From Tissierellia bacterium (GTDB lineage Bacteria; Bacillota; Clostridia; Tissierellales; Peptoniphilaceae): a DNA stretch of 37,107 nucleotides. The stretch's first letter is position 1; each line of letters begins with the position of its first letter. The notes beneath the pieces were generated by a model that searched no databases, was not told where the DNA came from, and was given only the letters and a program-made list of their open reading frames with translations. Positions 1-37,107 of the stretch are shown one piece after another. The stretch spans positions 33,957-71,063 of the forward strand of contig JAUNVF010000004.1 of assembly GCA_030537815.1 (NCBI GenBank), written 5' to 3'. Both the position numbers and the translations under genes were made by a program.

Positions 1-9
1 TTTTTAAAT

Positions 10-39
10 TAAACAATGGAACTGTAAATATGTTATACT
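10..39 (+). promoter_or_regulatory. Probable promoter of the cobalamin operon
   Basis: An extended -10 element (TG, one base, then TATACT at 34-39) lies 18 bases after a weak -35 (TAAACA, 10-15). It is about 30 bases upstream of the first cbi start codon, which has an AAGGGAGA ribosome site. No cobalamin riboswitch is visible in the 68 bases available, but the window edge cuts off anything farther upstream. Confidence 0.45.
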
Positions 40-68
40 CTAATAAAAAGGCTTGAAGGGAGATTGCA

Positions 69-1448
69 ATGGAAAAGGCTATAATAGTAGCTAGTTTTGG
101 AACCACTCATAAGGATACGAGGATTAAATGTATAGATCCCATAGTGGAAATGATTAGGGAGAGATTTCCCGACTATATGGTCGTCGAAGCTATAACATCG
201 AGGATAGTGAGGAGAAGAATCGAGAATAATGAGGGTCTTAAATTATTTAATGAGATAGAGGCAAAAGATTATCTTATGAGCTTGGGGATAAAGGAGATAT
301 ATGTTCAACCTCTACATATAATTTCCGGACATGAATATGAAAAGCTGAAAAAGCTCGACTTGATAACCGGAAAACCTCTTATGTATGACTATGATAGCGT
401 TGTCGAATTAGCCGAGGTTTTAAAATCATATAATGAAAAGAAGACCGCCTTCATAGGACATGGAACTGATCATGAAGCCGACGAATTATACGATATGCTG
501 GAAAGGGAATTATCTGACAATCAAATAGTTACTACGATAGAGGGAAGCAAGTCATTTGATCATCTATTGGATAATTTAAATGCCGGAGAAGAAATATTAT
601 TGTCGCCTCTTATGCTGGTAGCAGGTGATCATGCTAAAAATGATATTGCCGGAGAGGAGGATTCCTGGAGCTCAATGCTGAAGGAAAGGGGATATAAAGT
701 CGAAGTCGACCTTCGTGGTTTGGGAGAAATTCAGGAGATAAGAGAAATATTTCTAAAGAGAGTTGACGAACTCGTCAATAAAAATAGGCGAAAGCTCTAT
801 ATAATAGGAACGGGACCCGGCGCATCCGATCTGATGACTATGAGGGCTATAAATGCAATAAAGGAGAGCAATATAATTTTTGCCCCTGAAAACAAGGGTA
901 GAAATATGGCATTGGATACCGCATCAAAATATATAAATAATAGCGAGATCGTAGAAATTCCGCTTCCGATGAAGGATGTAGTCGATGAGGATTATATAAG
1001 GGCGGCAGATATAATAATGGAAAATCTCGGTAACAAGACTGGTGCATATTTGACGATTGGAGATGCCATGACTTATTCGACGGCAATCTATATCATGGAA
1101 AGATTGCCAAAGGATTTGGATATAGAAATTATCCCCGGAATCACATCCTATATCTATTCTTTTGACAAATTGGCAGTTCCAATGGCCATTAAGGGCGATT
1201 CATTTTTATTGATAGATAGATTAAATAAATCTAATGCCGATATCCTTGATGAGGTGAACTCGGTGGCGATTTTAAAAGCGAGCATGAATCCCGAAGAGAC
1301 CATCAAAATCCTAGAAGATAAGGGATTCGAATATAATCTGGTAAAGAGAGCATCACTTGAAAAGCAGGAGATAATTGACGACAGAGATGAGATAATTTCA
1401 AATAGGGATTATATGTCATTGATTGTCGCCAGAAAAGAGAGAGGATAA
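69..1448 (+). CDS. cbiKL: Fused sirohydrochlorin cobaltochelatase (CbiK) and cobalt-factor II C20-methyltransferase (CbiL)
   Basis: This 459-residue protein joins two successive enzymes of anaerobic cobalamin synthesis. Residues 1 to about 235 are a CbiK-type chelatase that inserts cobalt into sirohydrochlorin. Its family signatures are visible: ASFGTTH near the N-terminus, QPLHIISGHEYEK, GHGTDHEADELY, and LMLVAGDHAKNDIAGEE, which carries the metal-binding His. Residues from about 241 to the end are an SAM-dependent tetrapyrrole methylase, with the opening IIGTGPGASDL glycine loop and the LTIGDAMTYST motif of CbiL/CobI. Both halves have near-normal length, so the fusion looks functional. The start follows an AAGGGAGA ribosome site. 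The stop overlaps the cbiA start by one base. As the first gene of the operon it would hand cobalt-sirohydrochlorin directly to the first methylation step. Confidence 0.93.
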   Translation: MEKAIIVASFGTTHKDTRIKCIDPIVEMIRERFPDYMVVEAITSRIVRRRIENNEGLKLFNEIEAKDYLMSLGIKEIYVQPLHIISGHEYEKLKKLDLITGKPLMYDYDSVVELAEVLKSYNEKKTAFIGHGTDHEADELYDMLERELSDNQIVTTIEGSKSFDHLLDNLNAGEEILLSPLMLVAGDHAKNDIAGEEDSWSSMLKERGYKVEVDLRGLGEIQEIREIFLKRVDELVNKNRRKLYIIGTGPGASDLMTMRAINAIKESNIIFAPENKGRNMALDTASKYINNSEIVEIPLPMKDVVDEDYIRAADIIMENLGNKTGAYLTIGDAMTYSTAIYIMERLPKDLDIEIIPGITSYIYSFDKLAVPMAIKGDSFLLIDRLNKSNADILDEVNSVAILKASMNPEETIKILEDKGFEYNLVKRASLEKQEIIDDRDEIISNRDYMSLIVARKERG

Positions 1449-2749
1449 TGAAGGGAATAATGATTACCTCGCCTTCGTCAGGGCAGGGGAAGACGACTTT
1501 CACAATGGGCCTTTGCAGGCTTTTCAAGAATAAGAATTACGAAATATCTCCATTTAAGACAGGGCCTGATTTTATAGATCCTAAATTTCACTCATTTGCA
1601 TCAGGAAGAAATTCAGGCAATTTAGATTTGCATATGCAATCAGAGGAAGGCATGAAACTTGCCCTTTCACTAAATAAATCAGAATATGCGATAATTGAAG
1701 GGGCAATGGGATATTTTGACGGAATAGATAATGGATTTATCGGGTCGAGTTTTGACATATCGAATAGACTCGGTATACCGGCGCTGATGATAATAAGTCC
1801 CGGCGCTCAGATGTTTAGCCTTATACCGAAATTAATAGGTATGTCCGACTTTTCTAAGGGCAGAATCAAAGGAGTAATATTAAATAAGATAAGTTCAAAT
1901 TATTATAAAAAGATAAAAGTTCAGATAGAGAGATATACTGATTTAAAAGTCCTCGGCTATATAGAAGACAATCCAGAATTCTCAATTGAATCCAGGCATA
2001 TAGGTCTGCTCATGCCATCCGAGATTGAGGGATTGGATAAATCTTTAGACAAAATAGCGAATATAATAGAAAATAATATTGATATAAAAGCCCTCATGGA
2101 TTTATTTGAAGAAATTCCGACAGGAGATTATCTGTTCAAAGAAACGGGCAAGAGAGTATTATTGGCGAAAGACGATGCATTTTGCTTTCATTATAATGAA
2201 AATTTGAGGATATTGGAAAAAGTATCTGATTTAAATTATTTTTCTCCCTTAAAAGGCGATTCGATTCCGGAAGCTGACCTCATGATAATAGGTGGGGGAT
2301 ATCCTGAACTATATCTTGAAGAATTGTCAAAAAATGAAATTATGAAGAGGAGCATAAGGAATTTTTCTGAATCGGGTGCTAAAATTTTGGGAATGGGAGC
2401 TGGGCTCATGTATCTATCAGAGAGTATAGACGGATATGAAATGGTCGGCGCATTGCCGGGAAAGGCATTTATGACTGAAAAAACTCAAAGATTTGGATAC
2501 AATACCATAGAATTATTGGAGGATTGTATTTTGGGCGATAAGGGAACAAAGATGAATGCAAAGGAATTTCATAAGTCGATATTTAAAACAAATCTCAAAC
2601 CCATATTCAGAGTTGAAAAAGCTGATGGTAGGACTTGGAGTTCTGGGTATAATATAAGAAATACAACTGTTATGTATCAGCATCTAAATTTTGCAGGCGA
2701 TATAAGACTGGGAAAAATACTTGGGATGGAGGAAGATTATGTATATTAA
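1448..2749 (+). CDS. cbiA: Cobyrinate a,c-diamide synthase CbiA lacking the glutaminase cysteine
   Basis: CbiA amidates the a and c side chains of cobyrinate using ATP and normally glutamine. The 433-residue protein has the P-loop SPSSGQGKTT (8-17), the GPDFIDPKFH motif, the SRHIGL segment that ends the synthetase half, and a class I amidotransferase-like half from about residue 235. In that half the family pattern AECGGLMYL reads LGMGAGLMYL. The nucleophile Cys is Gly317 (codon GGA at 2396-2398), although the rest of the domain (EFHKS, YQHLNFAG) is recognisable. The protein therefore probably cannot hydrolyse glutamine itself and would use free ammonia or a partner glutaminase; this is inference. 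The gene overlaps cbiKL by one base and cbiC by 11. Confidence 0.9.
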   Translation: MKGIMITSPSSGQGKTTFTMGLCRLFKNKNYEISPFKTGPDFIDPKFHSFASGRNSGNLDLHMQSEEGMKLALSLNKSEYAIIEGAMGYFDGIDNGFIGSSFDISNRLGIPALMIISPGAQMFSLIPKLIGMSDFSKGRIKGVILNKISSNYYKKIKVQIERYTDLKVLGYIEDNPEFSIESRHIGLLMPSEIEGLDKSLDKIANIIENNIDIKALMDLFEEIPTGDYLFKETGKRVLLAKDDAFCFHYNENLRILEKVSDLNYFSPLKGDSIPEADLMIIGGGYPELYLEELSKNEIMKRSIRNFSESGAKILGMGAGLMYLSESIDGYEMVGALPGKAFMTEKTQRFGYNTIELLEDCILGDKGTKMNAKEFHKSIFKTNLKPIFRVEKADGRTWSSGYNIRNTTVMYQHLNFAGDIRLGKILGMEEDYVY

Positions 2750-3365
2750 AAACCCTAAAGAAATTGAAAACACAAGTATGGACATGATCGAAGAAGTTAT
2801 GGAAGGTCTTGACTATGACGAAAAAGAGAAGAAGATAGTAAAGAGGATGATACATACTACAGGAGATATTGAATACAGAAATATAGTTCATTTCAGAAAT
2901 GGCTTTGTGGAGAAAGCTCTCGAGCTAATTAAAAAAGGCTCTATGATCTATTCCGATACCAAGATGGTAAATGCAGGTATAAATAAGAGGATAGTCTATG
3001 ACTTGGGCTGTGAATTGATTTACTTTATAGACAATCAGGATGTATTGGAAAATGCGATTAAAAATAATACCACAAGATCTTCGGCGGCAATCGACAAAGC
3101 TGCAGATTTTTTAGTTGATATTTTCGTAATAGGAAATGCACCAACGGCTGTATTCAGACTTTTGGAATTAATAAAGGAGAATAAGATCAAGCCTAAGCTT
3201 ATCATAGCTGTTCCTGTCGGATTTGTAGGAGCGGCCGAGTGCAAGGAAGCACTTAGAAATTTTGATACTGATATCCCAATGGTAACAACTATTGGAACAA
3301 AGGGCGGGAGCAATGTCGCTGCATCAATTGTAAATGCACTACTCTATATGGTAGTGGAAAGATGA
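2739..3365 (+). CDS. cbiC: Cobalt-precorrin-8 methylmutase CbiC
   Basis: CbiC moves the C11 methyl group to C12 and so forms cobyrinate. The protein begins with the family-typical NPKEIENTSMDMIEE and carries the catalytic His in RMIHTTGDIEY. The C-terminal part (VPVGFVGAAECKEAL, TTIGTKGGSN) is also typical. I start it at the ATG at 2739, four bases after GGAGGAA. An upstream in-frame TTG at 2721 would add six residues and precedes the ribosome site, so it is unlikely. From the ATG the length is 208 residues, as usual for the family. It overlaps the end of cbiA by 11 bases and shares an ATGA with cbiD, consistent with translational coupling. Confidence 0.94.
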   Translation: MYIKNPKEIENTSMDMIEEVMEGLDYDEKEKKIVKRMIHTTGDIEYRNIVHFRNGFVEKALELIKKGSMIYSDTKMVNAGINKRIVYDLGCELIYFIDNQDVLENAIKNNTTRSSAAIDKAADFLVDIFVIGNAPTAVFRLLELIKENKIKPKLIIAVPVGFVGAAECKEALRNFDTDIPMVTTIGTKGGSNVAASIVNALLYMVVER

Positions 3366-4426
3366 AGCTAGAAGAATATTCTATAGTAGGAGGTAAAAAG
3401 CTAAGATGCGGCTATACGACTGGTAGCTGCGCTCAAGCAGCTACAAAGGCGGCAGCTACCATACTACTAAAAGGTGAGCCGATAAATAAAGTCAAGATAG
3501 ATACTCCTGCCGGAATCGTTCTCAATCTCGATGTCGAAGATATCGAAATCGGAGATGATTTCGTGAGCTGTGCGATAAGAAAAGATGCCGGAGATGATCC
3601 CGATATAACCGATGATATGCTCATATACTCAAAGGTCAGTAAAAGGGGAGATGATGAGGTTAGCGTCGACGGTGGATTTGGCATTGGAAGGATCGCGAGG
3701 AAGGGATTATTTGGAGAAGTCGGCGAAGCGGCGATAAATCCCGTACCTAAAAAATTGATACTAGAAGAATTGAAGAGATTGGGCGGCGGATTTCATGCAG
3801 AAATCTACGCACCTGAAGGAGAGAAAATCGGTCGATCTACATTTAATGCCGGAATTGGAATAGTCGGGGGTATTTCCATAATAGGTACTAAGGGAATCGT
3901 GTACCCGATGAGCGATGAAGCCTTGATTAAGAGCATTTATATGGAAATCGACTTACTCGCTCAGGAAGGGACAGATGATAGATTATTGCTGACTCCGGGC
4001 AATCATGCTATAAATTTAGCTAAATCGAAAGGTATAAAAAATAGGAGCATAAAGGTCTCAAATTTCATAGGAGACTCTATTTCATATGCCTATGAAATAG
4101 GTTTTAAGAAATTTTTTATACTCGGCCATGTGGGAAAGCTCGCAAAACTGGCTTTAGGAATCTTCAATACTCATAATAGAGTCGCAGATACTAGGATGGA
4201 ATCATTTGTATATTATATGGCAAAAGCCGGGGTATACGATATTATCGACGAGGTCGACTCTTGCCTTACTGCTGAAAGGGCAGCTCTCTACTTGATTGAA
4301 AATGGATATGAAAATATTATAAGCGATATGGAGAGGGGCGCTGAATTGCGAGTAAAGAAATACTTAAAAGATGAGGATATAGATATTTATACCAGAATGT
4401 ATACTATGGAGAGAGGTTTATTATGA
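3362..4426 (+). CDS. cbiD: Cobalt-precorrin-5B C1-methyltransferase CbiD
   Basis: CbiD is the C1-methylase specific to the anaerobic pathway; it follows CbiG action and is unrelated in fold to the other corrin methylases. The 354-residue protein has the hallmark CGYTTGSCAQAATKAA near residue 20, GFGIGRIARKGL, and the INPVPKKLI motif near residue 125. Length matches the family. Its presence, with CbiG and CbiT and the absence of oxygen-dependent CobG, fixes the pathway as cobalt-early and anaerobic. The start codon shares ATGA with the stop of cbiC and the stop shares ATGA with the start of cbiE. Confidence 0.95.
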   Translation: MKLEEYSIVGGKKLRCGYTTGSCAQAATKAAATILLKGEPINKVKIDTPAGIVLNLDVEDIEIGDDFVSCAIRKDAGDDPDITDDMLIYSKVSKRGDDEVSVDGGFGIGRIARKGLFGEVGEAAINPVPKKLILEELKRLGGGFHAEIYAPEGEKIGRSTFNAGIGIVGGISIIGTKGIVYPMSDEALIKSIYMEIDLLAQEGTDDRLLLTPGNHAINLAKSKGIKNRSIKVSNFIGDSISYAYEIGFKKFFILGHVGKLAKLALGIFNTHNRVADTRMESFVYYMAKAGVYDIIDEVDSCLTAERAALYLIENGYENIISDMERGAELRVKKYLKDEDIDIYTRMYTMERGLL

Positions 4427-5013
4427 TAACAGTTTCGGGGATAGGACCGGGAGATGGGAATCACTTAACGGGAGAAGTTAAAAAAAGGATATTAAGCGCC
4501 AAAAATGTCATAGCTTTTAAAAGGGTGGCGCAAGATATGATTGAGTTCAGGGATGATATAATATCGATCAAATCGGTTGACGAATTGCTTCCGCTACTAG
4601 AAGAAGATACGGCTATTCTAGCATCCGGAGACAGTTTATTTTTCGGTATAGCCGACTATCTCATGAGAAAGGGAGTTGAAGTCGACGAGATTCACCCGGG
4701 AATTACCTCTTTTCAATATCTTATGGCTAAGTTAAAAATGCCTTGGAATGATGCGAATATCTTTTCAATGCATGGTAGAGATGGCGACTTGTCGACGGTA
4801 AGGCTTTTCAAGAAGTCGATTATACTTACAGATTCACTCTACAATCCCGATTATATATCTAAGAAATTAAATGAAATTGGCGTCAAGGGAAAGATTTACG
4901 CAGGTTATGATTTATCATATAATTCAGAAAAAATAATCGAAAAGAAAATCGGAGAAGATTTTGATTGTGATTCAAAATTGGCGGTGGTGGTGATAATTAA
5001 TGAGATGGTTTAA
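4423..5013 (+). CDS. cbiE: Cobalt-precorrin-7 C5-methyltransferase CbiE
   Basis: A 196-residue SAM-dependent tetrapyrrole methylase. It opens with VSGIGPGDGNHLT, the glycine loop of the fold, and has the ASGDSLFFGI segment (family pattern SGDPxFFG) and HPGITSFQYLMAKL. In many bacteria CbiE and CbiT are fused as CobL; here they are separate genes that overlap by 14 bases. CbiE methylates C5, and CbiT then methylates C15 and removes the acetate carboxylate at C12. Confidence 0.92.
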   Translation: MITVSGIGPGDGNHLTGEVKKRILSAKNVIAFKRVAQDMIEFRDDIISIKSVDELLPLLEEDTAILASGDSLFFGIADYLMRKGVEVDEIHPGITSFQYLMAKLKMPWNDANIFSMHGRDGDLSTVRLFKKSIILTDSLYNPDYISKKLNEIGVKGKIYAGYDLSYNSEKIIEKKIGEDFDCDSKLAVVVIINEMV

Positions 5014-5548
5014 AGACAGCGATTTTATAAGGGGCGATGTACCTATGACTAAATTCGACATCAGGGTTATTATCAGCTCCTTTTTCAATACAGAAAAAAA
5101 TAGAAAAATATTGGAAATCGGATCGGGAACAGGATCGATAACATGTCAACTTGCAGAAATGGGATTTGATATAATTTCAATAGACTTTCTTAGCGAGGCT
5201 GTAGATTTGACTAAGGAGAATTTAAAGAAATTAGGTCTGAAAGCTGATATAATTAAGGGTAAAGCTCCGAAAGATTTGCCGGATGTCGATCTTGATGCAT
5301 GCTTTATCGGAGGAAGCAGAGGAGAACTCGATAATATATTCGAGTATTTAGATAAAAATATGAAAAAGGGTTTATTGGTCGCCAGTTTTATAAAGATGGA
5401 TAATCTTTACCGAGCAAAATCCTTGATGAAGGAATACTCTTACAAAAATATTGAGACGAGATTGGTTCAAGTCAGTTATGAAGACAGACTTGGATTATTA
5501 AAAGCGCAAAATCCGATCTTTATAATCAAGGGGGACAGATATGATTAG
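5000..5548 (+). CDS. cbiT: Cobalt-precorrin-6B C15-methyltransferase (decarboxylating) CbiT
   Basis: A 182-residue class I (Rossmann) methyltransferase with the SAM-binding motif ILEIGSGTGSITCQLA at about residues 33-48 and an acidic residue (SIDF) at the end of the second strand. The DACFIGGSRGELDNI segment is typical of CbiT. The start is preceded by GGTGGTGAT inside the end of cbiE. The gene ends within cbiF (8-base overlap). Confidence 0.93.
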   Translation: MRWFKDSDFIRGDVPMTKFDIRVIISSFFNTEKNRKILEIGSGTGSITCQLAEMGFDIISIDFLSEAVDLTKENLKKLGLKADIIKGKAPKDLPDVDLDACFIGGSRGELDNIFEYLDKNMKKGLLVASFIKMDNLYRAKSLMKEYSYKNIETRLVQVSYEDRLGLLKAQNPIFIIKGDRYD

Positions 5549-6296
5549 TTTTGTCGGAGCTGGGCCAGGAGATGTCGAGTTGATTACATTGAAGGGGCTT
5601 AAAAGGATTGAAAAGGCGGATATTATTATATATGCCGGATCATTAGTCAGCGAAGATCATCTAAAATACTGTAAAAAAGATGCTGAATTTTATAATTCCG
5701 CCCATATGAATTTAGATGAAGTTTTGGAAGTCATGAAGAAGGCTGAACACGAAGGCAAATCTGTCGTCAGACTACATACCGGAGACCCGTCGATATACGG
5801 TGCAATTCAGGAACAGATGGATTCATTAGAAAGAGAGGGAATACAATTTGAATTAATACCCGGAGTCAGCTCATTTACGGCTGCAGCTGCCGCCATAAAG
5901 AGGGAGCTTACGCTTCCGGGAGTTAGCCAAACTGTAATTCTCACTAGGATTGCAGGTAGAACTCCAGTTCCGGAAGATGAGGACTTGGTTTCATTAGCAA
6001 AACATAAGGCCAGTATGGCTATTTTTTTATCTGTGGGTAATATAGGATCTGTTGTCGAGAAATTAATCGAAGGTTATGGTTCTAAAGATATTCCGATAGC
6101 AGTCGTATATAAGGCTAGTTGGAATGACGAAAAAATAGTATTGGGCACACTCGAGGATATAGAGGAAAGAGTTGCGAGAGCCGGAATAAAAAGACAGGCT
6201 CAAATCCTAGTCGGAGATTTTATAGATTCTGAATACTCTCTTTCAAAATTATATGATAAAAATTTTAGCACAGGATTTAGAAAGGCGAAAAAATGA
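5541..6296 (+). CDS. cbiF: Cobalt-precorrin-4 C11-methyltransferase CbiF
   Basis: CbiF methylates C11 of cobalt-precorrin-4. The 251-residue sequence is strongly typical: VGAGPGDVELITLKG at the start, YAGSLVSEDHL, LHTGDPSIYGAIQEQ, IPGVSSFTAAAAA and ILTRIAGRTPVPE. An AAGGGGG ribosome site precedes the ATG. The stop shares ATGA with cbiG, whose product acts on the next intermediate. Confidence 0.95.
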   Translation: MISFVGAGPGDVELITLKGLKRIEKADIIIYAGSLVSEDHLKYCKKDAEFYNSAHMNLDEVLEVMKKAEHEGKSVVRLHTGDPSIYGAIQEQMDSLEREGIQFELIPGVSSFTAAAAAIKRELTLPGVSQTVILTRIAGRTPVPEDEDLVSLAKHKASMAIFLSVGNIGSVVEKLIEGYGSKDIPIAVVYKASWNDEKIVLGTLEDIEERVARAGIKRQAQILVGDFIDSEYSLSKLYDKNFSTGFRKAKK

Positions 6297-7288
6297 TAAG
6301 CATATTATCTTTTACTGAAAATGGAAAAGCTTTAGCCGAATTATTGTGTAAAAAGCTTCCTGATTGTCGTAAATATCATAAATCTGAAATTAAAGAAATA
6401 GGAATGGGAAATATATGGGATGGTTCAGACGAGATTATCTTTATATCTGCAACCGGCATAGCTGTGAGATATATTTCAAAATTCATAAGACATAAATCGA
6501 TTGACCCGGCAGTATTGGTCGTAGATGATATGGGAAGATTCGTCATCAGCTTATTGTCGGGACATCTCGGAGGGGCAAATCGATTTGCCGAGCAGATATC
6601 TTCTCATCTTCCGGATTCTATACCAGTCATCACGACGGCTTCCGACTCGAGAGGATTTGAGTCGCCCGATCTCTATTCACAAAGACATGGGTATATAATA
6701 GAAAATTCAGAAAATCTGACCAAGATAAGTGCGGATATGGTTTCGGGAAGAGAGATAGCTCTATTTTCCGAAGAAAATATAGATTGGAATTATAAAAATT
6801 TTTTCATAATTGATGAGATAGATAAATTAGATAAAATGGGTTTCGAATCAGCTATAATAATATCATCCAGATCTTTCGATATCGATACGCCTTATCTCCA
6901 ATTGGTTCCAAGAAATTTAAATATAGGAATAGGATGTAGGAGGGGTATAGATACAGAAGATTTGCTTAAATTTATATCCGAGGTATTTGATGAGAAAAAA
7001 CTATTGACTTCTGGGATAGGGAAATTGGCGAGTATAGATATAAAGAAAGATGAAAAGGCGATACTCGAAGCTGCTGAAAAATTAAATGCAGATCTGATAT
7101 TTTTCAGTGCGGAGAAGCTTAAAACTGTAGAGCATAATTTTTCGGGGTCTGATTTTGTAAAAGAAAAAGTCGGAGTTTCATCTGTTGCAGAAGCATCAGC
7201 TTATTTGATGGGTGAACTCTTGAGCTCGAGAATAACAAAAAATAAAATGACGATGGCGATATCTAAGGGGGATAAATGTCTAAATTAA
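6293..7288 (+). CDS. cbiG: Cobalt-precorrin-5A hydrolase CbiG
   Basis: CbiG opens the delta-lactone ring of cobalt-precorrin-5A and releases acetaldehyde, a step found only in the anaerobic pathway. The central family signature ISATGIAVRYISKFI followed by DPAVLVVDDMGRFVISLLSGHLGGAN covers roughly residues 50-98. The C-terminal CbiG domain begins around VPRNLNIGIGCRRG (about residue 205). At 331 residues it is a normal-length stand-alone CbiG. It overlaps cbiF by 4 bases and cbiH by 13. Confidence 0.94.
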   Translation: MISILSFTENGKALAELLCKKLPDCRKYHKSEIKEIGMGNIWDGSDEIIFISATGIAVRYISKFIRHKSIDPAVLVVDDMGRFVISLLSGHLGGANRFAEQISSHLPDSIPVITTASDSRGFESPDLYSQRHGYIIENSENLTKISADMVSGREIALFSEENIDWNYKNFFIIDEIDKLDKMGFESAIIISSRSFDIDTPYLQLVPRNLNIGIGCRRGIDTEDLLKFISEVFDEKKLLTSGIGKLASIDIKKDEKAILEAAEKLNADLIFFSAEKLKTVEHNFSGSDFVKEKVGVSSVAEASAYLMGELLSSRITKNKMTMAISKGDKCLN

Positions 7289-8022
7289 ATATAATAGGTA
7301 TAGGTCCGGGGGGATACGGTAGCTTGACTTTTGATGCATATAAATGTCTCGAAGAGTCTGAATTGATAGTTGCCTATACTCCCTATTTAGAATATATCAG
7401 AGGATTTATAAAAATTGAAGAAAAGAGAATATACACATCAGGTATGACTCAAGAAATAGAGAGATGCAGATATGCCGTTGAGGAAGCTGCCAAGGGAGTA
7501 TTGACTTCTATAATAAGTACCGGAGATGCTGGGCTTTATGGTATGGCAGGACCATGCTTTGAAATAGCCGATGAGAAGGGACTTTTGGAGGATCTCGAAA
7601 TCAATGTCATACCGGGGGTTAGTGCAGTATTTGCAGCTGCATCTGAATTGGGGGCACCATTGATGCACGACAGCGCTATCATAAGTTTATCCGATTTGTT
7701 GACTCCTATCGATTTAATATTAAAAAGAGTCGAGATGGCAGCGAGAGGTGATTTTGTAATAGCGATATATAATCCGAGGTCAAAGAAGAGGCCGGATAAT
7801 TTAAAATGGGCGATAGATATTATAAGAGAGCATAGAAGTGCAGAAAATATAGTCGGAATCGTCAGAAATGCTGGCAGAGATGGAATGGATAAGTTTATAT
7901 GCAAACTCGATGAGATAGATTATGAAAAAGTCGATATGATGTCAACTTTGATAATTGGAAATTCGCAGACGAGAGAGAAGAATGGAAAGATGATTACTCC
8001 GAGAGGATATGAAAATAAATGA
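7276..8022 (+). CDS. cbiH: Cobalt-factor III C17-methyltransferase CbiH
   Basis: CbiH methylates C17 and contracts the ring. The 248-residue protein shows IIGIGPGGYGSLTFDAY at the start, YTPYLEYI, STGDAGLYGMAGP, IPGVSAVFAAASELGAPLMHD and AIYNPRSKKRPDNLKWA, all characteristic of the CobJ/CbiH group. The ATG lies a few bases after an AAGGGGG ribosome site inside the end of cbiG. No C-terminal iron-sulfur extension is present, so it resembles the short Salmonella-type enzyme. Confidence 0.95.
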   Translation: MSKLNIIGIGPGGYGSLTFDAYKCLEESELIVAYTPYLEYIRGFIKIEEKRIYTSGMTQEIERCRYAVEEAAKGVLTSIISTGDAGLYGMAGPCFEIADEKGLLEDLEINVIPGVSAVFAAASELGAPLMHDSAIISLSDLLTPIDLILKRVEMAARGDFVIAIYNPRSKKRPDNLKWAIDIIREHRSAENIVGIVRNAGRDGMDKFICKLDEIDYEKVDMMSTLIIGNSQTREKNGKMITPRGYENK

Positions 8023-8756
8023 TTTGGATAATTGGCGGGACTTCAGATTCCAGACGATTTTTGGAAAGTTTGGAATACAGTGGGGATATAATCACGAGCG
8101 TAACTACTGAATACGCTAAGTCATTGCTCGATAAAACTAAAGTATTTGTCGGCAGGATGGGCATCGATGAGATGAAAGATTTTTGCATTGATAATTCAAT
8201 AGATATAATACTCGATATGTCGCATCCATTTGCATTTATAGTTTCTGAAAATGCCGAGAGAGTTTCAAGAGAATTAAATATAAAATATTTTCGATTTACT
8301 AGGACTAAAATCAAATCCGACGAGGGGATACTCGTTGATGATATCGATGAACTAGGATCTGTACTCGAAGAGATAAGCGGGAATATTCTTTTTACGACCG
8401 GATCAAAAGATATTCCTAAGTTAGAGGAGTTCAAGAAATCAAATAGACATATATACAGGATACTCCCTCTAATGAATAGCTTAGAAATCGCAAACAAAGC
8501 GGGAGTTGAGATAGAAGATCTAGTCTGTATGAAGGGCCCTTTTACTGTCGAAATGAATAATGCGATTATTAGGAATTTTGATGCTGATTATATGATTATG
8601 AAAGAAAGTGGAGAAAATAGCGGATTTTCTGAAAAAATCGAATCCTGTATGGAAATGGGAATCACTCCTATAATAATTAAAAGGCCAGTAGAGGAAGGCA
8701 TAAACTCTTTTGAAGAATTAAGAGAGATAGTCCAAGAATACAGGAAGAAAAAATAG
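8019..8756 (+). CDS. cbiJ: Cobalt-precorrin-6A reductase CbiJ
   Basis: CbiJ reduces the corrin macrocycle with a pyridine nucleotide. The 245-residue sequence begins with the nucleotide-binding IWIIGGTSDSRRFLESL. It contains DMSHPFAFIVSENA, RFTRTK, LFTTGSKDI and KGPFTVEMN, all typical of CobK/CbiJ. It shares ATGA with cbiH and is the last gene of the operon; a terminator follows about 100 bases later. Genes for later steps (cbiP, cbiB, nucleotide-loop assembly) are not in the window. Confidence 0.93.
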   Translation: MIWIIGGTSDSRRFLESLEYSGDIITSVTTEYAKSLLDKTKVFVGRMGIDEMKDFCIDNSIDIILDMSHPFAFIVSENAERVSRELNIKYFRFTRTKIKSDEGILVDDIDELGSVLEEISGNILFTTGSKDIPKLEEFKKSNRHIYRILPLMNSLEIANKAGVEIEDLVCMKGPFTVEMNNAIIRNFDADYMIMKESGENSGFSEKIESCMEMGITPIIIKRPVEEGINSFEELREIVQEYRKKK

Positions 8757-8859
8757 ACTGTATCGGTATTATATATTTTAAAATCATGCCAAAATAAAAG
8801 ATTAAAATATATAAAATTAAATTAAAGAAATAAACATTTTAGTTTACGAGTCGATATTA

Positions 8860-8894
8860 TTAAAGATTCAAATTTGGGAATCTTTAAATTTTTA
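8860..8894 (+). terminator. Rho-independent terminator after cbiJ
   Basis: A 10-base-pair stem, TTAAAGATTC (8860-8869) with GAATCTTTAA (8878-8887), has an 8-base loop and is followed by a T-rich run. An AT-only inverted repeat upstream (8771-8781 with 8802-8812) is a weaker second hairpin. The rest of 8757-9045 contains no gene I can support. Confidence 0.7.
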
Positions 8895-9008
8895 ATCACA
8901 GTAAATGATAATTTAATTTAAATATGTATGTAAATTAGTTGAAAGTATTATATATTCATTACAATATCACAATACTGCGATTTTATTATTAGAGCATTGA
9001 ATATTTAA

Positions 9009-9021
9009 AATGAATATCATT
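9009..9021. promoter_or_regulatory. Inverted repeat AATGA-ATA-TCATT upstream of the zinc operon
   Basis: A perfect 5-3-5 inverted repeat lies about 25 bases upstream of the proposed -35 of the zinc-uptake promoter. One mismatch allows extension to eight-base arms. Its form is like operators of Fur/Zur-family repressors but does not match the Bacillus Zur box closely. The assignment is tentative. Confidence 0.35.
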
Positions 9022-9045
9022 ATAATACAAAGTTTTGCGAATTAG

Positions 9046-9085
9046 TTGCAATAATATTGATTATTCGGTATGATACATAGTATCA
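9046..9085 (+). promoter_or_regulatory. Zinc-operon promoter with palindromic operator
   Basis: The proposed promoter is TTGCAA (9046-9051), a 17-base spacer and TATGAT (9069-9074). A perfect 6-3-6 palindrome, TGATAC-ATA-GTATCA (9071-9085), covers the -10 and the expected transcription start, so a bound repressor would block polymerase. A metalloregulator of Zur, MntR or AdcR type is the likely ligand, given the genes that follow; which one cannot be told from sequence. Confidence 0.55.
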
Positions 9086-9110
9086 ACTAATTAATTTAAG
9101 GAGGTTGTTT

Positions 9111-9818
9111 ATGTTTAAAAAGGTATTTATTGCCGGATCATTAGCACTAGCATTATTATTAGCTGGATGTCAGCCGGCAGAGGAGAAAAAAGAAGAACCA
9201 CAAAAGGTGGAAGAGACTGAAAAGGTTGAAACTACTGAAAAACAGGAAGAGAAAGAGCCTGAGAAGGAAGAAGTAGAAAAAGAGGAAGAAAAAGAAGCAG
9301 AAAAGGAAGAAGCTGCTGAGGAAGTTTCGTTAGCAGATTGGGATGGCACATGGAATAATATGGGAGCTTACCTAAATGACGAAGAACTTCAAGACTCTTT
9401 TAAAGAATTAGCTGAAAAAGAAGGAAATACTCCTGAAGAAGCTAAGGCTGCTTACGAAAAGAAAAGAATGTGTGAATTTGACGGACTTGTTATCGAAGGA
9501 AATCAAATTAAATTCTTAGACGGATTCCAAGATAAGGGCGGAAATGCTGTTTCTGAAGCTGAATATGAATATACAGCAACTCATCAAGTTAAACATGGTA
9601 ACTTTGATATCGAGTGGTTTGTATTCACAGCTAAAGAAGCTGATGCAAAATATCCTGTTCTTCTTATGATGCCTGTTCATGGTGAAGAAGCACTTACTCA
9701 CTTCCACATGAGATATGGTGATGACGAACAAAAACTTCTTGAAGAAGAAGGATGGTACCCAACATTTGTTAAGCCGTCATCAACTTACGATCAGCTTAAA
9801 GAAGAAATTACTGAATAA
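9111..9818 (+). CDS. zinT: ZinT-like zinc-binding lipoprotein
   Basis: A 235-residue surface lipoprotein. A signal peptide ends in a lipobox (LLAGC, Cys20). Residues 21-72 form an extremely Glu/Lys-rich linker, and residues 73 to the end are a ZinT (YodA) domain. The start LADWDGTWNN and the His cluster VHGEEALTHFHMRYG match the metal-binding core of ZinT. The His-rich N-terminal segment of E. coli ZinT is absent, replaced by the acidic linker. The ATG at 9111 is six bases after AAGGAGG; an upstream in-frame TTG at 9105 is too close to that site. Lying directly upstream of znuA, C and B, it probably captures zinc at the cell surface and passes it to the binding protein. Confidence 0.88.
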   Translation: MFKKVFIAGSLALALLLAGCQPAEEKKEEPQKVEETEKVETTEKQEEKEPEKEEVEKEEEKEAEKEEAAEEVSLADWDGTWNNMGAYLNDEELQDSFKELAEKEGNTPEEAKAAYEKKRMCEFDGLVIEGNQIKFLDGFQDKGGNAVSEAEYEYTATHQVKHGNFDIEWFVFTAKEADAKYPVLLMMPVHGEEALTHFHMRYGDDEQKLLEEEGWYPTFVKPSSTYDQLKEEITE

Positions 9819-9836
9819 GAAATTGAGGCATAGATT

Positions 9837-11135
9837 ATGAATTTCAAGAAGATTAGGATAGTACTAGTACTTGCTCTGATTCTTATTCTCAGTGCTTGTA
9901 GTACCCCCGTTGAATCTAAAGGAGACAAGCCTGTAGTCTATGCCTCTTTCTATCCCATTTACGATATAGTTCAATCTGTAGCCGGAGATGAATTTGAAGT
10001 TAGATCATTCATGCCTCCTGACAAGGAGGCTCATCTTTGGGAGCCAAGTCCAAAAGATATAAAAATGCTTTCGGACGCAGAGCTTTTAGTCGTAAATGGA
10101 GCTAATATGGAAAGATGGCTGGATATGGTAAGAGATAGTTTTCCCGATTTAGAAGTGCTCGTGCTCTCAGATGGTGTTGAATTGATAACATATAAGGGAG
10201 CGGCTGCCATAGGAGATTTTCAGTATATGGCAAGTGTAGAGCTCGGCGAAGGCAAGTATGAAATAGAATTTGGACATACTCATGAGGACATAATGAGAGT
10301 TGCCTTTATCGACAATAGCGATAATTTATCTAAAGAAGAGCTGATAAAAAAAGGCAAGGAAATTATGGAACAAAAGGGAGAACTGGTAGAGCAAAACGAT
10401 ACAATAGATGTTGAAAGCGATAAAGTTTACGGGATAGAGATGGGACATGAAGCAGGTGCCGTCTATTATAATGTTCCAAAAAGCGGAAATTGGATTTTTA
10501 TAGCTGACAGGATATCTGAAGAAATTCTGCCATATGAACTTATCGATGTCGATGGAGAGAATTTGCAAAAAGAAGTTCTTTTGGATAATTCAACTTCACA
10601 ATACGACAAGATAACATATGATCCACATTCATGGTTGTCGATAGTAAATGCTAAAAAATATGCGAATAGCATACAGGATAAATTGACTGAACTTAATCCG
10701 AATAAAAAGAACACTTTCAGAAAAAACAAATTGGACCTCGTCGATGCTTTGACGACAATGGAATACGAATATAAAGAAAAGTTCAAGGATGTAAGGATTC
10801 GTGAATTTGTGACGACTCACCATGCATATGCGTATTTGGCAAGGGATTTCGATATAAGACAATTTCCATTACAAGGATTGACCAGTATGGAAGATCCGAG
10901 TCTAAAGACTATTAAAAAGGCGATTGACTTTTGTAAATATTACGATATCGACACCATATTCTATGAATACGGCTCCCAAAAGAAAGGTGCAGCTACGATT
11001 GCAAATGAAATGGGAGGAAAGACAATGCCATTGGCATCTATGGAATTTGTATCGAATGAACAGAAGAAGAATGGTGAAAAATATATTGATTTAATGAGAA
11101 TGAATATAGAAAATATTTACAATTCAATGAGGTGA
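9837..11135 (+). CDS. znuA: Zinc ABC transporter substrate-binding lipoprotein (ZnuA/AdcA type) with large inserted domain
   Basis: This cluster A-I metal-binding lipoprotein has a lipobox at LSAC (Cys21). The N-lobe spans about 31-120 and carries the first metal His in AHLWEPSPKDI (His66). The C-lobe carries DPHSW (His264), TTHHAY (His328/329) and the acidic ligand near FYEYGS (Glu377). In ordinary ZnuA a short His-rich loop precedes the second ligand. Here residues about 121-258 form an insertion of some 135 residues with GHTHED (146-151), a helical stretch and GHEAG (203-207). I do not recognise this insert as a known domain. Total length is 432, against roughly 300 for a typical ZnuA. It is 18 bases after zinT and 4 before znuC. 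Confidence 0.88.
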   Translation: MNFKKIRIVLVLALILILSACSTPVESKGDKPVVYASFYPIYDIVQSVAGDEFEVRSFMPPDKEAHLWEPSPKDIKMLSDAELLVVNGANMERWLDMVRDSFPDLEVLVLSDGVELITYKGAAAIGDFQYMASVELGEGKYEIEFGHTHEDIMRVAFIDNSDNLSKEELIKKGKEIMEQKGELVEQNDTIDVESDKVYGIEMGHEAGAVYYNVPKSGNWIFIADRISEEILPYELIDVDGENLQKEVLLDNSTSQYDKITYDPHSWLSIVNAKKYANSIQDKLTELNPNKKNTFRKNKLDLVDALTTMEYEYKEKFKDVRIREFVTTHHAYAYLARDFDIRQFPLQGLTSMEDPSLKTIKKAIDFCKYYDIDTIFYEYGSQKKGAATIANEMGGKTMPLASMEFVSNEQKKNGEKYIDLMRMNIENIYNSMR

Positions 11136-11139
11136 TGAT

Positions 11140-11817
11140 ATGAATTGTATTACAATGGATAATATAAGTTTTGGATATACTGACGACTTAGTTCTCGAAG
11201 ATTTAAATCTTAGTATGAATACGGGTGATCTCGTAACATTAATCGGTGAAAATGGTAGTGGTAAATCTACTATTTTAAAATTGATATTGGGAGAGATAAA
11301 GCCACAAAAAGGCAAGATAACAATATTGGGACAGGACTCAAACAAGATGAGCAGCTATAGAGAAATAGGCTATGTCCCTCAGATGAATATCGTCAATGCC
11401 ATGGCTTTTCCCGTAACCTGCTTGGAACTGGTCGTTCTTAATTTATATGAAGATTTTGGATTTATTAAAATTCCAAAAAAGAGACATAAGGAAAAAGCTA
11501 TTAAAATAATGGAAGAGATGGGTCTTCGACAGTACCTGAATGTACCATTTAATGAGCTTTCCGGCGGTCTGATGCAGAGGGTTATGATCACGAGAGCGAT
11601 GATAAACTCTCCTAAGATATTGATAATGGACGAGCCAACAGCCGGAGTTGACCAAGAAAGCAAAGAGAATTTCTTTAAATTCATCGAAGATCTAAACGAA
11701 AATAATGATATATCCATTTTATTGGTAACACATGAATTGGATATGGTTAAAGAATACTTGAAACTAGATCATGTATTTAGAGTTAAAAATGGAGATGTAG
11801 AAGATGTTGTCATTTGA
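11140..11817 (+). CDS. znuC: Zinc ABC transporter ATPase ZnuC
   Basis: This 225-residue ABC ATPase powers the importer. It has Walker A GENGSGKST (about 38-46), the Q-loop region YVPQMN, signature LSGGLMQRV, Walker B ILIMDEPTAGVD and the switch His in LLVTHE. It follows znuA by 4 bases with a GAGGTGATG ribosome site and overlaps znuB by 14 bases. Metal specificity is inferred from the zinT and znuA neighbours; manganese transporters of the same family look alike at the ATPase. Confidence 0.92.
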   Translation: MNCITMDNISFGYTDDLVLEDLNLSMNTGDLVTLIGENGSGKSTILKLILGEIKPQKGKITILGQDSNKMSSYREIGYVPQMNIVNAMAFPVTCLELVVLNLYEDFGFIKIPKKRHKEKAIKIMEEMGLRQYLNVPFNELSGGLMQRVMITRAMINSPKILIMDEPTAGVDQESKENFFKFIEDLNENNDISILLVTHELDMVKEYLKLDHVFRVKNGDVEDVVI

Positions 11818-12634
11818 TTTTATGAGAAGAGCGCTTGTAGTAGGTCTTATGTTATCGATCATGATACCATTAATCGGCGTTGTAATGGTCAATCGTAAGA
11901 CATCAATGGTAGGAGATGCTCTATCACATACATCACTAGCCGGTGTCGGTGTAGGTCTTATATTGGGTTTTGATCCAGTCATCGGTGCGATAATAATTTG
12001 TATATTTGCTGCATTTTCAATTGAAAAAATCAGGAATAGATTTCCTCAATACGGAGACATGGCAACAGCAATTATTATGAGTACAGGGCTAGGTATCGCC
12101 GCAATACTTTCAGACTTCGCACCCGGAGGAAATACATTTGAGTCATATCTATTTGGTAGTATTTCTTCGGTATCGCCTACTGATGTGGTAAATGTGAGTA
12201 TTATTTTTGTTCTGGTAGTTGGAGCTTCAATAATATTTTATGGAGGCCTACTGGACCTGGCAATAGATACTAATCTTGCGAGATTGTCAGGAGTAAAGAT
12301 AAAAGTAGTAAATGGAATTTTTACAGCATTATCTGCGGTCACAATAGCATTGGCATGTAAGATAGTCGGAGCTTTATTGGTTGCTTCGCTTATAGTACTT
12401 CCAGTTGCAACTGCACTTATAATCTGTAGATCTTATAAGAGCACCTATGTTTTTTCGATTTTACTCGGAGTAATTTATATGATGGTAGGAATAACAATAT
12501 CCTATTATAAAGATGTAAAGCCGGGTGGAGCGATAGTAATATGTGCCGTTATAGGAATGCTTATAACGAGCATTTTCTCGAAGATTAGAAAAGTTAAAAA
12601 TAAAGATAAGGAAGCAGTTACGCAGGTTAATTAA
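11804..12634 (+). CDS. znuB: Zinc ABC transporter permease ZnuB (ABC-3 family)
   Basis: A 276-residue polytopic membrane protein of the ABC-3 metal permease family. Its N-terminal region MRRALVVGLMLSIMIPLIGVVMVNRKTSMVGDALSHTSLAGVG contains the DALSHTSLAG motif that marks the family. About eight hydrophobic helices follow, then a short basic cytoplasmic tail. It is the last gene of the operon; a strong terminator follows 26 bases after the stop. Confidence 0.92.
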   Translation: MLSFDFMRRALVVGLMLSIMIPLIGVVMVNRKTSMVGDALSHTSLAGVGVGLILGFDPVIGAIIICIFAAFSIEKIRNRFPQYGDMATAIIMSTGLGIAAILSDFAPGGNTFESYLFGSISSVSPTDVVNVSIIFVLVVGASIIFYGGLLDLAIDTNLARLSGVKIKVVNGIFTALSAVTIALACKIVGALLVASLIVLPVATALIICRSYKSTYVFSILLGVIYMMVGITISYYKDVKPGGAIVICAVIGMLITSIFSKIRKVKNKDKEAVTQVN

Positions 12635-12660
12635 TTTAAAACTCTATTATCAGTCCCATT

Positions 12661-12680
12661 GGCCGGTTACCCGGCCTTTT
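12661..12680 (+). terminator. Rho-independent terminator of the zinc operon
   Basis: A GC-rich stem, GGCCGG with CCGGCC around a TTAC loop, is followed by TTTTATTTTT. It works in the forward direction only; the sequence beyond it on the other strand is not T-rich. Its tail overlaps the end of the convergent mgtC-family gene. Confidence 0.85.
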
Positions 12681-13380
12681 ATTTTTCTATTTTATCTTTG
12701 CTTATTATGAGATTTCCCTGATAGAAAAGCTCGATTATACTGTCGAGGGAGCTTATATTTGCTATCATTTCCTCTACCTTATCGTCGTCATTAATATTTA
12801 ATTTATATACGACATGGATATAAGGATGTTTGGAATTTTCAATTCTTTTATTTATATGCATCTTCCTAATTATCCCGCCGGATTTGACGATTTCATCAGC
12901 CAATTTATTTGGTGCATCAGGAGAATTTATTAATTTTCCAGTTATTGTTTTCGTCTTATAATTATTTAGAGTTTCTTCGATTTTAGAAAGGGCGAAAAGA
13001 GTGATCATGACAATGGACACAGAAATTCCACTAGCATAATAAAGCCCGGCTCCAACAGCGAGGCCGATGCCGGCATTTGCCCAAAGAGTTGCGGCGGTAG
13101 TCAAACCCCTTATAGAACTTCCAGTCCTTATAATCGTACCTGCTCCGAGAAATCCTATACCGCTTACGACTTGAGCAGCTAGCCTAGTCGGATCATTGCC
13201 GCCCGTTACCTCATGTATTTCTATTCCTACTATCATTATCAGGCAGGATACAAGACTTACGAGTATATGAGTTCTAAGACCGGCCGGTCTATTGTGATAC
13301 TCCCTTTCCATTCCGACTATTCCTCCAAATATCGTAGCTAGTATGAGCCTTATTAAAATCTGATCATTGTGTATATACAT
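12679..13380 (-). CDS. MgtC/SapB-family membrane protein
   Basis: This 233-residue protein has about four or five N-terminal membrane helices with the family segment GGIVGMEREYHNRPAGLRTH. The GIGFLGAGTIIRTGSSIRGLTTAATLW stretch follows, and then a soluble C-terminal part (from about 140) like the ACT-type domain of MgtC relatives. In pathogens MgtC affects the F-type ATPase and survival in low magnesium; in this organism the role is unknown. The ATG follows GAGGTGATT. It is a single gene convergent with znuB. No magnesium-sensing leader is visible upstream. Confidence 0.88.
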   Translation of the reverse strand: MYIHNDQILIRLILATIFGGIVGMEREYHNRPAGLRTHILVSLVSCLIMIVGIEIHEVTGGNDPTRLAAQVVSGIGFLGAGTIIRTGSSIRGLTTAATLWANAGIGLAVGAGLYYASGISVSIVMITLFALSKIEETLNNYKTKTITGKLINSPDAPNKLADEIVKSGGIIRKMHINKRIENSKHPYIHVVYKLNINDDDKVEEMIANISSLDSIIELFYQGNLIISKDKIEK

Positions 13381-13678
13381 ATAATCACCTCAATAATTGC
13401 TTTGATAGTTTAAGGATAGATTAAATTCTTTACTAAGTCAAGTTTGATAGGTCGATGCCTAGAATTACAATCTCGACAAAACTTAGAGAGTATTGGGAAA
13501 TAATCCGATAGATAAAATATAATGAAATATTATGTCTGCCTTTAACTCATATAAGAATTAATTTAAAAAGCATAATAATCGCAGATTACAAGGTATTTAG
13601 AGCTAATAAATTATATATTAAACTATTTTACGCATCTCAAATAAATTTGAATTCCACCATTTAAATAGAATAAAATTA
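13381..13678. other. Intergenic region between mgtC-family gene and arsR
   Basis: About 300 bases of AT-rich sequence separate two divergent genes. Apart from the ribosome site of the leftward gene and the repressor promoter to the right, I see no conserved gene, RNA fold or repeat. A short open stretch from the ATG at 13456 has no ribosome site. Confidence 0.5.
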
Positions 13679-13734
13679 TTGACAATTCCGAAATAAAATG
13701 ATATTATACATATGAACAAGTAATCATATGAACA
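13679..13734 (+). promoter_or_regulatory. Metal-efflux promoter with tandem ArsR/SmtB operator
   Basis: A near-consensus promoter: TTGACA (13679-13684), exactly 17 bases, then TATTAT (13702-13707). Two identical CATATGAACA elements (13709-13718 and 13725-13734) start two bases after the -10, with starts 16 bases apart. TATGAAC-type half sites are characteristic of ArsR/SmtB-family operators, so the downstream regulator most likely represses itself and the ATPase here. Confidence 0.75.
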
Positions 13735-13752
13735 TATAAGGGGATAATTGCT

Positions 13753-14103
13753 ATGAGCGAATTAAATGATATAACGGTGATGCATGAAGATAGAATTAGA
13801 GATGTAAGAAGGGATATGCCGGAAGATAAGGATTTGCAGGAGCTGGCAAATCTATATAAGGTTTTTGGAGACTTTACAAGGGTCAGGATACTTTACGCCC
13901 TGTCATCTTCAGAGATGTGTGTATGCGATATAGCGGTATTATTAGATATGTCGCAGTCGGCGATTTCACATCAATTGAGGGTTTTAAAGTCGACTCGTCT
14001 GGTAAAAAATCGCAGGGAAGGAAAAATTGTCTACTACTCTTTGGATGATGATCATATTAAGGACATCTTATCAATAGGACTAGAGCATGTTATGGAGGAA
14101 TAG
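13753..14103 (+). CDS. ArsR/SmtB-family metal-sensing repressor
   Basis: A 116-residue winged-helix repressor with the recognition region LLDMSQSAISHQLRVLK and wing NRREGKIVYYSL. Two known metal-site patterns are present together. One is Cys56-Val-Cys58 (MCVCD), as in the CadC-type site. The other is Asp99-x-His101 with His112 and Glu115 in the last helix, the same spacing as the zinc-sensing alpha-5 site of SmtB (D, H, H, E). This supports de-repression by zinc and perhaps cadmium or lead. It sits directly behind its probable operator and two bases before the ATPase gene. Confidence 0.9.
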   Translation: MSELNDITVMHEDRIRDVRRDMPEDKDLQELANLYKVFGDFTRVRILYALSSSEMCVCDIAVLLDMSQSAISHQLRVLKSTRLVKNRREGKIVYYSLDDDHIKDILSIGLEHVMEE

Positions 14104-14105
14104 AA

Positions 14106-16190
14106 ATGGCTACTATAAGAATGAATAAATTTATTGTAAAAAATCTCGATTGTGCCGGTTGTGCTATGAAGATAGAGTCCGGTATAAGAAATCTTGAGGG
14201 CGTAACCGATGCGAGCATCAATTTTGCCACTAAAAAGCTCTATCTTCAGACTGATTTTGACATCGACGATGAATTTATCGCAGAGGCGAATAAATTGATA
14301 TCCGATATTGAACCCGATGCCGTATTACAGAGTGAAATCGAAGTTAAAGCTGAAGAACCAGAAAAATACGGTTTTAAAATCGCTAAGCTCGTCATACCTA
14401 TAATTTTATTCTTGGTTTCATTTGGAATAAAAGATATTTATTTAAAAGATGGATTCTTGATAATTGCATATATAATTGCAGGTTATAATGTTGTCCTTCA
14501 GTCATTTAAAAATATAGTGAATGGCGAGATATTTGATGAGAATTTCCTTATGACTGTCGCAAGTATCGGTGCAATTTTGATTGGAGACCTCGGAGAAGGG
14601 GTCGGAGTAATGATATTCTACTCAATTGGTGAATTCATGCAGGACTTGGCAGTTAATAAATCGAGAAGATCTATTTCAGATCTAATGGATATAAGGCCGG
14701 AATTTGCAAATGTATTGGTAGATGACAAGGTAGTCATTATGGATCCAAATGAAGTTAAGATAGGGGATCATATACTGATAAAACCAGGTGAGAGGGTGCC
14801 TGTCGACGGAAGAGTTATAGAAGGCGAAAGCATGATAGATACATCGGCTTTAACCGGAGAATCGGTACCGAGAAAGGTATATCCAAATTATGAATTGCTT
14901 TCCGGAGCTGTAAATTTAAACGCATTGCTCAAGCTCGAGGTCACGAAAGCATATGAAGACTCTGCAGTGGCAAGGATTTTGGAATTAGTTGAAGATTCTG
15001 GAGCGAAAAAAGCGCCAACTGAAAAATTTATCACGAGATTTGCAAAATACTACACACCTGTAGTCGTAATCGGAGCTTTATTCTTGGCTTTTATACCTCC
15101 ATTTATAACCGGAGATGCTTTCTCGACTTGGATATATAGGGCATTGGTATTTCTTGTAGCTTCCTGCCCATGTGCATTAGTCGTATCGATACCACTTGGT
15201 TTCTTTGCGGGAATCGGAAGGGCAAGTAAGGACGGAATACTCGTCAAGGGCGGAAATTATCTTGAAGCAATCAATAAAATAGACAGAATAGTCTTTGATA
15301 AGACGGGAACATTGACATATGGAGAATTTAAAGTAACTGAATTATTTCCAGAAGATGGAATAAGCGAAGATGAACTTTTAGAAACTGCATGGACTGCTGA
15401 ATACTATTCGGATCATCCCATTGCAGATTCCATAAAGAGAGCTTATGATGGAAATGAATCGCCGGTAAACTACAGCATTACCGATATCGGGGGACAGGGA
15501 ATAAAAGCCGAACAGGATGATACGGTGATTCTTGCCGGAAATGAAAAGCTCATGGAATCCAATAATATAGATTTTAGGAGAATTGATGAATCGGGAACTA
15601 TAATCTATGTAGCTAAAAATTCAAAATTCTACGGTTCGATTTTGATTTCCGATGAGATAAAATCAGAAGCTAAGGATGCGATAAATTCCCTCAGGGAGAT
15701 GGGTATTAAATTTATAACCATGCTAACCGGAGATAATGAACAGATAGGTAAGGAAGTAGCTCATAAGATAGGCATAGATGATGTAAAAACAAATCTATTA
15801 CCTCAAGACAAGGTGAAATATGTCGAGGATATGCTTACTGACGACGATAAGAGCAGTCTGGCATTTGTAGGAGATGGAATAAATGACGCACCTGTACTCA
15901 TGCTTTCTGATATAGGAATAGCTATGGGACAAATAGGTACTGATGCGGCGATAGAAGCGGCGGATGTCGTCATAATGGAAGATAATTTAAGTAAGATTTC
16001 GACATTGGTAAAAATATCGAGAAAGACTATGAGGATTATATTCCAAAATATATTTATGGCTCTCGCTTTTAAAATAATCGTATTATTCCTCGGTGCTACA
16101 GGACATGCCACCATGTGGTTTGCAGTATTTGCAGATACGGGAGTTACATTATTGGCTATACTAAATTCTATAAGAATTTTAAAAAAATAG
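14106..16190 (+). CDS. cadA: P1B-type metal-exporting ATPase (CadA/ZntA type)
   Basis: This 694-residue pump for divalent soft metals has one N-terminal heavy-metal domain with NLDCAGCAMKIE (Cys16, Cys19) and membrane helices from about residue 95. The actuator motif is SALTGESVP, and the transmembrane CPC lies in ASCPCALVVSIP (near 352). It also has phosphorylation motif FDKTGTLT (near 398), HP in SDHPIADS and the hinge VGDGINDAPVL. The CPC motif with no copper-type features points to Zn/Cd/Pb export. It is co-transcribed with the upstream repressor and ends before a strong terminator. Confidence 0.93.
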   Translation: MATIRMNKFIVKNLDCAGCAMKIESGIRNLEGVTDASINFATKKLYLQTDFDIDDEFIAEANKLISDIEPDAVLQSEIEVKAEEPEKYGFKIAKLVIPIILFLVSFGIKDIYLKDGFLIIAYIIAGYNVVLQSFKNIVNGEIFDENFLMTVASIGAILIGDLGEGVGVMIFYSIGEFMQDLAVNKSRRSISDLMDIRPEFANVLVDDKVVIMDPNEVKIGDHILIKPGERVPVDGRVIEGESMIDTSALTGESVPRKVYPNYELLSGAVNLNALLKLEVTKAYEDSAVARILELVEDSGAKKAPTEKFITRFAKYYTPVVVIGALFLAFIPPFITGDAFSTWIYRALVFLVASCPCALVVSIPLGFFAGIGRASKDGILVKGGNYLEAINKIDRIVFDKTGTLTYGEFKVTELFPEDGISEDELLETAWTAEYYSDHPIADSIKRAYDGNESPVNYSITDIGGQGIKAEQDDTVILAGNEKLMESNNIDFRRIDESGTIIYVAKNSKFYGSILISDEIKSEAKDAINSLREMGIKFITMLTGDNEQIGKEVAHKIGIDDVKTNLLPQDKVKYVEDMLTDDDKSSLAFVGDGINDAPVLMLSDIGIAMGQIGTDAAIEAADVVIMEDNLSKISTLVKISRKTMRIIFQNIFMALAFKIIVLFLGATGHATMWFAVFADTGVTLLAILNSIRILKK

Positions 16191-16258
16191 ATTTTGTTAA
16201 TATCTGACAAATCCAAATTTAAAAGGCATGCTATTAAATGCCTCAGATAGCAGACAAA

Positions 16259-16284
16259 CCTCAGCTTAAAAGCTGAGGTTTTTT
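16259..16284 (+). terminator. Rho-independent terminator after the metal ATPase
   Basis: CCTCAGCTT (16259-16267) pairs with AAGCTGAGG (16270-16278) and runs into a T tract. A smaller GGCAT/ATGCC hairpin lies just upstream (16225-16242). Confidence 0.85.
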
Positions 16285-16294
16285 ATATTAAATT

Positions 16295-16527
16295 TCAATT
16301 TAACAAAAGTTGTAATATTAAAAAAATAATTAAGCCAATTATGCCTATAGGAATAAAGAGATAAATTTCTTGCGTGTTTTTAAATATTCATTCCAGTTTT
16401 CAAAAGCTTGATTCAAAAGCATGATTCCAACTAAGAGAATATAAGGGTTTTGGAATATCAACTTTTTTTATATACAAAACAATATAAGACGATCTATACT
16501 AAATGCTATATAACGAAAATTTCTCAT
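16295..16527 (-). pseudogene. Decayed small membrane-protein gene
   Basis: Reading leftward from the ATG at 16527, a continuous frame gives MRNFRYIAFSIDRLILFCI, one TAA stop at codon 20, then KKLIFQNPYILLVGIMLL and QAFENWNEYLKTRKKF. A one-base frame change then continues as LFIPIGIIGLIIFLILQLLL before a stop. The two hydrophobic helices around a hydrophilic NWNEYLKTRKK loop look like a real small membrane protein of about 78 residues, broken by one stop and one frameshift. An AGGG sits seven bases before the ATG. I do not recognise the family. The rest of 16528-16732 shows nothing. Confidence 0.45.
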
Positions 16528-16732
16528 AGGATTGCCCTATCAATTATAATTTCCCTAAATAATATAATATTATAAAAATAATAAAATCTATATCTATCGA
16601 AAAGAAATTCTAAATACGAGATCTTATCTAGTAAGCATTTGCATATAGATTTCATCTTTTTTCTAGTTAATATTGACTCTAAGCATTTATTATCTCATAG
16701 ATTCACTTAGGTGGAGTCTCAATTAAATTTAT

Positions 16733-17032
16733 CTAGAAAAATTTTGAGTATATAATTATAAATACAAGCAAAGAAAAAAACATTGCTCCGGTAGTCCATT
16801 TAATGTCTTTTAATTCATTTTTTAAATCAAAATTATCCTTCCTACTGTAAAAGATGATGGAAATAAAGGATATGAAAGAATTTACCAGTGTAGGAATTAA
16901 AGCGTATGCGATAGATTCAGTTGAACTAGGTGTTTTTGTAAACATAAACAATACTATAGCAAAAATGGAAACCGATATACCGACCATAGGTAATAATAAA
17001 AAGTATTTTTTTATATTATTTGAGAATGACAT
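16733..17032 (-). CDS. Small three-helix membrane protein, function unknown
   Basis: A 99-residue protein starting at the ATG at 17032, six bases after AGGAGGTGG. An upstream in-frame start would place that ribosome site inside the gene. Hydrophobic segments at about 12-33, 45-65 and 81-97 suggest three membrane helices, with a charged loop (SRKDNFDLKNELKDIKW) between the last two. I do not recognise a family. It is a single gene with AT-rich sequence on both sides. The strong ribosome site is the best evidence that it is expressed. Confidence 0.6.
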   Translation of the reverse strand: MSFSNNIKKYFLLLPMVGISVSIFAIVLFMFTKTPSSTESIAYALIPTLVNSFISFISIIFYSRKDNFDLKNELKDIKWTTGAMFFSLLVFIIIYSKFF

Positions 17033-17551
17033 ATTATTCCACCTCCTCTGCAAACGATTGTCTATTAATCTAATTATATCATAAAAAATATTTAAGTAAA
17101 TTTATATTAATTATATTAAATTATAGGATTTAGGTTAATTGATCAAATATAAAAGAATAATAGCGATTCTGCTTTAATCAGCCTTATTTTAAGAGAGGAT
17201 TCACTTATTTTAGGGAATGATTAGCATTTTTTACATTCATGATAATTAGCGGATAAGATCTTCAAGATATCTTGATATTATATATTTAAAGACTTGACAA
17301 GATTTTGGCTAAAAATGACAAAATGAATTTTGAATTTTTGTTGAAGGCATTTCTTGCATGATAAATCATGTGCTATTAAAGATAATAGAATTCGAGATGA
17401 TAAAATCATCTCATGATTTGATTCTCGAGTCAAAAAGAAATTCAGGACGATTAAGATATGCCATATGACTTTCCGATACGGAAAAAAGATTTTTTGATAA
17501 AAAAATCATATCAATATCGCAATATCGTCGATTTAAAAATATAATATTTGC
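17033..17551. other. Gene-free AT-rich region with small hairpins
   Basis: About 520 bases without a supportable gene. It holds a perfect hairpin GAGATGAT-AAA-ATCATCTC (17394-17412) and an A/T hairpin GATTTTTT/AAAAAATC (17488-17507). The latter could be a second leftward terminator behind the MATE gene. Leftward frames here contain several stops and no family I recognise. Confidence 0.4.
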
Positions 17552-17588
17552 TATAAAAAGAGATGAGCCATTTTCTGAACTCATCTCT
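17552..17588 (-). terminator. Rho-independent terminator of the tyrS-MATE operon
   Basis: On the minus strand AGAGATGAG and CTCATCTCT (plus positions 17559-17567 and 17580-17588) form a nine-base-pair stem followed by TTTTTAT. The stem starts at the stop codon of the MATE gene. Confidence 0.8.
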
Positions 17589-18970
17589 TATACCATTTCT
17601 AAATCCTTTTGATCCTTGGTCAATATTCCCGATTTTAAGAGGAAATATGTCGTCAATAAAGTAGCCAAGAAATCTGAAACGGGAAATGACATCCATATCC
17701 CCGTCAATCCGAATATCTTTGGTAATAAAATAAGTACCGGCAATAAAAAAATCATCTGTCTCGACATTGTCAAGATGAAGCCGATCTTTGGCTGGCCGAG
17801 AGCCAAGAAATGATTGCCGGCGACTATGGAATAGCCGATTATCGGAAGGCATAATGCGTATATCCTAAGTCCGGGGATCGCTATATCCTTTATAATCGCA
17901 AAATCGTCAGGTCTGCTGACGAAAATTTTAATCAATACCTCGGGGAAAATCATCGCTATAAGCCAGCAGATGCTCGTGTAGACGACGGCTGAAATCATCG
18001 CCAATTTAAGCGCTGTTTGAACCCTCTTCATCTTTTTGGCTCCGTAATTAAAACCGAGTATGGGCTGTAAACCTTGGGTTAGTCCGACCACGGGCAGGAA
18101 TCCCAATGTGAATATACTGTAGATTACAGACATACTTGAAGTTGCGACATCGCCTCCATAGCTCTGCAAGAGATTATTTAATGCTATATTGACAATGCTC
18201 GATGCCACCTGCATTGAAAAGGGAGTAATCCCTAGAGAAAATATCTCTTTTATTATTTTTGTACTTAAATTCAATGTGGATTTCTTTAATTTCAGCATAG
18301 ATTTTTTGCCGAGAAAATAAGTTAAAACCCATATAGCGGAAAAAAGCTGTCCTATGACCGTCGCCAATGCGGCTCCTTTTGTTCCGAAATTGAGTTTGAA
18401 TATGAAAATATAATCGAGGATTATATTTGTGACGGCACCAATCATCATAGTCTTCATAGCTATGCTGGGATTGCCTTCTCCCCTTATAAAATTATTGAGT
18501 GCAAATCCCGTAATATTAAAAATCGTGCCGTAGATGACGATCTGTCCATAATCTCTAGCATATGGCAGGATGGTATCGGAAGCTCCAAACATAATCAGAA
18601 GTCTATTTAAATTTAAACCGAATATCAATGTCAGTATCAAACTTATGGACACGCATAATGTAAATGCATTTCCCAATATCTTTTCCGATTCTTCTTTTTT
18701 ACCCTGACCAAATCTTATAGATGCAAGTGAATTTCCTCCGATTCCTATTATCATTCCAAATCCGAGTATTATCATCTGTATCGGAAATGTCAGAAAGACT
18801 CCTCCGATAGCTAATTGATTGACACCGGCGCCAAGAAAAATCCTGTCGACTATATTATATAGAGCATTTATTACCATGCCTACTATTGCAGGCATGGAGA
18901 ATTTGAAAAGCAACTCGGGGATTGGCTTTTCCCCGAGCAGCTTAGATCTCGATTGAGATATATCAGTCAT
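17588..18970 (-). CDS. MATE-family multidrug/cation exporter
   Basis: A 460-residue membrane protein with about twelve helices in two similar halves. It opens with the typical cytoplasmic lead-in and PAIVGMVINALYNIVDRIFLGAGVN. GQGKKEESEKILGNA follows the second helix, and the second half contains GLTQGLQPILGFNYGAKKMKRV. These mark the NorM/DinF-like MATE exporters that use sodium or proton gradients to expel drugs or metabolites. It begins 27 bases after tyrS, with its own AGGTGATT ribosome site and no promoter visible between, so it should be read from the tyrS T-box transcript. Its substrate is unknown. Confidence 0.9.
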   Translation of the reverse strand: MTDISQSRSKLLGEKPIPELLFKFSMPAIVGMVINALYNIVDRIFLGAGVNQLAIGGVFLTFPIQMIILGFGMIIGIGGNSLASIRFGQGKKEESEKILGNAFTLCVSISLILTLIFGLNLNRLLIMFGASDTILPYARDYGQIVIYGTIFNITGFALNNFIRGEGNPSIAMKTMMIGAVTNIILDYIFIFKLNFGTKGAALATVIGQLFSAIWVLTYFLGKKSMLKLKKSTLNLSTKIIKEIFSLGITPFSMQVASSIVNIALNNLLQSYGGDVATSSMSVIYSIFTLGFLPVVGLTQGLQPILGFNYGAKKMKRVQTALKLAMISAVVYTSICWLIAMIFPEVLIKIFVSRPDDFAIIKDIAIPGLRIYALCLPIIGYSIVAGNHFLALGQPKIGFILTMSRQMIFLLPVLILLPKIFGLTGIWMSFPVSDFLATLLTTYFLLKSGILTKDQKDLEMV

Positions 18971-18997
18971 TTAATCACCTATAAGATTCAAGAATTA

Positions 18998-20233
18998 TTA
19001 TTTTACAATTACTCTGTGAAATACCTTTTTACCTTTTTTGACGATCAACTCATCATCTTTGAAGTCATCGCTGCCTACGATTAGCGATATATCATTTACC
19101 TTTTCGCCATTTAAGCTGACTCCACCTTGAGAGATAAGCCTTCTCGCCTCACCATTTGACTTTGTCAGCTCTAGCTTTGTAAGCAAATCCAGTATTCCGA
19201 TTCCGCTTTCGAATATAGCTGAATCCAATTCCGATGTAGGAAGAGATTCGCTGCTTTTACCCGATTCAAATAGAGATTTTGAAGCTTTAAGCGCCTCTCC
19301 AGCCTTTTCTTCTCCATGAATTATCTTAGTCACTTCATATGCCAGTATTTCCTTAGCATGATTTATCTTTTCGCCTTCGAGTCTTCCCAATCTCTTACAT
19401 TCTTCTGTCGGGAGGAATGTAAGTATCAATAGGAATTTTTCGACATCTCTATCGTCGACATTTCTTATATATTGGAATAAATCATATGGCGGGGTCTTAT
19501 TCTCATCTAGCCAAATAGCGCCTTTTTGCGACTTACCCATCTTCTTTCCATCTGCCGTAGTCAGCAGTTTAAATGTCATGGCATAGACTTTATCATTTTC
19601 AAGTTTTCTAACAAGATCATATCCGCCGAGTATATTAGACCATTGATCTGAGCCGCCCATTTGTAGCTTGCAGCCGTATTTTCTGTAAAGCACTAGAAAG
19701 TCATATGATTGCATCAGCATATAGCTGAATTCAAAGAAAGTCAAGCCGTCTTTCAGCCTGTTCTTATAAGAGTCGAGAGCCAGCATAGAATTGACATTAA
19801 AATGAGTTCCGATCTCCCTCATAAAAGGTAGGAATTTTAAATCTAAAAGCCAATTTGCATTATTATCTATGATAGCCTTGTCATCTGAAAAGTCTAGAAA
19901 TCTCTTGAATTGATTAAAGAAACATTCAGCATTATGGTCGATAGTCTCCTTAGTCATCATGGATCTCATATCAGTTCTCCCCGAGGGATCTCCTATCATA
20001 GTAGTGCCTCCTCCGAGCAATGCAATCGGTCTATGACCATGTCTTTGCATTCGCATCATGACCATTATCTGAATGAAATGGCCTATCGTAAGAGAATCCG
20101 CCGTAGCATCAAATCCTATATAGAAAGTAACTCTTTCTTTTTCAAATAACTCTCTGAGTTCATCTTCAAAAGTAGCCTGCTCAAAATAGCCTCTCTCTTT
20201 TAACTCGTCAATAATATTCATCTTATTATCCAT
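18998..20233 (-). CDS. tyrS: Tyrosyl-tRNA synthetase
   Basis: A 411-residue class I synthetase. The start YIGFDATADSLTIGHF holds the HIGH-type motif, here with Thr at the first position, a variant I recall from other clostridial TyrRS. GDPSGRTDMR, the tyrosine-pocket MQSYDFLVLYRKYGCKLQMGGSDQW and the KMSKS-type loop GKKMGKSQKGA follow. The last 65 residues or so form an S4 RNA-binding domain (SNGEARRLISQGGVSLNG). The start ATG follows GGAGGAA. A T-box leader responding to uncharged tRNA-Tyr precedes it. A MATE gene follows in the same transcript. Confidence 0.96.
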   Translation of the reverse strand: MDNKMNIIDELKERGYFEQATFEDELRELFEKERVTFYIGFDATADSLTIGHFIQIMVMMRMQRHGHRPIALLGGGTTMIGDPSGRTDMRSMMTKETIDHNAECFFNQFKRFLDFSDDKAIIDNNANWLLDLKFLPFMREIGTHFNVNSMLALDSYKNRLKDGLTFFEFSYMLMQSYDFLVLYRKYGCKLQMGGSDQWSNILGGYDLVRKLENDKVYAMTFKLLTTADGKKMGKSQKGAIWLDENKTPPYDLFQYIRNVDDRDVEKFLLILTFLPTEECKRLGRLEGEKINHAKEILAYEVTKIIHGEEKAGEALKASKSLFESGKSSESLPTSELDSAIFESGIGILDLLTKLELTKSNGEARRLISQGGVSLNGEKVNDISLIVGSDDFKDDELIVKKGKKVFHRVIVK

Positions 20234-20250
20234 TATATTCCTCCAATTAA

Positions 20251-20396
20251 AATAAAAAAGCCTACAACCTGAAAGGACGACAATGTCGTGGTACCACCTT
20301 TCTTTGCGTACGCCTCATGCAGCTAGTCGCTGCTCACTTGAAACTCCGATATTGTAATTCCCCTGAGGTACTGTATCATCACGGTTTCTATCAATT
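20251..20396 (-). promoter_or_regulatory. T-box riboswitch leader of tyrS with short Stem I
   Basis: On the minus strand the T-box sequence AAGGTGGTACCACG lies at 20300-20287. A terminator can form from CCACGAC (20291-20285) and GTTGTAGG (20268-20261), followed by a run of six T. Stem I is closed by GAAAC (20388-20384) and GTTTC (20344-20340), with a UAC tyrosine specifier codon at 20356-20354. A GCAGC/GCTGC hairpin, likely Stem III, follows. Stem I spans only 49 nucleotides, about half the usual length, leaving no room for the distal loops that bind the tRNA elbow. The promoter position shows that no upstream part is missed. Confidence 0.88.
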
Positions 20397-20402
20397 GACT
20401 TT

Positions 20403-20431
20403 ATTTTACATAATATAAATTTTAATGTCAA
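20403..20431 (-). promoter_or_regulatory. tyrS promoter
   Basis: On the minus strand, TTGACA (20431-20426), a 17-base spacer and TAAAAT (20408-20403). Transcription would start near 20396, a few bases before Stem I of the T-box. Confidence 0.75.
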
Positions 20432-20442
20432 GGAAAAATGAT

Positions 20443-20470
20443 TTGATTTATTTTTATTCCGATATATACT
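20443..20470 (+). promoter_or_regulatory. Promoter of the solute-binding lipoprotein gene
   Basis: TTGATT (20443-20448), a 16-base spacer and TATACT (20465-20470), 30 bases before the start codon. It is arranged back to back with the tyrS promoter. Confidence 0.5.
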
Positions 20471-20500
20471 AGTAGATGAATGATGGTAAATGGAGGGAGT

Positions 20501-21817
20501 ATGAAGAAGAGTTTTTTAATTTCATCTGCATTGGCGATTTTGATGATATTGACATCATGTGCACAGAAATCTGAAAATCGAAATGACGATAATCCTAAAA
20601 AAGCATTGGAAGTCAGAGGAGTGAAAGCTGAGATAAGCGTTCAGGTTGAAAAAGAGTGGAGAAAATACTATGAAGATGCGATAGAGAGGGTATTAAAAGA
20701 CAATCCCAAGTCAAAGATAAATATAATAGAGGTAGATTCATTCGATCATCTCGATATAATCGACAAGGTCGACTCATCTAATCTTGGAATTGCCGACCTT
20801 TTTGCATTTCCGACCGATAGACTTTATTCGCTATATGAAAGGCATTTATTGGCGGATATAGATTCAAAAGCCATAGCCGAGAAAATAGGCGGTTGGGATG
20901 ATTTTGACGGGGGAATAGGCGGGAGCTTTAAGATAAAAAATCGATATTTTGCATTTCCCTATAATATCGAAACCATGATAATCTATATAAATAAAAATAA
21001 TGCTGAAAATGCCGGCATAGATTTAAATAATATAGAAATATGCGATATGGATCCGGGTCAGATTTTGATTCCGATATACGATTCATGGTATGGAACTGCG
21101 TTGACAAATGCATCGGATATTAAATTGATGGAAAGAGTAGGCGATAAATTTAAAAGCGATATGGAATCGCCATGGATTGAACTATCTCAAGAAAAAAGAG
21201 ATGGAATGACGGCTATTTACGATTATTGGAGAGATAATTTTAAAGAAAATCCGTCCATATTTGACCCTCAAATGGGTTTTGAATACATGGATTCCGAATT
21301 ATCAAATGGGAAAAAGGGAATATTGCTCATCGCTATGCCTTATGAGGATATATTTGAAAAATCGGCAGATAAAGTAGAAATTTTTCCATTAAATCAATTA
21401 AAAATTTCTGGAAAGCCGCTTCTTCATTGGAAAGGTGGTTGGGGACTCGGGATAAATTCAAGAATACAGGAAGATGAGGCCAAGATCGCTCTGGCACATG
21501 ACTTGATATCCGAGATAGTAAGTCCCGAATATGCCGTAGAATTATTTAAATCGAGTGGAAAGATTTTGGAAAATGCTGACCCTGCGATATATGAAAAATC
21601 GGATTTAAATGAAATCGATAAAAAGATAATATCGACGACTATAAAATCATATAAAAATTCTGCAGAACTTCCCGTATACAAGGAATGGTTAAATGTTTGG
21701 AAAGCTTGGGAAGATGGGATATTGGCTTGGAATCTGTCGCAGCCGGACAGTCCGGAAGAGGCATATGAAGAGATGAGAGCATCTTTTGAATCCGTATTGG
21801 AAAAAATAAATAAATAA
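20501..21817 (+). CDS. Orphan family-1 (MalE-like) extracellular solute-binding lipoprotein
   Basis: A 438-residue lipoprotein. I start it at the ATG at 20501 after TGGAGGGAG, giving a basic N-terminus (MKKSF), a hydrophobic core and a lipobox (LTSC). The mature part has the two-lobe layout of carbohydrate/oligopeptide-binding proteins. LFAFPTDRLYSLYERHLLADI matches the early lobe, AFPYNIETMIIYINKN is the classic hinge-side motif (AxPxxxxxxxLxYN-like), and HWKGGWGLGINSRI fits the late GGxxxGI segment. No ABC permease or ATPase genes are adjacent, so its transporter must be elsewhere or it acts as a sensor. Ligand unknown; a terminator follows immediately. Confidence 0.82.
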   Translation: MKKSFLISSALAILMILTSCAQKSENRNDDNPKKALEVRGVKAEISVQVEKEWRKYYEDAIERVLKDNPKSKINIIEVDSFDHLDIIDKVDSSNLGIADLFAFPTDRLYSLYERHLLADIDSKAIAEKIGGWDDFDGGIGGSFKIKNRYFAFPYNIETMIIYINKNNAENAGIDLNNIEICDMDPGQILIPIYDSWYGTALTNASDIKLMERVGDKFKSDMESPWIELSQEKRDGMTAIYDYWRDNFKENPSIFDPQMGFEYMDSELSNGKKGILLIAMPYEDIFEKSADKVEIFPLNQLKISGKPLLHWKGGWGLGINSRIQEDEAKIALAHDLISEIVSPEYAVELFKSSGKILENADPAIYEKSDLNEIDKKIISTTIKSYKNSAELPVYKEWLNVWKAWEDGILAWNLSQPDSPEEAYEEMRASFESVLEKINK

Positions 21818-21820
21818 AAA

Positions 21821-21870
21821 AAATGAGAATTCGACTTCCAATTATTATTGAAATCGAATTCTCATTTTAT
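21821..21870 (+). terminator. Bidirectional rho-independent terminator
   Basis: ATGAGAATTCGA (21823-21834) pairs perfectly with TCGAATTCTCAT (21854-21865), followed by TTTATCTTT. The A run before the stem gives a T tract on the other strand, so it may stop transcription both ways. Confidence 0.8.
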
Positions 21871-21880
21871 CTTTGAGATA

Positions 21881-22285
21881 CTACACAGATATTGATTTTT
21901 TGGCTCTATCACTCTTTGGATCATCCTTTCTCAGTATAAGCTTTGTCCATTGTATTTAATCTATCTTCAATTAAAGGCGACTACTATGTCGGGATTTCTA
22001 TTACAGATATCCTTTCAGCAACAGTCTATGTCGAAAGATTATGGACTTATTTAAGCTAAACTCTTTGCTTAATTTTAATTTAAAATAAATCTCGGTAAAA
22101 ATTAAATCTTTAATTGAAAATCCATCTCTTAAATAGATTTTCAAAATCTTGATTTTATCATCAACTAATCCTATATTTAAGTCTTCGGGACTAGAATCTT
22201 ATAAAATCCTCAGTGTAGTTTCTACAAAGATTCCGGATTTGTCTTCCGGTATTATATATCTACCCTCTAAAACGAATTCTAAACA
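21881..22285 (-). pseudogene. Decayed reading frame, family not recognised
   Basis: On the minus strand from 22285 the frame reads CLEFVLEGRYIIPEDKSGIF, then VETTLRIL, a TAA at 22201-22199, and continues in the same frame with DSSPEDLNIGLVDDKIKIL, KIYLRDGFSIKDLIF and so on to 22001. After a frame change a further fragment (IQWTKLILRKDDPKSDRAKK) runs to 21881. The residue mix and periodicity look like protein rather than random AT-rich sequence, but there is no start codon with a ribosome site, and stops interrupt it. It is probably a relic of a protein of about 130 residues. I cannot name it. Confidence 0.35.
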
Positions 22286-22472
22286 TTAAAAAGAAATAAA
22301 ATTTTATTTAAATTTTTATTAATGGAGTAGTTAGAAAATCTATAAAAGGGTATCATATAGAGTAGTAGTAAAGATTATAAATTCTTAATAAATATTCTAA
22401 TTAAATTGATTCCAAATACAGAATATCTTATAGGAGTTATTCTAAATATCTTAAGTGTTTAGCTTAATTATA
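22286..22472. other. Intergenic sequence upstream of the solo arsR gene
   Basis: AT-rich sequence with no supportable gene. A loose inverted repeat, ATATTCT (22392-22398) and AGAATAT (22420-22426), could be a protein site but is weak. Confidence 0.3.
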
Positions 22473-22501
22473 TTGACAAATAAATCAAATTAATTTAGGA
22501 T
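22473..22501 (+). promoter_or_regulatory. Promoter of the solo ArsR-type regulator
   Basis: TTGACA (22473-22478), a 17-base spacer and TAGGAT (22496-22501), 24 bases before the start codon. The start codon has a CGGAGG ribosome site. Confidence 0.55.
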
Positions 22502-22525
22502 AGAATAAAGAACGGAGGTTTTTAA

Positions 22526-22819
22526 ATGCAAGATACTATTCAAATCGAGATGGAGATGCTCGAAAAGCAAGCGGAATGGCTGAAAGCGCTCGCCCATACT
22601 GTCAGACTATGCATAGCCAGAGGATTAGTTGGAGTAGGCAGCTGCAATGTAAACAAGATGAAAGATTGTTTGGGTCTTCCTCAATCTACTGTTTCACAGC
22701 ATCTGCAAGTTTTGAGATATGCAGGAATAGTAAAGGGCGAAAAAGACGGCACAGTTGTGAATTATATGATTGCCGATGATCGCGTAAAAGAATTGATAAA
22801 GATACTTGATAGTAAGTAA
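22526..22819 (+). CDS. ArsR-family transcriptional regulator (solo)
   Basis: A 97-residue winged-helix protein. WLKALAHTVRLCIARGL is helix 1-2, and CLGLPQSTVSQHLQVLRYAGIV is the recognition region. KGEKDGTVVNYMI is the wing. Cysteines lie at CIARG, GSCNV and KDCLG. They are not in the CVC arrangement of the CadC type, and the last helix lacks the D-x-H/H-x-x-E zinc site seen in the other ArsR of this window. It may sense thiol or redox state or a different metal; this is inference. No target gene is adjacent: downstream genes converge on it across a hairpin terminator. Confidence 0.85.
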   Translation: MQDTIQIEMEMLEKQAEWLKALAHTVRLCIARGLVGVGSCNVNKMKDCLGLPQSTVSQHLQVLRYAGIVKGEKDGTVVNYMIADDRVKELIKILDSK

Positions 22820-22825
22820 AAGAAT

Positions 22826-22877
22826 ACTGCCTTCACGTATACATTCAAATTAAATTGAGTGCGGACGTGGAGGCAGT
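22826..22877. terminator. Hairpin terminator between convergent arsR and response-regulator genes
   Basis: ACTGCCTTCACGT (22826-22838) pairs with ACGTGGAGGCAGT (22865-22877) with one wobble. The loop is long. The minus-strand side is followed by ATTCTTTT and the plus side by CTCCTTTAT, so it can serve both genes. Confidence 0.6.
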
Positions 22878-22888
22878 CTCCTTTATAA

Positions 22889-23491
22889 CTATTTATTTTT
22901 CAGATAGTATATCGCCATCTGCGTTCTATCCCTAAGTTCCAGTTTTTCCAATATCGTTGATATATAATTTCTAACAGTTCCTTCGCTCAAATAAAGCTCC
23001 TCTGAGATTTCCTTATTATTATAGCCTTCAGCCACTAATTTAAGTATCGAGATTTCCCTGTCAGTCAGTGGAAATTCTGATTTATTTTTTTCTCTATATC
23101 CTATTTCAGAAATTATATCAGAATCGAATACCATATTTCCATTTATAACCGCTTTAATTGAAGGCACTATCGCCGAGAAATTGTCTTTTAAAATATAACC
23201 TTTCGCACCTAAACTCAAAGCCGTATTTATATATTCCTCGTCTTTAAATGTAGTCAGGAGCAGAATACTAGCCTTTGGAAAAAACTCGAGTATTTCTCTT
23301 GTAGCATCTATCCCGCTCATATTCTCCATTCTTATATCCATGAGAACGAGGTCCGGATGATGCTTTTTGTATAGTTCAAGAGCTTCAGATCCGTCTCGAC
23401 CCTTGCCAACAACTTTTATATTCTCGCTCTCAACTATGGTCGTGAGAGAATTCAATACAACTGCATCATCGTCTATTATCAGTATTTTCAT
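22889..23491 (-). CDS. NarL/LuxR-type response regulator
   Basis: A 200-residue response regulator. The receiver domain has the acidic pocket IIDDDAVV, phosphoacceptor Asp in LVLMDIRMEN (about residue 52), Thr in LLLTTF and Lys in YILKDN. The C-terminal LuxR-type helix-turn-helix starts at LTDREISILKLVAEGYNNKEIS and ends with SEGTVRNYISTILEKLELRDRTQ. It overlaps the histidine kinase gene by 26 bases. The divergent exporter genes are the obvious targets. Confidence 0.92.
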   Translation of the reverse strand: MKILIIDDDAVVLNSLTTIVESENIKVVGKGRDGSEALELYKKHHPDLVLMDIRMENMSGIDATREILEFFPKASILLLTTFKDEEYINTALSLGAKGYILKDNFSAIVPSIKAVINGNMVFDSDIISEIGYREKNKSEFPLTDREISILKLVAEGYNNKEISEELYLSEGTVRNYISTILEKLELRDRTQMAIYYLKNK

Positions 23492-24539
23492 TTCTATCCT
23501 TTCTCAAAATCAAATAAATTCTGAATCCATCTTTATAACTAATATCGGAATTTCCCGAATACTTTTCTTCGATTTCCCTAATTCCATTAAGTCCTATTCC
23601 CTTTTGAAGGCCGTCAATATCTATGAATTTGCTACCATTGTCCCTTATTAGAACGGATACAAAATTCCTCTGCTCTATTATCTTAATCGTCATCTCGTCT
23701 GAGTCTGAATGTCTTATAGTATTTGTAATGCATTCTTTTACTAATGAGATGAGGTCCAATTTAAAATTAAAATCTATCTTATCGCAGCCCTTGACTAATA
23801 GGTCGATATTCAAATTACAGTTTTCAGCTATCTCTCTTAAACTCGATTCGAGTGATATAGAATCCGTCTTTAATTCGTGTAAAGTCGATCTGATTTCATG
23901 CATACCTTTTTTTAGATTTTCTTGGATACTCTCTATATTTTTCCTTATATTTTCATCGGCTATCATAGTTTTAAGGGCTTCCGCCTGTAATATGGTACCG
24001 CTTATTGTATGACCGATAGAGTCGTGAAGCCTCCTTGAAATTCGATTTCTCTCCTCCAATAATGCAAGCTTTTCGTCTTTTTTAAAATCTTCAATCATAT
24101 CGATCTTTTCTTTTTTTAAGATAATATTTTCCTCAGTCATATCATCTCTCAATTTGTATAAGCTGAATTCCAAATCATTTATCGCCATAGTCTTAATGGA
24201 GAGATAAATTGAAAATAGACTGAGAAAAAGAATATTTTTTTCCGGATTGAATATCAAAGCCGAAAATATAATAATTAAAAATTTGTTTTGCCTCATATCC
24301 TTCATAGCATTGTATATAAGAAGAGGTGATAAGGCGACAAATTCAGGATTTCTATAAGACAAAAATAAATAAAATAACACTATAATATCCTTGAATATAT
24401 CATTTTCTATGATTATATAGATGCAATTTATTATTATCGCTATTAAGAAATACAAAATCAGATTTTCAGAAATCGATGAAAACCCGGAAATTATGGCGGA
24501 TATAAATAAGATGATGAAATTATCTAATATTAAAAACAT
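23466..24539 (-). CDS. NarL-type sensor histidine kinase
   Basis: A 357-residue kinase. About five closely packed N-terminal membrane helices (to about residue 125) have almost no extracellular loop, suggesting sensing within the membrane. A coiled coil follows, then the HisKA_3 box ERNRISRRLHDSIGHTISG carrying the phospho-His. The C-terminal ATPase domain has the N box VKECITNTIRHS and G-box GIGLNGIREI. I start it at the ATG at 24539, five bases after GGAGGG; the ATG four codons upstream overlaps that ribosome site. Intramembrane-sensing kinases of this layout commonly control ABC exporters against membrane-active antibiotics. It matches LnrJ/YfiJ in position and type. Confidence 0.9.
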   Translation of the reverse strand: MFLILDNFIILFISAIISGFSSISENLILYFLIAIIINCIYIIIENDIFKDIIVLFYLFLSYRNPEFVALSPLLIYNAMKDMRQNKFLIIIFSALIFNPEKNILFLSLFSIYLSIKTMAINDLEFSLYKLRDDMTEENIILKKEKIDMIEDFKKDEKLALLEERNRISRRLHDSIGHTISGTILQAEALKTMIADENIRKNIESIQENLKKGMHEIRSTLHELKTDSISLESSLREIAENCNLNIDLLVKGCDKIDFNFKLDLISLVKECITNTIRHSDSDEMTIKIIEQRNFVSVLIRDNGSKFIDIDGLQKGIGLNGIREIEEKYSGNSDISYKDGFRIYLILRKDRNENTDNRR

Positions 24540-24555
24540 AGAGCCCTCCATCTAT

Positions 24556-24636
24556 ATTATACAATAAATATGACATATGTCATGCCAATTATGATAATAT
24601 ACACTGTCTATTCCGCATATTTAGATATATTATAAT
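24556..24636. promoter_or_regulatory. Divergent promoter region with 14-base palindrome
   Basis: Leftward promoter for the kinase: ATGACA (24583-24578), 16 bases, TATAAT (24561-24556). A perfect palindrome ATGACATATGTCAT (24570-24583) covers that -35. Rightward, a TATAAT at 24631-24636 precedes the exporter genes without a good -35, as expected for an activator-dependent promoter. The palindrome is a candidate site for the response regulator. Confidence 0.5.
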
Positions 24637-24665
24637 TATAAGAAAAGAAATACGGAGGTGTGGCA

Positions 24666-25595
24666 ATGATAAATGTTGAATCGATAGTAAAGAGATATAA
24701 GGAGGTCGTGGCACTCGATCATTTTTCTATGGAAGTGAGGGAAAATGAGATACTCGGATTATTGGGTCCTAATGGATCCGGCAAGACGACTGCTATAAAT
24801 TGTATGCTCGGACTTTTAAAATTCGACAAGGGAAAAGTAGAGATAATGGGCGAAGAGATGAGGCCCGATAGATATAAGATAAAAGCGCAGATAGGACTCG
24901 TTCCTCAAGAAGTCGCATTATTCGACAATTTGACAGTTTATGAGAATATAGACTATTTTGCAGGGCTTTATATTGAAAATTCTAAATACAGAAGAGATGC
25001 TATTGAATATGCGATAGATTTCGTCGAACTGAGAGATTATAAAAAATTCAAGATAAAAAAATTATCCGGAGGATTGAGGAGAAGGGCAAATATAGCCTGC
25101 GGGATTGCTCATAAGCCTAAGCTGGTATTCTTTGACGAACCCACAGTCGCCGTCGACGCCCAGAGCAGGAAATTCATTTTAGATGGAATCAAGAAATTAT
25201 CTAAAAATGGGACTACAGTTGTGTATACGACTCATTATCTTGAAGAAGCAGAGGAACTTTGCGACAGGATAGTTATAATGGACAGGGGAAAGTCGATAGC
25301 TAAGGGAACTGTGGACGAACTCAAGAGGGAAATCTACACAAAAGAGATAATCACATTGAGCTTTGACGAAAACAGAGAAGAATATATAGAAGATTTTAGA
25401 CGATTGCCAAATATCATAGATGTAGAATTCGAAAAAAATCATTATATCTTAAAATTTGAAAATAATATCGGCAATCTGGAAAGCATACTCGAGTATATAA
25501 ATAAAAAAAATCTGGTTTATACTGAAATATATAGCGAACTACCGTCATTAAATGACGTATTTCTCGAATTGACGGGTAAGGAGTTGAGGGATTGA
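24666..25595 (+). CDS. ABC-2 exporter ATPase (LnrL-like)
   Basis: A 309-residue ATPase with Walker A GPNGSGKTT (about 34-42), Q-loop GLVPQE, signature LSGGLRRRAN, Walker B LVFFDEPTVAVD and switch His in YTTHYLEEAEE. The extra C-terminal segment of about 90 residues is typical of drug or antibiotic exporters of the DrrA/LnrL type. The ATG at 24666 is five bases after GGAGGTG; a GTG at 24660 is also in frame but overlaps the ribosome site. It is followed by two permease genes with overlapping ends, forming one operon. Confidence 0.92.
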   Translation: MINVESIVKRYKEVVALDHFSMEVRENEILGLLGPNGSGKTTAINCMLGLLKFDKGKVEIMGEEMRPDRYKIKAQIGLVPQEVALFDNLTVYENIDYFAGLYIENSKYRRDAIEYAIDFVELRDYKKFKIKKLSGGLRRRANIACGIAHKPKLVFFDEPTVAVDAQSRKFILDGIKKLSKNGTTVVYTTHYLEEAEELCDRIVIMDRGKSIAKGTVDELKREIYTKEIITLSFDENREEYIEDFRRLPNIIDVEFEKNHYILKFENNIGNLESILEYINKKNLVYTEIYSELPSLNDVFLELTGKELRD

Positions 25596-26659
25596 TGAGT
25601 GATTTTATAATCAGCTTTAAAAATTCTTTTCTATGCACAATTAAAGATGGGGGATTTATATTCTGGTGTATTCTTTATCCCATAATACTAATATCGATAA
25701 TGTTTTTTGCATTCTCGGGAATTGCAGCGGAAGAAATATCCGAGATAGATATAGGATATGATGAAAAATCTCCGGCAATTGCGATAATAGATGAGATAGA
25801 ATATATAAATGGCAAAAAGATGAATTTAAAAGAAGCGGAAATTGAATTAAAAGATAAGAAAATCATATCCTATTTAAAGGAAGACGGGAATCTATTAGTC
25901 ACAGAAAGAGGAATGTATCAGAGCATAGTTAAAAGCATAGCCGACATATCTAAAAAATGGATGACTTTATACAAAGAGGGAAAGGATTTAAACAAAACCG
26001 ATTTTGAAACTTCATTTATAAAAGAAGTTAATCAAGATAATAGGCCCTTTGACATAATATATTTCTCGACGATTGCCATGTTTTCCCTTTACGGATATTT
26101 TGGAGGAATTTCCATCATAGAAAATATGCTTCCCAATAGATCCATCATAGGACAGAGATTTAGCATATCTCCGTTAAAAAAATCAAAATCTCTTATCGCC
26201 GCCATGCTAACGATTGTATTTCTAAATATAATATCAAATATACTTCTTCTGATTTATGTAGTTAATATTTTAAAACTGGGACTAATAAATGATATACCGA
26301 AAACCATTTTTCTGATAATCTCCGGAAATATATTTGGAACCGGTTTAGGCATATTTATTGGATCATCACTAAATCTATCAGAAGGTTTAAAGATAGGAAT
26401 CGGAGTCGCATTTACCCTGCTACTCGCTTTCGTTTCCGGAATGATGAATCCTAAAATCAAGTATATGCTTGACAGCGAACTCCCGATAATCAATAAAATC
26501 AATCCGATTTCACTGATTACTGACAATTTATACAGGGTCAATATGCTCGGGATGAATGGAGAATACTTAAAAGATGGTATTTCGATAATAATAGCGGGAT
26601 TTGCCTTTATCATCTTGTCGGCATTTTTCTTGAGGAGGCAGAGATATGACAGTCTTTAA
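25595..26659 (+). CDS. ABC-2 exporter permease, first subunit (LnrM-like)
   Basis: A 354-residue permease. One N-terminal helix (about 18-40) is followed by an extracellular domain of about 120 residues, then five helices from about 150 to the end. A short basic tail follows (LRRQRYDSL). This is the ABC-2 type 3 layout of exporters such as LnrMN or YhgE-like proteins. The ATG overlaps the ATPase stop by one base (TGATG) after a GGAGTTGAGGG ribosome site; an in-frame TTG lies one codon earlier. It is paired with the next gene as a heterodimer (inference). Confidence 0.86.
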   Translation: MSDFIISFKNSFLCTIKDGGFIFWCILYPIILISIMFFAFSGIAAEEISEIDIGYDEKSPAIAIIDEIEYINGKKMNLKEAEIELKDKKIISYLKEDGNLLVTERGMYQSIVKSIADISKKWMTLYKEGKDLNKTDFETSFIKEVNQDNRPFDIIYFSTIAMFSLYGYFGGISIIENMLPNRSIIGQRFSISPLKKSKSLIAAMLTIVFLNIISNILLLIYVVNILKLGLINDIPKTIFLIISGNIFGTGLGIFIGSSLNLSEGLKIGIGVAFTLLLAFVSGMMNPKIKYMLDSELPIINKINPISLITDNLYRVNMLGMNGEYLKDGISIIIAGFAFIILSAFFLRRQRYDSL

Positions 26660-27767
26660 AGCATTTCTTAAAAATATGATGGCGATGAAATTCGCATTCA
26701 TAAGCTATTTGATAATATTCGGCATAATCGCATTTATTAATGGAGGAAATGCCGGCAATATCCAAAGTGAATTTGATGAAGTTTCACTTAATATAGCCGT
26801 AGTCGATCATTCAGAAAGCGAATTGTCAAAGAGTTTAATAGATTACTTAAAAGATAGCAATCAGGTCGAAATCGTAGACGAAAGCTATGAAAAACTTAAA
26901 GAGATGACTTATTTGGCAAAATACGATGTCGCACTGATCATACCCGATAATTTTGAAGAAAAGGTGATCGGCAAACAAGAGTCGATCATATCGATAAATC
27001 CTGCTAAATCAGCCTCGGGAGAGCTTTTTAAATCAAAGCTGAAGACATTTTTTTCGGCGGCTTCAATCGTAGCAGAGGGCGATGGATTCGATACGAAGGC
27101 ATTGGATTTAGCATTAAAAGAAAATGTCGACGTAGAATTTGTAAATTCAAATATCGAAAGAGACAGCAGGATCGGGACCATGCATTATTTCAATTACGCA
27201 TCATATATAATAACGGCGATCTTGATCATGATCATTGGAGAGATAATGGTGGCCTTTAATTCCAAAAATATAATTGACAGGGTCAGAGTGTCAAAAATAA
27301 GCGCACAAAAATACAATTTGTCCATTTACAGCTCACAGCTCTTAGTCGGGCTGATCACACTCATATTTATAATTGCGATAGCGGTGGTCGTAGCATTTGT
27401 ATACGATTATGAGATAAATATATTAAATTATATATTAAATCTTTCAGTCTACTCCGTATCGATTATAGCTATGGTAAATCTAATATTCAATATAAAGGCT
27501 GATAAAAATATGATTAGAACAGCATCGACAATCATATCCCTCGGATTGGCATTTATATCCGGGGTAATGGTACCGCAGATATATCTCTCGAAAACCGTAT
27601 TAAATGTAGCTAGATTATTTCCAAATTATTATTTTATAAAGGCGAATGATGCTATCTATAATAGCGAAGGATATGGAATATATCTTTTAATAATGACGGC
27701 ATTTGCGATTATGTATTTTTTAGTCGGTACGATAATAGCGAAGATGAAATCGGGAGAATTAAAATGA
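26646..27767 (+). CDS. ABC-2 exporter permease, second subunit (LnrN-like)
   Basis: A 373-residue permease with the same layout as the preceding one: an N-terminal helix, an extracellular domain containing DVALIIPDNFEEKVIG, then five or six helices. The DVALIIPxxFE pattern is common in ABC-2 type 3 permeases. It overlaps the first permease gene by 14 bases and has an AGGAGG ribosome site inside it. It completes a kinase, regulator, ATPase and two-permease locus like Bacillus lnrJKLMN (yfiJKLMN), which confers resistance to linear polyene antibiotics. The actual substrate is unknown. Confidence 0.86.
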   Translation: MTVFKAFLKNMMAMKFAFISYLIIFGIIAFINGGNAGNIQSEFDEVSLNIAVVDHSESELSKSLIDYLKDSNQVEIVDESYEKLKEMTYLAKYDVALIIPDNFEEKVIGKQESIISINPAKSASGELFKSKLKTFFSAASIVAEGDGFDTKALDLALKENVDVEFVNSNIERDSRIGTMHYFNYASYIITAILIMIIGEIMVAFNSKNIIDRVRVSKISAQKYNLSIYSSQLLVGLITLIFIIAIAVVVAFVYDYEINILNYILNLSVYSVSIIAMVNLIFNIKADKNMIRTASTIISLGLAFISGVMVPQIYLSKTVLNVARLFPNYYFIKANDAIYNSEGYGIYLLIMTAFAIMYFLVGTIIAKMKSGELK

Positions 27768-27820
27768 TATCAATTTAATAAATTCTAGTTGCAATGAATC
27801 AGATAAATAATATATTAAGA

Positions 27821-27849
27821 TTGATTTTTCACAAGCTATAGTATATGAT
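27821..27849 (+). promoter_or_regulatory. Promoter of the glutaminase operon
   Basis: TTGATT (27821-27826), a 17-base spacer and TATGAT (27844-27849), about 40 bases before the start codon. Confidence 0.55.
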
Positions 27850-27890
27850 ATCTATTGATAGATCATCTACTTGCTTGAGGAGGTGAAGAT

Positions 27891-28805
27891 TTGGCAGGAT
27901 GGGATGGAGATGCATTGATTTTTGCCATGCAGGAAGCTTTCGAAAAGACCAAAGGCATTTCAAAATACGGGGAAGTGGCTTCATATATTCCCGTACTTGA
28001 AAAAGTCGATCCGGAGTATTTTTCTTTGAGTATATCATATCAAGATAAGATATACTCGATAGGAGATCGGGAAGTTAAATTTTCAATTCAATCTATATCT
28101 AAAGTCATAAGTCTAATAATGGCGATTGAGCTATTTGGCAAAGACAAAGTATTTGAATTTGTAGGAATGGAAAATTGCGATAAAGCCTTTAATGGTTTGG
28201 GATGTGTAAAAAAGATTCCGGTAAACCCGATGGTAAATGCCGGAGCCATAGTAATCATATCTATGCTATACGAGAAATACAGAGAAAAGACGATAGATAA
28301 ATTTATCGAATTTATCGTAAATTTTTCCGGCAGAGATGATATTTACCTAGATGAAGAAGTTTATTCTTCAGAGATCGCCACATGTGCTATGAATAGGTCT
28401 ATAGTGCATTATCTAAATCATCTGAATCTCATAAAAGATGATTGCGAAGAAATACTAGAGCAGTATATAAAATGCTGTTCTGTGAGCGCTAATACAGAGG
28501 CTATTGCTCTTATGGCAGAGAAAATAGCTATGGGAAATGGCGATAAGGTAAAAAGCAGCAGCTCATCGATCGCCTGTGCAATAATGGCGACGAGCGGAAT
28601 GTATGAAAATACGGGTGAGTATATGATGAGGGTGGGCATACCGTCAAAATCAGGAGTCAGTGGTATTATTCTCGGATCTTCACCCGGGAAATGCGGATTG
28701 GCAGTCTATTCTCCTAGGCTAAATCAATACGGAAATAGTTATAGGGGAGTAAAAGTAATGGAGATTTTATCAGAGAGTTTAAATTTAAATATTTATAAGG
28801 GGTGA
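27891..28805 (+). CDS. glsA: Glutaminase
   Basis: Glutaminase hydrolyses glutamine to glutamate and ammonia. The 304-residue protein is of the serine beta-lactamase-like glutaminase family. SIQSISK holds the catalytic Ser68 and Lys71, and NPMVNAGAIV, YSSEIATCAMNRS and SGMYENTGEYM are typical. KSGVSGIILGSSPGKCGLAVYSPRL is the C-terminal signature. The best start is a TTG at 27891, four bases after GGAGGTGA; the first in-frame ATG is at codon 13 and lacks a ribosome site. It is followed four bases later by an AGCS symporter, the same pairing as Bacillus glsA-glnT. Confidence 0.94.
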   Translation: MAGWDGDALIFAMQEAFEKTKGISKYGEVASYIPVLEKVDPEYFSLSISYQDKIYSIGDREVKFSIQSISKVISLIMAIELFGKDKVFEFVGMENCDKAFNGLGCVKKIPVNPMVNAGAIVIISMLYEKYREKTIDKFIEFIVNFSGRDDIYLDEEVYSSEIATCAMNRSIVHYLNHLNLIKDDCEEILEQYIKCCSVSANTEAIALMAEKIAMGNGDKVKSSSSSIACAIMATSGMYENTGEYMMRVGIPSKSGVSGIILGSSPGKCGLAVYSPRLNQYGNSYRGVKVMEILSESLNLNIYKG

Positions 28806-28809
28806 GATA

Positions 28810-30216
28810 ATGGAAGCATTTGCAAATTTTACATCAGTGGCAAATGATATATTATATACTTATATTTTAATTGGACTATTATCTATTGTAGGCATTTATT
28901 TTACTATTAAAATTAAATTTGGACAGGTGAGAATGCTAGGACATATGGTCGGACTTCTCAAAGAAGTCAATCTTAGACCGGACGGTTCGAAAGGAATATC
29001 ATCATTTCAGGCATTCTGTATATCAGCAGCATCCAGAATCGGAACAGGAAATATAGCGGGAATCGCTGCAGCGATAGCTGCAGGAGGACCGGGAGCGATA
29101 TTTTGGATGTGGATCATAGCGATTGTCGGTGGAGCGACATCATTTGTAGAAAGTACTCTCGCACAGATTTACAAAGTCAAAGACGAGGACGGAACATTTA
29201 GAGGAGGTCCGGCTTATTATATCGAGCAGGTACTAGGAAAGAGATGGCTCGGAGTAGTATTTTCGATAATAATATCGATAACATTTGGATTTATGTTTAA
29301 TGCTATGCAGGCAAATACAATAGGTTCAGCTGTAAATAATTCAACTGGAATCAGTCATTGGATAATTGGAATCGTATTAGTAATATTGACTGGACTAGTA
29401 ATATTCGGTGGAGTCAAGAGGATAGCTGAAATATCTTCAAAGATAGTTCCGGTAATGGCCGTTATCTATATGTTGGTTGCGATATTCGTCGTCATCAAAA
29501 ATATAGCTTTTGTTCCCAAAATGTTCGGCTTGATATTCTCAAATGCATTTGGAATCAGACCTGTAGTTGGGGGCGGAATCGGAGCAGCGATATTAAATGG
29601 AGTCAGGAGAGGATTATTCTCAAATGAAGCAGGTATGGGTTCAGTACCAAATGCAGCTGCAACTGCCGACACATCGCATCCGGCAAAACAAGGATTCGTT
29701 CAGAGTTTAGGAGTTTATCTCGACACGATTCTAGTATGTTCTGCGACTGCATTTATAGTTCTTCTTGCAGGCGAGCAAGTCTATACCAATCCCGATCTTG
29801 AGGGAATAATGATAACGCAAGCTGCGCTATCGGCACATGTCGGAGCTTGGGCGACAGGATTCCTGGCGATTTGCATACTTCTATTCTCATATAGTTCCAT
29901 TATCGGAAATTATTATTATGGAGAATCTAATATCGAATTCATGGGCGGAGGAAAGACAATGCTCAATGGATATCGAATACTAGTATTGATTATGGTTTAC
30001 CTAGGATGTATCGGAGATTTCAGTATAGTTTGGAATACAGGAGATATATTTATGGGAATCATGGCCATTATAAATCTGGTCGTCATAATCCTAATAGGAA
30101 GAGTTGCGATAGAGACATTCTACGATTACAAAAAGCAAATGAGCGAAGGAAAGAATCCCGTATTCAATCCTAAAAATATAAAGAGCATAAATACAGAGCT
30201 CGACTACTGGAAATAA
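28810..30216 (+). CDS. glnT: Sodium:amino-acid symporter, AGCS family (GlnT-like)
   Basis: A 468-residue membrane protein with about ten to eleven helices. Family motifs are GHMVGLLKE, ISSFQAFCISAASRIGTGNIAGIAAAI, FRGGPAYYIEQ and GVRRGLFSNEAGMGSVPNAAA. These are the alanine/glycine:cation symporter signatures; the family also includes glutamine carriers. Its place directly after glutaminase, in one transcript, favours glutamine as substrate (inference). Together they would supply glutamate and ammonia from external glutamine. A strong terminator follows. Confidence 0.92.
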   Translation: MEAFANFTSVANDILYTYILIGLLSIVGIYFTIKIKFGQVRMLGHMVGLLKEVNLRPDGSKGISSFQAFCISAASRIGTGNIAGIAAAIAAGGPGAIFWMWIIAIVGGATSFVESTLAQIYKVKDEDGTFRGGPAYYIEQVLGKRWLGVVFSIIISITFGFMFNAMQANTIGSAVNNSTGISHWIIGIVLVILTGLVIFGGVKRIAEISSKIVPVMAVIYMLVAIFVVIKNIAFVPKMFGLIFSNAFGIRPVVGGGIGAAILNGVRRGLFSNEAGMGSVPNAAATADTSHPAKQGFVQSLGVYLDTILVCSATAFIVLLAGEQVYTNPDLEGIMITQAALSAHVGAWATGFLAICILLFSYSSIIGNYYYGESNIEFMGGGKTMLNGYRILVLIMVYLGCIGDFSIVWNTGDIFMGIMAIINLVVIILIGRVAIETFYDYKKQMSEGKNPVFNPKNIKSINTELDYWK

Positions 30217-30223
30217 ATAAAAC

Positions 30224-30254
30224 ACTCCCCGGTCAAATGACCGGGGAGTTTAAC
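30224..30254 (+). terminator. Rho-independent terminator after the AGCS symporter
   Basis: ACTCCCCGGTCA (30224-30235) pairs perfectly with TGACCGGGGAGT (30238-30249), followed by a short T run. The stem is GC-rich and strong. Confidence 0.85.
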
Positions 30255-30291
30255 ATAATTCTACAGAATTAAAGATTTAATTTAAGACAAA

Positions 30292-30327
30292 TAAAAAAAT
30301 CTGATGCAAATTTTTTGCATCAGATTT
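30292..30327 (-). terminator. Rho-independent terminator after prxU
   Basis: On the minus strand ATCTGATGCAAA and TTTGCATCAGAT (plus 30314-30325 and 30299-30310) form a 12-base-pair stem followed by TTTTTTTAT. It lies just after the stop codon of the peroxiredoxin gene. Confidence 0.85.
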
Positions 30328-30335
30328 ATTATTTA

Positions 30336-30935
30336 TTAGTCACCAAGTTTCCATTGTTTCCAAACTTGACCTACTAAATCTTCACCTGGAGTTAATGTTT
30401 GTTTTCCTGGTTTCCAGCCTGTAGGTGCTACTTCAGCGCCTTTTTTATCATAAACTAATTTTTGAGCTTCTAATTGTCTTAGAATTTCATCAACGCTTCT
30501 TCCAACCGGTGGAGTTAAGATTTCGTATCCAACAACGATTCCTTCTGGATTCATTGTGAAAGTACCTCTAACGTCTACGCACTCAACTTCGTCGTATACT
30601 CCGTACATTTCTCCAATTCTTCCTGCAGGGTCTTGAGCCATATAGAATGGTGCTCCGCCGTCGACCATTTCAGAAAGCTCTTGATCATTCCATACTTTAT
30701 GAACGAATGGGCTGTCTAATGAAATAACGATCACTTCAGCGCCTAGTTTTGTAAATTCTTCATATCTGGCAGCAACTGCTGCTATTTCAGTAACTCAGAC
30801 AAAAGTAAAGTCGCCTGGGTAGAAGAATAGAATAGTCCATTTTCCTTTAAAGTCTGCTAAGTTTACTTTTGTAATCTTGCCTTTGTAATATGCCGGAACT
30901 TCAAATTCCGGAGCTGGTTGTCCAATTTTTAACAT
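30336..30935 (-). CDS. prxU: Selenocysteine-containing peroxiredoxin PrxU
   Basis: The 199-residue protein is encoded from the ATG at 30935 (after CGGAGG) through one in-frame TGA at 30797-30795 to the TAA at 30336. Without TGA read-through only fragments are called. The translation MLKIGQPAPEFEVPAYYKG and WTILFFYPGDFTFV, then codon 47 = TGA, then VTEIAAVAARYEEF places the TGA exactly at the peroxidatic cysteine of AhpC/Prx1 peroxiredoxins (FTFVCPTE). Position 47 is also where I recall Sec in the Eubacterium acidaminophilum PrxU. Downstream, EVAPTGWKPG replaces the usual EVCPxGWKPG, so the resolving cysteine is missing; the only Cys is residue 119. The role is peroxide reduction, probably by a one-Sec mechanism. 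It is a single gene with its own promoter and terminator. Confidence 0.92.
30769..30797 (-). promoter_or_regulatory. Bacterial SECIS-like hairpin with the Sec UGA
   Basis: The UGA (30797-30795) is followed after 12 bases by GCAGC, loop AGUU, GCUGC (30782-30769). This five-base-pair GC-rich stem has a four-base loop with G at its second position followed by U. Known bacterial SECIS elements have a small apical loop with a G in its first two positions, roughly 16-37 bases after the UGA. Here the loop lies about 17-20 bases after it. This supports recoding to selenocysteine by SelB. Confidence 0.75.
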
Positions 30936-30985
30936 AATATTACCTCCGTTTAATTTCTTTAGTAGTTAATTATTCCTACTTTATT

Positions 30986-31015
30986 AGTATACCCTATATC
31001 ACGCATATTAATCAA
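30986..31015 (-). promoter_or_regulatory. prxU promoter
   Basis: On the minus strand, TTGATT (31015-31010), an 18-base spacer and TATACT (30991-30986), about 50 bases before the start codon. The remainder of the gap to 31186 shows nothing further. Confidence 0.5.
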
Positions 31016-31186
31016 TTATTGGTTTAGGAAAGCGGATAATTTAAAAGAGTTTTAAAGAACTAATTGAAAATAACACGATATTACGATAATCTCAATGGAA
31101 AATAAATTAATTTACCATGATTATTTTTAAAGTCAGAGATAAATTCATGATATCGAAAGACCATATGATAAAATATCTTAGATTTA

Positions 31187-31214
31187 TTGATAATATCAAA
31201 AGTTATGGTAAAAT
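31187..31214 (+). promoter_or_regulatory. Promoter of the DMT transporter gene
   Basis: TTGATA (31187-31192), a 16-base spacer and TAAAAT (31209-31214), about 23 bases before the first start codon. Confidence 0.5.
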
Positions 31215-31236
31215 AAAAATGATAATAAAATAAAGG

Positions 31237-32154
31237 ATGATGGGATTGAATAAAGCGACTAAAGGACTGCTCTTAACCGGATTTGCCGCAACTATATGGG
31301 GCATAGCCGGAACATTTGCGCAGTATCTATTTTCCAATAATTTGGTGGACCCGCTCTGGATTACGAATATCAGGATGTTTTTCTCAGGCTTGATACTCAT
31401 TTCATATTGTAGTTTTAAATACGGGTCCAAGGTTAAGGATATTTTATTTGACGGATATAGTGCGATTAAAATTGCACTTTTTGGACTGATCGGTCTGACT
31501 TCTTCTCAGCTCACTTATTATATGGCGATAAATTATTCTAATGCGGGAACGGCGACAGTGCTCCAATATCTCGGCCCGACTCTGATAGTATTCTATGTAT
31601 GCGTAACACAGAGGAGATTTCCCAAATACGCTGAATTGATAGCGATAGCGCTGGCCGTCTCTGGAACATTCATAGTTGCGACAAGAGGCAATTTAAATTC
31701 GCTAAGCATATCGAGAGAAGCTTTGACATGGGGTCTTTTGTCGGCACTTGCGATGATGACATATACTGTAATGCCTGGCAAACTTATAGAAAAATGGGGA
31801 TCGGCGATAGTCAATGCATATGCCATGCTATTTGCCGGAACGATATTATTATTTATAATAAGGCCTTGGACATATGATATAGTATTCAGCTTTAAAACTG
31901 TATTTTCTATAATAGTGATAGTATTTTTGGGAACGGCGATAGGATATACTCTCTATCTTCAGGGAGTAACTGATATCGGTCCGGTCGCCGCCAGTACGAT
32001 AGCTTGCATTGAGCCGATTTCAGCGACCATATGCTCCGGACTTTTTTTAAACACGATATTTTTGCCTATAGATATACTGGGATTTTCGCTTATAATGATT
32101 TCAGTAATAATAGTGGCGATATCAAAGTCGAGAATGGCCAAATCACAAATTTAA
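31237..32154 (+). CDS. EamA/DMT-family metabolite transporter
   Basis: A 305-residue membrane protein with ten predicted helices in two EamA repeats. The first repeat opens with GFAATIWGIAGTFAQYLF and contains NYSNAGTATVLQYLGPTLIVFY; the second contains GVTDIGPVAASTIACIEPISA, the family's repeat-end signature. Members export amino acids or other small metabolites or drugs; the substrate cannot be told. The start is uncertain by a few codons: ATG at 31237, ATG at 31240 or TTG at 31246 all lie near AAAGG, and the TTG has the best spacing. queH follows 18 bases later, possibly in the same transcript. Confidence 0.86.
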   Translation: MMGLNKATKGLLLTGFAATIWGIAGTFAQYLFSNNLVDPLWITNIRMFFSGLILISYCSFKYGSKVKDILFDGYSAIKIALFGLIGLTSSQLTYYMAINYSNAGTATVLQYLGPTLIVFYVCVTQRRFPKYAELIAIALAVSGTFIVATRGNLNSLSISREALTWGLLSALAMMTYTVMPGKLIEKWGSAIVNAYAMLFAGTILLFIIRPWTYDIVFSFKTVFSIIVIVFLGTAIGYTLYLQGVTDIGPVAASTIACIEPISATICSGLFLNTIFLPIDILGFSLIMISVIIVAISKSRMAKSQI

Positions 32155-32172
32155 TTATGAGGGAGATCTGAT

Positions 32173-32811
32173 TTGAACGAGAATTATCAGATAGTATTGG
32201 ACAGAGAAATAGAGGGAATTCTGAAGCGAGGTGCTACACCAAAGCTATTATTACATAGCTGTTGTGGACCTTGCAGTTCCTATGTAATTGAATACCTTTC
32301 AAAATACTTTGAGATCATGATCCTATTTTACAATCCAAATATATATCCTAAAAGCGAATATATCAAAAGAGCCGATGAACAGGAAAAGATAATAAGGAAT
32401 TTAAAGACTATCAATAAGGTCGACTTCTCGATAGAAGACTATATACCGGAAAAGTATTATCAGAGGATAGTCGGGCTAGAAGAAGAGAGGGAAGGCGGCC
32501 TTAGATGTACCGAATGTTTTGAACTCAGGATGAGATATGCCGCCGGGTACGCAAAAGATAGGGGATTCGATTATTTTACGACGACATTATCCGTAAGCCC
32601 CTATAAAAATTCTAAATTGTTAAATAAATTGGGACATGATCTTGAAATTGAATTTGGAATAAATTATCTATACTCCGACTTTAAAAAGAGGAATGGCTAT
32701 AAAAGATCGATCGAGCTTTCGAGGGAATACGATCTTTACAGACAGGAGTATTGCGGATGTGAATTTTCACTTTCAGAAGCGATTGAAAGGCAGAAGCGAG
32801 CTGGTGAATAA
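32173..32811 (+). CDS. queH: Epoxyqueuosine reductase QueH
   Basis: QueH performs the last step of queuosine synthesis, reducing epoxyqueuosine in tRNA. It is the non-QueG, DUF208 type found mostly in anaerobes and Firmicutes. The 212-residue protein has the double-Cys motif LLLHSCCGPCSSYVIEYL (about 26-43), NPNIYPKSEY, GLRCTECFELRMRYAA, TTLSVSPYKN and the C-terminal EYCGCEFS. These cysteines match the iron-sulfur and adjacent metal site of the family. The start is a TTG at 32173 with GAGGGAG upstream. It overlaps the next gene by one base. Confidence 0.93.
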   Translation: MNENYQIVLDREIEGILKRGATPKLLLHSCCGPCSSYVIEYLSKYFEIMILFYNPNIYPKSEYIKRADEQEKIIRNLKTINKVDFSIEDYIPEKYYQRIVGLEEEREGGLRCTECFELRMRYAAGYAKDRGFDYFTTTLSVSPYKNSKLLNKLGHDLEIEFGINYLYSDFKKRNGYKRSIELSREYDLYRQEYCGCEFSLSEAIERQKRAGE

Positions 32812-33293
32812 TGGTCAGAAATTATGAAATTTCAAGCTTTTTAATCAAAAGCAAAATAATAAATTGGATGGCGATATTAGTATTTGGATTCATTCCCATA
32901 AATCATATGATAATAAGGGGGATTCAGATTTTGATTTTCTGTTTAAATTTTCCCATCCTAAAGAAAATGATCTCAAAGAGAGATTATTTTGAGGATATAT
33001 CGGAGCCGATTTTCATTTGCTCGGCATCTAGGGTATTGATCTCATTTACTTCCGTCATTGCCCTCATCAAATATCCGACAATCGCATTGGCAATTCTAGC
33101 GATATCCGAATCCGTCTGCCTTTTATGGGAGGGATATATCTTTAAAAATAATTTATTTTTTGCATTTTCTTTAATGTCGGCATTGATTTCGCTAATAATG
33201 GGAATATATATACCCAAGTATATTTCTGCATTTATTTTGATTATTTTAATCGCCCTCTATATCCTCAACGATAGGAATTTGAGGCGAATATAG
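32811..33293 (+). CDS. Polytopic membrane protein, function unknown
   Basis: A 160-residue protein with about five hydrophobic segments (roughly 17-40, 68-86, 88-106, 112-130, 134-152) and a basic C-terminus (NDRNLRRI). I recognise no family. It is coupled to queH by a one-base overlap (TAATG) and ends immediately before thpR. It is therefore expressed with two RNA-related enzymes, though nothing in the sequence connects it to RNA. Confidence 0.7.
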   Translation: MVRNYEISSFLIKSKIINWMAILVFGFIPINHMIIRGIQILIFCLNFPILKKMISKRDYFEDISEPIFICSASRVLISFTSVIALIKYPTIALAILAISESVCLLWEGYIFKNNLFFAFSLMSALISLIMGIYIPKYISAFILIILIALYILNDRNLRRI

Positions 33294-33833
33294 ATGAGAT
33301 TATTTATCGCTGTCGATCTTTCGGAATCGGCATTAAAAAAGATAGCGGACTATCAAAAAGAAATCCTTGAAATTAGCGAAAAAGCATCCATCACTAAGAT
33401 CACCAATATCCATCTTACGATTAAATTCATAGGAGAGACTGAGAAGTCTAAAATAGATTCCATATTGAAAGCGCTAAGAATTGTAGCGAAAAAAACCTCA
33501 TCCTTTGAAATAGAATTGTCAAAGCTTGGATATTTTAAAAGAAGGGGCAACTATCTGATTTGGGTCGGGCTTGAAAATAGCCGTCAATTGCAAAGATTGA
33601 AAAAAGAGATCGAATTTGAATTATGTAAAATAGGCTTTAAACCCGATTTAGAAGACTATCTACCGCATATAACAATAGCGAGGCGAGTGAAATTTAAAGG
33701 CGGAGTATCCGCCCTTGATGATATAGATACAGATATAGTAAAAATTTATTGCAGTAAATTTTCGCTTTACTCATCTCAATTCACTAAAAATGGAGTTAGA
33801 TATAAATCTATATCGGATTTTTATTTAAAATAA
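33294..33833 (+). CDS. thpR: RNA 2',3'-cyclic phosphodiesterase ThpR (LigT family)
   Basis: A 179-residue 2H phosphoesterase. The two catalytic H-x-T motifs are visible: HLTIKFIGE (about residue 43) and HITIARRVK (about residue 125). They are separated by the usual distance and preceded by the family opening MRLFIAVDLS. It hydrolyses 2',3'-cyclic phosphates of RNA to 2'-phosphates and can join tRNA halves in vitro. It starts directly at the end of the upstream membrane-protein gene, in the same operon as queH. Confidence 0.92.
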   Translation: MRLFIAVDLSESALKKIADYQKEILEISEKASITKITNIHLTIKFIGETEKSKIDSILKALRIVAKKTSSFEIELSKLGYFKRRGNYLIWVGLENSRQLQRLKKEIEFELCKIGFKPDLEDYLPHITIARRVKFKGGVSALDDIDTDIVKIYCSKFSLYSSQFTKNGVRYKSISDFYLK

Positions 33834-33854
33834 ATTAAAAGGAAGGTAAACAAA

Positions 33855-34175
33855 ATGATCGTAACGACTACTAATAATATCGAGGGCAGAGAAATCACCG
33901 AATATATCGGGATAGTTTTCGGCGAGGTGATTACCGGAGTCAATTTCATAAAAGATATCGGCGCCGGACTAAGGGATATCTTCGGAGGGAGATCACAGGG
34001 CTATGAAGATGAATTGATAATGGCGAGAAATGAAGCCATAAGCGAAATTATGACTAGAGCTGTCGAATTGAATGCAGATGCTGTCGTCGCCTGTAAAATG
34101 GATTATGAAGTTTTGGGACAATCCGGTTCCATGATGATGGTAACTATATCCGGTACGGCAGTGAAATTAAAATAA
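33855..34175 (+). CDS. YbjQ/UPF0145 family protein
   Basis: A 106-residue protein of the YbjQ (UPF0145, DUF74) family. It opens with [31 protein letters not shown] and has [43 protein letters not shown], both family hallmarks. Members form ring-shaped pentamers and are sometimes annotated as heavy-metal-binding, but the role is unknown. It follows thpR by 21 bases with AGGAAGG as ribosome site and is the last gene of the operon. Confidence 0.9.
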
Positions 34176-34178
34176 AAA

Positions 34179-34212
34179 AGAGAGATGATGTTTTCATCAT
34201 CTCTTATCTTTT
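34179..34212. terminator. Bidirectional terminator between convergent operons
   Basis: AGAGATGATG (34181-34190) pairs with CATCATCTCT (34195-34204) around TTTT, with TATCTTTT after it and a run of A before it, so it can act on both strands. Its right end touches the stop codon of the leftward gene. Confidence 0.8.
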
Positions 34213-34500
34213 GCCTCTAAGTAGAGCTTGGCATTTAGGGCATCTCTTAATCCTCGACTTATCCTTTAAAAACCACAGAAAGCAATTGCAGTCGGGGCAT
34301 CTGTACCTCCATGCCAAAAAAATATATACAGCGACGCCTATCAGAGTGAAAGCAAATATAAAGCTGACTTTTTTTGTAAAATAATAGGCGACTATTCCCA
34401 ATACGAATCCGATTAATAAAGATATTATCGCAAGCTTTGGGAAATATTTAATCTTTTGGAATTCCAAAACAGTTATCGAATCATCTTTTTTATTGATCAT
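34204..34500 (-). CDS. Small membrane protein with C-terminal zinc ribbon
   Basis: A 98-residue protein: a polar N-terminus, two membrane helices (about 21-41 and 46-64), then a cytoplasmic zinc-ribbon-like tail with Cys68-x-x-Cys71 (CPDC) and Cys87-x-x-Cys90 (CPKC) plus Cys73. Such short anchored ribbons are widespread in Firmicutes with no assigned role. It overlaps the end of murF by 11 bases, so it is translated with the peptidoglycan genes. Confidence 0.75.
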   Translation of the reverse strand: MINKKDDSITVLEFQKIKYFPKLAIISLLIGFVLGIVAYYFTKKVSFIFAFTLIGVAVYIFLAWRYRCPDCNCFLWFLKDKSRIKRCPKCQALLRGKR

Positions 34501-35878
34501 ATTTCATTCCTTCACTATCGTATTCATCTAATCTATTGACGATATCTTCCATATGCATGGCCCTTGATCCCTTGACCAAGACTATCGAATCGTCCTTCAT
34601 TATCGAGATTAAATCTCGCAATAATTTCTTCTTGTCGTCGTAAATTCTCACCCTGTCTTCTGGATGGTCTTTTTTTGCGGACTCAAATGCCGATTCCATA
34701 AATTCCCCATAAAAGAAGATATAATCTAAATCATATTCAGAAAGTTTTTTTCCAATATCGGCATGGATTTTCTTCGCATCATCTCCCAGTCCCAACATAT
34801 CAGCTAGAACTGCGATCTTTAGCTCATATCCATCGAGATAATAAAGAGTCGAAAGAGCCGATATGAGATTTTGTGGATTCGATTTATAGCTGTCGTCCAA
34901 TATATCGAATCTCTTGTATTTCTTTAATTCATTTCTCATTCCGGTCATCTTAATATTCTTAAATCCCTCCGATATCTCTGAAATATCGAGGCCGAATATA
35001 TCGGAAACTGCGATCGTCGCCGCAGCATTATATATCTGATGCATCCCTATCAATAGCAGATGATATACCTTACCATTGACGGTAAATCCACTCCCTTCAG
35101 AAGAAATACTGATATTATCGATGATATAATTGGATTTTGCCTTTCCATAAGTCAAAATCCTCTGTTTTATATCCGTATTTTCCACAGAATCTCTGAGTAT
35201 CTCGTCGTCGAAATTATATACGAATACACCATTATCCGGGAGTCCCTTTACAATATCAAGCTTTTCCTTGGCGACATTCTCCTTTGTTAATAGTTCCTCG
35301 AGATGAGAATCGCCTACATTCGTAATCATCGCAATATCGGGCATGGCCATCTCCGTCAAGACGATTATCTCGCCAAATCTCTCCGTTCCCATTTCGACGA
35401 TGGCGATCTCCGTATCTTCGCTCAGACTCAATAGAGTGAGGGGGACGCCAATCTCATTATTTTCATTTCCCCTATTATGAGCCACCCTATATCTTTGAGA
35501 CAGAACTGCAGACAGCATATCCTTAGTCGTCGTCTTTCCATTTGAACCTGTTATTGCAACAACCTTCGTATCTAAACTCGCTCTATAATTTTTTGCCATG
35601 AGCTGAAAAGACTTTATCACATCGTCGACGAGAATCAGAGGAATATCTGTGTCCGGCAAGGCGTGATCTTTTTGCCAAAGTGAGGCGGAAGCTCCCCTTT
35701 CGGCTGCTTTAGATATAAAATCATGCCCGTCAAAATTCTGGCCGATTATCGGGATATAGAGATTTCCCTCTTCTAAAGTCCTCGTGTCTTTTGAAACTCC
35801 CCTTATCAAGACATCAGCATCAGAGATCAGAGAGCCATTTGCGTAATCGCATATTTCCTTTATGCTTTTAGTAATCAT
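34490..35878 (-). CDS. murF: UDP-MurNAc-tripeptide:D-Ala-D-Ala ligase MurF
   Basis: MurF adds the D-Ala-D-Ala dipeptide to the cytoplasmic cell-wall precursor. The 462-residue Mur ligase has the N-terminal substrate domain, the ATP loop AITGSNGKTTTKDML (about 109-123) and NRGNENNEIGVPLTLL. AIVEMGTERFGEI and the C-terminal domain with DDSYKSNPQNLISAL and VLADMLGLGDDAKKIHADIG follow. It overlaps ddl, which makes its dipeptide substrate, by 11 bases. A weak AAAGG site precedes the start, in line with coupled translation. Confidence 0.95.
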   Translation of the reverse strand: MITKSIKEICDYANGSLISDADVLIRGVSKDTRTLEEGNLYIPIIGQNFDGHDFISKAAERGASASLWQKDHALPDTDIPLILVDDVIKSFQLMAKNYRASLDTKVVAITGSNGKTTTKDMLSAVLSQRYRVAHNRGNENNEIGVPLTLLSLSEDTEIAIVEMGTERFGEIIVLTEMAMPDIAMITNVGDSHLEELLTKENVAKEKLDIVKGLPDNGVFVYNFDDEILRDSVENTDIKQRILTYGKAKSNYIIDNISISSEGSGFTVNGKVYHLLLIGMHQIYNAAATIAVSDIFGLDISEISEGFKNIKMTGMRNELKKYKRFDILDDSYKSNPQNLISALSTLYYLDGYELKIAVLADMLGLGDDAKKIHADIGKKLSEYDLDYIFFYGEFMESAFESAKKDHPEDRVRIYDDKKKLLRDLISIMKDDSIVLVKGSRAMHMEDIVNRLDEYDSEGMKYDQ

Positions 35879-36962
35879 TTATATTTACCGACCTTTGTTT
35901 TTTCTTTTTTATCTTATACTCATCCAATGCGTATTCGATGAGCCTTTCTATCAATTGACCATAAGTCGTTCCATCTGTCGGTTCCCAAAGAATCGGCGCC
36001 AGGCTCGATTTCGTCATGCCGGGAAAAGTATTGATCTCATTTACCAGCATCTTTTTATCAGAATCTCGCATAAAAATATCGACTCTCGCAATTCCCTTGC
36101 AGCCCATCAATTTATAAGTCTCGACTGCAAGTTTTCTTACCTCGTCCTCCTGCTCGGGAGTCACCTCGGTCGGAGCCTTTATTATAGTAGTCTTATCAAA
36201 ATACTTCGACTTATAATCGAAGAAATCATGGCCTACAGTCACATGCTCGCCCGGTAGCGAAGATATTGGAAAGTCATTTCCTATGACGGAAACCTCAAGC
36301 TCTCGTCCTATGACCGCCTCCTCAACCAAAATCTTTCTGTCGAAATTAAAAGCATGCTTGATCGCCTCTCTCAAACTTTCAGCATCATTCACCTTAGTCA
36401 CTCCGACTGAAGAACCGGCATTTGCCGGCTTGACAAATAGAGGATAGTCTATCTTATCTTCTATCTTAGCGATTATCTTGTCCGGATCGCTTCCAAAATC
36501 CGTGTCCAAAATTCCGATATACTTAGCCTGTGGTATACCGCTCTGTTCGAAAACCTGATTTGTTACGACCTTATCCATACATGCGGCTGATGCCAAGACG
36601 GAATTTCCGACATAAGGAATATCGAGGACCTCTAAGAAACCTTGAATAACTCCGTCCTCGCCATAAGTTCCGTGAAGCGCCGGTATAAAGACATTTGAAT
36701 CCTCATGTCTATAATTTCCATATAGGAATTTTCCAAGCGACTCTCCAACAGACATATCAGTCTTTCTTATGAGGTCTTCTGGTTTTTCTATATCCTTATC
36801 GACCTTGTCAAGTTCTACCCAGACGCCCTCCTTGGTTATGTATACGGGATATATATTGTATTTTTCTCTATCTAAATTATTAATTATATTCGCTGCACTC
36901 ATTAGCGATATCTCATGCTCTGCGCTTATTCCACCGCATAAAATATAAATATTGTCTACCAT
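35868..36962 (-). CDS. ddl: D-alanine:D-alanine ligase
   Basis: This enzyme makes the D-Ala-D-Ala dipeptide for peptidoglycan. I start the ATP-grasp protein at the ATG at 36962, shortly after AGGAGG. An upstream frame extension would add 25 residues beyond the ribosome site. The resulting 364 residues is a normal length. Motifs: CGGISAEHEISLMSA, PALHGTYGEDGVIQGFLE, KPANAGSSVGVTKV, FDYKSKYFD in the omega loop and NEINTFPGMT at the metal site. The YKSKY loop agrees with D-Ala rather than D-lactate specificity (inference). First gene of ddl-murF-membrane protein. Confidence 0.95.
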   Translation of the reverse strand: MVDNIYILCGGISAEHEISLMSAANIINNLDREKYNIYPVYITKEGVWVELDKVDKDIEKPEDLIRKTDMSVGESLGKFLYGNYRHEDSNVFIPALHGTYGEDGVIQGFLEVLDIPYVGNSVLASAACMDKVVTNQVFEQSGIPQAKYIGILDTDFGSDPDKIIAKIEDKIDYPLFVKPANAGSSVGVTKVNDAESLREAIKHAFNFDRKILVEEAVIGRELEVSVIGNDFPISSLPGEHVTVGHDFFDYKSKYFDKTTIIKAPTEVTPEQEDEVRKLAVETYKLMGCKGIARVDIFMRDSDKKMLVNEINTFPGMTKSSLAPILWEPTDGTTYGQLIERLIEYALDEYKIKKKKQRSVNINDY

Positions 36963-36998
36963 AAAATGCCTCCTATTCCTAGAAATTATCCTATCATA

Positions 36999-37007
36999 AT
37001 TATACCA
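36999..37007 (-). promoter_or_regulatory. Extended -10 promoter of ddl-murF
   Basis: On the minus strand TGG then TATAAT (37007-36999) forms an extended -10 about 36 bases before the start codon. No good -35 is seen 17 bases upstream. The remaining sequence to the window end is AT-rich with no visible gene. Confidence 0.5.
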
Positions 37008-37107
37008 ATTTATCAATTCTAAAAGCGATAATTTCAACTATTAAAAATACTTTTAAAGCTTTTAAAGCGATTTTTGAAATATTTTCATATTTGGTAAAAT
37101 TAATATA

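Follow-up and report, generated by a model that had tools for sequence, protein, structure and literature searches.

A single in-frame TGA interrupts a peroxiredoxin-like frame on the minus strand of the window (the whole stretch of 37,107 nucleotides analysed here, from a Tissierellia bacterium), raising the question of whether this codon ends the gene or specifies selenocysteine (Sec). The frame runs from an ATG at 30935 to a TAA ending at 30336, and its sole in-frame TGA is codon 47 (bases 30797-30795). The initial annotation had described a 200-codon frame broken only at this codon; the single interruption stands, whereas the length is 199 residues, the 200th codon being the TAA. The strong ribosome site that it had placed ahead of the ATG is found as GGAGGT at 30947-30942. 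The features of the frame are as follows.

30336..30935, minus strand: prxU, 199-residue AhpC/Prx-type frame with predicted Sec at TGA codon 47 (from the frame, PF00578 and NF040737)
30795..30797, minus strand: UGA codon 47, predicted peroxidatic Sec, in the column of the AhpC/Prx1 peroxidatic cysteine
30942..30947, minus strand: ribosome binding site GGAGGT, 6 nt 5' of the prxU ATG, read directly

Translation table 11 yields only a 132-residue piece with a GTG start (30336-30734), as had been foreseen for an ordinary gene caller. Usual gene calling thus reduces prxU to a fragment without the active site, and the annotation ought therefore to show Sec at codon 47.

Translated through the TGA, the protein scores 307.4 bits against NF040737 (NCBIfam), the NCBI curated equivalog model for PrxU (cut-off 270, E 6.7e-92, residues 1-197 of 199). 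PrxU is also the name of the Eubacterium acidaminophilum enzyme. PF00578 (AhpC-TSA) is matched with E 2.6e-34, and the AhpC model TIGR03137 is not passed (168.6 bits, cut-off 272). The best PDB match is a typical 2-Cys peroxiredoxin, Peroxiredoxin-2 (7kj1), which aligns over residues 3-186 with E 2.2e-42. The genome itself contains a single match to this peroxiredoxin at E up to 0.001. In 42 aligned sequences, the TGA falls in the invariant column following PGDFTFV (PGDFTFV-U/C), which we take from the Prx1 family to be the peroxidatic residue; Arg123, likewise invariant in these sequences, is presumably the catalytic arginine. T44-F-V-U47 forms a TxxU motif. The curated cut-off and the column match bear out the original proposals of a PrxU-type selenoprotein and of a TGA placed on the peroxidatic cysteine of AhpC/Prx1 enzymes. 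Accordingly, 30336-30935 is almost certainly prxU, encoding an AhpC/Prx1-class peroxiredoxin with a predicted Sec as its peroxidatic residue.

The codon was compared across 110 fetched loci, comprising 30 among the matches listed and the best 80 of 203. Of these loci, 64 have TGA at codon 47, 24 have TGC and 22 have TGT (46 Cys forms), a 64:46 ratio that is no census of the family; some organisms occur in both parts of the set, as identical tree rows. The match to the PrxU model, together with TGA or TGC/TGT at the same codon throughout this set, places the in-frame TGA beyond chance. A single base change would be enough to turn an ordinary Cys peroxiredoxin into a pseudogene with a TGA at this position, but apart from this codon the frame is unbroken, with conserved sequence before and after it, the TGA recurs in the 64 loci across several phyla (judged by record titles), the genome holds a complete sel set and a hairpin is kept behind the TGA. 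The chance that the gene is disabled is therefore negligible. An error of sequencing or assembly is just as hard to credit. The window does come from a fragmented assembly (1.9 Mb, 68 contigs, 84.64% complete), but a genome of the same genus assembled in one contig carries TGA at the equivalent codon in a protein of 71% identity, and the hairpin is present. As separate genomes also have TGA, the check proposed initially, a resequenced TGT or TGC at 30797-30795, does not apply.

The TGA form co-occurs with selA. Among 61 genomes (the window's own and 60 relatives), a TGA form scoring above 200 bits occurs in 13, every one of which also has selA above the cut-off, compared with 41 of the 61 overall; the hypergeometric figure of 0.0027 for this co-occurrence is uncorrected for kinship. 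One further genome combines a weaker TGA form (134 bits) with selA over the cut-off. Among the matches listed, the 13 weaker peroxiredoxin rows with a TGA inside all come from genomes with selA, and no TGA-containing row occurs in the 20 genomes without selA over the cut-off.

A quick tree of 108 rows was built, from which two partial loci (L029 and L119) were excluded and in which the window protein replaced its own locus (L016); 24 of its 101 inner branches are starred, and long-branch warnings apply to L043 and L102. In this tree, L017 and L046 are the partners of the window protein (SH-aLRT 98), and all three belong to a larger set (67 rows, support 81, unstarred) that includes six Cys forms; the Sec form L043, on its long branch, lies outside this set. 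As a separate observation, locus L028 (G047:C16:30678-31256) has TGT at codon 47, Cys37 and no resolving cysteine, and its genome has selA. In the tree it sits on a long branch beside L027, a Sec form, and possibly represents a Sec-to-Cys change.

In bacteria that insert Sec, SelD makes selenophosphate, SelA makes selenocysteyl-tRNA and SelB delivers tRNA-Sec. The requirement that the organism carry selA, selB, selC and selD, stated at the outset, is answered by contig C46 of the same genome, where the four genes cluster within 5.3 kb (G000:C46:10793-16012), each over its curated cut-off: selA with 630.4 bits (cut-off 267.9), selB with 371.4 (242.25), selD with 393.9 (125) and tRNA-Sec (selC) with 70.7 (47). 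ARAGORN also reports a tRNA-SeC with anticodon tca in this genome. The selD gene (L015:1396-2445, minus strand; match G000:C46:15092-16012) has an in-frame TGA of its own, within a TSGU motif close to the N-terminus, and probably encodes a selenoprotein as well. An in-frame TGA is also present in two genes of GrdB type in this genome.

G000:C28:15332-16372: GrdB-type gene (L126), in-frame TGA in TSTUGTCTRCG
G000:C20:45395-46423: GrdB-type gene (L127), in-frame TGA in TSTUGTCTRCG

In both genes the TGA comes shortly after the Pfam domain finishes, and standard gene calling would therefore truncate them at that point. Together with prxU and selD, they bring the number of likely selenoprotein genes in the genome to at least four. 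Some bacteria reassign TGA, and the codon could in principle be read as another amino acid, through a reassigned code or near-cognate suppression. Such a reading has next to no probability here, given the full sel set with a tRNA-Sec of anticodon tca, and given that the TGAs of prxU, selD and the two GrdB-type genes all stand at known Sec places.

Insertion of Sec at codon 47 would depend on a signal in the mRNA, and the following element lies shortly downstream.

30769..30782, minus strand: SECIS-type hairpin (putative function), stem GCAGC/GCUGC, loop AGUU

The stem occupies positions +13 to +17 and +22 to +26 after the UGA, and an A-U pair is possible around the central GU. The stem has five pairs, with 17 nt between the UGA and the loop, a G at loop position 2 and a free energy of -8.2 kcal/mol over 42 nt. 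The bacterial SECIS model published in PMC13188914 requires a G among the first two loop positions, with N1 and N2 usually paired around G[G/U]; its spacing is 16-37 nt, and its minimum free energy is at most -7.5 kcal/mol. The window hairpin (A-GU-U, 17 nt, -8.2 kcal/mol) falls within these limits, which concern structure only.

The conservation of this hairpin was assessed in 60 distinct segments derived from the 64 TGA loci (L119 was dropped for its Ns and three repeats were merged). Between 97 and 100% of them form pairs 14-25, 15-24, 16-23 and 17-22, and 65% form pair 13-26, compared with 17 to 67% for the same five pairs in 42 distinct Cys segments (46 with four repeats merged). These Cys segments are a weak control, since the protein sequence there also differs. 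For a stronger control, each protein was kept and its synonymous codons were redrawn in 1000 randomisations. The inner five pairs are formed in 91.3% of cells, as opposed to 71.1% with per-gene codon use and 70.5% with pooled codon use, and none of the 1000 randomisations reached the observed value in either case.

Covariation was then measured over eight pairs (11-18 with 21-28) against 500 shuffles, none of which was as high in paired cells (88.8% vs 76.8%), cells changed on both sides (78 vs 26.9) or covariation score (0.361 vs 0.151), three measures that can all be raised by kinship. Neither the number of pairs with two-sided change (4 vs 3.6; 301/500 shuffles as high) nor the number of further pair types (13 vs 11.7; 108/500) is in excess. 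Shifted versions of the hairpin have covariation scores of at most 0.157, with a shift of -3 still pairing 74.5% of cells. At positions 18 and 21, the wobble positions of codons 53 and 54 (window 30774-30777), the 60 segments have A-U in 30, G-C in 28, G-U in one and another combination in one; flanking the central GU, these combinations are compatible with a single covarying pair that closes the loop. For pair 15-24, 41 segments show A-U, 12 G-C, four U-A and one G-U. RNAalifold alone recovers four pairs (14-17/22-25). Folded singly, the window stretch is no more stable than many of its shuffles (z -1.10, 26/200), and pair 12-27 is absent from its own hairpin. Rfam SECIS_1 has no match in the genome, but 14 control genomes are equally devoid of matches, which makes this result uninformative. 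These findings indicate that the hairpin 13 nt past the UGA pairs beyond coding demand, partly via paired changes. The locus set thereby supplies the Prx selenoprotein family with a hairpin that exceeds coding constraint. In 18 of the segments listed (e.g. L048 and L052; counted by eye), the sequence on its own folds best into a competing seven-pair stem that starts immediately behind the UGA, in place of the SECIS-type hairpin.

With the genes in place, SelD would make selenophosphate and SelA selenocysteyl-tRNA, and SelB would bring tRNA-Sec to UGA codon 47 by recognising the downstream hairpin. By analogy with the family, the Sec47 selenolate, held in the PGDFTFVU pocket with Arg123, may then attack peroxide to give a selenenic acid. 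How this acid would be reduced is a further question, as the window protein differs from typical 2-Cys peroxiredoxins in having a predicted Sec for the peroxidatic Cys and Ala170 for the resolving Cys. The C-terminal resolving motif VCPxxW is replaced by VAPTGW, which closes the usual 2-Cys route. Of the 63 listed TGA loci that cover the site, 42 have no cysteine at position 170 or close to it, compared with one of the 46 Cys loci (the raw 43/64 was reduced by L119, which ends before this position). The fewest changes on the tree are three for Sec/Cys and seven for the resolving cysteine, with two independent pairs on starred branches and three on all branches. With only two to three independent contrasts, kinship may explain the link between Sec and the missing cysteine, which is accordingly a pattern and not a test.

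Among the options for the reduction step, direct reduction of the selenenic acid by an outside thiol or by a partner of thioredoxin type, in a 1-Cys-type cycle, is the most likely and would be our reasonably confident choice. The same protein might instead use Cys119 as its resolving residue. Cys119 is the only cysteine of the window protein besides position 47, it is shared with the nearest relatives L017 and L046, the two that group with the window protein, and it lies four residues before Arg123. This role is nonetheless unlikely, as a Cys at 119 or 121 occurs in just six of the 64 listed TGA loci, the window's own included, and another six show no further cysteine within the part that matched (L029 and L119 among them are partial). 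Cys37 is found in 39 of the 64. Beyond the preferred reduction by an outside thiol, one may speculate, with considerable doubt, that Sec forms have been freed from the 2-Cys cycle, the selenium being resolved by Cys119 in the window lineage, by Cys37 in other PrxU branches or by an outside thiol in all of them.

The prxU described here is one more member of an already known enzyme family, and introduces no new kind of system. That PrxU-type enzymes with Sec are established in some anaerobic Gram-positives, as stated at the start, agrees with the Sec-containing peroxiredoxin of Eubacterium acidaminophilum, published in 2001 (Sohling et al., PMID 11501765; cited in PMC8533274 and PMC9312934). 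According to the title of that paper, it is likewise a Sec peroxiredoxin of a strict anaerobe, though of a different organism. Clostridium sticklandii is, according to PMC3091704, an amino-acid-degrading anaerobe with a seleno-peroxiredoxin and a Sec-containing GrdB. Its seleno-peroxiredoxin, CLOST_2406, is listed there at 240 residues with Sec84, as against 199 residues and Sec47 in the window protein, so approximately 37 N-terminal residues are absent from the latter or annotated differently. In surveys, 43 Sec peroxiredoxins were reported from Sargasso Sea data (PMC1088965), and a 2026 review lists the Prx selenoprotein family, with TxxU, above its heading for merely predicted families (PMC13188914). 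The window protein shares this TxxU motif, and nothing notable differs from the family as it appears in the excerpts of these surveys (PMC13188914, PMC9312934, PMC1088965).

Among the ten window frames scanned, prxU stands alone between an agcS-type carrier gene and a TIGR00950-like transporter gene, with the following elements around it.

28810-30216, plus strand: agcS-type amino acid carrier (TIGR00835, 494.8 bits, cut-off 272.65)
30297..30327, minus strand: intrinsic-terminator-like hairpin, 14 pairs followed by a T run, directly 3' of prxU, listed on both strands
30986..31015, minus strand: promoter-like TTGATT-18-TATACT upstream of prxU, 9/12 matches, a consensus match only
31237-32154, plus strand: transporter distantly like TIGR00950 (117 bits, short of its cut-off, 230.2)

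The promoter-like site is weak, since the region holds eight such sites where shuffles average 4.7. Terminator-like sites number four, where shuffles average 0.7. Separately, a glutaminase A gene (TIGR03814, over its cut-off) precedes the agcS-type carrier gene (TIGR00835) at window positions 27891-30216 on the plus strand, and the two perhaps form a glutamine-use pair.
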